Source: Metallibacterium scheffleri
Lineage (GTDB): Bacteria > Pseudomonadota > Gammaproteobacteria > Xanthomonadales > Rhodanobacteraceae
Direction of reading: 5' to 3'
NCBI RefSeq assembly: GCF_002077135.1
Contig: NZ_LDOS01000001.1
Location: 198,219 to 262,218, forward strand
DNA: 64,000 nucleotides
Notes under the pieces: model-generated
Databases searched by the model: none
What the model was told of the DNA's origin: nothing
The model's input: the letters and a program-made list of their open reading frames with translations, nothing else
Translations under genes and position numbers: made by a program
In this document: positions 1-64,000 of the stretch, in pieces
Position numbering within the stretch: the first letter of the stretch is position 1
Layout of the letters: every line of letters starts with the position of its first letter

Positions 1-2025
1 GCGGTGGTCAGTGTCGATGGCGGCAAGACCTGGTCGAGCTGGTACAACCAGCCGACCGCGCAGATCTATCACGTCACCACCGACAACCGCTTTCCATTCT
101 GGGTGTGCGGCGCGCAGCAGGACTCCGGCGCGGTGTGCCTGCCCAGCCAGAGCGAGCACGGCGTCGACGGCATCAGCATGATGCAGTTCCACGAACTGAC
201 CGCGGGCGGCGAGAGCGGCGAGATTGCGGTCGATCCGCACGATCCCGATCTGGTCTACGGCAACAGCTACAACGGCTCGGTGGACAAGTACGACCAGCGC
301 ACCCAGCAGACGCAATCGGTCAACCCGACCCTGGCCTGGCCGGGCCTGTATCGCGCCACCTGGACGCTGCCGCTGGTGTTTTCTCCGGCGCAGCCCAAGG
401 CGTTGTACTTCGGCAACCAGCGCGTGTTCCGCACCCTCGACGGCGGCGCGCACTGGGCGCCGATCAGCCCCGACCTGACCCGCCGCGACCCGGCCGTGCC
501 GGCCAATCTCGACGCCAGCACCGCCGCCGACAGCCCCATCGCCGGACCACGCCGCGGTGTGGTGTACAGCATCGCGCCCTCGCCGCTGGATGCCGGCTTG
601 GTGTGGGCCGGCACCGATGATGGCCTGCTGTGGGTGACGCACGATGGCGGCGCGCACTGGAGCAACGTCACCCCGTCCGCGCTGACGCCGTGGTCGAAGG
701 TGGCCGGCATCGCACCCTCGCCGCGTCATGCGCGGGTCGCCTACGTGGCCATCGACCGGCACCGGCTGGACGATTTCCACCCGTATATTTACCGCACGCG
801 CGATGGCGGCACATCCTGGCAGGCGATCACCCACGGCATTCCGCCGCGTGATTTCGTCAACGTGGTCACGGTCGATCCGGTGACGCCAGGCCTGCTCTAT
901 GCCGGCACCGAGTTCGGCGTGTTCGTCTCGTTCGATGACGGCGATCACTGGCAGCCGCTGCAGCAGAATCTGCCGGTGACCTCGGTGCGCGATCTGCTGG
1001 TCAAGGACAACGATCTGGTGATCGCCACGCACGGACGCGGCATCTGGATCATGGACGACATCACCCCGCTGCGGCAGATGGCGGCGGCTAGCGCCGCGCC
1101 GGGCACGTATCTGTTCGCACCACTGGCGGCCTATCGCGTGCGTCCGCTGGGCTTCGCCGGCACGCCGCTGCCGCTGAGCGAACCGCGCGGCAAGAATCCG
1201 CCCAGCGGCGCCTACATCGACTACGCGCTCAAATCACCGGCGCACAGGGTGAGCCTGAGCATCCTCGACGCCGCCGGCCAGGTCGTGCGCCGCTACAGCA
1301 GCGCCGATGCGTTGCCTGGCATCGACCTCACCAAGATCCAGATCGCGCCGGTGTGGGTGCAGCAGCCGACACCACTGGCGACCACGCCCGGCATGCACCG
1401 TTTCGTGTGGAATCTGCATTGGGCGGCGCCGGCGGCGCTGGCCCCGCACGGGGTGTGGAGCGATGGCGTGTGGGCCGCGCCCGGCGCGTATCGCGTGGTG
1501 CTGGATGTGGACGGCCAGCACTTCACGCAGCCACTGCGCGTGCTGCCCGATCCGCGCGTGCGCGGCATGAGCGCCGCCGATTACGCCGCGCAGTTCAAGC
1601 TGGCGCAGGCGATTGAAACCGATCGCGCCGCGCTGGCTAGTGCGCTGCGCGGCGCCGCGCGCCTGCAAAAGGCACTCGCGCAGGTCAGTGCCACGCTGCC
1701 CGCCGCGCAGGCCGCGGCGCTGGGTGCGTTTCGCGCGCGCCTCGCGGCGCTCAGCGACATCCCTGCGCCCGATCCGTCGAACTCGGTGGGCACGCCGCCC
1801 ACGCATCTCGACAGCCTGACCGCGCTGGCCGCGCGCATGGACAGCCTCGAGCACGCGGTGGACAACGCCGACGTGCCGCCGACCCGCGACGCCGAGCTGG
1901 GCTTCCGCATGGCCCACGCGACCCTGCAGCAAACCCTGGCACGCTGGCGGCACTTGCGTGGTCCCGAGCTGGCCACGCTCAACGCCAGCCTGCACGGGGC
2001 AGGTGCCGCGCCGATCCGCGATTGA
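1..2025 (+). CDS. Sortilin/VPS10-type beta-propeller protein (5' end outside window)
   Basis: The reading frame is open from the first base, so the N-terminus lies upstream. About 674 residues are visible. The first half has repeated propeller signatures: 'VDGGKTW', 'LDGGAHW', 'HDGGAHW', 'RDGGTSW' and 'DDGDHW', each followed by a strand. This is the BNR/Asp-box pattern of secreted sortilin-like proteins, often annotated as glycosyl hydrolases. The propeller closes with 'ATHGRGIWIMDD' near residue 350. The remainder is an Ala-rich beta and helical tail typical of large exported proteins of this kind. Family members are usually about 1000 residues, so roughly a third is missing. The substrate is unknown, and no catalytic residues can be assigned. 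A strong hairpin follows the stop. Confidence 0.8.
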   Translation, partial: AVVSVDGGKTWSSWYNQPTAQIYHVTTDNRFPFWVCGAQQDSGAVCLPSQSEHGVDGISMMQFHELTAGGESGEIAVDPHDPDLVYGNSYNGSVDKYDQRTQQTQSVNPTLAWPGLYRATWTLPLVFSPAQPKALYFGNQRVFRTLDGGAHWAPISPDLTRRDPAVPANLDASTAADSPIAGPRRGVVYSIAPSPLDAGLVWAGTDDGLLWVTHDGGAHWSNVTPSALTPWSKVAGIAPSPRHARVAYVAIDRHRLDDFHPYIYRTRDGGTSWQAITHGIPPRDFVNVVTVDPVTPGLLYAGTEFGVFVSFDDGDHWQPLQQNLPVTSVRDLLVKDNDLVIATHGRGIWIMDDITPLRQMAAASAAPGTYLFAPLAAYRVRPLGFAGTPLPLSEPRGKNPPSGAYIDYALKSPAHRVSLSILDAAGQVVRRYSSADALPGIDLTKIQIAPVWVQQPTPLATTPGMHRFVWNLHWAAPAALAPHGVWSDGVWAAPGAYRVVLDVDGQHFTQPLRVLPDPRVRGMSAADYAAQFKLAQAIETDRAALASALRGAARLQKALAQVSATLPAAQAAALGAFRARLAALSDIPAPDPSNSVGTPPTHLDSLTALAARMDSLEHAVDNADVPPTRDAELGFRMAHATLQQTLARWRHLRGPELATLNASLHGAGAAPIRD

Positions 2026-2034
2026 GCCCTGGCC

Positions 2035-2063
2035 GTGCCCGGCCGGCCTGTACGGCCGGGCAC
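2035..2063 (+). terminator. Hairpin after the propeller gene
   Basis: A perfect 11-bp stem (GTGCCCGGCCG / CGGCCGGGCAC) with a 7-nt loop begins 9 nt after the stop codon. There is no T-run after it, so it is either a GC-only intrinsic terminator or an mRNA-stabilising hairpin. Confidence 0.5.
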
Positions 2064-2125
2064 AGCCAACGCGATCAGCGGATTCCGCCTAGACTCGCGC
2101 GCACGCCACCCGGGAACGGACACTC

Positions 2126-4114
2126 ATGCGTCGCATCGCTTCGACCCTCGCCCTCGCCACCCTGCTGGCGGCGGGTATCGCCCACGCACAATTGTTGCCC
2201 GCGGCACCCGCATCGACCGCGCGCGCCACCGCCACGCCGGACCACACGATTCCCGAGGTGATCCCGGCGCCCGCCAGGGCCGAGGTGCAATCGGCCTCCA
2301 GCAATCTGCTGCTGGAGGATGCCTACCGTATCGAGCGCAGCGGCGCATTCACCGAAACGGTCACGCGCAGCGTGCGCATCAACACCGTCGCCGGCATCAG
2401 CGAGTGGAGCAGCGTGCGCCTGCCCTACAGCGTGTCGCGCCAGAAACTCGATGTTCTCTCCGCCTGGGTCAGTACCCCGGATGGCAAGCGCATCGAGGTG
2501 GGCAAGAACCAGATCTTCACCAAACTCGACAACGCCGGCGTGGGCGCGCCGATGTTTTCCGACACCGAGCTGCGCATCATCGTGTTCCCGCAGTTGGCGG
2601 TGGGCGCGACGCTGCACTACAGCTACCGCATCGATACCCACGAGGCGCTGTTCCCCGGGCAGTTCAGCGATATCGAGAGCTACTCGCGCTATGGCGACTG
2701 GGGCAAGGTGCGGCTGAGTTACGACATCCCCGCCGACCTGCCGTTTCACGTCCAGTCCTACGGAATGCAAGCGTGGGCGCCCACCACGCCGGCCGGCAGT
2801 GGCCGCAAGTTGATCGGTTTCGCGCTGGATAACGTGCCGCCGATGGCGCCCGAGACCATCGCGCCCAGTCCCTACGTGTTCTCGCCACGGGTGATGGTGA
2901 GCACATTCCCCGATTACGCCGCCATCGGCGACGCCTACTGGGCGCGCGCCCAGGCCATGAGCGCGGTCACGCCCGAGGTGCGCAAGCTGGCCGACGCGAT
3001 CACCCGTGGCATCAGCGGCAAGCGCGCACAGGCGGTGGCGATCTACGACTGGGTGAGCAAGCACATCCGCTACGTGGCGGTGTATTTCGGCGTCGGTGGC
3101 GTGGTGCCGCATGATGCCGCCACCGTGATCGCCAACCGCTACGGCGATTGCAAGGACCACGCCACGCTGCTGGAAGCGCTGCTCGCCGCCAAGGGCATCG
3201 ATGCGATCGGCGCGCTGATCAATGCCGGCGGTCCCAATCGCCCACCGCAGGTGGCCGCCAATCATTTCAACCACATCATCACGTACTTGCCGCAGTGGCA
3301 TCTATTCGTCGATTCCACCGTGGGCGAGGCGCCGTTCGGCGAACTGCCCGGCAGCGATCTCGGGCGCCAAGTCGTGCTGGTGCGCGCCGCGCCGGGCGAG
3401 CCGCGCGTCATGCACACGCCCGGCTTCGGCCCGGCCACCATGGGCCTGGTCTCGGATGACCACAGCGAGATCACCGCCGATGGCAGCCTGATCGCGCGCA
3501 GCAGCGAGCGCGGCGTCGGCGCCACCGACATCGGCATGCGCGGCAATTTTCTCAGCGTGCGACCCGGGCAGGAGAAATACATCATGCAGAGCATGCTGGC
3601 TTCACGCGGCATGCAGGGCACCGGCGACATGCAGTTCGGCAACCCGCTGGATTTCGCCACGCCCTTCGTGCTGCGCATGCAGGTCAAGGTGCCGGCGTTC
3701 GCGCAACTGCCCGGCCCGGCGGCGGTGACCATCCCCGGCTCCGGCACGTGGATCAATGTACCCGGCGGCGATGCCGCGGGCCGGCGCCTGCCCCTGGCCT
3801 GCACCGGCAGCGCGCGCGTCAGCAATACGCACCTGCGTTTCCCGCCCGGTAGCCACTTCATTGCCATTCCACCGCCGGTGAACTTCAGCAACAGCGCTGG
3901 CCACTATCAGGCGCGCTACCAGTTGGCGGGTACCAGCGTGATCGCCGAACGCAGTCTGGTGACCACCGGTGACGGCCTGTGTCCGGCCAGCGATCTGGCC
4001 GCGCTGCAGGCATTGGCCGGGGTGATCGGCAAGGATCAGCGCGCGCAGGTGCTGTATGCCGGGCCTGGTGTAGCGTTGCACTGGTTGCAGGCGCAACCCG
4101 CCGCCCAACCCTGA
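2126..4114 (+). CDS. DUF3857 / transglutaminase-like periplasmic protein
   Basis: 662 residues. A Sec signal peptide (about residues 1-22, ending 'GIAHAQ') predicts export. Residues about 50-270 match DUF3857. Residues about 280-410 form a transglutaminase-like domain with the triad visible: Cys in 'RYGDCKDHATLL' (about residue 342), His in 'NHFNHIITY' (about 379-382) and Asp in 'HLFVDST' (about 396). The C-terminal part is a beta-rich domain. Proteins of this architecture are common in Bacteroidetes and Xanthomonadales. They are presumed to act on periplasmic proteins or peptides, but no substrate is established. The start is the ATG directly followed by the signal peptide. The gene stands alone between the propeller gene and the TonB receptor. 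Confidence 0.85.
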   Translation: MRRIASTLALATLLAAGIAHAQLLPAAPASTARATATPDHTIPEVIPAPARAEVQSASSNLLLEDAYRIERSGAFTETVTRSVRINTVAGISEWSSVRLPYSVSRQKLDVLSAWVSTPDGKRIEVGKNQIFTKLDNAGVGAPMFSDTELRIIVFPQLAVGATLHYSYRIDTHEALFPGQFSDIESYSRYGDWGKVRLSYDIPADLPFHVQSYGMQAWAPTTPAGSGRKLIGFALDNVPPMAPETIAPSPYVFSPRVMVSTFPDYAAIGDAYWARAQAMSAVTPEVRKLADAITRGISGKRAQAVAIYDWVSKHIRYVAVYFGVGGVVPHDAATVIANRYGDCKDHATLLEALLAAKGIDAIGALINAGGPNRPPQVAANHFNHIITYLPQWHLFVDSTVGEAPFGELPGSDLGRQVVLVRAAPGEPRVMHTPGFGPATMGLVSDDHSEITADGSLIARSSERGVGATDIGMRGNFLSVRPGQEKYIMQSMLASRGMQGTGDMQFGNPLDFATPFVLRMQVKVPAFAQLPGPAAVTIPGSGTWINVPGGDAAGRRLPLACTGSARVSNTHLRFPPGSHFIAIPPPVNFSNSAGHYQARYQLAGTSVIAERSLVTTGDGLCPASDLAALQALAGVIGKDQRAQVLYAGPGVALHWLQAQPAAQP

Positions 4115-4157
4115 CCGGGCGACTCAACATGCACCGACGCAACACCTGCGCCAGTTC

Positions 4158-4201
4158 TTGACCTTGCGCGCGACGCCGCATAAGATGCGAATTGTTCGCA
4201 T
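4158..4201 (+). promoter_or_regulatory. Sigma-70 promoter overlapped by a Fur-box-like palindrome
   Basis: TTGACC (4158-4163), 17 bp, then TAAGAT (4181-4186) reads as a housekeeping promoter. Overlapping the -10 and start region is a perfect 7-3-7 inverted repeat, ATGCGAA-ttg-TTCGCAT (4185-4201). It fits the 'TGnGAAnnnTTCnCA' core of proteobacterial Fur boxes. The position would allow iron-Fur to block RNA polymerase. The downstream TonB receptor fits this reading. The Fur assignment is inferred. Confidence 0.6.
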
Positions 4202-4279
4202 TTGACCGCGGCGCTCGTTGCCCCTCGCCGCCGCCCCACGCCCCAGCCGTCGCCAGGGCTCCAGTTCCATGGAGAGCCC

Positions 4280-6508
4280 ATGTCCCGACTGTCGCCCACG
4301 CCGCTGGCCGCGGCGCTTTCCGTTGCCTTGCACCTCGCCACGCCCGCTGCCGCGCAGGCAGCGAACGCAGGCAGCGTCGCTCGTCACGACCCCGGTCACG
4401 ACGCGGTGCCGGCACCTGTTGCCGCGACAGCCGCAGCGGATGCGCCCGACCTGGCGCAGATCAGGTCGCTGCAACCGATCAAGGTCGAGGCGCAAAGCCT
4501 GCGCGATGCCTGGCTGCACGATCACGCCGCGGTCGGCCCGCTGGGCGTGCAGTCGCTGCGCGACATTCCGCAGAGCGTCACCGTGCTCGACGCCGCGCTG
4601 CTGCAGTCGCAGGGCGTCTCCGCGCTGGCCGATGCCCTGCGCAACGTGCCGGGCATCACCCTGGGCGGCGCCGAAGGCGGGCAGATCGGCAACAACATCA
4701 ATCTGCGCGGCTTCAGCGCGCGCACCGACATCTACCTGGATGGCATGCGCGATCGCGGCCAGTACTACCGCGATGTGTTCGACCTGTCCTCGGTGCAGGT
4801 GCTGGAGGGCCCCGCGTCCATGCTGTTCGGGCGTGGCTCGACGGGCGGCGTCATCAATCAGGTGTCCAAGGTGCCCGAGGCCCGCGCCTTCGGTTCCTTC
4901 AGCGCCACCACCGCCAACCCGGAAGGCACGCGCCTGAGCACCGACGTCAACCAGCCGCTGAGCACGACGGCGGCCTTCCGCATCAACGCCTTCGCCCAGG
5001 ACATCCACAGCACGCGCGACGTGCTGCACAATCGCGACGGCGGCATCGCACCATCGCTGCGCCTGGGCATGGGCACGGACACCGAAATCACCCTGTCGGC
5101 GCTGCTGCAGCGCAACCGCGACATGCCCGATTACGGGCTGCCGCCGCTCAACGGGCACCCCGCCGCCGTCGACACGAACAACTTCTACGGGCTGACCGAC
5201 GACCGCACGATCCAGCGCGTCGCCATCTTCGACGCGCGCCTGATGCACCGCTTCAGCGATGCCCTCTCCTTCCACAATCAGTTGCGCTGGGGCAGCTACA
5301 CCACCGATGCGCGCGAGACCGGCGCCAGTTCCATCGTCACGGCTGCGGGCACGACGCTCAACCGCGCGCAAGGCAATCCAACCAGCCTGCCGCTGGACCA
5401 GCTGTATGTGCAGCTCGGCAGCCACGACCGCGTGATCCATGATCGTGCACTCGGCGACCAGGCCGAGCTGGAGGCGCGCTTCGACACCGGCGCGATCGCG
5501 CACACGCTGGTCACCGGCATCGAGCTGGGTCGCGACCGCTACGTGAACCAGGCGTCCTCGCGCAGCGGGCTACCACTACTGTCTCTGCTCGACCCGGCGC
5601 AACTGCCGCAACCCGCCAGCGCAACCACCACGCCGGGCAACGCCGCGCTGGGCCATGCCAGTACGGCGGCCGTGTATGCCAACGACATCGTGCAGCTGGA
5701 CCCGCACTGGCAGTTCGTGGGTGGCCTGCGTCGCGACCGCTTCGCCGCGGACCTGTGGAACACCACGTCACAGCCGGCCTATGCGCAGCAGAAGGTGTAT
5801 TTCACCAGCGTACGCGGCGGCTTCATCTGGCAACCCGACGAACGCCAGTCCTACTACGCCAGCTACGGCACCTCGTTCGACCCTTCGCTGGAAACCCTCA
5901 CCGTCGTCAACGGTATGCAGGACCTCGCACCGGAGCAGAACCGCTCGCTCGAAGTCGGCGGCAAATGGAATCTCGCCGAAGATGCGCTGGCGCTTACCGC
6001 AGCTCTGTTCGAGGTGCAGAAGACCAACGCGCGGACGCAGATCTCGCCCGGCGTGTACACGCTCGACGGTAACGTGCGCGTGCGTGGACTCAACCTGGGA
6101 CTGGTGGGCAACATCACCCGCGGCTGGCAGCTGTTCGCCGGCTACACCCTGCTCGACGCACGCATCGTCAAGGCACTGGACGGCACGCAGGGCAAGGTTC
6201 CGGCGAATACGCCGCGCAACGCGGCCACGCTGTGGTCCACATGGCAAGTGGGCCGGCACTGGCGCGCCGGCATCGGCGCGCAGTGGCAGTCGTTGCGCTA
6301 CGCGGCCAACAACAACGTGGTCTCCGCGCCAGGCTACGCCGTTTACAACGGCATGCTGGGCTACGACACCGGGCCGTATTCCGTGCAATTGAATGTGTTC
6401 AACCTGGGCGATCGACGCTACTTCGTCTCGCTGATTCCCTCCGATGGCGGGCGTTCGGTGCCCGGCATCGGACGCACCCTGCAGATGACCTTCAGCTACC
6501 GCTATTGA
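4280..6508 (+). CDS. TonB-dependent siderophore receptor
   Basis: 742 residues from the ATG at 4280, which follows a GGAGAG ribosome site and opens a signal peptide ending near 'TPAAAQA'. The upstream TTG in frame lacks these. The plug domain begins about residue 75 ('SLRDIPQSVTVLDAALL', 'LRNVPGITLGG', 'INLRGFSARTDIYLDGMRDRGQYYRD'), which is the hallmark of ferric-siderophore receptors. 'VLEGPASMLFGRGSTGGVIN' follows. The rest is the 22-strand barrel, ending in an aromatic residue pattern ('LQMTFSYRY') that suits outer-membrane insertion. The expected role is energy-dependent uptake of a ferric siderophore. The ligand cannot be read from sequence. It is followed at 62 bp by a piuC-like gene, a pairing seen for iron-regulated receptors. 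Confidence 0.92.
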   Translation: MSRLSPTPLAAALSVALHLATPAAAQAANAGSVARHDPGHDAVPAPVAATAAADAPDLAQIRSLQPIKVEAQSLRDAWLHDHAAVGPLGVQSLRDIPQSVTVLDAALLQSQGVSALADALRNVPGITLGGAEGGQIGNNINLRGFSARTDIYLDGMRDRGQYYRDVFDLSSVQVLEGPASMLFGRGSTGGVINQVSKVPEARAFGSFSATTANPEGTRLSTDVNQPLSTTAAFRINAFAQDIHSTRDVLHNRDGGIAPSLRLGMGTDTEITLSALLQRNRDMPDYGLPPLNGHPAAVDTNNFYGLTDDRTIQRVAIFDARLMHRFSDALSFHNQLRWGSYTTDARETGASSIVTAAGTTLNRAQGNPTSLPLDQLYVQLGSHDRVIHDRALGDQAELEARFDTGAIAHTLVTGIELGRDRYVNQASSRSGLPLLSLLDPAQLPQPASATTTPGNAALGHASTAAVYANDIVQLDPHWQFVGGLRRDRFAADLWNTTSQPAYAQQKVYFTSVRGGFIWQPDERQSYYASYGTSFDPSLETLTVVNGMQDLAPEQNRSLEVGGKWNLAEDALALTAALFEVQKTNARTQISPGVYTLDGNVRVRGLNLGLVGNITRGWQLFAGYTLLDARIVKALDGTQGKVPANTPRNAATLWSTWQVGRHWRAGIGAQWQSLRYAANNNVVSAPGYAVYNGMLGYDTGPYSVQLNVFNLGDRRYFVSLIPSDGGRSVPGIGRTLQMTFSYRY

Positions 6509-6569
6509 ATCCGCACCGCCGCCGCATGCTGTGGCAGCGGCCGACGAATCCTGAGGAGGCGCAACGCCC

Positions 6570-7256
6570 ATGCTGCTGCAGATTCCGAACATGCTCACTG
6601 CCGCGCAGGTCGCTGCCCTGCGCGTCCGCCTCGAGACCGCCGATGCGCCTTGGGTCGACGGCCGCGCGACCGCCGGGCATACCGGCGCGCCAGTGAAGTT
6701 CAACCAGCAGATCGACGAACGCGCCGCGATGGCGCGTGAACTGGGTGATGTCGTGCTGGCTGCGCTGGAGCGCAACCCGCTGTTCATCAGCGCCGCGCTG
6801 CCGCAGCGCGTGTACCCGCCGTTGTTCAACCGCTATGGCGTGGGCATGAGCTTCGGTGCACATGTCGACGGCTCCGTGCGCCTGCTGCCGGGCAGCGGCC
6901 AGAAAATCCGCACCGATTTATCCGCCACGCTGTTTCTGAACGCGCCCGAGGATTACGACAACGGCGAACTGCAGATCGAGGATACCTGTGGCCTGCAGCG
7001 CATCAGACTGGCGGCTGGCGACATGGTGTTGTATCCCGCGTCCAGCCTGCATCGCGTGACCGAGGTCACCCGCGGCACACGCATGGCGTGTTTTTTCTGG
7101 ATACAGAGCATGGTGCGCGACGACGGGCGGCGCACCCTGCTGTTCGACCTGGACCGCGCCATCCAGCGCCTGCTGGCCACGGGCGCGGACCAGACCGCAT
7201 GCGTGGGGCTGACGGGCGTTTACCACAACCTGCTGCGGCAGTGGGCCGAGCCCTGA
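6570..7256 (+). CDS. PiuC/YbiX-type Fe(II)/2-oxoglutarate-dependent hydroxylase
   Basis: 228 residues, the usual length for the PKHD-type hydroxylase family (E. coli YbiX, Pseudomonas PiuC). The iron ligands are visible: His98-x-Asp100 in 'FGAHVDGSV' and His161 in 'SSLHRVTEV'. Arg171 in 'RGTRMACFF' should bind 2-oxoglutarate. A GAGGAGG-like site precedes the ATG. Family members are usually next to TonB receptors (PiuA, Fiu) and are iron-repressed. The gene follows the receptor in the same direction, so co-transcription from the Fur-controlled promoter is likely. The natural substrate of the family is not established. Confidence 0.88.
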   Translation: MLLQIPNMLTAAQVAALRVRLETADAPWVDGRATAGHTGAPVKFNQQIDERAAMARELGDVVLAALERNPLFISAALPQRVYPPLFNRYGVGMSFGAHVDGSVRLLPGSGQKIRTDLSATLFLNAPEDYDNGELQIEDTCGLQRIRLAAGDMVLYPASSLHRVTEVTRGTRMACFFWIQSMVRDDGRRTLLFDLDRAIQRLLATGADQTACVGLTGVYHNLLRQWAEP

Positions 7257-7306
7257 TCGATCCACGCTGGCGCCCGCGCGGACCCGACCGGCAGGACGGC
7301 ACCGGC

Positions 7307-7729
7307 TCAGTGCTTGAGCTGCTTGCGCAGCCGCTCCAGTGCCTGCAACTGCGCGATCGCCTGCACCAGTTGTGCCTGCGCCTCGGCCAGTTCGATCGCG
7401 TCCTTGCGATTGCTCAGCGCATCCTGGGCTTCCTGCTTGGCTTTGAGTGCAGCGGCCTCGTCGATGTCGGCGGCGCGCAGCGCGGTATCGGCCAGCACCG
7501 TGACCACCTGCGGCTGCACCTCGAGGATGCCACCGGAGACATAGAACGACAGGCGCTCGCCATCGGGACGCACCACATCGACCTGGCCCGGCTTCAGCCG
7601 CGTGATCAGCGGCGCGTGGCGCGGCGCGATGCCCAGCTCGCCCATGACGCCGCTGGCGACCACGAGGGTGGCCTCGCCGTGGAAGATCTCGGCCTCGGCG
7701 CTGACGATGTCGCAACGGATGGTGGTCAT
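7307..7729 (-). CDS. atpC: ATP synthase epsilon subunit
   Basis: About 140 residues from the ATG at 7729 ('[12 protein letters not shown]'), matching the family length. An in-frame ATG two codons earlier (7735) is equally possible, and an 11-codon longer frame is unlikely. Residues 1-85 form the beta sandwich ('[13 protein letters not shown]', '[15 protein letters not shown]'). The C-terminal two-helix domain ends '[13 protein letters not shown]'. It is the rotor subunit binding gamma and the c-ring and inhibits ATP hydrolysis. It is the last gene of the atp operon and is convergent with the piuC-like gene. Confidence 0.95.
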
Positions 7730-7835
7730 GGTCATCGGGTTCGATTGGTTGCTGCGGGTGGATGTCAAACCGGCAGGCCGGAAATGATGGTGGTCATCGC
7801 CAGCCCGATTGATCGCTGCAAGTTACCGGCTGGTC

Positions 7836-9311
<1,476 letters not shown>

Positions 9312-9380
9312 TCAGCCACTTGGCGCGGGTGCCACGATTCGCGCAAAGCTGCGGGGTTCGTCGCATAGATCGCATCGACA

Positions 9381-10247
9381 TTACACCGCGGCCGCGCCGC
9401 TGACGATCTCGCTGATTTCCTGCGTGATCGCCGCCTGGCGGGCCTTGTTGTAGATCAGGGTGAAGGTTTCGATCAGCTTGTTGGCATTGTCCGAGGCGCT
9501 CTTCATGGCCACCATGCGCGCCGCGTGCTCGCAGGCCAGATTTTCCAGCACACCCTGGTAAACCAGCGCCTCGATATAGCGCTTGAGCACCGGGTCGAGC
9601 ACGCTGGGGGCGTCCGGCTCGTACAGGTAATCCCAGTCGTGGCCGGCCTGCAAGCCTTGCCCGGCGGGCAATGGCAGCAGCGTGTCCACTACCGGCTTCT
9701 GGCTCATGGTGTTGATGAAATCGTTGTAGGCCAAAAATACGCGGTCCAGGCGATTCGCGGTATAGGCGTCCAGGAGAACCTTGATGACGCCGATCAGATC
9801 CTCGACGCGCGGGCGTTCACCCAGATGCGTGACCGAACCGACCAACTGGATGTCTTTGAGGCGGCGGAAGAACTGCAGCGCCTTCTGCCCCACCGCGACC
9901 ACATTGACCTCGACGCCCTGTGTGCGCCAGGCGCGGATCTCGGCCAGCAGTTTGCGCTGCAGGTTGGCATTGAGCCCGCCGCACAATCCGCGGTCGGAGG
10001 AAATCATCAGATAGCCGACGCGCCTGACCGCCTCGCGCCGCGCCATGAACGGGTGCCGGTATTCGGTATTGGCCTTGGCGATGTGACCGACCACCTGGCG
10101 CATCAGCCGCGCATACGGCCGCGAGGCGCGCATCAGATCCTGCGCCTTGCGGATTTTCGAAGCCGAAACCATTTCCAGCGCACGCGTCACCTTGCGCATG
10201 TTCTGCGTGCTGCGGATCTTGCTGCGGATTTCGCGTGCGTTGGCCAT
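9381..10247 (-). CDS. atpG: ATP synthase F1 gamma subunit
   Basis: 288 residues. The N-terminal helix '[30 protein letters not shown]' region and the C-terminal helix '[17 protein letters not shown]' form the central-stalk coiled coil. '[11 protein letters not shown]' is the conserved central motif. It is the rotor shaft turning inside the alpha3beta3 hexamer. It is separated from atpA by a 146-bp gap holding a repeat-like element, which is wider than the other F1 spacings. Confidence 0.97.
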
Positions 10248-10393
10248 GTCTGCAAACCTCGGGACTCGGGACTCGGAACCCGGCGCACCGCCGGATCGCC
10301 ATCCTCCCGATCGTTTCTTCTCCGGATCTCGATCCCGGAACCGCGCAACCCGCTACCGCGAGTCCTGTGCCCCGGTCCCGAGCCCCGGCCCGC
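10248..10393. repeat. Short intergenic repeat-like element between atpA and atpG
   Basis: The spacer has a tandem GGGACTC / GGGACTC / GGAACCC stretch at one end (about 10261-10283). An inversely related end ('CGAGTCCTGTGCCC', 10359-10372, then 'GGTCCCGAGCCCC') closes it. A similar CGAGCCCTGTGCCC lies between hslU and hslV at 54316-54329. Two intergenic copies suggest a dispersed small element. Only these two are visible in the window. Confidence 0.4.
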
Positions 10394-11944
10394 TTACCAG
10401 CTTCCGGTCTTCTTGAACTCCGCGAGCGCCTGCTGGAAGGTGCCCTCGATGTCCTTGTTCCAATCGCCGCTGGTGTCGATCGATTGCATCAGTGCGGCGT
10501 AGCCCTGACGCATGAACTGGTGCAGCGCGTGCTCGAAAGGCAGCACTTCGGCGATTTTCAGATCGTCCAGATGCCCCTCGCTGGCGGCATACAGCGAAAT
10601 CGCCATGTCACCAACCGATAGCGGGCTGTACTGCCTCTGCTTCATCAGCTCGGTGACGCGCTGGCCGCGTTCGAGCTGCGCGCGCGTGGTTGCATCCAGA
10701 TCCGATGCGAACTGTGCGAACGCCGCCAGTTCGCGGTACTGCGCCAGCGCCAGGCGCACGCCGCCACCCAGTTTCTTGATGATCTTGGTCTGCGCGGCGC
10801 CGCCGACGCGCGATACCGATACGCCGGCGTTCACCGCGGGGCGGATGCCTGCGTTGAACAAGTCGGTCTCGAGGAAAATCTGGCCGTCGGTGATCGAGAT
10901 CACGTTGGTCGGCACGAATGCCGACACGTCGCCAGCCTGGGTTTCAATGATCGGCAGCGCGGTGAGTGAACCGGTCTTGCCCTTGATTGCGCCCTGCGTG
11001 GCCTTTTCGACGTACTCCGCGTTGACCCGCGCGGCACGCTCGAGCAGGCGCGAATGCAGGTAGAACACGTCGCCCGGGTAGGCCTCGCGGCCCGGCGGAC
11101 GCTTCAGCAGCAGCGAGATCTGGCGGTAGGCCCAGGCTTGCTTGGTCAGATCGTCGTAGATGATCAGCGCGTCCTCGCCGCGATCGCGGAAATACTCGCC
11201 CATGGTGCAGCCGGAATACGGCGCGATGTACTGCATCGCGGCCGATTCGGACGCCGAGGCGGCGACGATGATGGTGTGCTGCAGTGCGCCGTATTCTTCG
11301 AGCTTGCGCACCACGGCGGCGATCGAACTCTGCTTCTGGCCGATGGCGACGTAGATGCACTTTATGCCGGAGCCCTTCTGGTTGATGATCGCATCCACGG
11401 CCAGCGCGGTCTTGCCGGTCTGGCGGTCGCCGATCAGCAGCTCGCGCTGACCGCGACCGATCGGAACCATGGCGTCGATGGATTTGTAGCCGGTCTGCAC
11501 CGGCTGATCCACCGACTTGCGCCAGATCACGCCGGGCGCGACTTTCTCGATCGGGCTGGTTGCGGTGGCCGCGATCGTGCCGCGGCCGTCGATGGGCTGA
11601 CCCAGCGCATTGACCACGCGCCCCAGCAGCGCCTCGCCCACCGGCACCTCGAGGATGCGGCCGGTGGTCTTGACGCGATCGCCTTCGCGCAGATGCTGGT
11701 AGTCGCCCAGCACCACGGCGCCGACCGAGTCGCGCTCGAGATTCAGCGCCAGCGCGAAGGTGTCACCGGGCAGCTCGATCATCTCGCCCTGCATCACGTC
11801 GTCGAGACCGTGGATGCGCACGATGCCGTCGGACACGCTGATCAGGGTGCCCTCGTTGCGCGCCTCTGCGCCGAGCTTGAACTGCTCGATGCGCTGCTTG
11901 ATGAGCTCGCTGATTTCGGAAGGATTGAGCGTGTTGCTGGACAT
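10394..11944 (-). CDS. atpA: ATP synthase F1 alpha subunit
   Basis: 516 residues. This is the non-catalytic nucleotide-binding F1 subunit. Visible are Walker A '[15 protein letters not shown]', '[18 protein letters not shown]' (Walker B), and the arginine-finger region '[17 protein letters not shown]'. The start ATG opens '[22 protein letters not shown]', the delta-contacting N-terminus. It sits between atpH and atpG in the standard order. Confidence 0.98.
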
Positions 11945-12023
11945 GGACTTGTTCCCGTGGAGCCCCGCGCAAACAGGGCGGTCGCGAATGTGGAATCTGC
12001 AAGGAGGGTCGGGTGCTAAACCA

Positions 12024-12563
12024 TCAGTTGCCGTGGGCCAGCGCGCCAGCGAGGCGCTGCAAACGTCCGCGCATGGAGCCGTCGATGACTTCGCCTTCGA
12101 CCTCGAGCATCACCCCGGCAAGCAGCGCCGGATCCTGGCGCAGGTTCAACTGGATGCGGCGTCCGTAGCGGCGCGCCAGTGCTTCGTTCAGACGCGCCTG
12201 CGCAGCTTCGTCCAGTGCCTGCGCACTGGTCACGCTGACCTCGAGCGTGGCCTCGGCATCGCGCAGCAGGGCATCGAATTCGTCGCGGATGAAGGGCAGC
12301 AGATTCAGGCGCCCAGCCTCGGCAAGTACCACGAGGAAGCGCGCGAACGCACCACCGCTGGCCGCATCCGGGGGCAGATGCAGCGCCTGCAACTGCCCCG
12401 GCGTCACGCGCGGATCACCATGCAAGGCGACGATCTGCGGATCGAGCGCGGCTTGCGCCGCGAATGCCAGACACGCCGACCACGAAGCCAGCTGCTGGTC
12501 CGCGCGCGCGGCACCGAAGGCAGCGCGTGCGTAAGGTCGGGCGAGGGTCAGCGCCTGCGCCAT
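12024..12563 (-). CDS. atpH: ATP synthase F1 delta subunit
   Basis: 179 residues from the ATG at 12563 ('[19 protein letters not shown]'), the conserved delta N-terminus. The frame remains open upstream inside atpF, but that is a shadow. The C-terminus has the family pattern '[32 protein letters not shown]'. Delta caps F1 and joins it to the b-subunit stator. The gene begins 2 nt after the atpF stop, which implies translational coupling. Confidence 0.96.
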
Positions 12564-12565
12564 GG

Positions 12566-13036
12566 TCAGATCTCGGCCGCCAGTTGATCGAGCAGTTGCC
12601 GATGGGTGCCGGCATCCACCTCGCGCTGCAGGATCTTGCTGGCGCCGGCCAGCACCAGCTCGCCGACGCGCGCGCTGAGCTCCGCGCGCGCGCGCGCCGT
12701 GGCGGCGACGATCTCGGTCTCGGCGGCGGACTTGTAGCGCTGCATCTCGGCCACGGCGTCCTCGCGCGCCTTGTCCAGCAACAGGTTGGCCTGGTGCTGG
12801 GCACGGTCGATGATCTCCGCGGCCTGTTGCCGCGCGGCCTTGATCTCCTCGGCCACGCGCGCATCGGCATCGCGCAGTTCGGCGCGCGCGCTTTCCGCCG
12901 CGGCCAGCCCCTCGGCGATGCGCTTCTGGCGTTCTTCGATGGCCGCCATGAAAGGCGGCCATCCGTACTTCATCACCAGCAGCACCACGGCGAAAAACGC
13001 CAGGCCCTCGATGATGAGCGTCAGGTTGATGTTCAT
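12566..13036 (-). CDS. atpF: ATP synthase Fo b subunit
   Basis: 156 residues. The N-terminal membrane anchor 'LTLIIEGLAFFAVVLLVMKYGWPPF' (about 6-30) is followed by a long charged helix, the peripheral stalk dimer ('RQKRIAEGLAAAESARAEL' to 'RVGELVLAGASKILQREVD'). Length equals E. coli b. The start ATG opens 'MNINLTLI'. Confidence 0.97.
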   Translation of the reverse strand: MNINLTLIIEGLAFFAVVLLVMKYGWPPFMAAIEERQKRIAEGLAAAESARAELRDADARVAEEIKAARQQAAEIIDRAQHQANLLLDKAREDAVAEMQRYKSAAETEIVAATARARAELSARVGELVLAGASKILQREVDAGTHRQLLDQLAAEI

Positions 13037-13105
13037 TGCAGGCTTCCCACTACGGTCGCGGCAATCGCCGCGACGACCGCATATGGCTTGAGAGGTTTCA
13101 AGTGA

Positions 13106-14645
<1,540 letters not shown>

Positions 14646-14708
14646 CGACACTGCCTCGCGTCCAGCCCGCAGCGCGAGCCTGCCGACTGCCTGCCTCAAA
14701 GCCGTAAA

Positions 14709-14738
14709 AGGATAGCAGCCGCATTACGCGCGCGGCAA
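14709..14738 (-). promoter_or_regulatory. Candidate promoter of the atp operon
   Basis: Read on the minus strand: TTGCCG (14738-14733), 18 bp, TATCCT (14714-14709), about 65 bp before the atpI start. It is the only promoter-like pair in the gap between atpI and the phasin terminator. Both boxes match 4 of 6 consensus bases. Confidence 0.35.
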
Positions 14739-14789
14739 TGCCTGCCTCACGATTTCCTTGTGGGCGGCGGGACAGGGCGCGGCGCGCCC

Positions 14790-14817
14790 AAAAAAACGGG
14801 CCGGTATGACCGGCCCG
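14790..14817 (-). terminator. Intrinsic terminator of the phasin gene
   Basis: On the minus strand there is a perfect 9-bp stem (CGGGCCGGT / ACCGGCCCG) with a 3-nt loop, followed by seven T residues (14796-14790). A second perfect 9-bp stem (CCGCGGAAG / CTTCCGCGG, 14825-14857) lies just upstream. It separates phasin transcription from the atp operon. Confidence 0.9.
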
Positions 14818-14878
14818 TCAGGAGCCGCGGAAGCCGAGAGGGAGGGAGCTTCCGCGGTATTTCGACTGCAGTGTTGGA

Positions 14879-15250
14879 TCAGCCCTTGATGGGCTTGATC
14901 TGCGCGACCTGCTTCTCAGCCAGATTCTGCAAGGCCTCGGCGTGACGGTTCAGCGTGCTCGCGATGCTGCGCCCATGGGCCAACGCAGCCTCGGCCTGGC
15001 TGCGCGCGGTGGCGATGCCCTTGCCGATCAGCGCATTGGCGGACTCGGCGTCGCGCGCGGCCATGGCTTCGCGGCCAAAGGCCAACGCAGCCTCGCTCTG
15101 CTTGCTCAGCATGTCGAAATGCTGGCCCAGCAGGGTACCGAAGGTATCGAAGTTCAGCGTTTGCGCCTTCAGCGCAGCGGCTTGCAGATCACGACCGGCG
15201 CCAGTCACGGTATCGGTCCAGGCGGTGGTGTTGAACGCAGTGTTGGTCAT
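14879..15250 (-). CDS. Phasin-family protein
   Basis: 123 residues, largely amphipathic Ala-rich helix ('DLQAAALKAQTLNFDTFGTLLGQHFDMLS', 'ARSQAEAALAHGRSIASTLN'), matching the short phasin family that coats polyhydroxyalkanoate granules. No transmembrane segment or signal peptide. A strong ribosome site (GAGGAGG) precedes the ATG, and a dedicated promoter and terminator suggest high monocistronic expression. No pha synthesis genes are in the window, so a granule role is inferred from the family only. Confidence 0.8.
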   Translation of the reverse strand: MTNTAFNTTAWTDTVTGAGRDLQAAALKAQTLNFDTFGTLLGQHFDMLSKQSEAALAFGREAMAARDAESANALIGKGIATARSQAEAALAHGRSIASTLNRHAEALQNLAEKQVAQIKPIKG

Positions 15251-15286
15251 GGCAGCCTCCTCAGGCTTGGATTTCAGCGTGAGGAG

Positions 15287-15320
15287 ATCCTAGCACGGAA
15301 TTTGGTGCGATGCAACATCG
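15287..15320 (-). promoter_or_regulatory. Candidate phasin promoter with small palindrome
   Basis: On the minus strand TTGCAT (15315-15310), 17 bp, TAGGAT (15292-15287), about 37 bp before the phasin start. The -35 box overlaps an inverted repeat CGATG-caa-CATCG (15308-15320), a possible operator, for example for a PhaR-like repressor. The regulator is speculative. Confidence 0.4.
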
Positions 15321-15452
15321 TGCCTAATGATCCAATTCAGCCGCGGTTTCCAATGCTGAAGCGGTTTTGCACATGCCGTGCAGCCGCCCGAGTCCGGACG
15401 ATGCTGCTCCACAGCATGGACGCCGCGAGAACGATCAGGGCCTGGACGATAT

Positions 15453-15809
15453 TCAATCGCCGCGATAACTCGCGCCGGCCGTGCAGGTCTCGTGCACCAC
15501 GATGCAGCTGAGGCTGGGCAATTCCGGCTTGAGTCGCTGCCAGATCCAGCGCGCGATCAACTCGCTGGTGGGATTGTCCAGGCCCGGCAGGTCGTTGAGG
15601 TAGTTGTGGTCGAGCTGCGCGTACAACGGCCGGAACGCGCGCTTGATGTCGGCGAAATCGCACACCCAGCCCAGCGCCGGGTCGGGTTCGCCGCTGACGT
15701 GGACCTCGATGCGGATCGAATGCCCGTGCAGGCGCGCGCACTTGTGCCCGGGCGGCACGGCGGTGAGCCGGTGCGCCGCCTCGATGGTGAAGACCTTGAA
15801 GATATCCAT
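15453..15809 (-). CDS. queD: 6-carboxytetrahydropterin synthase / PTPS family (QueD-like)
   Basis: 118 residues, the usual length of QueD. Zinc ligands His13 ('EAAHRL'), His28 and His30 ('LHGHS') and the catalytic Cys24 ('KCARLHGH') are present, with the C-terminal Glu motif 'VHETCTAGASYRG'. QueD makes 6-carboxy-5,6,7,8-tetrahydropterin in the queuosine pathway in the cytosol. A pterin role (PTPS) cannot be excluded by sequence, but the Cys-x3-His-x-His form favours QueD. No other que gene is nearby. Confidence 0.88.
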   Translation of the reverse strand: MDIFKVFTIEAAHRLTAVPPGHKCARLHGHSIRIEVHVSGEPDPALGWVCDFADIKRAFRPLYAQLDHNYLNDLPGLDNPTSELIARWIWQRLKPELPSLSCIVVHETCTAGASYRGD

Positions 15810-15873
15810 GGCGTGATTGTAGCGACCATGCCGTCGCGGCCGATGGGCTGCGACGGCACGGCTCGGCGCTGCG

Positions 15874-17298
15874 TCACAGCGAACGCTTGGCGCGCGTCAG
15901 CAGCTGGTCGAGCAGGCTCATGGCCAGGTCGATCTCGGCGCCGCTGATGTGCAGCGAGGGCGCGAAGGTGATCACGTTCTTGTAGTAGCCGCCGATGTCC
16001 AGCACCAGGCCGATCTTCTTGCCGTTGTGATCGAGATCACCGGCCAGGCCGATGTCGACCATGCGATCGACCAGTTTCTTGCTGGGCGTGAAGCCGTCGG
16101 CTTCGCAGATCTCGGCGCGCAGCGCCAGTCCGAGGCCATCGACATCGCCGACCTCGGGGTGGCGCTTCTGCAGATCGCGCAGCCCGGCGAGAAAGTGCGC
16201 GCCGCTGGCGGACACCATCGCCTCGTAATCGGTCTCGGCCAGCATGCGCATGGTCTCCAGACCCACCGCGGTACCCAGCGGATTGGCGTTGAAGGTGGAA
16301 TGCGTGGAGCCGGGCGGGAACTGCTTGGGATTGATCAGCTCCTCGCGCGCCCACAACCCGGACAGGGGATTGAGGCCGTTGGTGAGCGCCTTGCCGAACA
16401 CGATCACATCGGGCTTGACGCCGAAATGCTCGATGCCCCAGAGCTTGCCGGTGCGGTAGAAACCCATCTGGATCTCGTCCACCACCATCAGCATGCCGTG
16501 CTCATCGAGCACCTTCTTGATGCCGGCGAAATAATTCTTCGGCGGCAGCACGTAGCCGCCGGTGCCCTGCAGCGGCTCGACATACAGCGCCGCGTACTCG
16601 CACTCGCCGGCCTTCGGGTCCCACACGCCGTAGTACTCGGTCTCGAACAGGCGCGCGAACTCGCGCACCAGTTGCTCGCCGTACTCTTCCTTGCTCATGC
16701 CCTTGGGCCCGCGGAAGTGGTACGGGAACGGCAGGAACATGGCGCGATCGCCGAAGTGGCCGTAACGCCGCCGGTAACGGTAACTGGAAGTGATCGCCGA
16801 AGCGCCCAGGGTACGCCCGTGGTAGCCGCCCTCGTAGGCCATCATCAGGCTCTTGCCGCCCTTGAAATTGCGCACCAGCTTGAGCGAATCCTCGACCGCC
16901 TGCGCGCCGCCGACGTTGAAGTGCACGCGCCCGGGCAGGCCGAACTTGCGCTCGGCGTCCTGCGCGATGATCTTCGCCAGTTCGATTTTCTCCACATGCA
17001 GGTACTGGCTGGCGACCTGCGGCAGGGTGTCGATCTGGTGCTTCAGCGCGGCGTTGAGGCGCGGATTGGCGTAGCCGAAATTGCACGCCGAATACCACAT
17101 CTGCAGGTCCAGATAGGGCAGGCCGGCGCGGTCGTACATGTAGCTGCCTTCGCAACGCGCGAAGATCTTCGGTGGCTCGGTGTAGTGCACCGTGTCGCCG
17201 AACGAGCAGTAGCGTGCCTCGTCGGCCAGCAAGTCGGCCTCGCTGCGCGCGGATGCGCTGGCGAACGGAACAATGTGATGCGGATCGGCGTGCGGCAT
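15874..17298 (-). CDS. Class III PLP-dependent aminotransferase
   Basis: 474 residues. Fold type I class III signature: 'VDEIQMGFYRTGKLWG' and the PLP-binding Lys303 in 'VIVFGKALTNG'. 'GGAQAVEDSLKLVRNF' binds the cofactor phosphate. 'STFNANPLGTAVGLETM' is the conserved active-site loop. Substrate specificity is not readable. The family includes acetylornithine, ornithine, GABA and diaminobutyrate transaminases. It starts 3 nt after the upstream HAD phosphatase gene, so the two are probably one transcriptional unit and may act in one pathway. Confidence 0.85.
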   Translation of the reverse strand: MPHADPHHIVPFASASARSEADLLADEARYCSFGDTVHYTEPPKIFARCEGSYMYDRAGLPYLDLQMWYSACNFGYANPRLNAALKHQIDTLPQVASQYLHVEKIELAKIIAQDAERKFGLPGRVHFNVGGAQAVEDSLKLVRNFKGGKSLMMAYEGGYHGRTLGASAITSSYRYRRRYGHFGDRAMFLPFPYHFRGPKGMSKEEYGEQLVREFARLFETEYYGVWDPKAGECEYAALYVEPLQGTGGYVLPPKNYFAGIKKVLDEHGMLMVVDEIQMGFYRTGKLWGIEHFGVKPDVIVFGKALTNGLNPLSGLWAREELINPKQFPPGSTHSTFNANPLGTAVGLETMRMLAETDYEAMVSASGAHFLAGLRDLQKRHPEVGDVDGLGLALRAEICEADGFTPSKKLVDRMVDIGLAGDLDHNGKKIGLVLDIGGYYKNVITFAPSLHISGAEIDLAMSLLDQLLTRAKRSL

Positions 17299-17301
17299 GG
17301 A

Positions 17302-17994
17302 TCAGATGTCCTGGTGAGAACGATGGGGATGCGCGTGCAGTTCACCGGCCAGCAGGCGCGGCAGCGCCGCGCGCGCCTCGGCGAAACCGTGCATGGGCAG
17401 GTGCGCGTAACCCTGCTCGCGGCAATGCGCGATCAGGCGATGCTTGGCGAACACGAAATCGGCCGAACCGGCGACGCAGAAATCGGAACTGCCATCACCG
17501 ATCAGCAGCACGTTGGGCGCCAGCCGGCGCAAACCCTCGGCGCGCTCGCACTTGCAGGTGCCGCTGGCGGCGCGGCAGCCGGGGTTGGAATGCGGAAACT
17601 CCAGGCGCCAGCTGCGCGCGCCGGATTGCTCCAGGTGATTGGCCACGATCGGCAGGTCGCCGAGGCCATAGCGCGCCAGCAGTGCGTGGATGGCACGATC
17701 GAGGCCGTCGCTGACCACGGTCAGCGACACGCCGGCGGCGCGCGCATCGGCGACGAACGCGGGGAATGCCGGATCGATGGCGATCGACGCCACCGCCGCA
17801 TCGAGTTGCGCCGGGCTGGCATCCAGCAAGGCGATCTGTCCGGCCAGGCACGCGCGCGAACCGATCTCGCCCAGTTGCCAAGCGGTTTCCAGCTCTTCCC
17901 ATCCGGGCGCGCCGTAACGCTCCAGCAACAGGTCGGTGACATCACCGACGCTGACGGTGCCGTCGAAATCGCAAACAATGGTCCACTGATTCAT
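17302..17994 (-). CDS. HAD-superfamily phosphatase (MtnX-like)
   Basis: About 230 residues from the ATG at 17994 ('MNQWTIVCDFDGTVS'). An in-frame ATG four codons earlier is an alternative. HAD motif I is D9-F-D11-G-T, motif II 'LTVVSDGLD', and motif IV 'VLLIGDGSSDFCVAGSAD'. The arrangement is the HAD-IB/MtnX type (2-hydroxy-3-keto-5-methylthiopentenyl-1-phosphate phosphatase-like). Several cysteines ('CRAASGTCKCERA') in the middle could bind a metal, which is unusual. Immediately upstream of the aminotransferase. No other methionine-salvage gene is present, so the MtnX role is not assumed. Confidence 0.75.
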   Translation of the reverse strand: MNQWTIVCDFDGTVSVGDVTDLLLERYGAPGWEELETAWQLGEIGSRACLAGQIALLDASPAQLDAAVASIAIDPAFPAFVADARAAGVSLTVVSDGLDRAIHALLARYGLGDLPIVANHLEQSGARSWRLEFPHSNPGCRAASGTCKCERAEGLRRLAPNVLLIGDGSSDFCVAGSADFVFAKHRLIAHCREQGYAHLPMHGFAEARAALPRLLAGELHAHPHRSHQDI

Positions 17995-18106
17995 GGACGA
18001 AATCATCCTGGAGTCAAGGTAGAGAAGGCGCGCGACGCGCGCCACGGCAGACGCAAGGCAATCTTGGCTATGACCACAAAATCGTAATCAAAGTTGCGTG
18101 AATGAT

Positions 18107-19027
18107 TCATTCAGCACCGGCCCGCGCGGTTTGCGGCAGGAACTGCACGCGCACGCGCTGGCCCACGCGCAGCCCCGGTGCATCGAGTTGCAGCACGCAC
18201 TCCAGATCGCGCGCGTCGTCGGGTTGATCATGCTGCGGCCCGAGTCGTACCGCGCCGTAAGTCAAACCCAGGCGCAGCACATGCGCGGCATAGCTGCGCC
18301 CGCCGCCAGCATCCAGCACTACTTCGGCGCGCATGCCCGGATACACCTTGTCCGCATAAGCTTCGTTCAGTTCCGCGCGCACGATCAAAGGGCGCTCGGG
18401 CAGCAGTTCCAACAGCGGCTGCGCATCGTCCGGACTGACCCGCGCGCCGACCTGCACCAGGCGCCGCGCTACGTACCCGGCCACCGGCGCATGCACGGTG
18501 TACAGCGCCAGCTGATGGCGCGCCGCGGCCAGGCGCGCCTGCGCAGCCTGCACCGCGGCGGCCGCGGCTTGCGCGTGCGCCTTGATCTCACCCAGCGCAG
18601 CGCGCGCTTCGGCCAACTCCTGACCGGAAGCCGCATCGGCGGCAACGGCGGCGGCGAGACGCTGCGCGCGCAATGCCGCGGCCGGCTCACCCGCAGCCAA
18701 CATGGCCTGCTGCGCGTGTGCCTGCGCCAGGTCCGCGCGCGCCAGCTGCACGGCGATGCGCGCCGCGCCATCATCCAGTTGCACCAGCGTCTGGCCCGCG
18801 GCGACCTTGGCGTTGGTCGCCACCGACACGGCCCTGACCAGGCCCGGCACCGCTGCGCGCACCTGCAGCAGGCCGCCTTCGACGGCAACCTGCCCGCGCG
18901 CGATGGCGACATACGCGCGTGGCGCGGATGCCGGATCGCCGCCGGTCGCGGCGCCGCAGGCCGACAGCAGCAGCGCGGCGCACGCCGTCAGCAGCAGGAC
19001 CATGGGCAGGTACTTGGCTTGGTTCAT
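18107..19027 (-). CDS. Periplasmic adaptor of ABC efflux system (HlyD/DevB-like lipoprotein)
   Basis: 306 residues from the ATG at 19027. A lipobox 'LLSAC' gives a lipidated Cys24. Lipoyl/barrel halves ('VQVRAAVPGLVRAVSVATNAKVAAGQTLVQLDD' region, and 'VHAPVAGYVARRLVQVGARV') flank an Ala-rich coiled coil (about 110-190). This is a membrane-fusion protein linking the inner-membrane permease to the outer-membrane channel. The ATG overlaps the stop of the ATPase gene (ATGA), so translation is coupled. Last gene of a four-gene operon. Confidence 0.85.
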   Translation of the reverse strand: MNQAKYLPMVLLLTACAALLLSACGAATGGDPASAPRAYVAIARGQVAVEGGLLQVRAAVPGLVRAVSVATNAKVAAGQTLVQLDDGAARIAVQLARADLAQAHAQQAMLAAGEPAAALRAQRLAAAVAADAASGQELAEARAALGEIKAHAQAAAAAVQAAQARLAAARHQLALYTVHAPVAGYVARRLVQVGARVSPDDAQPLLELLPERPLIVRAELNEAYADKVYPGMRAEVVLDAGGGRSYAAHVLRLGLTYGAVRLGPQHDQPDDARDLECVLQLDAPGLRVGQRVRVQFLPQTARAGAE

Positions 19028-19761
19028 GCGACAGGCTCCTCGGCAGCAGCCGGATGCGGGTGGTGCTCGTCGGCCAGTACGCGACCGTCTTCCATGCGCA
19101 ATACGCGGTCGGCGTGCGCGATCAGGCGCGGATCGTGGCTGGCGCACAGCACCATGGTGCCATGCTGGCGCGCGGCGCGATGCAGGATATCGATCACGGT
19201 CTGGCCGCTGACCGAATCCAGCGCGCTGGTGGGTTCATCGGCGAACAGCAGTTGTGGCTGCTTGGCCAGTGCGCGTGCGATCGCCACGCGCTGCTTCTCG
19301 CCGCCGGACAATTCGGCCGGGCGCAATTTGCGCCGATGCGCGAGACCGACCTCTTCCAGCGCGGCCTCGGCGCGGCGCCGGGTTTCCGCCGCGCCCAGGT
19401 CGAGGTAGCTCAGCGGCAGCTCCACCTGCTCAACCGAATTCAACGCCGGAAACAGGTTGAAGCCCTGGAACACGAAACCGATATGGCGCAGGCGGAAACG
19501 CTGCAATTCCTTGCGGTTCAGCTCCCACACCGGCTCGCCCAGTGCCACCACGCTGCCGGAATCGGGGCGCTCCAGGCCACTGAGGATGGCCAGCAGCGTG
19601 CTCTTGCCACAACCGGACGGACCGGACAGCAAGGTCAGCTCGCCGCCGGCCAGATCCACGCTCAGCCCTTCGAGCACGCGCGTGGACACCTTGCCCACGG
19701 TGAAACTCTTGGCCACATCGCGCGCGCGAATCGCCGGCACGGGGTTCATCGCGGCGCTCAT
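19024..19761 (-). CDS. ABC transporter ATP-binding protein (DevA/MacB-type)
   Basis: 245 residues from the ATG at 19761, overlapping the permease stop as ATGA. Walker A 'GPSGCGKST' at 47-55, signature 'LSGGE' at 151-155, Walker B 'LLFADEP' at 171-177, Q-loop 'FVFQGFNLFP' and H-loop 'CASHDPRL' are all intact. The LolD/MacB-DevA subfamily energises extrusion of lipids, peptides or drugs. An ATG four codons further in is an alternative start. Confidence 0.92.
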   Translation of the reverse strand: MSAAMNPVPAIRARDVAKSFTVGKVSTRVLEGLSVDLAGGELTLLSGPSGCGKSTLLAILSGLERPDSGSVVALGEPVWELNRKELQRFRLRHIGFVFQGFNLFPALNSVEQVELPLSYLDLGAAETRRRAEAALEEVGLAHRRKLRPAELSGGEKQRVAIARALAKQPQLLFADEPTSALDSVSGQTVIDILHRAARQHGTMVLCASHDPRLIAHADRVLRMEDGRVLADEHHPHPAAAEEPVA

Positions 19762-20885
19762 CGCAACAGCTTCGCCGGATCGGCATTGCGCAGCGTGCGC
19801 ACCGCCAGTAGCCCGGACAGCAGGGTGATGCCCATGACCAGCACCGCGCAGGCCAGGATGCCCAGCGGAGTGATCGCCACCGGCACGTTCTGGCCGTGCG
19901 CAAGCACCAGCACCAGCGCCGATAGCACGCCACCGAAGGCCAGTCCGATCACACCCACCCAGCCGGCCTGCTCCATGACCACGCGACTCAGCGCGCGGTG
20001 GCTGGCGCCGAGCGCATTCAGCGTGGCGTATTCGCTGATCGAGCCGGCCACGGCGCCCATCAGCGTCTGGCTGGTGATCACCGTGCCGACCAGAAACACC
20101 ACCAGCGACATGAACACCACGCCCAGACCGGCGCCGGTCTCGAACAGCCAGTAGTGCACGGTGCGCGCAGCCAACGTGCTGGCCGTCCATACCGAATAGC
20201 GCCGCCCACGCTCATGCGGGTCGAGGCGGGCGGCCACGGCCGCGGCCTGCTGCGGATCGCGCAACCGCGCAAGGTAGTAGGCCGGGCGTGGATCGCCGCC
20301 CACGTTCAGGCGCCGCGCGGTCGCCAGCGAGGCGATGATATTCACCCCGCCCAGCGCGCGCAGGCCATTGGTGGTGCCGACCAGGCGCACGCGAAAACCG
20401 TTGAGAATGCCGCTCTGACCCACGCGAATGCCAAGCTTGGGCAGATCGGCGCGATCGACAATGATCGCATCGGGCTCGTTGAGCAGCGCGCGCAGCGCCG
20501 GCGGAATGACGCGCGCGAACGCCAGCGCATCGGGCGCGGTATCGACGCCGGAGACAAATACCGACACGCTGCCCAGCGCGCGGTGACCCCGCCAATCACC
20601 ATTGACCCACTGGAACGGCTCGGCCTGTGCCACCTGCGGGTCCATCAGCAAATGCATCTCGGCGTCACGCGGAATGCTGCGTCCAGAATCGATGCTTTGC
20701 GTACCCGGATAGCCCGCCCAGATCTGTCCGCGCGAGGCATTGATGTACACCGCCGCGCCATCAAAAATGCCGAACACCAGCGCCAGTTGCACCAGCAGCA
20801 ACACGCCCGAGAAGGCCACGGCCAGCGACGCCGGCAGATAGCGCCGCCATTCGTGGATCAGCGTCTTGCGTGCCAGGGCGACCAT
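19758..20885 (-). CDS. ABC transporter permease (DevC/FtsX-type)
   Basis: 375 residues. There is one N-terminal membrane helix (about 18-40), a large periplasmic domain (about 45-255), then three C-terminal helices ('LGVVFMSLVVFLVGTVI', 'GWVGVIGLAFGGVLSALVLV', 'GILACAVLVMGITLLSGLL'). This is the FtsX/MacB topology, and the N-terminus resembles cyanobacterial DevC. It overlaps the outer-membrane channel gene by one base (TGATG) and the ATPase gene by four. Confidence 0.85.
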   Translation of the reverse strand: MVALARKTLIHEWRRYLPASLAVAFSGVLLLVQLALVFGIFDGAAVYINASRGQIWAGYPGTQSIDSGRSIPRDAEMHLLMDPQVAQAEPFQWVNGDWRGHRALGSVSVFVSGVDTAPDALAFARVIPPALRALLNEPDAIIVDRADLPKLGIRVGQSGILNGFRVRLVGTTNGLRALGGVNIIASLATARRLNVGGDPRPAYYLARLRDPQQAAAVAARLDPHERGRRYSVWTASTLAARTVHYWLFETGAGLGVVFMSLVVFLVGTVITSQTLMGAVAGSISEYATLNALGASHRALSRVVMEQAGWVGVIGLAFGGVLSALVLVLAHGQNVPVAITPLGILACAVLVMGITLLSGLLAVRTLRNADPAKLLR

Positions 20886-22330
20886 CAGCGCGCGGCCCGT
20901 GCGGGGCTGCGCTCATGCGCGCTGCCCGCCAGCGGCGAAGCGCCGCCCAGCGCCTTGTACAACCTCACCCAGGCCACGCCCTCCGCGGCTTGCGCGCCGC
21001 TGGCGACACTGCGCGCACGCAGCGCGGCATCCGCGGCGCTGCCTGCTGCGAGGCCATCACCCAGACCCAGCGCACTGCGCGTGGTGGCGGCCTGCGCAGC
21101 TTGCTGCGCCGCTTGCGCGCTCAGCTGCGCGGCGACAGCCTGCGCCTGCGCGCTGCGCAGCGCGGCGTAGGCCTGTTCGACCTCGCCCACAGCCGCCAGC
21201 ACGGTCTGCCGGTAGTCCAGCACAGCGGCCTTGAGCTGATGCCCGTTGGCGCGGATCTGCGCCTGGCGCAGCCCCCAGTCGAACAGCGGCATGTTGATGA
21301 TCGGGCCGAAACTGGGGATGGTGCGCAGGCGCCCGATCTCGCCGCCGGCGGTCTGCGCCGATGCCGTGGCGGTCCAGCCCAGGCCGAGGCGCGGATACAG
21401 GTTGGCGCGGGCAATGCCCAGCTCGCCCGCAGCGTGCAGCACCGCGGCCTCGGCGCGCTGGATGTCCGGGCGCGTGCGCAGCAGATTGGCGGGCGGCAAT
21501 TGCGGCGGCAAGGCAGGCGGCAGCGGCAGCGGACCGGCGGCCGACAACGCGGCATCGGGCGCGGTCTCGCTGAGCAACACCGCCAGCTGCTGGCGCGCGA
21601 TCGCCGCATCGGACTCGGCACTCGTCACCGCGGCAGCGGCTTCAGCGGCGCCGGCGCGTGCGCCTGCATTCGCCGCCGGCGCATCGAGATGCTGCGCCAC
21701 GCGCACGGCGATCAGCTGCGCGCGGCGCCGGGCGATGCGCCGCATGTCCGCGGCCAGCTGCGCGCGCTGTTCGGCGGCGCGCAAATCCAGATAGCTGCGC
21801 ACCACCTCGGCCACCAGGGCAGCGTGTGCGGCAGCCAGATCGGCCGCGGCCAGATTGGCATTGCCATCGGCGATGCGCTGCTCGCTCTCGCCGCGGCCAA
21901 ACAGGCCGAACTGCCAGATCGCATCGAAGCCGATCTGGAAATAGCTGGCGGTGCTGCCCGGCGTCGGCTGCTCGTTGGTGTACAGCGAAGCGCTGGGCAG
22001 ATGCCGATCGCGCGGCGTGCCCAGAAGCGCGCGCGCCGCGGCCAGACGCTCGCCGGCGGCCTTGAGGCCGAGATTCTGCGCCAGCGCGCGCTGCACCAGC
22101 GCATCCAGTACCGGATCGCGAAAGCTGCGCCACCAGTGCGCCAGATCCGGTGCCGGGCCCAGCGCGGTCGCAGCCGGCGCCTGCGTGTAGTGCGGCGGCA
22201 GCGCCAGGTGTGGTCGCGGCACGCGCGGCGCGATGGCACAACCCGCCAGCACCAGCACCAGGGCGCCCACCAATGCACGTGGCAGTTGCTGCCATCGCTG
22301 CGGGGATTCGCGTCCTGCCGTCTGCTGCAC
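20885..22330 (-). CDS. Outer-membrane efflux lipoprotein (TolC/NodT family)
   Basis: 481 residues, starting at a GTG (22330) with GAGG about 11 nt upstream. An N-terminal lipobox ('LVLAGCAIAP') and two OEP repeats follow: 'WWRSFRDPVLDALVQRALAQN' then long Ala-rich coiled coils, 'RPDIQRAEAAVLHAAGELGIARANLYPRL' and 'FGPIINMPLFDWG'. It forms the outer-membrane channel of the tripartite ABC exporter encoded by the next three genes. Here the channel gene is the first of the operon, whereas adaptors are commonly first. Confidence 0.88.
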   Translation of the reverse strand: MQQTAGRESPQRWQQLPRALVGALVLVLAGCAIAPRVPRPHLALPPHYTQAPAATALGPAPDLAHWWRSFRDPVLDALVQRALAQNLGLKAAGERLAAARALLGTPRDRHLPSASLYTNEQPTPGSTASYFQIGFDAIWQFGLFGRGESEQRIADGNANLAAADLAAAHAALVAEVVRSYLDLRAAEQRAQLAADMRRIARRRAQLIAVRVAQHLDAPAANAGARAGAAEAAAAVTSAESDAAIARQQLAVLLSETAPDAALSAAGPLPLPPALPPQLPPANLLRTRPDIQRAEAAVLHAAGELGIARANLYPRLGLGWTATASAQTAGGEIGRLRTIPSFGPIINMPLFDWGLRQAQIRANGHQLKAAVLDYRQTVLAAVGEVEQAYAALRSAQAQAVAAQLSAQAAQQAAQAATTRSALGLGDGLAAGSAADAALRARSVASGAQAAEGVAWVRLYKALGGASPLAGSAHERSPARAAR

Positions 22331-22429
22331 GTGAACTCGAACCTCAAGGCGCGCTCCGCGCCGGAACGCGCATGATACCCGCGCGCAAGATGTCCCCGAG
22401 TTTACGGCGCGGCTACCGCGTCGCGAGGA

Positions 22430-23362
<933 letters not shown>

Positions 23363-23557
23363 TTACCTGCAGTACCCGGCGATGCCGCCGGCGTCAGCCA
23401 TGGAACCACGGCGCAAATGGCCCCCGAGCTGCCGGGCACGCAATGGCCACCAGCGTCCGCCGATCGCGAGCGCGATGGACCCTGCGCTGGACCGGCCGGA
23501 CCGGCGCCGAACAGTGCATCCACGACAGACTGCAGGACGGGAGTTTTCAAGGTTCCC

Positions 23558-23563
23558 TATACT
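23558..23563 (+). promoter_or_regulatory. Candidate -10 box for the ketosynthase operon
   Basis: TATACT (5 of 6 matches) lies 27 bp before the GTG start of the ketosynthase. No convincing -35 box is seen at 16-18 bp, so activator dependence is possible. Confidence 0.3.
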
Positions 23564-23589
23564 TCCGCGCCCTCGCCGACGACCTCGCC

Positions 23590-24774
23590 GTGCCTTCGAC
23601 CCCGGTTGCCATCGCTGCGTTCACTGCCGTGTCCGCACTGGGCACGGGATGCGCTGCGCACGTGGCGGCCTTGCGCACGGGTCGCAGTGGGCTGCGCCGC
23701 AATGACTACGCGCCGAACGGCCCGCCGCTGCCGTGCTGGATCGGCCGCGTCGACGATCGTTCCCTGCGGCCGGCTCCTGGCCTGGACACGCGTCTGCATC
23801 GCCTGCTGATACTGGCGCTGGCGCAGGACGACTTCGGCACACTGCTGACGCGGGCGCTGAGCGACTGCGGCGCCACGCGCGTGGCGCTGGTGCTCGGCAC
23901 TTCCACCGCCAATATCGAAACCAGCGAACAGGCGTATCGGCGCCTCGATCACGGTCACCTGCCACGCGATCTGGCCGACGCGCGCGTGTACCACCTGCAC
24001 GGCCCGGCCGAATGGCTGTGTGCGCACACCGGCATCGCCGGGCCGGCGTTCACCGTGTCCACGGCCTGTTCGGCCAGCGCCAAGGCGTTCGGCCTGGGCG
24101 CGCGCCTGCTGCATGCCGGCATCGCCGACGCCGTGCTGGTGGCCGGCGCCGACTCGCTGTGCTCCAGCACGCTGTATGGCTTCAATGCGCTGCAGCTGGT
24201 GGACGCCGCGCCGTGCCGGCCGTTCGACGTGGAACGCGCCGGACTGTCCATCGGCGAGGGCGCGGCACTGGTCCTGCTGCGCCGTGTTGCCGACGCACCC
24301 GGAGCGCCGCGCCTGCTGGCCTGCGGCGAGAGCAGCGACGCGCACCATCTGTCGGCACCGCATCCCGAAGGCCTCGGTGCGACACGCGCGCTGCAGGCGG
24401 CATTGCACGAGTGCGCGCTGCCGGCGCAAGCTTTCGATTACATCAATCTGCATGGCACCGCCAGCCGCCAGAACGACGCCGTCGAGGCCGCGCTGGTCGC
24501 GCAGGCGCTGCCCGGCATCAGCGCCAGCTCGACCAAGGGCGCGACCGGCCACACCCTCGGCGCGGCAGGCGCGCTGGAAGCCGTGCTCACGCTACTGGCG
24601 CTGCACGAAGGCGTGGTGCCGGCCACGGTCGGTTGCATCCGGCCTGAGCCGGGCATCGCCGCGCAGTTGGCACTCGTGCCGCAATCTCGCGCATTGCGCC
24701 GCGCGCTGAGTTTTTCGTTCGGCTTCGGCGGCAGCAATGCCTGCCTGGCCTTTGCCGGCGCGGACGCCGCATGA
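23590..24774 (+). CDS. Beta-ketoacyl-ACP synthase (FabF-like, aryl-polyene/xanthomonadin type)
   Basis: 394 residues from the GTG at 23590 ('VPSTPVAIAAFTAVSALGTG'). The frame is open further upstream but without a start or KS similarity. The active triad is intact: Cys160 ('VSTACSASAKAF'), His288 ('INLHGTASRQND') and His321 ('KGATGHTLGAAGALEAVL'). It condenses malonyl-ACP with an acyl chain. The next gene is a chain-length factor that overlaps by ATGA. This pairing is the mark of aryl-polyene or xanthomonadin-type polyene synthesis rather than housekeeping fatty-acid synthesis. Confidence 0.88.
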   Translation: MPSTPVAIAAFTAVSALGTGCAAHVAALRTGRSGLRRNDYAPNGPPLPCWIGRVDDRSLRPAPGLDTRLHRLLILALAQDDFGTLLTRALSDCGATRVALVLGTSTANIETSEQAYRRLDHGHLPRDLADARVYHLHGPAEWLCAHTGIAGPAFTVSTACSASAKAFGLGARLLHAGIADAVLVAGADSLCSSTLYGFNALQLVDAAPCRPFDVERAGLSIGEGAALVLLRRVADAPGAPRLLACGESSDAHHLSAPHPEGLGATRALQAALHECALPAQAFDYINLHGTASRQNDAVEAALVAQALPGISASSTKGATGHTLGAAGALEAVLTLLALHEGVVPATVGCIRPEPGIAAQLALVPQSRALRRALSFSFGFGGSNACLAFAGADAA

Positions 24775-25577
24775 ACACCGCGCTGCACGCCACGATCATC
24801 GGCTGGGGGCTGTGCGCGCCCGGGCTCGATGATGCCGCTGCCTTCGCGGATTGGCTGCGCGATCCGGCGCGGGCCTTGCCCGTCGGGCGCCACGCCAACG
24901 CGATGGCCGCGCGCATGACGCCGACCGAGCACCGGCGTGCGCCACATGCGGTACGCCTGGCGCTGGAAGCAGCCACGCAGGCAGTCGGCGCGCGCGATGC
25001 GAGCGCCATCGGCGCGGTGTTCTGCAGCGCCTTCGGCGACATGGCCAATACCGACGCCATTCTCGGCACGCTGGCGCAGGCGCCGGATCAGGTCTCGCCG
25101 ACGCGTTTCACGCACTCGGTGCACAACGCCGCCGCCGGGCACTGGAGCATGGCCGCGGCCAGCCATGCGCCGATGAGCGCGCTGGCCTGCGGGCGCGAGG
25201 GCATCGGCCCGGCACTGCTGGCGGCACTGCTCGACATGCAGGCCAGCGCCGCGCCGCAGCTTGTAGTGCTGTTCGATACCGCCGCCGCCGGCGCGCTGGC
25301 CGATGTCGCGCCCTGCAGCCTGGATTTCGCCGCCGCGCTATTGCTGGCGCCCGCTGTCGACGAACGACCGGGTGCGCGTCTGCGCGCGCAAGTGGAAAAC
25401 GGCCAGGCATCCGACAATGCCCCGCGCGATGCGCGTTTGCAGCCCTGGTACGCGGGCAATCCCGCTGCGCGCGCGCTGCCGCTGCTGGAGATCTGCCTGG
25501 GCGCCGCAGCACGACGCTTCACCTGGCCGCTGGGCTCTGGCACCCTGCTCACCCTGCACTGCGAGTATCGACCTTGA
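24771..25577 (+). CDS. Ketosynthase chain-length factor
   Basis: 268 residues, shorter than a true ketosynthase. The thiolase-like N-terminal half is recognisable ('GWGLCAPGLDDAAAFADWL', 'FCSAFGDMANTDAILGTL', 'SPTRFTHSVHNAAAGHWSMA'), but no catalytic Cys or His pair is found. This agrees with the 'beta-ketoacyl synthase chain length factor' family of aryl-polyene clusters, which forms a heterodimer with the active ketosynthase and sets chain length. Start ATG overlaps the ketosynthase stop. Its own stop overlaps the TTG of the glycosyltransferase. Confidence 0.82.
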   Translation: MNTALHATIIGWGLCAPGLDDAAAFADWLRDPARALPVGRHANAMAARMTPTEHRRAPHAVRLALEAATQAVGARDASAIGAVFCSAFGDMANTDAILGTLAQAPDQVSPTRFTHSVHNAAAGHWSMAAASHAPMSALACGREGIGPALLAALLDMQASAAPQLVVLFDTAAAGALADVAPCSLDFAAALLLAPAVDERPGARLRAQVENGQASDNAPRDARLQPWYAGNPAARALPLLEICLGAAARRFTWPLGSGTLLTLHCEYRP

Positions 25578-26368
25578 GCCCGACCCCCGGTGATCGTGTC
25601 GCCATCCTGATCCCCGCGCTCAACGAGGAGCGCGCGATCCGCGAGGTGGTGCTGGGCGCGCTGGCGGTCAGCGCGCGGGTGATCGTGATCGACGACGGCT
25701 CCAGCGACGCCACCGCCGCACGCATCGCCGATCTGCCGGTGATGCTGATCCGGCACCCCACGCCGCAAGGCAAGGGCGCCGGCCTGCGCGACGGTTTCCG
25801 CCGCGCGCTGGCACTGGGCGTGGATGGCGTGGTCACCATGGACGGCGACGGCCAGCACCTGGCCAGCGATGTGCCGCGCCTGCTCGCCGCCGCGCGGCAG
25901 TATCCGCAGCACATCGTCATCGGCGCGCGCATCCGCAACCGCGAACAGCAGCCGCCGGCGCGGCGCCGCGCCAACGCAGTGGCCGACTGGGGCATCTCCT
26001 GGGGTGCCGGCGTGGCGATCGCCGACAGCCAGAGCGGGCAACGCTATTATCCGCGCGCGGTCCTCGCGCTGGCCGATCTCAAAGCCGAAGATTTCGTGTT
26101 CGAGGCCGCGCTGCTGATCACGGCCTGTCGCGAGCTGGGCCTGGGCGTGGTCTCGGTGCCGATCGATTCGCGCTACCAGCCCGAGTTTCGGCGCAGCCAT
26201 TTCCGCCCGGTGCACGACATCGCACGCATCACTTGGTACACCATCAAGCGCATCCTGCACTACGGCCACATTTTTGCCGCGCACCGCCGCGCCACCGCGC
26301 AGCCGCCGCTGGTCATTGATCCGCCAGCGCACGACGCCGAGGCATTGGCCGAAGCGCAAGCGCGCTGA
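25574..26368 (+). CDS. Family 2 glycosyltransferase
   Basis: About 264 residues. The only plausible start is a TTG at 25574, overlapping the previous stop as TTGA, so it is translationally coupled. GT2 (GT-A fold) motifs follow directly: 'VAILIPALNEERAI', 'VIVIDDGSSDATA', and 'VVTMDGDGQHLASDV' as the DXD-like metal site. No C-terminal membrane helices are seen, so it is soluble or peripheral, like DPM1-type enzymes. GT2 proteins occur in aryl-polyene and xanthomonadin clusters, which fits the neighbours. The sugar and acceptor are unknown. Confidence 0.82.
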   Translation: MSPTPGDRVAILIPALNEERAIREVVLGALAVSARVIVIDDGSSDATAARIADLPVMLIRHPTPQGKGAGLRDGFRRALALGVDGVVTMDGDGQHLASDVPRLLAAARQYPQHIVIGARIRNREQQPPARRRANAVADWGISWGAGVAIADSQSGQRYYPRAVLALADLKAEDFVFEAALLITACRELGLGVVSVPIDSRYQPEFRRSHFRPVHDIARITWYTIKRILHYGHIFAAHRRATAQPPLVIDPPAHDAEALAEAQAR

Positions 26369-26436
26369 ACCCGAGCCGGGGACGCGGGGAAAGCCGCGCG
26401 CCATGCAGACGGTGCGGCGCACGGCTCTGCGCCAAG

Positions 26437-26955
26437 CTAAAACCTGAAGCCCACCAGCAACATGGTTTCGCCCAGGTTCGGCTCGTGGAAGCTGGCGTTG
26501 GAGATATGCCGCAGCGCCAGCAGGTAATGCGTGCCCTGCCAGCCCAGCGTGCTGACAAACTCATACGGGCTGGACAGCGCGCCGGTGCGGTTCTTGGTCA
26601 GCGCCACGTCGAATCCGAGGAAAGCCTGGCGCCAGAAGCCGGACACGCGCGCGCCGCCCATCGCCATCCACACCGGATGGGTCATGTATTCGTGCACATT
26701 GCGCGCGTTGACCGGACGCGGGCCGATCCAGCCCAGTTCGGCCTCGGGCGCCCAGGTCAGGTCATGGCCACCGAGCGTGAACGGGCGCGCGTCGCCGACC
26801 GCAGCGAAGAACGCCGCGTCAGCCCAGCGCCAGCCGGAGGTCTTGCTGCGCCCGCCCAGCACTTCGTAGCTGGCGGCATGAACGGGAATGAGCGCGGTGG
26901 CTAGCAGGCTGCCGAGCAGGACGAGTGACAACCACGCGGCGTGACGACGAGACAT
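26437..26955 (-). CDS. PagL-like lipid A 3-O-deacylase (acyloxyacyl hydrolase family)
   Basis: 172 residues from the ATG at 26955, which has a GAGGAA ribosome site 5 nt upstream. Signal peptide about 1-27 ('LIPVHAAS'). The mature part is a small outer-membrane barrel ending in 'VGFRF'. The PagL catalytic pattern is visible: His150-x-Ser152-Asn in 'LRHISNA' and Glu163 in 'NLGETML', at nearly the spacing of Pseudomonas PagL (His126, Ser128, Glu140). Family members remove the 3-O acyl chain of lipid A and alter endotoxicity and permeability. It is divergent from a MarR-controlled efflux operon. Confidence 0.72.
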   Translation of the reverse strand: MSRRHAAWLSLVLLGSLLATALIPVHAASYEVLGGRSKTSGWRWADAAFFAAVGDARPFTLGGHDLTWAPEAELGWIGPRPVNARNVHEYMTHPVWMAMGGARVSGFWRQAFLGFDVALTKNRTGALSSPYEFVSTLGWQGTHYLLALRHISNASFHEPNLGETMLLVGFRF

Positions 26956-27088
26956 TGAATTTCCTCGGGACGTGACCCATGACAAGCTTGCTTGGACTAT
27001 TATTGCTTAAGCATGGAACTTTGAACATCAACTGCGATCAAAGTTTCACTGCTGATCCACTTCACTGCTTGCCTACACAAATAAGGCC
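26956..27088. promoter_or_regulatory. Divergent pagL-marR control region with palindromes
   Basis: This AT-richer 133-bp gap has a perfect palindrome TGCTTAAGCA (27004-27013) and an inverted repeat AACTTTGA / TCAAAGTT (27017-27024 and 27038-27045, 13-nt spacer). Either could be the operator of the adjacent MarR-family regulator, controlling both directions. No clear -35/-10 pair stands out. Confidence 0.5.
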
Positions 27089-27556
27089 ATGACTCCTGTT
27101 TGCAATCTCCCCCCGGGTGCCGAGGAAAACCTCGGCTTGCTGCTCGGTTTGGCACGCGCGCGACTGATCAGCGCGCTTGAAGCCGAGCTAGCCGCCAACG
27201 GCCTGGCCATCAATCACACCCAGTACGCCGCGCTCAAGCGCCTGGCGCAGTGCGCGCCGCTGGCGCCGGGCGAACTGGCACAGGCGCTGGGGCACGATGC
27301 CGGTGCCATGACGCGCGTGCTCGATGGCCTGGAGGAGAAAGGTTACGTGCGCCGCGAGCCCAACCCGGATGACCGGCGCTGTGTGCGCGTGATCCCCACC
27401 GAAGCCGGCGCCGCGCTGTGGTCGCGCATGCGCGGCTGCGGTGAACGCACCATGGCGCACGCACTGGAAAACCTGAGCGAGCCCGAGCGCGACGCGCTGC
27501 GCGATTTGCTCAAACGCATCGTCGAATCCCTGAGCTCCACCGACACTCCGAACTGA
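27089..27556 (+). CDS. MarR-family transcriptional regulator
   Basis: 155 residues, standard MarR size. The winged helix spans about 45-110: 'INHTQYAALKRLAQCAPLAPGELAQALGHDAGAMTRVLDGLEEKGYVRREPNPDDRRCVRV' region, with the wing at 'NPDDRRC'. Helices on each side form the dimer. It starts an operon with an outer-membrane channel, an EmrA-like adaptor and an EmrB-like pump, the classic arrangement of a drug-responsive repressor. It probably binds the palindromes upstream and releases on ligand. Confidence 0.88.
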   Translation: MTPVCNLPPGAEENLGLLLGLARARLISALEAELAANGLAINHTQYAALKRLAQCAPLAPGELAQALGHDAGAMTRVLDGLEEKGYVRREPNPDDRRCVRVIPTEAGAALWSRMRGCGERTMAHALENLSEPERDALRDLLKRIVESLSSTDTPN

Positions 27557-27564
27557 GTCCTGCC

Positions 27565-29028
27565 ATGTCACCAATCCTCAAGCCGCTGACGCTGGCACTG
27601 GGCACCCTGCTGCTCGCCGGCTGCGTCAGTCCTGGTGGCCTCAAGCCACAGCAGGCGCCGCTTGCCGCCAACAGCCTGGCCATGGGCAACACGCTCTCCG
27701 GCGTGCCGCGGCAAGCCGCTGCGTGGCCTGCCGCCGACTGGTGGCGCAGCTTCCACGATGCCCAGCTCGATCATCTGATTCATGTCGCGCTGGCCAGCAA
27801 TCCCGATCTGGCTGTAGCCGCGGCGCGTGTACGCCAGGCTGATGCCGTGGCCGCCGGTGCCGATGCCGCGCGCATGCCCACGCTGGGCGCTGGCGTGTCG
27901 GCCGACGGCATCCGCATCCCGCCGACGGTGATCGGCGCGCCGCTGGGCGGCCACTACGCCACGCTGTGGCGCGCCGGGCTCAGCTTCAACTACACCTTCG
28001 ACTTGTGGGGTGGACAGCGTGCGCAATGGGAGGCGGCGGTCGATCAGGCGCGCGCCGTGGCCGTCGCGGCCAGCGCCGCGCGCCTGCAACTGGCCGCGGA
28101 TGTGACCCGCGCCTACGTCGATTACGCCTACGCCGGACAAAGCGTGGCCATCCTCAAGGCCAATCTCGCGCGCAGCGCGCAGCTGCTGGATCTGACCCGC
28201 AAGCGCGTTGCCGCCGGCGTGGACAACCACATGCAACTGGCCGCGGCCAGCGCCGCACAGGCTACGGCCAGCCAGCAACTCGAAGCCGCGCAGCGCGGTG
28301 AACGCGCCGCGGCGCTGACGCTGGCCGCGCTGTGTGGCCAGGGCCCGGGCTTCGCCGACAGCCTGCACGCACCCGCGCCCTTGCGCGCCGCGCCGCTGGC
28401 GCTGCCGGCCACGCTGCCCGCCGCGCTGCTGGCGCGGCGTCCGGACGTGACCGCCGCATTGTGGCGCGTCGAGGCCGAGGCGCGAGCGATCAAGGTCGCG
28501 CGCGCGGCATTCCTGCCCAACATCAACCTCGCCGCCGGGCTCGGGCTGGCTTCGCTGGGCGCGGGCAATCTGCTCGAAGGCGCCTCGCACTACGAGCAGT
28601 TCGCCCCGGCAATCAGCCTGCCGCTGTTCGACGGCGGCCGCCTGCGCGCCAATCTCGCCGGTCAAGATGCCGCCTTCGACGCCGCGGTCGCGCAATACAA
28701 CGGCGTGCTCGTGCAGGCCATCCACCAGGTCGCTGATGGCGTCAGCGCCACGCAATCACTGGACCGTGAACTGCGCGCGCAGGAGCAGGCGCATGCCGCC
28801 GCCGCACTGTCCTGGAAACTGGCGCAGGACCAGCTCGGCGCCGGCGTGATCAGCGAAATGCAGGCGCTGCAGGTGCAGCAGTATCTGCTGCAGGCCGAGC
28901 AGCGCCTGGCGCAGCTGCGCGCCGACCGGCTCAGCGCCGGCGTCAGTCTCGTCGTGGCGCTGGGTGGCGGCTATGTGCCGCCAGCCGATACCCCGACACC
29001 CACCAATGTTGCCGAGATCCAGCCATGA
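27565..29028 (+). CDS. Outer-membrane efflux lipoprotein (NodT family)
   Basis: 487 residues. A lipobox 'LLLAGCVSPG' (Cys about 19) marks a lipoprotein. Two OEP repeats: 'DWWRSFHDAQLDHLIHVALASNPDLAVAAARVRQAD' region, and 'RRPDVTAALWRVEAEARAIKVARAAFLPNINLA'. 'FAPAISLPLFDGGRLRANL' is typical of NodT/OprM channels. It is the outer-membrane exit duct for the EmrAB-type pump encoded next. It begins 8 nt after marR, and its stop overlaps the adaptor ATG as ATGA. Confidence 0.92.
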   Translation: MSPILKPLTLALGTLLLAGCVSPGGLKPQQAPLAANSLAMGNTLSGVPRQAAAWPAADWWRSFHDAQLDHLIHVALASNPDLAVAAARVRQADAVAAGADAARMPTLGAGVSADGIRIPPTVIGAPLGGHYATLWRAGLSFNYTFDLWGGQRAQWEAAVDQARAVAVAASAARLQLAADVTRAYVDYAYAGQSVAILKANLARSAQLLDLTRKRVAAGVDNHMQLAAASAAQATASQQLEAAQRGERAAALTLAALCGQGPGFADSLHAPAPLRAAPLALPATLPAALLARRPDVTAALWRVEAEARAIKVARAAFLPNINLAAGLGLASLGAGNLLEGASHYEQFAPAISLPLFDGGRLRANLAGQDAAFDAAVAQYNGVLVQAIHQVADGVSATQSLDRELRAQEQAHAAAALSWKLAQDQLGAGVISEMQALQVQQYLLQAEQRLAQLRADRLSAGVSLVVALGGGYVPPADTPTPTNVAEIQP

Positions 29029-30230
29029 GCACGCCCGAACCCACCACTTCCGCCACCGCGGCGTCCAACCCGCGTCGCAAGATATTGCTGCGCCTGGTGT
29101 TCGTCATCGTCGTGCTCGCACTGCTGGCGTGGGGCGCCTGGTACTGGCTGGATGGCCGCTGGTACGCCAGCACGGACGATGCCTATGTGCACGCCAATAT
29201 CGTCGAGGTCACCCCGCTGGTGCCGGGCACCGTCACCGCCATCGATGCCGATGACAACGACTTCGTACGCGCCGGGCAGACCCTGGTGCAGTTCGACGCC
29301 GCCGATGCTCGGGTTGCATTGGAGCGCGCCGAGGCCAATCTCGCGCAGACCGTGCGCCGGGTGCGCGCGTTGTATGCCGGCGCCGGCGCCGCGCAGGCGC
29401 TGCTGGCCACGCGCCAGGTCGAGTTGCGTCGTGCCGAACAGGACAATGCGCGCGTGCTCAAGCTCAAGGGCACCGGCGCGGTCTCGGCGCAGGACGTGCA
29501 GCATGCCGCCGATGCGCTGGCCGCCGCGCGCGCCGCACTGGGCGCCGCGCGCGAGCAGTTGAACAGCAGCCGCGCGCCGATCGCCGAGACCGTACTGGCC
29601 AGGCAGCCGGACGTGCTCGCCGCCGCCGCCATGCTGCGCCAGGCCTATCTGGATCTGGTGCGCACCAAGCTGCTGGCGCCGGTTTCAGGCTATGTGGCCA
29701 AACGCAACGTGCAGCTGGGCCAGCGCGTCATGCCGGGCACGCCGCTGATGGCCGTGGTGCCGCTGGATCATGTGTGGGTGGACGCCAACTTCAAGGAAAC
29801 CAACATCGGCGACATGCGCATCGGCCAGCCGGTGACGCTGACCTCCGACGTGTACGGCGGCGGCGTGGTGTATCACGGCCGCGTGCAGGGTCTGGGCATC
29901 GGCACCGGCAGCGCCTTCGCGCTGCTGCCGGCGCAGAACGCGACCGGCAACTGGATCAAGATCGTGCAGCGCCTGCCGGTGCGCATCGATCTGGACCAGA
30001 ACGAGTTGCTCAAGCATCCACTGCGCGTCGGCCTGTCGATGACGGTCGAGGTCAATCTGCACAACCAGAGCGGCGCCATGCTGGCCACCCAGCCGCGCAG
30101 CAGACCAGCGCTGCAAACGCGGGTCTACGATGGCCAGTTGCGTGCCGCCGATGCGCTGATCGCACGCATCATCCACGCCAATGCCGGGCATGCCTCGGCG
30201 CTGCCCGCCACGCACGCCACGCAGCGCTGA
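29025..30230 (+). CDS. EmrA/HlyD-type membrane-fusion protein
   Basis: 401 residues. A single N-terminal membrane anchor ('LRLVFVIVVLALLAWGAWYWL', about 24-44) is followed by the EmrA signature 'YASTDDAYVHANIVEVTPLVPGTV'. A lipoyl half-motif, a coiled coil (about 105-200), 'LLAPVSGYVAKRNVQLGQRV' and 'VWVDANFKETNIGDMRIGQPV' complete the pattern. It bridges the inner-membrane MFS pump to the NodT channel. Ordinary length. Confidence 0.93.
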   Translation: MSTPEPTTSATAASNPRRKILLRLVFVIVVLALLAWGAWYWLDGRWYASTDDAYVHANIVEVTPLVPGTVTAIDADDNDFVRAGQTLVQFDAADARVALERAEANLAQTVRRVRALYAGAGAAQALLATRQVELRRAEQDNARVLKLKGTGAVSAQDVQHAADALAAARAALGAAREQLNSSRAPIAETVLARQPDVLAAAAMLRQAYLDLVRTKLLAPVSGYVAKRNVQLGQRVMPGTPLMAVVPLDHVWVDANFKETNIGDMRIGQPVTLTSDVYGGGVVYHGRVQGLGIGTGSAFALLPAQNATGNWIKIVQRLPVRIDLDQNELLKHPLRVGLSMTVEVNLHNQSGAMLATQPRSRPALQTRVYDGQLRAADALIARIIHANAGHASALPATHATQR

Positions 30231-30239
30231 GCCGTCACC

Positions 30240-31778
30240 ATGAGCGAACCGCTGTACCGCCCGGCGAACGTGGGCTTGACCACCTTCGCCCTGTCGCTGG
30301 CCACCTTCATGCAGGTGCTCGACCTGTCGATCGCCAACGTGTCGCTGCCGACCATCGCCGGCGACACCGGCTCGACGGTGACCCAGGCGACCTGGGTGAT
30401 CACCTCGTTCACCGTGGCCAACGCCATCGCCCTGCCATTGACCGGATTCCTGGCCAAGCGCTTCGGCGAAGTGCGCCTGTTCGTGCTGGCCACGCTGCTG
30501 TTCTCGCTCACCTCGGCGCTGTGCGGCTTTGCCGCCAGCATGGGCATGCTGGTGGCCTTCCGCGCGCTGCAGGGCGCGGTGGCCGGGCCGATGTATCCAA
30601 TCACCCAGGCGCTGCTGCTGTCGATCTATCCGACCGAAAAACGCCCGCAGGCGCTGGCGCTGATCGCCATGGTCACCGTGGTGGCGCCGATCGCCGGGCC
30701 GGTGCTGGGCGGCTGGATCACCGAAAACTATTCCTGGCGCTGGATCTTCTTCATCAATGTGCCGATCGGCATCTTCGCCTCGTTCATGGTCTGGCTGCAG
30801 ATGCACAAGCGGCCGGAAACCACGCAGCGCCCGCGCATCGACTACGTCGGCCTGATCACGCTGATTCTCGGCGTGGGCTCGCTGCAGATCCTGCTCGACA
30901 AGGGCAACCAGCTCGACTGGTTCGGCTCGGACTTCATCGTGGTGCTGGCGATCATCGCCGCCATCACGCTGACCGTGTTCGTCATCTGGGAGCTGACCGA
31001 CCGCGAGCCGATCGTCGATCTGAAGCTGTTCCGACACCGCAACTTCGCCGCCGGGACGGTGGCGCTGGTGCTTGCCTACGCGGCGTTCTTCGCGCTGAAT
31101 CTGATCGTGCCGCTGTGGGTGCAGACGCAGTTGGGCTACACCAGCGAATGGGCCGGATTCGCCGCCGCGCCGGTCGGCATCCTGCCGGTGCTGCTGACGT
31201 TCTTCGTCGGTCGTTACGGCGGGCGCTACGACCTGCGCATTCTGGCCTCGCTGTCGTTCCTGGCCATGGGTCTGGTGTCGTTCTACCGCGCCGACTTCAA
31301 CAGCATGGTCAGCTTCGGCGACATCGCCTGGGCGCAGTTCTGGCAGGGCCTGGGCGTGGCGCTGTTCTTCATGCCGGTGCTGACCATCCTGCTGTCCGAC
31401 CTGGAAACGCGCGAGATCGCCTCCGGATCAGGCGTGGCCACCTTCCTGCGCACCGTGGCGGGCAGCTTCGCGGCCTCGATCACCACCTACGTGTGGGATC
31501 GCGGCGCCGCCGTGCAGCACGCGGTGCTGGGCGATCACATCAACGTGTATTCGCCCAACACGCGCGCGGCGCTGCAACAGCTCACCCAGGTCACCGGCAG
31601 TACGCAGGGCGCCGAGGCGGTGCTCAACCAGGTCGTGACCGCGCAGGGCTTCATGGTGTCCACCGTCGACCTGTTCTGGATACTCGGCTGGCTGTTCGTC
31701 GCTTTGATCGGCGTGATGTGGTTCGCCAAGCCGCCGTTCATCGCCAAGGCCAGCGCGGCCGCGGCCGGCGGTCACTGA
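30240..31778 (+). CDS. EmrB/QacA (DHA2) family MFS multidrug transporter
   Basis: 512 residues with about 14 hydrophobic segments, the DHA2 topology. MFS motif A lies in the 2-3 loop ('GFLAKRFGEVRLFVLATLLF'). Antiporter motif C is seen in 'VVAPIAGPVLGGWITENYSWRWIFFINVPIG'. 'LMVLDLSIANVSLP'-type motif D1 appears as 'FMQVLDLSIANVSLPTIAGD' in helix 1. It is the proton-driven pump of an EmrAB-TolC-like tripartite system. Substrates are unknown, probably hydrophobic compounds. Confidence 0.93.
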   Translation: MSEPLYRPANVGLTTFALSLATFMQVLDLSIANVSLPTIAGDTGSTVTQATWVITSFTVANAIALPLTGFLAKRFGEVRLFVLATLLFSLTSALCGFAASMGMLVAFRALQGAVAGPMYPITQALLLSIYPTEKRPQALALIAMVTVVAPIAGPVLGGWITENYSWRWIFFINVPIGIFASFMVWLQMHKRPETTQRPRIDYVGLITLILGVGSLQILLDKGNQLDWFGSDFIVVLAIIAAITLTVFVIWELTDREPIVDLKLFRHRNFAAGTVALVLAYAAFFALNLIVPLWVQTQLGYTSEWAGFAAAPVGILPVLLTFFVGRYGGRYDLRILASLSFLAMGLVSFYRADFNSMVSFGDIAWAQFWQGLGVALFFMPVLTILLSDLETREIASGSGVATFLRTVAGSFAASITTYVWDRGAAVQHAVLGDHINVYSPNTRAALQQLTQVTGSTQGAEAVLNQVVTAQGFMVSTVDLFWILGWLFVALIGVMWFAKPPFIAKASAAAAGGH

Positions 31779-31848
31779 GCGCGGCGCCGGCAGCCTGGGT
31801 CCTCCTGGCCGCGCATAATGGCGACTTCGTCGTGTCGAGGTTGCCAGC

Positions 31849-32562
31849 ATGCACCCACGTTTGCTTGCCGCATCGGTCCTGGCGCTGGGTCTTGCGCTGG
31901 GCGGCTGGTTCATCGGCCACGGGTTCGCCTCGCGCAGCGCGCCGCGCAGCGTCACCGTGAAGGGCTTGGCCGAGCAGAACGTGCGCGCGAATCTGGCCGT
32001 GTGGCCGCTGCGCTACACCGAAGCCGGCAACGATCTGGCGCAGGTGCAGGCGCGCATCCAGCGCGACACGGCCAGCGTGCGCGCCTTCCTCGCACTGCAC
32101 GGACTGGCGCAGGCGGTGGTGCAGCGCAGCCTGCAGGTGACCGATCGCGCCGCGCAGCAGTGGGGCAATGCGCAATACAAGGAGCGCTACATCGTCAGCG
32201 CGACCCTGCTGGTACGCAGCCAGGATGTGAACGCCGTGGCCAGCGCGGCGCAGGCCACCGGGCAACTGGTGGGACAGGGCGTGGCGCTGGAGTCGCAAGG
32301 CCTCGCCACCGGCCCCAGCTATCTATTCACCGGCATCAATGCGATCAAGCCAGCGCTGCTCAGCGCCGCGATCAAGGCCGCGCGTGCCGCCGCCGCGCAG
32401 TTCGCGCACGACTCCGGCAGCCGCATCGGCCCGATCGTGCGCGCCAATCAGGGCCTGATCGAAATCCTGCCGCGCGATCCGGTGCCCGGCGCGCGCGAGC
32501 AGCAGCAGATCGACAAGACCGTGCGCGTGGTCGCCACGCTGGATTACGCGCTGCGCGATTAG
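31849..32562 (+). CDS. SIMPL-domain (DUF541) periplasmic protein
   Basis: 237 residues. An N-terminal signal or anchor ('LLAASVLALGLALGGWFIGHGF') precedes 'RSVTVKGLAEQNVRANLAVWPLRYTEAGNDL'. The SIMPL pattern of alternating strands and helices runs to the end ('TVRVVATLDYAL'). Proteins of this family form periplasmic or outer-membrane-associated oligomers. E. coli YggE is linked to oxidative stress, but the molecular function is unsettled. The gene stands alone and is convergent with asnB. Confidence 0.82.
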   Translation: MHPRLLAASVLALGLALGGWFIGHGFASRSAPRSVTVKGLAEQNVRANLAVWPLRYTEAGNDLAQVQARIQRDTASVRAFLALHGLAQAVVQRSLQVTDRAAQQWGNAQYKERYIVSATLLVRSQDVNAVASAAQATGQLVGQGVALESQGLATGPSYLFTGINAIKPALLSAAIKAARAAAAQFAHDSGSRIGPIVRANQGLIEILPRDPVPGAREQQQIDKTVRVVATLDYALRD

Positions 32563-32572
32563 CGGCAGATCA

Positions 32573-34246
32573 CTAGCCGGTCTCCGGCAGGCCGTGGCGG
32601 TGCACCGCGGCCACCGCGCGACCGGACGGATCGTTGCAATCGGCGAAGGCCTGCGACCAGCGGAACGCGGTCGGCGTGGAGCAGGCGATGGAAGGCCCGC
32701 CCGGCACCAGCCGCGCCGCGGCTTCGCCTGGAAAGTGGCGCTCGAACAGGCTGCGATAGAGGTAGGCCTCCTTGCTGCCTGGCGCGTTCACCGCGTAGCG
32801 GCGCGCGGCCATGGCCATCTGCGCATCGCTGATGCCGGCCTCGGCGTGCGCCTTCAGCGCATCGATCCAGCCGTAGCCGACGCCATCGGAGAATTGCTCT
32901 TTCTGCCGCCACAGGATCGCGTCCTGCAACAGGCCGCGCCCAGCCTCGCGCAGAATGGCCTTCTCCATGCGCCCGGCACCAGGGCGCTTGGCCGCCGGCG
33001 CGGTGCGCATGGCCGCGTCGATGAACTCGCGATCCAGAAACGGCACGCGCGCCTCCACGCCCCACGCCGCCATGGCCTTGTTGGCGCGCGCGCAGTCGTA
33101 CAGGTGCAGCGCGTCGAGCTTGCGTACCAACTCGTCGTGGAATTCGCGGTCGTCCGGCGCCATGTGGAAATACAGGTAGCCGCCGAAGAGTTCATCCGAA
33201 CCCTCGCCGGACAACACCATCTTGATGCCCATGGCACGGATGCGCCGCGCCAGCAGATACATCGGCGTGGACGCGCGCACCGTGGTCACGTCGTAGCTCT
33301 CGACGTGGTAGATCACGTCGCTGAGCGCGTCCAGTCCTTCCTGCACGGTGAAGTGGAAACCGTGGTGTGCGGTGCCCAGCGCCGCGGCCACCTGTTCGGC
33401 GGCGGCCAGATCGGGCGAGCCCTCGAGACCGATGGCGAAGGTATGCAGGCGCGGCCACCATGCCTCGCTGCGGTCGTCGTCCTCGACGCGGCGCGCGGCG
33501 AAGCGCGCGGTGATGGCCGCCACCAGGGACGAATCCAGCCCGCCAGACAACAGCACGCCGTACGGCACATCGGTCATCAGATGCCGGTGCACGGCGCGCT
33601 CCAGGGTCTGGCGCAGGGCCAGCGGCTCGGCCGGACCATTGCGCACGGCCTCGTAATCGCGCCACTCCGGCGCGTAGTACTGCGCCGGCGCGTCCATGCC
33701 GCGGGTGAGGAAGTGTCCGGGCGGGAACACTTCGATGTCCACGCACACGCCGATCAGGGCCTTCATCTCCGAGGCAACGTAGAGGCGGCCGTGTTCGTCG
33801 CGGCCTGTGTACAGCGGCACGATGCCCATCGGATCGCGCGCGATCAGCCAGTCGCCGCGCGCGCGATCCCACAACACGAAGGCGAACATGCCGTTGAGCA
33901 CGTTGAGAAACGCCGCGCCCTGCGCACGCCACAGCGGCAGAATCACCTCGCAATCGCTGTCGGTGGCGAAGGCGTAATCGGGAAAACCGCGGCGCAGATC
34001 GCGGTGGTTGTAGATCTCGCCGTTCACCGCCAGCACCTGCGCGCCATCGCAGGACAACAGCGGCTGCGCGCCGTGCGCGACATCGACGATGGCCAGGCGC
34101 TCGTGCGCCAGCACCATGTGCGCGTCGGTGTACACGCCGCTCCAGTCCGGGCCGCGATGGCGCAGCAGGCGTGCCTGGCGCAGCGCCACCGGGCGCAGCG
34201 CCTCGGCCTGGCCCTGCGGATCGAAAATTCCGAAAAAGCCGCACAT
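32573..34246 (-). CDS. asnB: Asparagine synthase B (glutamine-hydrolysing)
   Basis: 557 residues from the ATG at 34246, so that Met is removed to expose the catalytic Cys2 ('MCGFFGIFD'). E. coli AsnB is 554. The glutaminase domain (2-about 210) includes 'VNGEIYNHRDLR'. The synthetase domain has the PP-loop 'LSGGLDSSLVAAI' (about 232-244), and 'VLSGEGSDELFGGYLYFH' follows. It makes asparagine from aspartate, ATP and glutamine in the cytosol. 'AMAAWGVEARVPFLDREFID' is the usual C-terminal motif. Confidence 0.95.
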   Translation of the reverse strand: MCGFFGIFDPQGQAEALRPVALRQARLLRHRGPDWSGVYTDAHMVLAHERLAIVDVAHGAQPLLSCDGAQVLAVNGEIYNHRDLRRGFPDYAFATDSDCEVILPLWRAQGAAFLNVLNGMFAFVLWDRARGDWLIARDPMGIVPLYTGRDEHGRLYVASEMKALIGVCVDIEVFPPGHFLTRGMDAPAQYYAPEWRDYEAVRNGPAEPLALRQTLERAVHRHLMTDVPYGVLLSGGLDSSLVAAITARFAARRVEDDDRSEAWWPRLHTFAIGLEGSPDLAAAEQVAAALGTAHHGFHFTVQEGLDALSDVIYHVESYDVTTVRASTPMYLLARRIRAMGIKMVLSGEGSDELFGGYLYFHMAPDDREFHDELVRKLDALHLYDCARANKAMAAWGVEARVPFLDREFIDAAMRTAPAAKRPGAGRMEKAILREAGRGLLQDAILWRQKEQFSDGVGYGWIDALKAHAEAGISDAQMAMAARRYAVNAPGSKEAYLYRSLFERHFPGEAAARLVPGGPSIACSTPTAFRWSQAFADCNDPSGRAVAAVHRHGLPETG

Positions 34247-34632
34247 CGCACATCTCACCTGCACCGGGTGGATCATCACAGCCCATGCGGGCGCAGCATG
34301 TCAATCGACGCCACTGCGCGTTGCAGGGCTGCAACACGGACGCGCTGCGCGTGCAACGGCAGCTTCAAGATCGCGGTGCAATGAGATCCTTGCATGCCGA
34401 GCAGGATCTCGGCGCGTCATGCAGGCTCGTTGCGGAGTTGCCGCGGTGAGCTATCGATGCCGTTGGGCGGGCCACCCGCACAGTAATCGGGGAGCGGCTT
34501 GCCCATATCGCGGCCTCTGCGCCCGCTCATGGATTCCCGGTTCGTTGTAGGGTCGCATCGCAACAGCTCCAGGCTGCTCGTGCCTGGTGTTGCATCTGGA
34601 GTTTGGCTGCGCTGGCTGCACAGGAATCGACC
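34247..34632. other. Gene-free gap between asnB and the histidine kinase
   Basis: 386 bp with no supported gene. It holds an inverted repeat GAGATCCT / AGGATCTC (34383-34390 and 34403-34410, 12-nt spacer). No good -10/-35 pair for either neighbour was recognised. The short open frames have no family features. Confidence 0.5.
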
Positions 34633-37200
34633 ATGCCAAGAAAAGGAAACGCACCCACCGCTGCCGGTGATGCTGGCAAAGCCCGCCGAATGACCGAGGT
34701 GCGCAGCCGCGAGGCCCTGCTCAAGGCGGGCGCCTTGCAGAACGCCATTTTCAACAGCGCGAATTTTTCGAGCATCGCCACCGATGCGAATGGCGTCATC
34801 CAGATCTTCAATGTCGGCGCCGAGCGCATGCTGGGTTATACGGCCGCGGAGGTGCTGAACAAGATCACGCCGGCGGATATCTCCGACCCGCAGGAGCTGG
34901 TCGCGCGTGCCATGGCGTTGAGCACCGAGCTGGCCACGCAGATCGCACCCGGCTTCGAGGCGTTGATATTCAAGGCCTCGCGCGGCATCGAGGACATCTA
35001 TGAATTGACCTACATCCGCAAGGATGGCAGCCGCTTCCCGGCCGTTGTGTCGGTCACCGCCCTGCGCGACGCACACAACGCAGTCATCGGCTACCTGCTG
35101 ATCGGCACCGACAATACCGCGCGCAACCTGATTGAAGTGGAGAGGACAAAGCTCGATCAAGCGCTGCGGCACGCCAACTTCGAGCTCGAACGCGCCAAGG
35201 TCGTGGCGGAAAAGGCCAGCCTCGCGAAGTCGGAGTTTCTCGCCGCGATGAGTCACGAGATCCGCACGCCGATGAACGGCGTGATCGGCATGATTGACGT
35301 GTTGCAGCAGAGCAGCCTCAACGCTCAGCAGATCGAAATGACCAATATCATCCACGAATCGGCGTTCGCCCTGCTCGCCGTCATCAACGATATTCTCGAC
35401 TTCTCCAAGATCGAAGCCGGAAAACTCGAAATCGACAGCGTGCCCATGTGCGTCGCGGACGTGGTTGATGGCGTCTGCAAGGTCATGGACATCATGGCCC
35501 TCAAAAAAAAGGTCGAGCTGACGCTGTTCACCGATCCGGCCATTCCCACCGAGGTGATCGGCGATCCTGGACGACTGCGCCAGATACTGACCAATCTGGT
35601 GAGCAACGCAGTCAAGTTTTCCAGCCTGCAGCCGCGCAGGGGCCGCGTGTCAGTACGCGCCATGCTGGTTGAAAGCGACGCGCAACGGGTGATGCTGGAG
35701 TTCCAGGTAGCCGACAACGGTATCGGCATCGATGACGACACGCTCAAGCGATTATTCACGGCCTTCATCCAGGCCGACAATTCCACCACCCGAAAATTTG
35801 GCGGAACCGGACTGGGACTGGCTATCTCGCGGCAACTGGCCAACATCATGGGCGGTGAAATCACCGTGCATAGCAAGCCGGGCAAAGGCTCGCGGTTCAA
35901 GGCCAGCATTCCTTTCACCTTGCGCGGCGAACACCACGATGCCGGTCGATTCGCGTCGCGATTCGCGGCGTCAGGATCCGATTTGCAAATGATTTCCGGG
36001 CTTCCCTGTCTGGTCGTAGGCGGTCCGGACGGGACAGCCGACGATCTCGCCACCTATCTCGCCTATGACAAGGCCGTGGTAGCACGCGCGACCGATCTAG
36101 CGGCTGCCCGACAATGGATAGACAACCATCCGCCCGGACCGGGGATCATCGTTGTCGACACCGGCATCGCCTCATTCCCGCTGACTGACCTGCTCGCCAC
36201 GGCCCGCGCCCACCCAGGCAATGGAATTCACCTCATCGTCGTCGGGCGCGGCTGGCGTCACGGGCGGCGTTATGTGCATGACGACCTGCTGCGCGCGGAA
36301 GGCAACCTGCTGACCCACAGGGTGCTGCTCAAGGCGGTGGCGGCTGCGGCCGATCGCGCCATGGAGCCTGAGCGGGAAAGCTCCCCGGATGATGTCAACG
36401 CGACATCCCCTGCACAGTCCACAGTGACAGCGGTGGAACGGCGCCGCGAACGGATTCTCGTTGCCGAAGACTACGAGATCAACCAGAAAGTCATTCTGCG
36501 GCAACTCGGTTTGCTGGGCTTTTCCGCGGACGTCATCGTCAACGGCCATGATGCGCTGAAATGCTGGCGCCGCGGTGATTACGCGATGCTGCTCACCGAT
36601 CTGCACATGCCGGAAATGGATGGCTTTGGACTCACCGCTGCCATCCGGCGCGAGGAAGGCGAGGGCAAGCGCCTGCCCATCGTCGCCGTGACCGCCAACG
36701 CCCTCAAGGAAGTCGAAGCCCATTGCAAGGAAGTCGGCATGGACGATTACCTGTCCAAGCCCGTGCTCCTCGACAAGCTCAAGGCCATGCTGGAAAAGTG
36801 GCTGCCAGCCCCTGACCCGCATACAACCCAGGGCGACACCGCCGCATTGCCCGCGCGCAAGCATCTGGCCTTGCTGGATACATCGGTTCTGGCACAACTG
36901 GTCGGCGACGACCCGGCGGTGATCGCGGACTTTCTGCAGGACTACCAGCGTTCCGCGCAGGATATGGCGATGCGGATTCAATCCGCGCTTGCCCTCGGCG
37001 ATTGGAAAGCGGTGCGCGATGGCGCCCACAAACTCAAGTCTTCCTCCCTCTCAGTCGGTGCGCTCGATCTGGGTGATGTCTGCGCGCGGCTGGAACATGC
37101 GGGCCGGATGGCTGATGCCGAAGCGGGTCAGGCCCTCGCCAGCGAGTTCGGAAACGCCATGACCGGGGTTCTGGCCGCGATCCATCAAGGAGGACATTGA
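34633..37200 (+). CDS. Hybrid sensor histidine kinase (PAS-HisKA-HATPase-pseudoREC-REC-Hpt)
   Basis: 855 residues from the ATG at 34633 (AGGA 7 nt upstream). No transmembrane helices, so a cytosolic sensor. A PAS domain (about 35-160, 'SIATDANGVIQIFNVGAERMLGY') is followed by a HisKA domain with His208 ('AMSHEIRTPMNGVIGM'), and HATPase motifs 'NLVSNAVKF', 'DNGIGID' and 'FGGTGLGLAIS'. Residues about 455-570 look like a receiver without the usual acidic pocket. A true receiver has Asp656 ('LLTDLHMPEMDG'). The Hpt domain has His799 ('DGAHKLKSSS'). This phosphorelay should feed the REC-EAL gene 2 nt downstream. Confidence 0.9.
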   Translation: MPRKGNAPTAAGDAGKARRMTEVRSREALLKAGALQNAIFNSANFSSIATDANGVIQIFNVGAERMLGYTAAEVLNKITPADISDPQELVARAMALSTELATQIAPGFEALIFKASRGIEDIYELTYIRKDGSRFPAVVSVTALRDAHNAVIGYLLIGTDNTARNLIEVERTKLDQALRHANFELERAKVVAEKASLAKSEFLAAMSHEIRTPMNGVIGMIDVLQQSSLNAQQIEMTNIIHESAFALLAVINDILDFSKIEAGKLEIDSVPMCVADVVDGVCKVMDIMALKKKVELTLFTDPAIPTEVIGDPGRLRQILTNLVSNAVKFSSLQPRRGRVSVRAMLVESDAQRVMLEFQVADNGIGIDDDTLKRLFTAFIQADNSTTRKFGGTGLGLAISRQLANIMGGEITVHSKPGKGSRFKASIPFTLRGEHHDAGRFASRFAASGSDLQMISGLPCLVVGGPDGTADDLATYLAYDKAVVARATDLAAARQWIDNHPPGPGIIVVDTGIASFPLTDLLATARAHPGNGIHLIVVGRGWRHGRRYVHDDLLRAEGNLLTHRVLLKAVAAAADRAMEPERESSPDDVNATSPAQSTVTAVERRRERILVAEDYEINQKVILRQLGLLGFSADVIVNGHDALKCWRRGDYAMLLTDLHMPEMDGFGLTAAIRREEGEGKRLPIVAVTANALKEVEAHCKEVGMDDYLSKPVLLDKLKAMLEKWLPAPDPHTTQGDTAALPARKHLALLDTSVLAQLVGDDPAVIADFLQDYQRSAQDMAMRIQSALALGDWKAVRDGAHKLKSSSLSVGALDLGDVCARLEHAGRMADAEAGQALASEFGNAMTGVLAAIHQGGH

Positions 37201-37202
37201 TC

Positions 37203-38408
37203 ATGGCGGCGCCGCGCGTCTTGATCCTGGACGACGAACCGTTCCAGCTCAAACTGCTGTCGCGCCAACTCGCCAACCTGGGGCTGGATCGGGTGGACAC
37301 CTTCACGTCCGGCCAGGCAGCACTGGCTCTGCTGGAACAGCAGGCTTCCGACGTGCAGATGATATTTCTCGACCTCAACATGCCCGGCATGGACGGCGTC
37401 GAATTCATTCGCCGGCTCGTGGATATCCACTACACCAGCGCCCTGGTACTCGTCAGCGGCGAGGATGAGCGCATCCTGGATACCTCGGTGCGGCTTGCCC
37501 GCGCCCATCACCTGAATGTGCTGGGCCACGTGAACAAGCCGGTACAACCCGAAACGATCCGCGCGCTGCTGAAAAGGTGGCGCAACATGGCGCCCAAGAC
37601 TGCCGGCGAGGCGCGCAAGCGCTACAGCGCCGCGCAGGTCCGGCATGCCGTCGCCAGTGGCGAGCTGGTCAATTATTACCAGCCCAAGGTGGAAGTGGTG
37701 AGCGGCGCCCTCAAGGGCGTGGAAACCCTGGTGCGCTGGCGTCACCCCGATGACGGGCTGGTGTTCCCGGACCAGTTCATCGGCGTGGCCGAGGAGCACG
37801 GCATCATCGACGACCTGACCCGCATCGTGCTCACCGAGGCGCTTGCGCAGGCCAGACGCTGGCGCGAGGCAGGCCTGGTGCTGCGCATCGCGGTCAACGT
37901 TTCCATGGACAATCTGGCGCGGCTGGATTTCACGAATTTCGTGCTGGGTCAAATCGTCCGCGCGGGTGGCGCGCCGGACGAACTGATCCTGGAAGTGACG
38001 GAATCCCGCCTGATGACCGATGCCCTCGCGTCGCTGGACACGCTCACGCGCTTGCGGCTGAAGAAAATCAGTTTGTCCATCGACGATCTGGGCACCGGCA
38101 ATTCCTCACTGGCGCAACTGCGCGACATCCCCTTCGACGAGATCAAGATCGACCGCAGCTTCGTCCATGGCGCCTGTCGCGACAACACCCGCAACGCCAT
38201 TTTCACCGCCAGCCTCGCCATGGCCCGGCAATTGGGCATCGTGACCGTGGCTGAAGGCGTGGAAGACCAGGCGGACTGGGATTTCCTGCGCCAGCAAGGT
38301 TGCGACCTGGCGCAGGGTTACTTCATCGCCCGCGCCATGCCCGCCGAGGATCTGCCCGCGTGGCTGGCTGATTGGGAAACGCGTCGCCCCCTGCTGGCGC
38401 CGGCATGA
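37203..38408 (+). CDS. REC-EAL response regulator (c-di-GMP phosphodiesterase)
   Basis: 401 residues from the ATG at 37203, with an AAGGAGGA site 7 nt upstream inside the kinase gene's end. The receiver (1-about 125) has 'ILDDEP' and the phospho-Asp in 'MIFLDLNMPGMDG'. The EAL domain (about 145-395) has 'GVETLVRWRHP' (ETL in place of EAL), 'LEVTESRL', 'SIDDLGTGNSSL', 'KIDRSFV' and 'VAEGVED'. The metal- and substrate-binding Glu, Asp and Lys residues are therefore present, and an active c-di-GMP hydrolase is likely. It is the obvious output of the preceding hybrid kinase. Confidence 0.9.
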   Translation: MAAPRVLILDDEPFQLKLLSRQLANLGLDRVDTFTSGQAALALLEQQASDVQMIFLDLNMPGMDGVEFIRRLVDIHYTSALVLVSGEDERILDTSVRLARAHHLNVLGHVNKPVQPETIRALLKRWRNMAPKTAGEARKRYSAAQVRHAVASGELVNYYQPKVEVVSGALKGVETLVRWRHPDDGLVFPDQFIGVAEEHGIIDDLTRIVLTEALAQARRWREAGLVLRIAVNVSMDNLARLDFTNFVLGQIVRAGGAPDELILEVTESRLMTDALASLDTLTRLRLKKISLSIDDLGTGNSSLAQLRDIPFDEIKIDRSFVHGACRDNTRNAIFTASLAMARQLGIVTVAEGVEDQADWDFLRQQGCDLAQGYFIARAMPAEDLPAWLADWETRRPLLAPA

Positions 38409-38580
38409 AGGACGGCCGCGGGATGCTGTGGTGATGGAGGTCGGAGCCTCGGCTCGGCTACGGCGTAGTGCCCAGTTCGCGCCACTTGTTGGCGAGGTAG
38501 GCTTGGATACCCGGTCCAGGTGACCTTGCCCCCGAGAAACGTATCCCTTGGCCATCAGCCGAGTGCGGCAAGCTCGTGAG
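38409..38580 (-). other. Gap after hsdM with possible coding remnant
   Basis: On the minus strand, just past the hsdM stop, frames encode short protein-like stretches ('PGIQAYLANKWRELGTTP' then a stop, and 'GGKVTWTGYPSL' in another frame). There is no intact ORF. This may be a decayed gene tail at the island edge. No tRNA-like direct repeat was seen here. Confidence 0.25.
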
Positions 38581-40080
38581 TCAGTCTTCCAGAGCCGAAC
38601 CACCACCGCCCAGATCCGCCGCAATCAGCCGGAACTGCTCCAGCGCGGCTTCGAGATCATCGACGATTTCCTGCGCGATCACCTCGGGCGCGGGCAGGTT
38701 GTCGCTCTCGGCCAGGCTGTCGTCGCGCAGCCAGAAGATATCCAGGCTGGCCTTGTCGCGCGCGATCAGCTCGTCGTAGCGGTAGGCACGCCAGCGGCCT
38801 TCGGGCGCGTCCGCGTTCCAGGTCGGCACACGCGCATGCCGGTTGGCCGTGTGGTAGCAGGTGACGAACTCGTCCAGATCCTCGCGCTTGAGCGGAGCGG
38901 TCTTCAGCGTGAAGTGCTGGTTGGTGCGCAGGTCGTAGATCCAGAGCGTCTTCGTCCATGGCGTCTCGGACGCCGGCTTCTTGTCGAAGAACAGCACATT
39001 GGCCTTGACGCCCTGAGCGTAGAACAGGCCGGTGGGCAGGCGCAGCAGGGTATGCACCTCGCACTCGTGCAGCAGCTTGCGGCGGATGGTCTCGCCGGCG
39101 CCGCCCTCGAACAGCACGTTGTCGGGCACCACCACGGCGGCGCGGCCGTGGATGTCGAGCAGCGTCTTGATGTGCTGCACGAAGTTGAGCTGCTTGTTGG
39201 ACGTGGTCGCCCAGAAATCATCGCGCTCGATGATCTCCTTCTCGGAGGTCGTGCGGCCGTCCTCGCCGACGATCATCGTGCTGGATTTCTTGCCGAACGG
39301 CGGATTGGCCAGTACCACGTCGTAGCGCTCGCCTGGGTCGCTGGCCAGCGCATCGGTCACCTGCACCGGCACACTGGTTTCCGAGCCGATGCCGTGCAGC
39401 AGCAGGTTCATCGCGCACACCCGCGCCGTCGCCTGCACCAGTTCGACGCCGGTAAAGGCATTCTCGCGCAGATGCTGTTTCTGCTCGCGCGTCAGGTTGG
39501 GGTGGTGCGCGATCACGTAGTTGTACGCGGTGAACAGGAAGCCGCCGGTGCCGCAGGCCGGATCGCAGACGTATTCGTCGGGTTTCGGCGCGATGCAGTC
39601 GACCATGGCCTGGATCAGCGCGCGCGGAGTGAAGTACTGGCCGGCGCCGCTCTTCAGATCCTGCGCGTTCTTCTCCAGCAGGCCTTCGTAGGCATCGCCC
39701 TTGACGTCCACGCCCAGCGCCGACCAGTTCTCCTTGTCGATCAGGTCGACGATCACGCGCCGCAGCTTGGCCGGGTCCTGGAACTTGTTCTGCGCCTTGC
39801 CGAAGATCAGGCCCAGCGTGCCCTTCTGCTGGCCCAGCGCTTCGAGCACGTGGCGGTAGTGATCGAACAGCTCGTCACCATCCTGCGCCACCAGCGTCGG
39901 CCAGGCATACGCAGCCGGGACGATGCTTTTCTGGCGATACGGCGGCTGCGTGCGCTCGTCGGCCATCTTCAGGAACAGCAGGAACGTGAGCTGCTCGACG
40001 TAGTCGCCGTAGCCCATGCCGTCGTCGCGCAGCACGTTGCAGTAGTTCCAGAGCTTTTGGACGAGGGTGGATGCGTTCAC
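38581..40080 (-). CDS. hsdM: Type I restriction-modification N6-adenine methyltransferase subunit
   Basis: 499 residues from a GTG at 40080 with TAGGAAG 5 nt upstream. SAM-binding motif I 'VCDPACGTGGFLFTAY' (about residue 173) and catalytic motif IV 'VVLANPPFGKKS' (about 259-262) are intact. The N-terminal helical domain begins 'STLVQKLWNYCNVLRDDGMGY', as in HsdM. With HsdS it methylates adenine in a bipartite target; with HsdR it restricts. It is the last gene of the operon, 39 nt after the DUF3037 gene rather than next to hsdS. Confidence 0.94.
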   Translation of the reverse strand: MNASTLVQKLWNYCNVLRDDGMGYGDYVEQLTFLLFLKMADERTQPPYRQKSIVPAAYAWPTLVAQDGDELFDHYRHVLEALGQQKGTLGLIFGKAQNKFQDPAKLRRVIVDLIDKENWSALGVDVKGDAYEGLLEKNAQDLKSGAGQYFTPRALIQAMVDCIAPKPDEYVCDPACGTGGFLFTAYNYVIAHHPNLTREQKQHLRENAFTGVELVQATARVCAMNLLLHGIGSETSVPVQVTDALASDPGERYDVVLANPPFGKKSSTMIVGEDGRTTSEKEIIERDDFWATTSNKQLNFVQHIKTLLDIHGRAAVVVPDNVLFEGGAGETIRRKLLHECEVHTLLRLPTGLFYAQGVKANVLFFDKKPASETPWTKTLWIYDLRTNQHFTLKTAPLKREDLDEFVTCYHTANRHARVPTWNADAPEGRWRAYRYDELIARDKASLDIFWLRDDSLAESDNLPAPEVIAQEIVDDLEAALEQFRLIAADLGGGGSALED

Positions 40081-40119
40081 AGGCTTCCTACCGCGCCGCG
40101 CCAGGATGCGGGCATCGCC

Positions 40120-40923
40120 CTAGGCGGCACGAGCAAAATCGAGGATGGCCCGCTGATCCGTCACCGGCACCACCTGCGCGCCGGCCTCGATCAGCCCTTG
40201 CCGCACTTCCTCGAACGCACCCACGTTGTCCGCATGGGCCTCCGGCTGCTGGACTGGCAGCAGCACAGCGGGTAACGCAAGCTGGCGTTGCAGATGACGC
40301 AGTCGACCGATCCATTGGTTGCCGTGGTCCAGCACGCGTATGGGATCGCCCTGCGCCAGATGCAACGGCTTGATTACGCGTCGGACGATGCCATCAGCTC
40401 CTACCTCGGCGAATGGCACGGGGAAGCGCACGGCATCTGTTCCCAGAGTGGTTTTGCGATAGCGCCCCGCCAGTCCTTCATGACGGAACACGCCGCGCAG
40501 CGCGCGGTCGAGCAGCACTTCCTGGTACTCAGCCGTCGCAAACATGTGCTCGACATACCGCTCATACAGCGCATCGAGCGTGGCTTCGACATCATCAGTC
40601 ATCACCGCGCGAACCGGCGAGAAACGAAAGAGCGATTCGCGCGGCCTCACCAGCTCGTCGAACGCGCGACCGCCCCACGCTGGCGTCGCTTCGGCCAGAG
40701 CCGTTATCCGCAGTATCTCGACTTCGAAATCCTTGCGCGCCGCGTTGAACACCTGCCGGTCGAGGGTGTCGAAAAACGCGCCGATTCGACGCCACTTCGG
40801 GTTGAGCCGAAAGATGAATGCGCCTGTTGCCGATGCATGAAGCACCACGCCGACGTTGGCGAATTCTTCGGTCTGCGCATAAGGCAGAAACCGGATAATG
40901 GCGTAGCGGGCGGCGGTCGTCAT
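40120..40923 (-). CDS. DUF3037 protein, partner of the HipA-like kinase
   Basis: 267 residues. The N-terminus 'ARYAIIRFLPYAQTEEFANVGVVLHAS' is the DUF3037 signature. The middle is helical, and the C-terminal third ('QRQLALPAVLLPVQQPEAHADNVGAFEEVRQGLIEAG') is less conserved. No catalytic motif or membrane segment is seen. DUF3037 genes are typically next to short HipA-like kinases, and here the start overlaps the kinase stop as ATGA. A role as antitoxin, regulator or substrate of the kinase is inference from that pairing. Confidence 0.75.
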   Translation of the reverse strand: MTTAARYAIIRFLPYAQTEEFANVGVVLHASATGAFIFRLNPKWRRIGAFFDTLDRQVFNAARKDFEVEILRITALAEATPAWGGRAFDELVRPRESLFRFSPVRAVMTDDVEATLDALYERYVEHMFATAEYQEVLLDRALRGVFRHEGLAGRYRKTTLGTDAVRFPVPFAEVGADGIVRRVIKPLHLAQGDPIRVLDHGNQWIGRLRHLQRQLALPAVLLPVQQPEAHADNVGAFEEVRQGLIEAGAQVVPVTDQRAILDFARAA

Positions 40924-41657
40924 TGTGTTCTGCCCCTGCGGATGTTGATGCGTTCATCAAGTCGGGCGCGACGGGCAGTCCAGTCTATACCAACCGGTAA
41001 CGTCGCCTCGGGGTCGAGCCAATTCCACTGTTCGGGCATGGATGCCAGCGCCTCATCGAACGAAGGCAGCGCGGCGCGCAGGCGGTTGGCTGCGTCGGTC
41101 CAGTTGATCCAGTCCTCGAACAGAGCGCTCGCATCGCCATGGAACACATGAGTTGCGAAAAATGTCGACTCATCGAATTCGCGATCGAACGCCAGGTTGT
41201 GGTCGATCACCAGCATGGCGTCACCCGCCGCGCGCCAGAGCAGATTGGGATTACCGCCCAGCTCCGACAGGGTGCGATCCGCGTTTTCCACCCACCAGTC
41301 GAACGCCAGCAACCGGCGACGCAGCGCCACATCAACGTTGCGAAGCTGCGCAATGGCAAAGTCCTGAACGCCGGATTCCAGTCGCGAACCGAATGCCGTA
41401 CTCGCGCCCAGGGCTCCACCTTCAGCACCCAGCGCCGCGACCAATTCGGCAGGCACCTCCAGCAACGTGAACGGCGGTATCGGCAGATCGAGCGCACGCC
41501 CCAGGTGCGCGCAAAGCCACTCGGCCACAAGGCCGCGCTGCGTGGTTTCGCGACCCTTGGCAACGTAGAGCGCATCGTCCTCGGCGCGAACCAGAAAAGG
41601 GCGCGTTCTGCCCTGCTCCATGCGGCGCAGGATTTCGACGACGCGCAAGGCGCTCAT
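40920..41657 (-). CDS. HipA-like kinase (HipA_2 type)
   Basis: 245 residues, about half the length of HipA and lacking its N-terminal subdomain. Kinase-like residues can be traced: Lys34 in 'LYVAKGRE', 'WWVENADRTLSELGGNPNLLW' with Asp127 and Asn138 as a catalytic-loop equivalent, and Asp152 in 'VIDHNLAFD' in the metal-binding (DFG-like) position. It may phosphorylate a protein or another target. ATGA overlaps join it to hsdS upstream and the DUF3037 gene downstream, so it is fully embedded in the hsd operon. Confidence 0.75.
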   Translation of the reverse strand: MSALRVVEILRRMEQGRTRPFLVRAEDDALYVAKGRETTQRGLVAEWLCAHLGRALDLPIPPFTLLEVPAELVAALGAEGGALGASTAFGSRLESGVQDFAIAQLRNVDVALRRRLLAFDWWVENADRTLSELGGNPNLLWRAAGDAMLVIDHNLAFDREFDESTFFATHVFHGDASALFEDWINWTDAANRLRAALPSFDEALASMPEQWNWLDPEATLPVGIDWTARRARLDERINIRRGRTQ

Positions 41658-43132
41658 CCGGCATCACCCGCGAATGCGCGCGTCAGCACGGATTGGCGCA
41701 GCGCCTGGGCGCGCTTGAGGTTGGCGTCCACCTCGGCCTCGACCTCACGGACGATGGACAGTCGGCGATCGACTTCGGCGACGATGCGGTGTTGTTCGCG
41801 CAGAGGCGGCAACGGAACTGGAAGCGTCTTGACGATGCCTAGATTCAAGATCTCCATGGTCCCGCCATGTGCCTGTCCCTTAAAGAACAGGGTAGCCCAC
41901 GCAGATTGGAGCATGTACGCAGCGTAGGCCGGTGCAATGAAGGATGGGTTGAGCGACAGTTTGATCAAGCGCGGATTGATGATGCCGGGCCTGGCGTTTT
42001 CTGGCAGCACGAGCACTTTCCCGGCTGTACCGACCAAACTGATGAGCAGATCACCCGGCTTGACGGTGCAGTTCTCGAGTTCACGGAACTTGGCTTCCTC
42101 GATGAAGTAATCGCCGAAGCTGTGATCACCTCGGATCACCTGCTCTTGACCATAGATCTTGTATCCCGAAGGAACATAGACGTCCTTCTTCAGGGCGCTT
42201 CCAAACGGCCCGGCTTTAAGTGCATGTTTGTCGGCAGACGACACTTGCTCGAATCCGCACCACACCCACCCCTCCGGCAACTTGGGCAAGCCGCTGGTAT
42301 CGGGCGCCGCAGGTTCCTTGTACTTGCCATTGCCCTTCCACTGGCTGCGACGGGTGTCGAGGATGCGCTTGAGAAGTTGTTCCCCCGTTTCATAGGGCAG
42401 GGCCGCTCCCGGCTTCCTGCCTCCCGCGGCATTCGCACTTCCCTGTGCAGCAAGCTCGGCGCCGGTCTCGAAGCTGCGGCCTTCGCGACGGGCGCGGTCG
42501 GCTTCGGTCTCAACGAGCCGGCCTTCGACGGCGGCCTTGAGCACGGAAGCCTTGTAGCGCTTGAGCTGCGCCTTGACGCGCTGCAGGCTGGCCACGGCCT
42601 GGTCTAGGCGGGAGAACTGCTTTTCGATCTCGGCGACAATGCGGCGCTGTAAAGCAAGTGGAGCCAGCGGCAAGCGTATATCGCTGATCTTGCTCGCGTT
42701 CACGTTGGGGATAGCGATGCCAGAAGTGTTGTCAGCAATCTGCTGCCAATAGTCGCGGCTCTTGAGGAAGTAAGCCAAATATCGCCCTTCCACCGTAGGG
42801 CCGGGGCGGAAGCGGATGAGGTAAGACGCGAACACGGATGGCTTCACTCGGGTGATCAAATAACTCACGCCGACCGATCCAGCGCGCGAGATGACAATGT
42901 CTCCCTCGTGCAAGAGGTATTTGTCGACGTCTGGCGGTTCGTCGGTGCAAAACGGAACAGTGGACCAATCTATCTCCCCGGATGTGATGTCTGTGGTTCG
43001 CAGCAGTCGAATACGACCGCCTTCGCTCATTGCCTTCGTGGTCCAGCCGTATTGCGGTTTAGAGCAAACACCACCGATGGTGACAGTTGACCAGCGCATT
43101 CCGGATCCCGCTTCCCCATCTGCGTAACTCAC
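41654..43132 (-). CDS. hsdS: Type I restriction-modification specificity subunit
   Basis: 492 residues, starting at a GTG that overlaps the hsdR stop (GTGA). Two target-recognition domains are separated by conserved helices: 'LALQRRIVAEIEKQFSRLD' to 'YKASVLKAAVEGRLV' (about 160-205) and a second copy at the C-terminus ('LREQHRIVAEVDRRLSIV' to 'ALRQSVLTRAF'). Each recognition domain reads one half of the bipartite DNA site. Both TRDs look complete, so the specificity should be functional. No inverted-repeat partner gene for phase variation is nearby. Confidence 0.92.
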   Translation of the reverse strand: MSYADGEAGSGMRWSTVTIGGVCSKPQYGWTTKAMSEGGRIRLLRTTDITSGEIDWSTVPFCTDEPPDVDKYLLHEGDIVISRAGSVGVSYLITRVKPSVFASYLIRFRPGPTVEGRYLAYFLKSRDYWQQIADNTSGIAIPNVNASKISDIRLPLAPLALQRRIVAEIEKQFSRLDQAVASLQRVKAQLKRYKASVLKAAVEGRLVETEADRARREGRSFETGAELAAQGSANAAGGRKPGAALPYETGEQLLKRILDTRRSQWKGNGKYKEPAAPDTSGLPKLPEGWVWCGFEQVSSADKHALKAGPFGSALKKDVYVPSGYKIYGQEQVIRGDHSFGDYFIEEAKFRELENCTVKPGDLLISLVGTAGKVLVLPENARPGIINPRLIKLSLNPSFIAPAYAAYMLQSAWATLFFKGQAHGGTMEILNLGIVKTLPVPLPPLREQHRIVAEVDRRLSIVREVEAEVDANLKRAQALRQSVLTRAFAGDAG

Positions 43133-45954
43133 GCCACCAACTCCCGATTCAGTTCCTCAATCACTTTGGGTAGCTGGGTGCCGAACAGTTGATGCACGCG
43201 CGCCAGGCCCCCGCGCTGGTTGAAGGGTGCGGCGTCGAAGTCTTCGAGGCGGATGTCGAGGCTGGCGGCGATGTGCTCGGCGATCCGCTCCAGCCACCAC
43301 TGCTGCTCGTCCCCAAACGATTTCCCATGGGCCTGCTGCTGGCCCAGCCAAGCCTTGAAATTGGCGGCGACGCGCTCGGGGTACGGCACCAGCTCGTTGT
43401 CCTGATGCATGGCATAGCGCACCAGGCTGACCAGATCGGTGAGGATACGCTGGCGGCTGGCCCCTTGGACTTTGCTCTGGTCCAGCGCGGCATAGGCCTG
43501 CCAGAGCGCGCTCTCGTCCAGCAGATACGGCGGCGCCTGCAGGCTGTCGGCCAGTTGCTTGATGGCCTCGAAGGTCAGTGGGGCGCGGGTGGGCCGGTTG
43601 TAGAGAATCTGCAGCGCGGTGATCTCGTCACGGTGCTGGGCGATGAACGACTCGAAGGTCTCGACCATGCTGCGCGCGCGATCGCTAGCGGCGGCGCTGA
43701 AGCCGGCCTCGATCAGGTGATCGGCCGTCACGGTGTCCACCACCATGTCGGCCTGCTGGCGCAGCCGCAACAGCAGCTCGCGCAGCGCGGGATCGGACAG
43801 CGGCTTGGCGGCTTCGGTGAGCGCGGCGCGCAGTTCGCCGCCCTCGCCCGCGAGCTGTGGCGCCGTGGCAGATGCGGGTGCGCTGAAGTCGCCGTGCAGC
43901 GCATCGACCAGCCGTCGCGACAAATCCTTGAGGCCGTAGCCGCCGCTGGCGGCGACCACCCTGGCCTTGTCGGCATCGTCGATGTCGCGATCCAGCCGTG
44001 CGAGGCGCGCGGCCACCGACGAGATCACTTCCGGCTCGACGTTGCCCAGCGCGACCGCCTGCAGCAGCTTGTCCAGCGGCACGGACTTCTTCTGGTCCAT
44101 CGGCCGGCTGTCGGTCTTGTCGCGCTCGCACACGCCGACCGCGTCGACGATGACAAAGTGGTCCTTGCTGCGCGCGTCCGGCGTCACCGCCTGCAGGTCG
44201 GCCGGATTGATCACGCGCACGCCGCGACCCTTCATCTGCTCGAAGAACGAGCGCGACTTGACCGAGCGCATGAACATCACGATCTCGACCGGCTTGATGT
44301 CGGTACCGGTAGCGATCATGTCCACGGTGACCGCAATGCGCGGGTGGTAACTGGTGCGGAAGGCACGGATCAGGGACTCAGGCGTGGCGCCCGTCGTGCG
44401 GTAGGTGATCTTCTGCGCGAACTCGTTGCCCTTGCCGAATTCCTCGCGCAGGATCTGCACGATGGCCTCGGCGTGGTTGTCGTCCTTGGCGAACACCAGG
44501 GTCTTGGGCACCTCGGTACGGCCGGGGAAGATCTCGCCGAACAGGCGATCGCGGAAGGTGCGCACCACGGTGCGGATCTGGTCCGGGGTCTGCACGGCGC
44601 GGTCGAGCTCGGCAGGGTCGTAGGCGAAGTCCTCGTCGAGCTGCCAGTCGCTGCGCCGGCGCGTCTGGCGATCGAGCAACTGCACGTAATAGCCGGCCTC
44701 GACGGTGCTGCCCTGCTCGCTCACGTTGGTGCGGATGCGGTAGACGTCGTAGTTGACGTTGACGCCATCGGCCACGGCCTGCGAGTGGCCGTATTCCATC
44801 ACCAGGTTCTGGTTGAAGAAGCCGAAGGTCTGCTTGCTGGGCGTGGCGGTCAGGCCGATCAGGTAGGCATCGAAGTATTCCAGCACCTGCCGCCACAGGT
44901 GGTAGATCGAGCGGTGCGCCTCGTCGGTGATGACGATGTCGAAAGTCTCGATCGGGAACGCCGGGTTGTATTCCAGCGGCGGCGTGTCCTTGAACAGCCC
45001 TTCGGCGTCCTCGGTGCTGTGCTCCTCGTCCTCGTCGGGGAGTTCGCGGCCCTTGAGCATCGAGTACATGCGCTGGATGGTGCAGATGACCACGCGCGCG
45101 GACGTGTCGAGCTGGCTGGAGGTGAGGTGCTGGACGATGTACTCCTCGCCGAACTTGTAGTTGTTGTAGGGCGAGACGTACTGGTCGAACTCCTTCTTGG
45201 TCTGCCGGCCCAGATTGCCGCGATCGACCAGGAACAGCACCCGGCGCGCGCCGGCGAACTTGATCAGGCGGTAGCTGAGCACGATCGCCAGCAGGGTCTT
45301 GCCGGAGCCGGTGGCCATCTGCACCAGCGCGCGCGGGCGGTTTTCGCGCAGCGACTGCTCCAGCTTCGCGATCGCCTGCGGCTTGGGCGGCCACAGGTCG
45401 TCGATCAGCGACGGCAACTGCTGCATGCGCGCGAGGAAGGTTCCAGCCGCGGTGTTGGCGGGCGCATCGGCGATCACGTCAGCGCGAACGGCGGGCGTTG
45501 CGCCTTGCGCTGGCGCCGCGATCAGCCACGCCGCCAGCGTCTCGGGCCGATGGAAGGCGAACACGGAACGCGCGCGCGGCTCGGGATCGAGGCCGTTGGT
45601 GTAGTGGGTTTCGACGCCGGTCGATTCATAGAGAAACGGCAGCGGCCGGCGCCAGGCGGGCAGGCTGGCAGGCAGACCTTGTGCATAACGACCGGACTGC
45701 GTTTCGACGCCGGTGAGCGTCGCGCCCTGCTTCTTGGCCTCGATCACGCCGCAGGCGCGGCCATCGACATACAGCAGGTAGTCGGCGGTGCCGTGGCCTT
45801 CGACCAGCGGAAACTCGCGAATCGCGACGCCGCGCGCGGCGTGCAGATTGACCTCGGCGAGGTTCTGCACCGCCCAGCCGGCGGCGCCGAGCAGGGTGTC
45901 GATGGTCTGCCGCGCGGCTTGTTCCGGGGTGAGGGCACCTCGTGGCGGCGTCAT
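43129..45954 (-). CDS. hsdR: Type I restriction endonuclease subunit R
   Basis: 941 residues from the ATG at 45954 (GGGAG 5 nt upstream); a 15-codon longer frame lacks such a site. The N-terminal nuclease has the PD-(D/E)xK pattern 'GTADYLLYVDGRACGVIEAKK' region with Glu72 and Lys74. The SF2 translocase has Walker A 'MATGSGKTLLA' (about 212-222) and 'ITDEAHRSIYH' (DEAH 344-347). Later helicase motifs include 'VDMIATGTDIKPVEIVMFMR' and 'QMKGRGVRV'. The C-terminal part contacts the methylase. It cuts unmethylated DNA after translocation. First gene of the operon. Confidence 0.94.
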   Translation of the reverse strand: MTPPRGALTPEQAARQTIDTLLGAAGWAVQNLAEVNLHAARGVAIREFPLVEGHGTADYLLYVDGRACGVIEAKKQGATLTGVETQSGRYAQGLPASLPAWRRPLPFLYESTGVETHYTNGLDPEPRARSVFAFHRPETLAAWLIAAPAQGATPAVRADVIADAPANTAAGTFLARMQQLPSLIDDLWPPKPQAIAKLEQSLRENRPRALVQMATGSGKTLLAIVLSYRLIKFAGARRVLFLVDRGNLGRQTKKEFDQYVSPYNNYKFGEEYIVQHLTSSQLDTSARVVICTIQRMYSMLKGRELPDEDEEHSTEDAEGLFKDTPPLEYNPAFPIETFDIVITDEAHRSIYHLWRQVLEYFDAYLIGLTATPSKQTFGFFNQNLVMEYGHSQAVADGVNVNYDVYRIRTNVSEQGSTVEAGYYVQLLDRQTRRRSDWQLDEDFAYDPAELDRAVQTPDQIRTVVRTFRDRLFGEIFPGRTEVPKTLVFAKDDNHAEAIVQILREEFGKGNEFAQKITYRTTGATPESLIRAFRTSYHPRIAVTVDMIATGTDIKPVEIVMFMRSVKSRSFFEQMKGRGVRVINPADLQAVTPDARSKDHFVIVDAVGVCERDKTDSRPMDQKKSVPLDKLLQAVALGNVEPEVISSVAARLARLDRDIDDADKARVVAASGGYGLKDLSRRLVDALHGDFSAPASATAPQLAGEGGELRAALTEAAKPLSDPALRELLLRLRQQADMVVDTVTADHLIEAGFSAAASDRARSMVETFESFIAQHRDEITALQILYNRPTRAPLTFEAIKQLADSLQAPPYLLDESALWQAYAALDQSKVQGASRQRILTDLVSLVRYAMHQDNELVPYPERVAANFKAWLGQQQAHGKSFGDEQQWWLERIAEHIAASLDIRLEDFDAAPFNQRGGLARVHQLFGTQLPKVIEELNRELVA

Positions 45955-46088
45955 GATCGCTCCCAGACAGGCGCGTCCAGCCGAGCCCACTTGGTGCACG
46001 CGGTCGACTGGACAGCGATGGTGCGCAACAGCCCGCTCCCTTGGAATCAGCGCGCGCCATTATGCAGCAGAGAGTCGAACTTGCAGCG

Positions 46089-46164
46089 TGGTGGGCCCAC
46101 CAGGACTCGAACCTGGAACCAAAGGATTATGAGTCCTCTGCTCTAACCATTGAGCTATAGGCCC
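46089..46164 (-). tRNA. ileX: tRNA-Ile2 (anticodon CAU)
   Basis: 76 nt with encoded CCA. The acceptor GGGCCTA pairs with TGGGCCC, D stem is GCTC/GAGC, anticodon stem GAGGA/TCCTT, loop CTCATAA (anticodon CAT), and a T arm with GGTTCGAGTCC. The 8-nt D loop (AATGGTTA) and variable region match E. coli ileX more than elongator tRNA-Met, and G1-C72 pairing excludes initiator tRNA. As tRNA-Ile2 it would need TilS to make lysidine at C34 and read AUA. Its first 30 nt and its leader are repeated 15 times directly upstream. Confidence 0.93.
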
Positions 46165-46179
46165 GATGCTGTGCTGCAC

Positions 46180-46185
46180 AGTGTA
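46180..46185 (-). promoter_or_regulatory. Candidate -10 box of tRNA-Ile2, repeated in every unit
   Basis: TACACT on the minus strand, 15 nt before the first tRNA base. The same box occurs in the leader of each 144-bp unit and before the outermost unit. No consensus -35 box is visible at 16-18 bp, so promoter activity is uncertain. Confidence 0.3.
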
Positions 46186-48208
46186 GCGGGGCAAAAATCG
46201 CCGGACTCTCACCCGCCCTCGCCTTTCGACTCGGGCGCTCGCCGGCGCGCAGCCGTGCTGCGCGAAATCCCGCCTCGCCCTCTGCTCTAACCATTGAGCT
46301 ATAGGCCCGATGCTGTGCTGCACAGTGTAGCGGGGCAAAAATCGCCGGACTCTCACCCGCCCTCGCCTTTCGACTCGGGCGCTCGCCGGCGCGCAGCCGT
46401 GCTGCGCGAAATCCCGCCTCGCCCTCTGCTCTAACCATTGAGCTATAGGCCCGATGCTGTGCTGCACAGTGTAGCGGGGCAAAAATCGCCGGACTCTCAC
46501 CCGCCCTCGCCTTTCGACTCGGGCGCTCGCCGGCGCGCAGCCGTGCTGCGCGAAATCCCGCCTCGCCCTCTGCTCTAACCATTGAGCTATAGGCCCGATG
46601 CTGTGCTGCACAGTGTAGCGGGGCAAAAATCGCCGGACTCTCACCCGCCCTCGCCTTTCGACTCGGGCGCTCGCCGGCGCGCAGCCGTGCTGCGCGAAAT
46701 CCCGCCTCGCCCTCTGCTCTAACCATTGAGCTATAGGCCCGATGCTGTGCTGCACAGTGTAGCGGGGCAAAAATCGCCGGACTCTCACCCGCCCTCGCCT
46801 TTCGACTCGGGCGCTCGCCGGCGCGCAGCCGTGCTGCGCGAAATCCCGCCTCGCCCTCTGCTCTAACCATTGAGCTATAGGCCCGATGCTGTGCTGCACA
46901 GTGTAGCGGGGCAAAAATCGCCGGACTCTCACCCGCCCTCGCCTTTCGACTCGGGCGCTCGCCGGCGCGCAGCCGTGCTGCGCGAAATCCCGCCTCGCCC
47001 TCTGCTCTAACCATTGAGCTATAGGCCCGATGCTGTGCTGCACAGTGTAGCGGGGCAAAAATCGCCGGACTCTCACCCGCCCTCGCCTTTCGACTCGGGC
47101 GCTCGCCGGCGCGCAGCCGTGCTGCGCGAAATCCCGCCTCGCCCTCTGCTCTAACCATTGAGCTATAGGCCCGATGCTGTGCTGCACAGTGTAGCGGGGC
47201 AAAAATCGCCGGACTCTCACCCGCCCTCGCCTTTCGACTCGGGCGCTCGCCGGCGCGCAGCCGTGCTGCGCGAAATCCCGCCTCGCCCTCTGCTCTAACC
47301 ATTGAGCTATAGGCCCGATGCTGTGCTGCACAGTGTAGCGGGGCAAAAATCGCCGGACTCTCACCCGCCCTCGCCTTTCGACTCGGGCGCTCGCCGGCGC
47401 GCAGCCGTGCTGCGCGAAATCCCGCCTCGCCCTCTGCTCTAACCATTGAGCTATAGGCCCGATGCTGTGCTGCACAGTGTAGCGGGGCAAAAATCGCCGG
47501 ACTCTCACCCGCCCTCGCCTTTCGACTCGGGCGCTCGCCGGCGCGCAGCCGTGCTGCGCGAAATCCCGCCTCGCCCTCTGCTCTAACCATTGAGCTATAG
47601 GCCCGATGCTGTGCTGCACAGTGTAGCGGGGCAAAAATCGCCGGACTCTCACCCGCCCTCGCCTTTCGACTCGGGCGCTCGCCGGCGCGCAGCCGTGCTG
47701 CGCGAAATCCCGCCTCGCCCTCTGCTCTAACCATTGAGCTATAGGCCCGATGCTGTGCTGCACAGTGTAGCGGGGCAAAAATCGCCGGACTCTCACCCGC
47801 CCTCGCCTTTCGACTCGGGCGCTCGCCGGCGCGCAGCCGTGCTGCGCGAAATCCCGCCTCGCCCTCTGCTCTAACCATTGAGCTATAGGCCCGATGCTGT
47901 GCTGCACAGTGTAGCGGGGCAAAAATCGCCGGACTCTCACCCGCCCTCGCCTTTCGACTCGGGCGCTCGCCGGCGCGCAGCCGTGCTGCGCGAAATCCCG
48001 CCTCGCCCTCTGCTCTAACCATTGAGCTATAGGCCCGATGCTGTGCTGCACAGTGTAGCGGGGCAAAAATCGCCGGACTCTCACCCGCCCTCGCCTTTCG
48101 ACTCGGGCGCTCGCCGGCGCGCAGCCGTGCTGCGCGAAATCCCGCCTCGCCCTCTGCTCTAACCATTGAGCTATAGGCCCGATGCTGTGCTGCACAGTGT
48201 AGCGGGGC

Positions 48209-48324
48209 AAAAATCGCCGGACTCTCACCCGCCCTCGCCTTTCGACTCGGGCGCTCGCCGGCGCGCAGCCGTGCTGCGCGAAATCCCGCCTCGCCCTCTG
48301 CTCTAACCATTGAGCTATAGGCCC
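48209..48324 (-). ncRNA. Putative small RNA encoded by each array unit (outermost copy given)
   Basis: Representative of 15 copies. Within a unit, nt 45-63 form a perfect 8-bp hairpin (CGCGCAGC-acg-GCTGCGCG). Alternatively nt 62-67 pair with 105-110 (CGCCGG/CCGGCG), enclosing CGCCC/GGGCG (72-76, 91-95), followed by A and five T at 112-116, which resembles an intrinsic terminator. A transcript from the leader to the T-run would be about 115-125 nt and begin with a tRNA 5' half. Transcription is unproven and the whole call is inference from sequence layout. Confidence 0.3.
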
Positions 48325-48360
48325 GATGCTGTGCTGCACAGTGTAGCGGCAGGCGCAAAG

Positions 48361-48389
48361 CACGACGCCCGCGCATGGCGGGCGTCGTG
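48361..48389 (-). terminator. Terminator hairpin downstream of rpoD
   Basis: A perfect 12-bp stem (CACGACGCCCGC / GCGGGCGTCGTG) with a 5-nt loop, followed on the minus strand by CTTTGCG. It begins about 30 bp after the rpoD stop and lies 36 bp before the outermost array unit. The T-run is short, so some read-through into the array is possible. Confidence 0.7.
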
Positions 48390-48421
48390 TGGCGGCGAGC
48401 TGAGGATGCCGTGGCGCGCGC

Positions 48422-50272
<1,851 letters not shown>

Positions 50273-50369
50273 GCCGTGCACCGTGGGGTGAATGAACCTT
50301 CCAGTTTAATCAGTTGGCGACGTTCTGACCACTATTCAAGCGCGTGGTTCCTTGGCACGGAGCATGCGT

Positions 50370-50810
50370 TCAATGTGCTTCCAGCCAGAACGTCACCGGG
50401 CCATCATTGACCAGATGCACCTGCATGTCGGCGCCGAAGCGCCCGCTGGCAACCGGCGTGTGACGCGCGTGCGCCAGTTCCAGCAGGTGCGCGAACAGGT
50501 GCTCGGCCAGCGCCGGTGACGCCGCGGACGTGAGGCTGGCGCGCATGCCCTTGCGCGTGTCGGCGGCCAGGGTGAACTGGCTGACCAGCAGCAGGCCGCC
50601 ACCGGTCTCGCTCAGGCTCAGGTTCATGCGCCCGGCGGAGTCCGCGAATACGCGGTAGCCGAGGATGCGGTCGAGCAGCCGCCGTACTTGCGGTTCACCA
50701 TCGGCAGGCTGCACCGCCACCAGCGCCAACAATCCGGCCGCGATCTGCCCGACCATCGCGCCGTTCACCTCGACATGCGCGCGCTGCACGCGCTGGATCA
50801 GGGCGATCAT
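50370..50810 (-). CDS. dtd: D-aminoacyl-tRNA deacylase
   Basis: 146 residues from the ATG at 50810, preceded by GGAGGAA. E. coli Dtd is 145. The active-site motifs 'SQFTLAADTRKGMRAS' and 'VNDGPVTFWLE' (Gly-cisPro type) are present. It hydrolyses D-amino acids from mischarged tRNAs in the cytosol. It is divergent from the LpxL-like gene. Confidence 0.95.
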   Translation of the reverse strand: MIALIQRVQRAHVEVNGAMVGQIAAGLLALVAVQPADGEPQVRRLLDRILGYRVFADSAGRMNLSLSETGGGLLLVSQFTLAADTRKGMRASLTSAASPALAEHLFAHLLELAHARHTPVASGRFGADMQVHLVNDGPVTFWLEAH

Positions 50811-50880
50811 CCGGTTTCCTCCGTCGTGCGGCGCACGCGCGCGCTGAATACACTGCGCCATTATCTCGCCGCGAGTCACC

Positions 50881-51804
50881 ATGAACGATCCCGCGCAGGC
50901 GCGCATGCGCTGGCACGTCGCTTTCACCTATGCCCTGCTGCGCCTGGTCGGCCGGCTGCCTTTGCGCGTGCTGCACGCACTGGGCGCCGGGCTGGGCGCG
51001 CTGCTGTGGCGCGCCAACGGGCGCGAGCGGCGCAATGTCGAGGTGAACCTTGGCATCGTCTGCGCCGGACAGACACCCGCCGCGCGTGCGGCGCTGGCGC
51101 GCGCGTGCCTGCGCGAAACCGGCCGCGGCATCGCCGAACTGGGCAAAGTCTGGGGCGGTGGCGCTGAGCGCGCGTTGCGCCTGGTACGCGAAGTGCACGG
51201 ACAGGAGTTGTTTGATGCCGCGCTGGCGCGCGGCCAGGGTTTGATCGTGGCGGCGCCGCACCTGGGCTGCTGGGAGTTGCTCAATCACTGGATCGGCGCG
51301 CGCACGCCGTTGGCGATCCTGTACCGACCGCCCCGGCAGCCGGCGTGGGAACCGCTGCTGCGCCACGCACGCGGCCGTTATGCGCCCGAACAGGTGCGCG
51401 CCGAGGGCAGCGGCGTGCGCAGCCTGTACCGGCGCCTCGCGGCCGGCGGCGTGGTGGGTATCCTTCCGGATCAGCAGCCGCGCGGCGGCGAGGGCGTGTT
51501 CGCGCCCTTCTTCGGCCTGCCCGCGGCGACCATGGTGCTGCTGCCGCGTCTGGCCGAGCGCACCGGCGCCACGGTGTTGTTCAGCTTCATGGAACGCCTG
51601 CCGCGCGGCGCCGGATTTCGCCTGCACTGGCGCGCAGCGCCTGCCGACATCGCCGCGGCCGATGCCGGGATCGCCTGCGCCGCACTGAATGCCGGCGTCG
51701 AGGACTGCGTGCGCAGCGCTTTCACCCAGTACCAGTGGACCTACAAACGCTGGTCGTTGCGCCCGGCGCCAAGCGACCCGGATGTGTACCGCGCAGCGCG
51801 TTGA
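50881..51804 (+). CDS. Lipid A acyltransferase, LpxL/HtrB family
   Basis: 307 residues. An N-terminal hydrophobic segment ('FTYALLRLVGRLPLRVLHALGAGLGALLW') anchors it to the inner membrane. The HX4E catalytic motif is His127...Glu132 ('APHLGCWELLNHW'). 'GGVVGILPDQQPRGGEGVFAPFFG' is the conserved substrate motif. It transfers a secondary acyl chain to lipid A. Whether it is the LpxL or LpxM step is not clear. A PagL-like deacylase elsewhere in the window could act on the same lipid. Confidence 0.9.
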   Translation: MNDPAQARMRWHVAFTYALLRLVGRLPLRVLHALGAGLGALLWRANGRERRNVEVNLGIVCAGQTPAARAALARACLRETGRGIAELGKVWGGGAERALRLVREVHGQELFDAALARGQGLIVAAPHLGCWELLNHWIGARTPLAILYRPPRQPAWEPLLRHARGRYAPEQVRAEGSGVRSLYRRLAAGGVVGILPDQQPRGGEGVFAPFFGLPAATMVLLPRLAERTGATVLFSFMERLPRGAGFRLHWRAAPADIAAADAGIACAALNAGVEDCVRSAFTQYQWTYKRWSLRPAPSDPDVYRAAR

Positions 51805-51815
51805 CGCGATGCCGC

Positions 51816-52169
51816 TCAGTCGCGGCCCAGTCCGGCTTTTTCCAGCGCAGCGAGATAGGCCTGCCAATTGCCTGCGTAATCGCGACCCAGGCGCGCCAGC
51901 GTGTCCCAGCTGAAGATGCCGGTGTCATGGCCATCGTCGAAGCGCAGCAGCACGCCGTATTGTCCAACCGGCTCGATGGCGCTTACCCCGACCGTGCGCT
52001 TGCCGGCCACCAGGATCTGCTGGCCGGGGCCATGGCCCTGCACCTCGGCGCTGGGCGATTGCGTGCGCAGGTATTCCAGCGGCAGACTGTAGTGCGTGCC
52101 GTCGGCCCAGCTCACTTCCAGCACGCGCTCGGCGCGGCGCAGACGCAGCTCGCTGGGCGCGGTGCTCAA
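51816..52169 (-). CDS. DUF971 protein (gamma-butyrobetaine hydroxylase-like N-terminal domain)
   Basis: 117 residues, starting at a TTG that overlaps the stop of the upstream gene (TTGA). The pattern 'LEVSWADGTHYSLPLEYLRTQSPSAEVQGHG' and 'PVGQYGVLLRFDDGHDTGIFSWDTLARLG' is the DUF971 fold, otherwise found at the N-terminus of carnitine-pathway hydroxylases, without their catalytic domain. Function unknown. In this taxon it is often close to hslU. Confidence 0.82.
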   Translation of the reverse strand: MSTAPSELRLRRAERVLEVSWADGTHYSLPLEYLRTQSPSAEVQGHGPGQQILVAGKRTVGVSAIEPVGQYGVLLRFDDGHDTGIFSWDTLARLGRDYAGNWQAYLAALEKAGLGRD

Positions 52170-52780
52170 TGCACGCGCCCGACGTCCGGGCCATCCAGCT
52201 TCAGCGCCGGCGCGGCACCCGCCACCTCGGCCAGGGCCAAGCCATAGGGCTCACGGAAACTCACCGTGGACACCTCGGACCAGGCAAAGAACGAGGGCTC
52301 GGTCAGCCACTCGGCATCGGGCGAGACTTCCTGCATGTTGAAGCCGTCGTCCTCCAGCCCGAGCAGGCGCCCGATGTAACACACCTCGGACTCCTCCTCG
52401 CTGTCGACGTGCACGCCGATCACCGGCGCGTGGCCGCTGGCGGCCTGCACCACCTGCACGATGTCGTCGAGCGGGAAATCGTGCGGGCGCGGGATCTGCA
52501 CGCCGCGTAATTCCAGCGCGCGGGTGATGAAACCGGCGTGCTCTTCGGGCGCTTCCAGCTCGGTCAGGTCGCGGTGACGCATGGCGTAGAGGCCATCGAA
52601 ACCGAGCGTGTCGCCGACCACGGACAGCAGAAAGTACTCGCGGCCGATGCCCGCGACGTAACCGCAGAAGCTGCCGTGCTCGAGGTTGCCGCGCCATACG
52701 CGCACCAACTCGCCGGCACTCGCCGCCTCGCGCAGACGCGCGCGGAAGCCCGGTGTTTTCAGGGGGATGATCTTGCCCAT
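52166..52780 (-). CDS. Uncharacterised soluble protein
   Basis: 204 residues, not recognised. No signal peptide or membrane segment. Notable stretches are 'LVRVWRGNLEHGSFCGYVAGIGREYFLLSVVGD' (beta-rich, Sm-like or TTR-like in feel), 'GHAPVIGVHVDSEEESEVCYIGRLLGLEDDGF' and an acidic mid-region. Start ATG opens 'MGKIIPLKTPGFRARLREA'. It is translationally coupled to the DUF971 gene downstream, which suggests a shared role, and lies about 110 bp after hslU in the same direction. Confidence 0.6.
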   Translation of the reverse strand: MGKIIPLKTPGFRARLREAASAGELVRVWRGNLEHGSFCGYVAGIGREYFLLSVVGDTLGFDGLYAMRHRDLTELEAPEEHAGFITRALELRGVQIPRPHDFPLDDIVQVVQAASGHAPVIGVHVDSEEESEVCYIGRLLGLEDDGFNMQEVSPDAEWLTEPSFFAWSEVSTVSFREPYGLALAEVAGAAPALKLDGPDVGRVH

Positions 52781-52887
52781 GGTGAATGATTGATCGTGCC
52801 AGGGATGGATGGATGGCGCGTCGTCAACGCGCAGCAGGCAGGCGCCAGCAGGTCGATGAGCTTAGCAGCGACGACGACAGCCGGGGT

Positions 52888-54228
<1,341 letters not shown>

Positions 54229-54338
54229 GGCTGAGGGTCGGTGAGGGTGATGAAATCGGGGATGGACAACGGCGCTGTACGGTGCGGGAACTTCTCGCGC
54301 GGCCCGGTTTTTCCCCGAGCCCTGTGCCCTGGCTGCAC

Positions 54339-54875
54339 TCAGAGCTCTTCCACCGTGACATTGCCGTTGGTGTAAATGCAGATCTGCCCGGCAATGGCCA
54401 GCGCCTGCTCAGCCACGCGTCGCGCATCCAGGTCGGTATTGGCCAGCAGCGCGCGCGCCGCGGCCAGCGCGTAGGGGCCGCCGGAGCCGATGGCGATGAG
54501 TCCTTCCTCGGGCTCGATCACGTCACCATTGCCGGAGATCAGCAGCGAGGCCTCGGCATCGACCACCGCCAGCAGCGCTTCCAGCCGACCCAGCCGGCGC
54601 TCGGTGCGCCAGTCCTTGGCCAGTTCGACGGCGGCGCGGGTGAGGTTGCCGTTGTGCCGGGTGAGCTTGTCCTCGAACAGCTCGAACAGGGTGAAGGCAT
54701 CGGCGGTGGCACCGGCAAAACCCGCCAACACCTTGCCGTTGACGCCCAGGCGCCGCACCTTGCGCGCGTTGGACTTCATCACCGTGGCGCCCAGGGTGAC
54801 CTGGCCGTCGCCGGCGATGACCACGCGCCCGCCGCGGCGTACGCTGATGATGGTGGTGGCGTGGAAGCTTTCCAT
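54339..54875 (-). CDS. hslV: ATP-dependent protease peptidase subunit
   Basis: 178 residues from the ATG at 54875 with CGGAG 5 nt upstream. The catalytic Thr follows a short propeptide: 'MESFHA' then 'TTIISVRR', so Thr7 becomes Thr1 after processing, as in other xanthomonads and unlike E. coli, where only Met is removed. 'AGDGQVTLG' and '[18 protein letters not shown]' are conserved. It forms the double-hexamer peptidase with HslU. A sigma-32-like promoter is just upstream. Confidence 0.96.
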
Positions 54876-54900
54876 GTCGACTCCGGGTGGCGAACTGGCG

Positions 54901-54928
54901 ATATGGAGCCTGCCGTCGCGCATGCAAG
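54901..54928 (-). promoter_or_regulatory. Sigma-32-like heat-shock promoter of hslVU
   Basis: On the minus strand CTTGCAT (54928-54922), 13 bp, CTCCATAT (54908-54901). Heat-shock consensus is CTTGAAA, 13-15 bp, CCCCATnT, so 5 of 7 and 7 of 8 positions match. It sits about 26 bp before the hslV start, giving a short leader. Confidence 0.7.
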
Positions 54929-54979
54929 CCACTGGCGCAAGGCGCGCTAAAATGGCCACCCCACCCGCCGGTAACCGTC

Positions 54980-55594
54980 ATGTCCCTCGCTCCAGAAACA
55001 CGCACGCGCATCGACGCGCTGCTGCAGCAGCACCGCGTGGTGCTGTTCATGAAAGGCACGCGCCAGCAGCCGCAGTGCGGCTTTTCCGCGGCCACGACCA
55101 ATGTGCTCAACGAGCTGCTGCCGGATTACCACACCGTCAACGTGCTCGAGGACATGGAGCTGCGCGAAGGCATCAAGCAATACGGCAACTGGCCGACGAT
55201 TCCGCAGCTGTACATCGGCGGCGAACTGGTCGGCGGCGCCGATATCGTGCGCCAGATGTATGCCAGCGGCGAGCTGCAGCAGGCGCTGGGCCTGCCGCCG
55301 CCGGACCGCACGCCGCCGACGATCACCATCACCGACAGGGCCGCCGAGGCGATCCGCGCCGGCATGCAGGAAAACCCGGGCATGGCGCTGCACCTGGAAA
55401 TCGGCCCGGATCGCAACGCGGGCTTCCAGCTCGCCCCGGCTGGCGCCGGCGATATCGTCACGGAGTCCAATGGCCTCGAGATCCGTCTCGATCCGGCCAG
55501 CGCGCAACGTGCGCGCGGCATCAAGATCGACTGGGTGGAAACCGTGCAGGGCGCCGGCCTCAGCCTGAGCTATCCGGGTAGCAGCGGCCACTGA
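54980..55594 (+). CDS. CGFS monothiol glutaredoxin fused to a cysteine-less A-type-like domain
   Basis: 204 residues from the ATG at 54980. Residues 1-about 108 are Grx4-type glutaredoxin with the CGFS site at Cys33 ('QPQCGFSAATTN') and 'NWPTIPQLYIGGELVGGADI', which carries [2Fe-2S] clusters with glutathione. After a Pro linker, residues about 112-200 ('TITITDRAAEAIRAGMQENPG' to 'IKIDWVETVQGAGLSLSYPG') resemble the IscA/HesB fold but lack its cluster cysteines. E. coli GrxD ends at 115, so this is an extended form. It probably handles Fe-S delivery. Confidence 0.85.
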   Translation: MSLAPETRTRIDALLQQHRVVLFMKGTRQQPQCGFSAATTNVLNELLPDYHTVNVLEDMELREGIKQYGNWPTIPQLYIGGELVGGADIVRQMYASGELQQALGLPPPDRTPPTITITDRAAEAIRAGMQENPGMALHLEIGPDRNAGFQLAPAGAGDIVTESNGLEIRLDPASAQRARGIKIDWVETVQGAGLSLSYPGSSGH

Positions 55595-55596
55595 GA

Positions 55597-55618
55597 GCCT
55601 GCGGGCGTGCCCACAGGC
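55597..55618. terminator. Hairpin between convergent glutaredoxin and amn genes
   Basis: A near-perfect 10-bp stem (GCCTGCGGGC / GCCCACAGGC, one mismatch) with a 2-base tip in the 40-bp convergent gap. There is no T-run on either side. It may serve both directions. Confidence 0.4.
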
Positions 55619-55634
55619 ATGCCATGCAGCCAGC

Positions 55635-56438
55635 TCAATCCCGGTCGGCGTCGCCGTCCAGATCCTCCTCGAAGCGCAGATGCTTGACGCTGCGTCCGTT
55701 GCGTCGCACCAGCTTGAGCGCCTCGATGCCGATCTTGATGTGCGCCTCGACGAAACTCGAGGTGACGACGCGATCGCTGGCCTCGGTCTTGACGCCCTCG
55801 GGGATCATCGGCTGGTCCGACACCAGCAACAGTGCACCGCACGGGATGTGGTTGGCGAAACCGGCGGCGAAGATGGTCGCGGTCTCCATGTCGATGGCCA
55901 TGCTGCGCGTGGCGCGCAGGTGCGCCTTGAACGCCTCGTCGTGTTCCCACACGCGGCGGTTGGTGGTGTACACGGTGCCGGTCCAGTAATCGTGGCCGAG
56001 GTCGCGGATCATGGTGGAAATCGCGCGCTGCAACTGGAACGCCGGCAGCGCCGGCACCTCCGGCGGCAGGTAGTCGTTGCTGGTGCCCTCGCCGCGGATC
56101 GCGGCGATGGGCAGTACCAGATCGCCGATCTGGTTCTTCTTCTTCAAGCCGCCGCACTTGCCCAGGAACACGCACGCCCTCGGCGCGATGGCGCTGAGCA
56201 GATCCATCACCGTGGCGGCGTTGGGGCTGCCCATGCCGAAGTTGATCAGGGTGATGCCGTCGCTGGTGGCGTTGGGCATGGGCCGGTCGCGACCCCGCAC
56301 CTCGACGCCATGCCACTGGGCGAACAAATCCACGTAATGGCCGAAATTGGTCAGCAGCAGATGCTGACCGAAACTTTCCAGCGGCGTGCCGGTATAACGC
56401 GGCAGCCAGTTGCTGACGATCTCGTGCTTGTCACGCAT
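55635..56438 (-). CDS. amn: AMP nucleosidase
   Basis: 267 residues from the ATG at 56438 ('MRDKHEIVSNWLPRYTG'). This is the short form that keeps the catalytic nucleoside-phosphorylase-like domain and lacks the N-terminal regulatory half of E. coli Amn (484). 'NFGMGSPNAATVMDLLSAI', 'FLGKCGGLKKKNQIGDLVLP', 'AIDMETATIFAAGFANH' and 'LLLVSDQPMIPEGVKTEASD' are family motifs. It splits AMP into adenine and ribose-5-phosphate. Confidence 0.88.
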   Translation of the reverse strand: MRDKHEIVSNWLPRYTGTPLESFGQHLLLTNFGHYVDLFAQWHGVEVRGRDRPMPNATSDGITLINFGMGSPNAATVMDLLSAIAPRACVFLGKCGGLKKKNQIGDLVLPIAAIRGEGTSNDYLPPEVPALPAFQLQRAISTMIRDLGHDYWTGTVYTTNRRVWEHDEAFKAHLRATRSMAIDMETATIFAAGFANHIPCGALLLVSDQPMIPEGVKTEASDRVVTSSFVEAHIKIGIEALKLVRRNGRSVKHLRFEEDLDGDADRD

Positions 56439-56575
56439 GATGGAAACTCTCGAACGCCTCGCGGGCGGCACCGGCGACGCCACGCCGGCAGAAAATCGCG
56501 CTGGGATCGGCACCAGTGTAGCGGCGCCCGCGCGCGTTTTGGCACCGCGCCGGCACCCTGCGCGGCGTGATGGGC

Positions 56576-57472
56576 TCAGCGCCGCCGCGCGCGCGGATGG
56601 GCGCGATCGTAAACCTGCGCGAGACGCTGGAAATCCAGATGCGTGTAGATCTCGGTGGTGGCGATGTCGGCGTGACCGAGCAGTTCCTGCACCGCGCGCA
56701 GCTCGCCCGAGGATTCCAGCAGATGACTGGCACAGGTGTGGCGCAGCAGGTGCGGGTGCACGCGCTTGGCCACGCCTTGTTCGCGCGCGCGCCGCTTCAG
56801 GCGCAGACGCACCGCGGCCGGCGTCAGCGGTTTGCCGCCACGGCCGGGGAACACTGGTGCCGCAGCGTTCGCCGTGGCGGGTTTGAGCGCGCGCAGCGCA
56901 TCCAGCGCCTTGGCTCCAACCGGCACCACGCGCGTCTTCGAACCCTTGCCGGTGACGCGCACCAGGCCTTCATCGAGGTCCAGATCGCGCCAGTGCACGC
57001 CGCACAGCTCGGCCACTCGCAGGCCGCTGGAGTAAAGCAGCTCCAGCAGCGCGCGGTCGCGTACCTGCAGCGCGTCATCGGCATCCAGTTCCATCAGGCG
57101 CTGCGCCTCGTCCACATCGAGCACGTGTGGCAACTTGCGCAGCAACCTGGGTGCGCGTACGCCGGAGGCCGGATTGGACTGCAGCACTCCCTCGCGCAGC
57201 AGCCAGCGGAAAAAACTGCGGCTGGCGGCCAGCAGATGACGCAGGCTGCCGGGGCCACGCCCGCGCCGATGCTCACTGGCGACCAGAGCCTGCATCTGCG
57301 CCGGAACCAGCTCGCGCCAGTCGCGCACACCATGCGCTTCGGCGTGACGCGTCAGCAGGGCCAGCTCGCGCGCGTAGTTGTCGGCAGTGCGCGGCGCATA
57401 GCGGCGCTCGACGCGCAGGTAACCCAGAAATCGCGCGACGGCTGCGGACAGCGGCGCGCCGGTGTTGCTCAC
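56576..57472 (-). CDS. xerC: Tyrosine recombinase XerC
   Basis: 298 residues, starting at a GTG overlapping the DUF484 stop (GTGA). The catalytic set is complete: Arg152 ('SSGLRVAEL'), Lys177 ('TGKGSKTR'), His241 and Arg244 ('HPHLLRHTCASHLL'), His267 ('LGHADIATTEIYTH') and Tyr276. With XerD it resolves chromosome dimers at dif. Its place in the dapF-DUF484-xerC operon shows it is the housekeeping enzyme, not an island integrase. Confidence 0.96.
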   Translation of the reverse strand: MSNTGAPLSAAVARFLGYLRVERRYAPRTADNYARELALLTRHAEAHGVRDWRELVPAQMQALVASEHRRGRGPGSLRHLLAASRSFFRWLLREGVLQSNPASGVRAPRLLRKLPHVLDVDEAQRLMELDADDALQVRDRALLELLYSSGLRVAELCGVHWRDLDLDEGLVRVTGKGSKTRVVPVGAKALDALRALKPATANAAAPVFPGRGGKPLTPAAVRLRLKRRAREQGVAKRVHPHLLRHTCASHLLESSGELRAVQELLGHADIATTEIYTHLDFQRLAQVYDRAHPRARRR

Positions 57473-58146
57473 ACGTAGCGGCCTAATGCGGCGCCGGCCG
57501 CCTCGGCGATCAGCTTGAGGAACAGCGTGCCGATGCCGGGATGGAAGCGATTGGCATCAAGGCTGCCGATGCCGAGCACGCCCAGCGTGCCCAGCCTGAG
57601 CAGCGCCGCGGATTGCACCTCGGGCGCAGCGGCACCAAACAGCGCCTCGAGCTTGGCCGGCGCCAGACGCCCGCACAGCGGCTCGCCGCGCGGGAAGAAA
57701 TCGGCGAGCGCGGGCAGCCGCTCGACGCCTTCGGGCACATCACGCACCCACGGCAGCCCGGCCAGCGCGGCATGCGTTCCGTTGAGCAGCAGGCTCACCT
57801 GCTCGGTATGAAAATCCTCGCGCAGGCCGGCGACGATGGCGCGCGCGCACGCGGCCAGATCCGGTGCACGCAGCAGGCTCAGCGTATACGAGTGCACCTG
57901 CACCACGCGCTGTTCGTTCTCGCTGGCGATCTCGACCAGCTCGGCGAGACGCGCTTCGAGCTCGCGCTGACGCTCGCGCAGCAGTTCCAGTTGATAGCCG
58001 GCCAGCGAGGCCGCGCTGCCGCGCTCGCGCGGAATCACCAGGGTTTCGGCGATGTCCGGGAAATCCTTGAGAAACGTCGGATGACGGCGCAGCCAGGCGG
58101 CCACGTCCATCGCTTCCAGTCCGGTCTTCAGGGTCAGCTCGGCCAT
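57469..58146 (-). CDS. DUF484 family protein
   Basis: 225 residues from the ATG at 58146 ('MAELTLKTGLEAMDVAAWLRRHP'). 'WLRRHPTFLKDFPDIAETLVIPRERGSAASLAGYQLELLRERQ' region is the DUF484 signature, with a coiled coil (about 50-85) leading into a GAF-like domain ending 'SLDANRFHPGIGTLFLKLIAEAAGAAL'. Function unknown. It is constantly found between dapF and xerC in gammaproteobacteria, as here. Confidence 0.93.
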   Translation of the reverse strand: MAELTLKTGLEAMDVAAWLRRHPTFLKDFPDIAETLVIPRERGSAASLAGYQLELLRERQRELEARLAELVEIASENEQRVVQVHSYTLSLLRAPDLAACARAIVAGLREDFHTEQVSLLLNGTHAALAGLPWVRDVPEGVERLPALADFFPRGEPLCGRLAPAKLEALFGAAAPEVQSAALLRLGTLGVLGIGSLDANRFHPGIGTLFLKLIAEAAGAALGRYV

Positions 58147-58219
58147 GCTCGCGTGCTCCGTGGACACCGCGGCAAGTGTGCGGCGCGCGCGCGGCGCGCG
58201 CAATCGGCCTCGGTGCTGC

Positions 58220-59065
58220 TCAAGTATCGCCCGCGTCCAGCCACGTGCCGCTGTAGACGAACGTAGCCGGTCCGCGCATCCACAAGTGCGCGCCGGGACC
58301 CTGCCAGCGGATACCGAGTGTGCCGCCGGGCAGCGCCGCCGCAACCTCGGCGTCGACGCGCGCGGACGTGCGCAGCGCCGCCATCGCCGCGCAGGCGCCA
58401 CTGCCACAGGCTTGCGTCCAGCCGGCGCCGCGCTCATGCACGCGCAAAGCCAGATGGGCGCGATCGAGCACGCGCACGAAACCGGCGTTGACACCGTGCG
58501 CGAACGCGACATGCGCGGTGAGCGCCGGGCCCAGAACGTCCAGCGCAGGCGCAGCCAGATCCTCCACCACGACCACCGCGTGCGGATTACCCATCGACAC
58601 CACGGTCACATCGAGCGTCGTGCCGGCCACGTCCAGGCGCTGCGCTGTCGTGTTCGAGGTGGCGGCAAAGCCTGCCGCGGCGGGGCTGAAATCGGGCACG
58701 CCCATGTCCACCTCGACATCCTCGGCGGCATGCACGCGCACCGTCGCTACCACGCGATCCGTTTGCACGCGCGCATCCACCCCCGGCGCGATCTCGCCTG
58801 CGCGCGCCAGCCACGCCGCCACGCAGCGCAATCCGTTGCCGCATTGCTCGGCGCGCGTGCCATCGCGATTCCAGATGCGCAGCGTCACCACGCCATCCGG
58901 CGCAGCGGCCGGATGCAGCGTGAGTATTTGATCGAAGCCGATGCCGCGCTGGCGATCACCCATGCGCCTGATCAGTGCGGGATCGCCGGAGAAGTGCTGC
59001 ACACGCGCATCGAGCACGGCAAAATCATTGCCGAGACCGTGCATCTTGGTGAACGTCAGGCTCAC
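58220..59065 (-). CDS. dapF: Diaminopimelate epimerase
   Basis: 281 residues, starting at a GTG overlapping the lptM stop (GTGA). The two catalytic cysteines are Cys75 ('EQCGNGLRCVA') and Cys220 ('QACGSGACAAMAA'). It converts LL- to meso-diaminopimelate for peptidoglycan and lysine. The N-terminus 'FTKMHGLGNDFAVLD' is typical. Confidence 0.96.
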   Translation of the reverse strand: MSLTFTKMHGLGNDFAVLDARVQHFSGDPALIRRMGDRQRGIGFDQILTLHPAAAPDGVVTLRIWNRDGTRAEQCGNGLRCVAAWLARAGEIAPGVDARVQTDRVVATVRVHAAEDVEVDMGVPDFSPAAAGFAATSNTTAQRLDVAGTTLDVTVVSMGNPHAVVVVEDLAAPALDVLGPALTAHVAFAHGVNAGFVRVLDRAHLALRVHERGAGWTQACGSGACAAMAALRTSARVDAEVAAALPGGTLGIRWQGPGAHLWMRGPATFVYSGTWLDAGDT

Positions 59066-59268
59066 CCGCGCGGCGATGCCGTGGCCGCGATTGCGGGATG
59101 GCTCGGCATGGCGCTGGTCGCAGGCGGCGCGGGCACGGAAACAGGCGTCACGTGATGCGCATGCGGCGCCGCGCCGGGGCGGACCAGCTGGCCCTTGTTG
59201 CCGCAGCCACCCAGACCCAGCACGGCCGGCAGCAGCAGCGTCGCAAGCAGAAAATGGCGTGGATTCAT
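59062..59268 (-). CDS. lptM: LptM (YifL-type) lipoprotein
   Basis: 68 residues from the ATG at 59268. Signal with lipobox 'LGLGGCGNKGQL', the diagnostic motif of the family, then a Pro/Ala/His-rich tail. LptM assists maturation of the LPS translocon LptDE in E. coli. It is the usual upstream neighbour of dapF and shares a GTGA overlap with it. A longer frame upstream lacks a better start. Confidence 0.85.
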   Translation of the reverse strand: MNPRHFLLATLLLPAVLGLGGCGNKGQLVRPGAAPHAHHVTPVSVPAPPATSAMPSHPAIAATASPRG

Positions 59269-59362
59269 GCGCGCAGTATACGAGCCGGACGCGGCGATGC
59301 TGGAAGCACCCGAAGCCTGGAACCGGAGCGCTGACACACCCGGCAGCCGCGGCGCGGCCCGA

Positions 59363-60163
59363 TCACTGCTTCCCGGCGCTACCCGCAGGCGCGGGCGCGG
59401 ACTGTTGCAGCGCGCCGACGGTGACGGTACCCGACCCCCACTGCGCGTCGCGCTGCTGGAAATAATCCTTGGGGTCCCAGTACCAGCGATCGCGCAGGCC
59501 GCCGAAGCCGCGCGGCGTCAACTGCGGACCGCTCGGGAATTCATGCGCGCTGTAGGTGTAGACACCCTGATCAAAACCGAGGCGCGAGCCCGTCATGTCA
59601 TTCATCAGCGCCAGCCGCAAGGAACTGAGCATGCGCGGCATGGCCACTTTGTCGCCGTAGGTTTTTTCCAGCGTCGCCAGCTCGGTCTCGCCAGCCTGGC
59701 GCTGCGTGGGCGTCAGCCGCGCGCCGATGCGTTTGCGCGTGGCGACAAACTCCGGATAGCCGCGCGAAGCCGACAGCGCCAGCCATGCCCAGGCCTTGGC
59801 CGGATCCTTGCGCACACCATTGCCGTGGTCGTACATCAGCCCGATGGCAAGTTGCGAGAACTTGTCCGCGTAATAGGCGCCATATTTGAAGTATTTCAGC
59901 GCGCAGGCGTAATCGTGATTCGCGAAGCAACGCATGCCGGTGAAACGTCCGAACAAATCGGGATGGCCCAGCGTCGAGGAATCGCCCATGGCGCGCAGGA
60001 TGCGCGCGACCTTGGGGGCGTGCGCCGAGTCCCTGGCGATGGCTGCAGATTGATCCTGCGCACCCGCGGCAGCGTTTGCCACGGGGGTTGCGGCCCATGC
60101 CAGCAACGGACCCAGCAGCGCCGCCAGGAACGGCAGCCGCATGACTCGGGGCTTGACGGTCAT
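59363..60163 (-). CDS. Exported Sel1-repeat protein
   Basis: 266 residues from the ATG at 60163, which has an AAGGAGG site 6 nt upstream. The longer frame is a shadow. Signal peptide about 1-30 ('[23 protein letters not shown]'). Two Sel1/TPR-like helical repeats are visible at about 80-140 ('[34 protein letters not shown]', '[17 protein letters not shown]'). The C-terminal third is unrecognised ('[21 protein letters not shown]'). Probably a periplasmic interaction protein. Specific function unknown. Confidence 0.75.
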
Positions 60164-60306
60164 GGCACTCCTCCTTGCGATCCGGCGTAAAGTGTCGCGC
60201 CATCGCAAGAACGTTGCCAGTGCCGGGCGGCCGATTACACATGCATGACGCGGCCAACACAATCCGCTACCTTGCGCCATCCCGCGCGCGCGATGATGCA
60301 AACCAC

Positions 60307-61683
60307 ATGAACAGCATGCAGCCCCTGTACGTGATCGTGCTGGCCGCCGGCGCGGGCAAGCGCATGCGCTCGCAGCAACCCAAGGTTTTGCTGCCGCTGG
60401 CCGGGCGGCCATTGCTGGCGCATGTGCTGGAAACCGCGCGCGCGCTCGATCCGATGCGCATCGTGGTCGTTTACGGTCATCGCGGTGAACAACTCCGCGC
60501 GGCGCTGGCCGATCGCCCGGACCTGCAGTGGGTGCAGCAGGTCGAACAGCGCGGCACCGGCCATGCCGTGCGCCTGGCGCTGGAGCAGGTGCCCGAGCAC
60601 GCGCGCGTGCTGGTGCTGTACGGCGACGTGCCGCTGCTGCGCGCGGAGACGCTGCGCCCGCTGGTCGAGGCGCACGTGGCGCTGGCGGTGCTGGCCGCCG
60701 AGGTGCTGGATCCGCGTGGCTATGGTCGCGTGGTGCGCGATGGACTGGGCCAGGTGCGCGCCATCGTCGAGGAACACGATGCCGACCCGGAACAGCGCCA
60801 ATTGCGCGTGATCAACACCGGCATCCTCGCTGCCGATGCGCGGCGCCTGCGCGTGTGGGTGGCCAACCTCGATTGCAGCAACGCGCAGGGTGAGTATTAC
60901 CTGACCGATGTATTCGCGCAGGCCGCCGAGGAAGGCATGCCGGCGTTGTGCCTGCTGACACCCGATGCCGCCGAGGCCGAAGGCGCCAACGATGCGCGCC
61001 AGCTGGCCATGCTGGAACAACGCCTGCGCGCACGCGAAGCCGCGCGCCTGCTCGATGCCGGCGTGCGCCTGCTTGATCCGGCGCGCATCGACGTGCGCGG
61101 CAGCGTCGATTGCGGCGTCGACGTCGAGATCGACATCGACGTGATCCTCGAAGGTCGCGTGGTGTTGGGCGACGGCGTGCGCATCGGGCCGTTCTGCCGG
61201 CTGCGCAATGTCGAGCTGGCCGCCGGCAGCGAGGTGCATGCGCATTGCGACCTGGATGGCGTGGTCGCCACCGGCGCGTGCAGCATCGGGCCCTTCGCGC
61301 GCCTGCGCCCGGGCAGCGTGCTGGCCGAGGGCGCAGCCATCGGCAACTTCGTCGAGACCAAGAACGCGCGCCTTGCCGCGCACGCCAAGGCCGGACATCT
61401 CAGCTATCTGGGCGATGCCGAGATCGGTGCCGGCGCCAACATCGGCGCCGGCACCATCACCTGCAACTTCGATGGCCTCGACAAGCACCGCACGGTGGTC
61501 GGCGCCGATGCGTTCATCGGCTCCAACAGCGCGCTGGTGGCACCGGTGGAAATCGGTGCTGGCGCCACCATCGGCGCCGGCTCGGTGATCACCCATGACG
61601 CCGCGGCGCATGCGCTGAGTGTGGCGCGCGCGCGCCAGGTCACGCTGCCGGATTGGAAGCGCCCGCATAAGCCGCGGCGCTGA
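60307..61683 (+). CDS. glmU: Bifunctional UDP-GlcNAc pyrophosphorylase / GlcN-1-P acetyltransferase
   Basis: 458 residues from the ATG at 60307 (E. coli 456). No clear ribosome site is seen, and an ATG three codons later is an alternative. The uridyltransferase domain starts '[25 protein letters not shown]'. The left-handed beta-helix acetyltransferase domain (about 250 onward) has hexapeptide repeats and '[30 protein letters not shown]'. It makes UDP-GlcNAc for peptidoglycan and lipid A. Confidence 0.95.
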
Positions 61684-61708
61684 GGGCGGGTCGCAACGTA
61701 GCCGCGCA

Positions 61709-64000
61709 TCACGTACCGCGCGGTTTGGCGCGATGCGTGGGCGCGGCGCGCCACGGGTCATCCGGCCACGGATGCCTGGGGTAGCGGCCCTTGAGTTCCT
61801 TTTTCACCTCGCTGTAGGTGCGATCCCAGAATCCGCGCAGATCACGCGTGACCTGGATGGGCCGCCCACCCGGCGAGAGCAGGTGCAGCATCACCGGCAC
61901 CGTGCCACGCGCCACGCGGGGCGTCTCCGCCAGACCGAACAACTCTTGCAGCTTCACCGCCAGCACCGGCGCGGCGGGATCGGAATAATCCAGCGCCAGC
62001 TCGCGTCCACTGGGCACGCGCAGGTGCATCGGCGCCTCGCGCTGCAGCGCCTGCCACTGCGCGTGATCGAACCGCGCGCGCAGCGCCGCGTGCAGGCGTT
62101 CGCCATCCAGTTGCGTCAGGCTGCGCACGCCCTCGAGAACAGGCAGCAACCAGTGTTCAAGATCAACCAGCAATGCGCTATCTCCGAGATCCGGCAGGGC
62201 CAGCTCGGGCAGCCAGCTGCGCAATGCCCGGACACGCTGGCACAGGCCGCGCGTGGCTTCGCTCCACGGCAGCGCGGCCAGTCCCTGCGCGCGCACGCCG
62301 GCGAGCAGCGCGGCGGCGGCCTCGGCGGGCGCGAGCGGCACGTGTCGCTGCGCCAGCAGCAGCGCATCGAAGCGCTCCACGACAAAGGCTTCGCCGGCAC
62401 CACGCTGTGCGTTCCAGCGCAACTCGCGCGTGCTGGAGAAGCGCTGCGGGTATTCGCTGAGCAAGCGCGCCGCGTCGAACGGCGCGGCCTGCAGGATCAG
62501 TGCATCGCCGTGCGCGGTGCGCAGCTCGGTCACCAACAGCCAGGGTTCGCCGCGCAGCGCGCTGGCCTCGTGCAGGCGCGCGCCACGGCCGTTGCTGAGC
62601 TGGTAGCGCAGCAGCTCATCGCCGCTCTGGTGCGCGATGCGATCGGGGAACGCGGGTAGCAGCAGGTCGCCGACGCTGTGCGCGGCGGGCACACCGCTGG
62701 CGGCGCCGCGCACGCCCAGACGCTGGCGCCAGCCGCGGCTGGATTGCTCGATGGCGGCCAGCGCACCGGCCTCGGCGCCATGCGCCTGCGCCGCGCGCGC
62801 GCCGCCGTCGCGCCATGCATGCAGCGCGGCCAGCGCCACGCGCAAATCGTCGCTGCGTGCGGCCGCGCCACGCAATGGCGAGCGCGCCTCGATCAGCGCC
62901 AGCAGATCGGCCATCAGTGCCTGCAGGGTCACCGGCGCGCGCAGCGCGGCCGCGGCGAGACGTGGCGTGGCGCCCAGCGCGCGCAGCCTGCGCCCGCTGG
63001 CCGTGATGTGATTTTCGCCATCCAGCGCGCCCAGCGCGCGCAACAGGTCCTGCGCCTGCGCCAGCGCGCCGGCGGGCGGTGCGTCCAGCCACGGCAATTG
63101 CGTGCTGCCCCAGGCGGCCAGCCCCAGCGCCACGCCGGACAATTCGGCCTGCATGATTTCCGGCGTGCGCGCGGGTTCCAGGCGCTGGCTTTGCGGCCAC
63201 AGGCGCAGCGCCAGCCCCGGCGCCACGCGACCGGCGCGGCCGGCACGCTGTGCGGCGGAATCCTGGGCGATGCGCACCGTCTCCAGGCGCGTGAAACCGC
63301 TGTTGGGATCGAAGCGCGGTTCGCGCGCGAGGCCGCTGTCGACCACCGCGCGGATACCCGGCAGGGTGACGCTGGACTCGGCCAGGTTGGTCGCCAGGAC
63401 CACGCGCCGCGCGCCGTCCGCGCCTGGCGCCAATGCGGCGTGCTGCTCGGCCAGGCTCAGCTCGCCATGCAGCGGCAAGATTTCCGGCGCGGCCTGCGCG
63501 CCCTCGCCGCGCACATCCTGGCCCCACGCCTGCAGCAGCAGCGCGTGCATCTGCGCGATCTCGCGCCGGCCGGGCAGGAACACCAGCACGTCGCCATCGG
63601 TTTCCTGCAAGGCCTGCTGCACGGCACGGCGCAATTGCGCCTGCGGCGGCATGTGCGGGGCATGCGCAGGATGTACCACGCGCACCGGAAACGCGCGCCC
63701 GGTGCAGCTCAGACGCGGCGCATCCAGCCACGCTGCCAGGCGCGCGCCATCCAGCGTGGCCGACATCAGCAGCAGGCGCAGTTCGGGGCGCAACTGGCGA
63801 TGCACCTCCAGCGCCAGCGCAGCGCCCAGATCACCATGCAGATGGCGCTCGTGAAATTCGTCGAACAGGATCGCGCCGACGCCGGCCAGCTCCGGATCAT
63901 CGACCAGCATGTTCGTGAGAATGCCCTCGGTCAGCACCTCGATGCGCGTGGCCGCGCTGATGCGCTGCTCGAAGCGGATGCGGTAGCCCACGGTCTGCCC
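61709..64000 (-). CDS. hrpB: ATP-dependent RNA helicase HrpB (5' end outside window)
   Basis: About 763 residues visible. The frame stays open to the window edge ('GQTVGYRIRFE'), so the Walker A region is beyond it. Motif II is 'LFDEFHERHLHGD' (DEFH box), motif III 'LLMSATLDG', motif VI 'AQRAGRAGRVAPG'. The HrpB C-terminal domain is complete: 'LQELFGLAETPRVARG' to 'HLLSPGGRPIQVTRDLRGFWDRTYSEVKKEL' and 'YPRHPWPDDP'. Full HrpB is about 810-840 residues. A DEAH/RHA helicase that in xanthomonads affects mRNA processing and surface adhesion. Confidence 0.93.
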   Translation of the reverse strand, partial: GQTVGYRIRFEQRISAATRIEVLTEGILTNMLVDDPELAGVGAILFDEFHERHLHGDLGAALALEVHRQLRPELRLLLMSATLDGARLAAWLDAPRLSCTGRAFPVRVVHPAHAPHMPPQAQLRRAVQQALQETDGDVLVFLPGRREIAQMHALLLQAWGQDVRGEGAQAAPEILPLHGELSLAEQHAALAPGADGARRVVLATNLAESSVTLPGIRAVVDSGLAREPRFDPNSGFTRLETVRIAQDSAAQRAGRAGRVAPGLALRLWPQSQRLEPARTPEIMQAELSGVALGLAAWGSTQLPWLDAPPAGALAQAQDLLRALGALDGENHITASGRRLRALGATPRLAAAALRAPVTLQALMADLLALIEARSPLRGAAARSDDLRVALAALHAWRDGGARAAQAHGAEAGALAAIEQSSRGWRQRLGVRGAASGVPAAHSVGDLLLPAFPDRIAHQSGDELLRYQLSNGRGARLHEASALRGEPWLLVTELRTAHGDALILQAAPFDAARLLSEYPQRFSSTRELRWNAQRGAGEAFVVERFDALLLAQRHVPLAPAEAAAALLAGVRAQGLAALPWSEATRGLCQRVRALRSWLPELALPDLGDSALLVDLEHWLLPVLEGVRSLTQLDGERLHAALRARFDHAQWQALQREAPMHLRVPSGRELALDYSDPAAPVLAVKLQELFGLAETPRVARGTVPVMLHLLSPGGRPIQVTRDLRGFWDRTYSEVKKELKGRYPRHPWPDDPWRAAPTHRAKPRGT

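Follow-up and report, generated by a model that had tools for sequence, protein, structure and literature searches.

A tandem array ahead of a predicted tRNA-Ile2 gene is tied to a dispersed folded element found beside copies of gene ends

The array ahead of tRNA-Ile2

The window, a stretch of 64,000 nucleotides from Metallibacterium scheffleri (genome G000; 3.76 Mb, 5 contigs), carries a tandem array directly 5' of a single intact tRNA gene, behind rpoD. Apart from this gene, whose anticodon is CAT, the window showed no tRNA. ARAGORN labelled it tRNA-Met; judged from its sequence, it is most probably tRNA-Ile2(CAU), and it is called so below. The array alternates a gene-start copy (D) with a second sequence (E). 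Where the two copies flanking an E are distinguished, D1 is the gene-end copy before E and D2 the copy behind it, continuous with the intact gene. R1 is a covariance model of E with 69 positions and 24 pairs, built from 12 aligned examples. The features of the locus are as follows.

46089..46164, minus strand: intact tRNA gene, anticodon CAT (ARAGORN; Rfam RF00005, 74.6 bits)
46165..46189, minus strand: leader of the intact tRNA with a TACACT box at 46180-46185 (sequence)
46135..46189, minus strand: last D copy (leader plus tRNA nt 1-30), within the intact gene (exact decomposition)
46190..48349, minus strand: array proper, 15 identical 144-bp units, each E plus its upstream D (TRF, decomposition)
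46190..46278, minus strand: E copy closest to the tRNA, 89 nt (R1 match 46212-46280, 70.2 bits, taking in the GG of the adjoining D)
46202..46215, minus strand: weak terminator-like hairpin, then T5; one per unit, 15 in the array (consensus match only)
48206..48294, minus strand: E copy most distant from the tRNA (R1 match 48228-48296, 70.2 bits)
48295..48349, minus strand: first D copy, nearest rpoD, without an upstream E (sequence, decomposition)
48422..50281, minus strand: rpoD, the upstream neighbour (NCBIfam NF004208, 864 bits, cut-off 555)

TRF reported a tandem repeat at 46135-48349 with a period of 144, 15.4 copies, 100% match, 0% indels, and a score of 4430; all remaining TRF rows in the window scored at most 83. 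A script decomposed the minus strand of this interval exactly into (D+E)x15+D, with 16 copies of D (55 nt: tRNA nt 1-30 preceded by the 25-nt leader) and 15 copies of E (89 nt), the break between D and E falling between tRNA nt 30 and 31. The D copy nearest rpoD adjoins the rpoD 3' region, and the copy at the other end continues into the intact tRNA. The first-pass annotation, made from the letters alone, had described fifteen identical 144-bp units 5' of the tRNA in which only the tRNA 5' part and leader were copied, and this description proved exact. Its remark that tRNA-Ile2 is usually single was also borne out, with one intact copy in the genome as far as searched. A 27-nt tRNA 5' pattern occurred 16 times genome-wide, and the 10 places listed were all inside the array; the unit probe gave at least 15 matches in the genome, all listed ones lying in the array (40 of 95 candidates scored). 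Since there is no extra intact tRNA copy, an effect of the array could act only on transcription or stability of the tRNA. Long ORFs spanning the array were taken as spurious, as they follow from a period that is divisible by 3.

Downstream of the tRNA, a type I restriction-modification locus occupies 38581-45999 on the minus strand. Its M, S, and R subunit matches were below the NCBIfam cut-offs, and two unnamed genes lie between M and S.

A dispersed folded element

About 67 of the 89 nt of E are part of a structured element that is dispersed at many sites away from tRNAs. The family is non-coding and about 90-170 nt long, and the E of this array is atypical in ~22 nt at its 3' end and in much of the second hairpin region. 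The first-pass annotation had asked whether the unit core always sits at tRNA-Ile2. It does not, since accB, purA, rpe, murA, and other genes show the same arrangement. The annotation had also named a core scattered over non-tRNA sites as an ordinary REP-like repeat as the finding that would speak against its reading. The scattering was found for the ~67 nt between the tRNA fragments; the ordinary REP-like nature was not, given a larger fold, REP-mobilising transposases (RAYT) that seem not to track E, and long gene-end duplications.

In the set of relatives, R1 matched in at least 27 of 61 genomes (E-value ≤ 0.01, strict filters); the scan scored at most 83 candidates per genome, so these counts are lower bounds. 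G000 had at least 18 matches, of which the array accounted for 15, rpe for two, and accB for one. Within the window there were four more matches, all weak (15-20 bits), and in the 400 kb beside it the accB copy was the sole strong match, accompanied by two weaker ones. A strict sequence pattern of E was present in only 11 of the 398 genomes of the order, so the distribution of E is patchy. Loci with repeats also occurred in Luteimonas, Lysobacter chinensis, Vulcaniibacterium, and a Nevskia MAG, among the matches listed. Among 80 loci listed in a further search, 27 had an R1 match at an E-value ≤ 0.1, and these included all 12 loci flagged for long repeats; the remaining 53 are probably chance matches. 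No Rfam 15 family was found on E in the loci scanned, where the scans gave tRNA, Plastid-ycf2 (overlapping the tRNA), group I intron, and weak STnc matches. No description of an E-type element was found in the open-access papers searched.

The fold of E comprises 24 pairs in 4 helices and forms two hairpins. Across 82 distinct E sequences, 94.6% of cells were pairing, compared with 74.9% in shuffles, and 19 of the 24 pairs had changed on both sides, compared with 13.3. The covariation score was 0.499 against 0.132 for shuffled sequences and at most 0.066 for slid partners, figures in which structure is favoured by an alignment fitted to the R1 model. G-U cells numbered 53 and A-C cells 25, with one pair supplying 20 of the G-U. 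This covariation supports a conserved fold of E.

According to a crude gene finder trained on the window genes, E fell within a predicted gene at 2 of 95 positions (L223, L260). The E head read TGA in 26 of 86 cases, and an open frame of at least 145 codons lay to the left of 10 of these 26, compared with 9 of the 60 other E copies. Thus some copies may sit at gene 3' ends and supply the stop codon, without duplication.

Two further groups of E-like sequences were observed. Near-identical copies with a GCGAGGACAC..GTGTCCTCGC hairpin (L249, L260, L262, L276, L301) were found in Gammaproteobacteria MAGs without a flanking repeat, and are perhaps a separate subfamily. In G056 and G047 (L040-L048, L055), a longer repeat of about 300 bp encloses an E-like head; 11 aligned copies of this repeat were near-identical, some of them at contig ends.

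Host genes, joints, and gene lineages

A long direct repeat that stops where E starts and continues after E was found at 51 of 112 distinct E positions and at none of 192 random positions drawn from the same loci. The other 61 positions had no such repeat at the threshold used, which counts against an insertion-with-duplication reading. The test used 113 of 150 matches, one place being doubled, after extra copies within arrays, low-scoring matches, and places already represented had for the most part been dropped. The repeats were 22 to at least 153 nt long, the longest being limited by the search window, and the copy behind E typically continued into an intact gene. NCBIfam named 19 of 20 such genes tested. 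Matches above the cut-off were purA, rpe, murA, ubiG, argC, hisF, trmB, mnmG, accB, a YfhL-type ferredoxin, and a PduO-type adenosyltransferase. Those below it were phosphoglycerate kinase, pyruvate dehydrogenase beta subunit, a molybdopterin oxidoreductase, a permease, a 2-hydroxy-3-oxopropionate-reductase-like gene, SecA, and two NlpD/ActS-like genes, several host genes scoring low because the gene is cut or divergent. The duplication is at the 3' end in the SecA and NlpD-like genes, with E antisense, and at the start in the other named genes.

The joint between gene and element was nearly uniform. At 37 of 45 loci the overlap between native gene and element is exactly 2 nt, GG in 35 of them, after which the element proper begins GCGAG or GTGAG, a sharp 5' end; in this comparison one row (L093) was taken at the wrong period and another (L110) was weak. 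The idea that the upstream region was duplicated as well was set aside: the sequence upstream of D1 was slightly closer to the E tail than expected from shuffled pairs (8.88 against 7.56, sd 0.33, 30 loci), but locus L390 supplied much of this excess. At rpe of G000 (L089, C2:390300-393000), two consecutive E units have different gene-start lengths and different GG joints.

The accB gene provided both occupied and empty sites. D1-E-D2 is present there in 5 of 13 genomes of the same genus (G000, G009, G004, G005, G006) and missing from the other 8. G012 encodes an AccB 91% identical to the G000 protein; there, the sequence upstream of accB is directly continuous with the gene and matches the stretch upstream of D1 in G000. 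The added part is therefore E with its tail. Within a species D1 and D2 differ little or not at all, but they differ between species, suggesting homogenisation. Their codon differences at the aligned loci were 48 synonymous and 25 not; 34 loci were tried, L093 was not found, and the misaligned L103 (2 synonymous, 17 not) was excluded.

E copies clustered by host gene and not by genome. Likeness was 0.794 for the same gene across genomes (47 pairs), compared with 0.703 for different genes in one genome (33 pairs) and 0.684 for unrelated pairs (823), and none of 2000 label shuffles reached this. This is contrary to the prediction of frequent jumping between genes.

At tRNA-Ile2 itself, a single 5' copy was found in 25 of 29 other genomes read, with more in G009, G047, G049, and G056. 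In G009, a sister species of the same genus, one D-E unit separates rpoD from tRNA-Ile2; it is 94% identical over 144 bp. The tRNA 5' pattern was present in 250 of 398 genomes of the order and in more than one copy in 13; among these 13, the copies lie ~20 kb apart in G030 and G396, and G295, G315, and G375 were identified by pattern only. E also occurs at tRNA-Ile2 in several other genera, with different tRNA pieces. In G007 the repeated piece is the 3' part of tRNA-Ile2, antisense, and in G236 one R1-supported unit (54.9 bits) holds most of the tRNA. G398 has two tRNA-Ile2 units with weak R1 matches (21-23 bits), and G096 has three tRNA-5' units that are E-like by eye only, with no R1 match. 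The E copies at tRNA-Ile2 of G009, G047/G056, G049, and G236 had a mutual likeness of 0.57-0.74, near the unrelated level. Together with the unequal tRNA pieces, this suggests several separate events. Multi-unit arrays elsewhere were found at purA in G035 (4 units), at trmB in G007 (2 units), and at tRNA-Ile2 in G056.

Known systems and the origin of the array

REP and BIME sequences are short, palindromic, non-coding repeats dispersed in Gammaproteobacteria including Xanthomonas and Stenotrophomonas, and can form clusters (PMC2817692, PMC3733652). E shares all of these properties. However, the REP head is of the GTAG/GTGG type (PMC2817692), whereas that of E is GCGAG or GTGAG behind GG, and E has a two-hairpin fold and long gene-end duplications. 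The RAYT family, which is IS200/IS605-like, is described as causing no larger duplications of the target (PMC2817692). An ordinary REP was rejected by head, size, and duplications. The IS1549/IS1634 elements are reported to produce direct repeats of 8 to 514 bp, varying by copy, for which no mechanistic model is given (PMC2266710). These elements resemble E in having long direct repeats of variable length (found at nearly half of the E positions), but they are 1.5-2 kb long and have a transposase gene and terminal inverted repeats. By eye, no inverted ends were common to the E loci, and the 3' end of E was not sharply defined.

The rtT repeats at E. coli tyrT are likewise tandem repeats beside a tRNA gene, each with a tRNA fragment. 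However, the rtT fragment is the tRNA 3' end on the 3' side, whereas here the 5' part is copied on the 5' side and tied to a dispersed element; the Rfam scans of the loci covered gave no rtT match. Integrative elements such as SXT at prfC insert in a conserved gene and duplicate the gene end, leaving the gene whole. The same is proposed for E at its host genes, but its unit of 140-240 bp has no integrase or cargo. Nothing suited to a comparison with such gene-end-restoring elements was found in the open-access papers searched. A tRNA-targeted genomic island, with its integrase gene and duplicated tRNA 3' end, was rejected, as copying is confined to the tRNA 5' part and the 144-bp unit holds no gene. 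A phage or plasmid origin was also rejected: there was no plasmid match, and the one phage record covered 23% of the probe, at a place annotated as a phage tRNA.

Among 61 genomes, no mobilising enzyme tracked E out of RAYT, IS1634 transposase, and reverse transcriptase. The Y1 transposase (PF01797) was found in 41 genomes including G000, with no match in the E carriers G004, G007, G012, and G035, which makes RAYT a less likely mobiliser; the assemblies of G004 and G007 are 87% and 72% complete, which bears on the absence. The IS1634 transposase (NF033559) was found in 12 genomes and in none of the E-rich G004, G007, G008, G010, G046, and G059. Retrotransposition was set aside in the same way, with a reverse transcriptase (PF00078) in 14 genomes and in none of the E carriers G004 to G010. 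G000 itself had 17 IS1634-family and 15 reverse-transcriptase matches, the most of the 61 genomes searched.

The array is probably a tandem expansion of a gene-start copy D plus E, in which E is a mobile element inserted with duplication of the gene end. E would join directly behind GG, at tRNA-Ile2 behind tRNA nt 29-30, and the gene end would be duplicated on insertion, so that the leader and first 30 nt recur behind E with the intact tRNA downstream. The resulting direct repeats would permit unequal recombination or slippage, multiplying the 144-bp unit to 15 identical copies. Both the insertion with duplication and the expansion by recombination are steps that we infer. More tentatively, E may represent a new class of gene-less mini-elements that join precisely behind GG in core genes and supply or cause a copy of the gene end, each host gene tending to have its own element lineage. 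Core genes, including the only tRNA-Ile2, would thereby be made expandable, and copy number may alter expression.

Alternatively, the mobile unit could be one whole period of E, tail, and gene start (about 140-240 bp), and not E alone. It would leave by recombination between D copies and enter an E-less allele of the same gene homologously at D. Gene exchange among strains and species would spread it without a transposase, after a rare illegitimate event had founded each gene's lineage. The greater likeness of E within a gene than among genes of one genome, the excess of synonymous D1/D2 differences, and the patchy presence at accB within one genus favour this scheme, which we nevertheless consider the less likely one. 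The two-base joint rule at more than 12 different genes demands a site-specific founding step, the tRNA-Ile2 copies of different genera are at most slightly closer to each other than unrelated pairs are, and the same-gene likeness also fits simple vertical inheritance with loss. The unit could instead be a maintained regulatory leader, its array setting tRNA-Ile2 transcription or yielding short tRNA-5'-half RNAs under selection for copy number. The terminator-like hairpin in every unit (15 in the array, compared with 2.0 in shuffles, sd 1.4), the -10-like TACACT box, also seen by eye upstream of tRNA-Ile2 in several relatives, the conserved fold with its G-U excess (inflated by a single pair), and the protein sequence retained in some D1 copies point this way. 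However, the array check found no sigma-70 promoter match, most relatives do without the arrangement, and an attenuator-like fold was rejected because unit and core barely beat shuffles (z -1.70 and -0.41), leaving this reading improbable. Finally, the unit number of 15 comes from one assembly in which every unit is identical, and could reflect collapse or inflation. This seems very improbable for an array inside a 1.18-Mb contig when multi-unit arrays recur in unrelated assemblies, and such an artefact could alter only the unit number, not the existence of D-E.

These findings connect the array with an element, dispersed and folded, that leaves its host genes intact by lying beside a copy of their ends. 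If insertion of E with gene-end duplication holds, it would explain how a non-coding element lives in essential genes, and would mark direct-repeat hot spots in core genes at which copy number could change. It would also pose a testable question, namely which activity joins GCGAG to GG. For annotation, short gene-start copies before core genes could be read as scars of the element.

Additional sequence was seen within or beside tRNA-Ile2 of some relatives. The tRNA-Ile2 array of G056 (L039) has units of unequal length, and one of its tRNA copies (~1843-2070, reverse) is lengthened by additional sequence in the region of the anticodon and, close to its 3' end, is fused to E. A group I intron follows the anticodon of tRNA-Ile2 in L018 of G004 (1523-1762; RF00028, 63.7 bits) and in L026 of G020 (1267-1506; RF00028, 72.8 bits).
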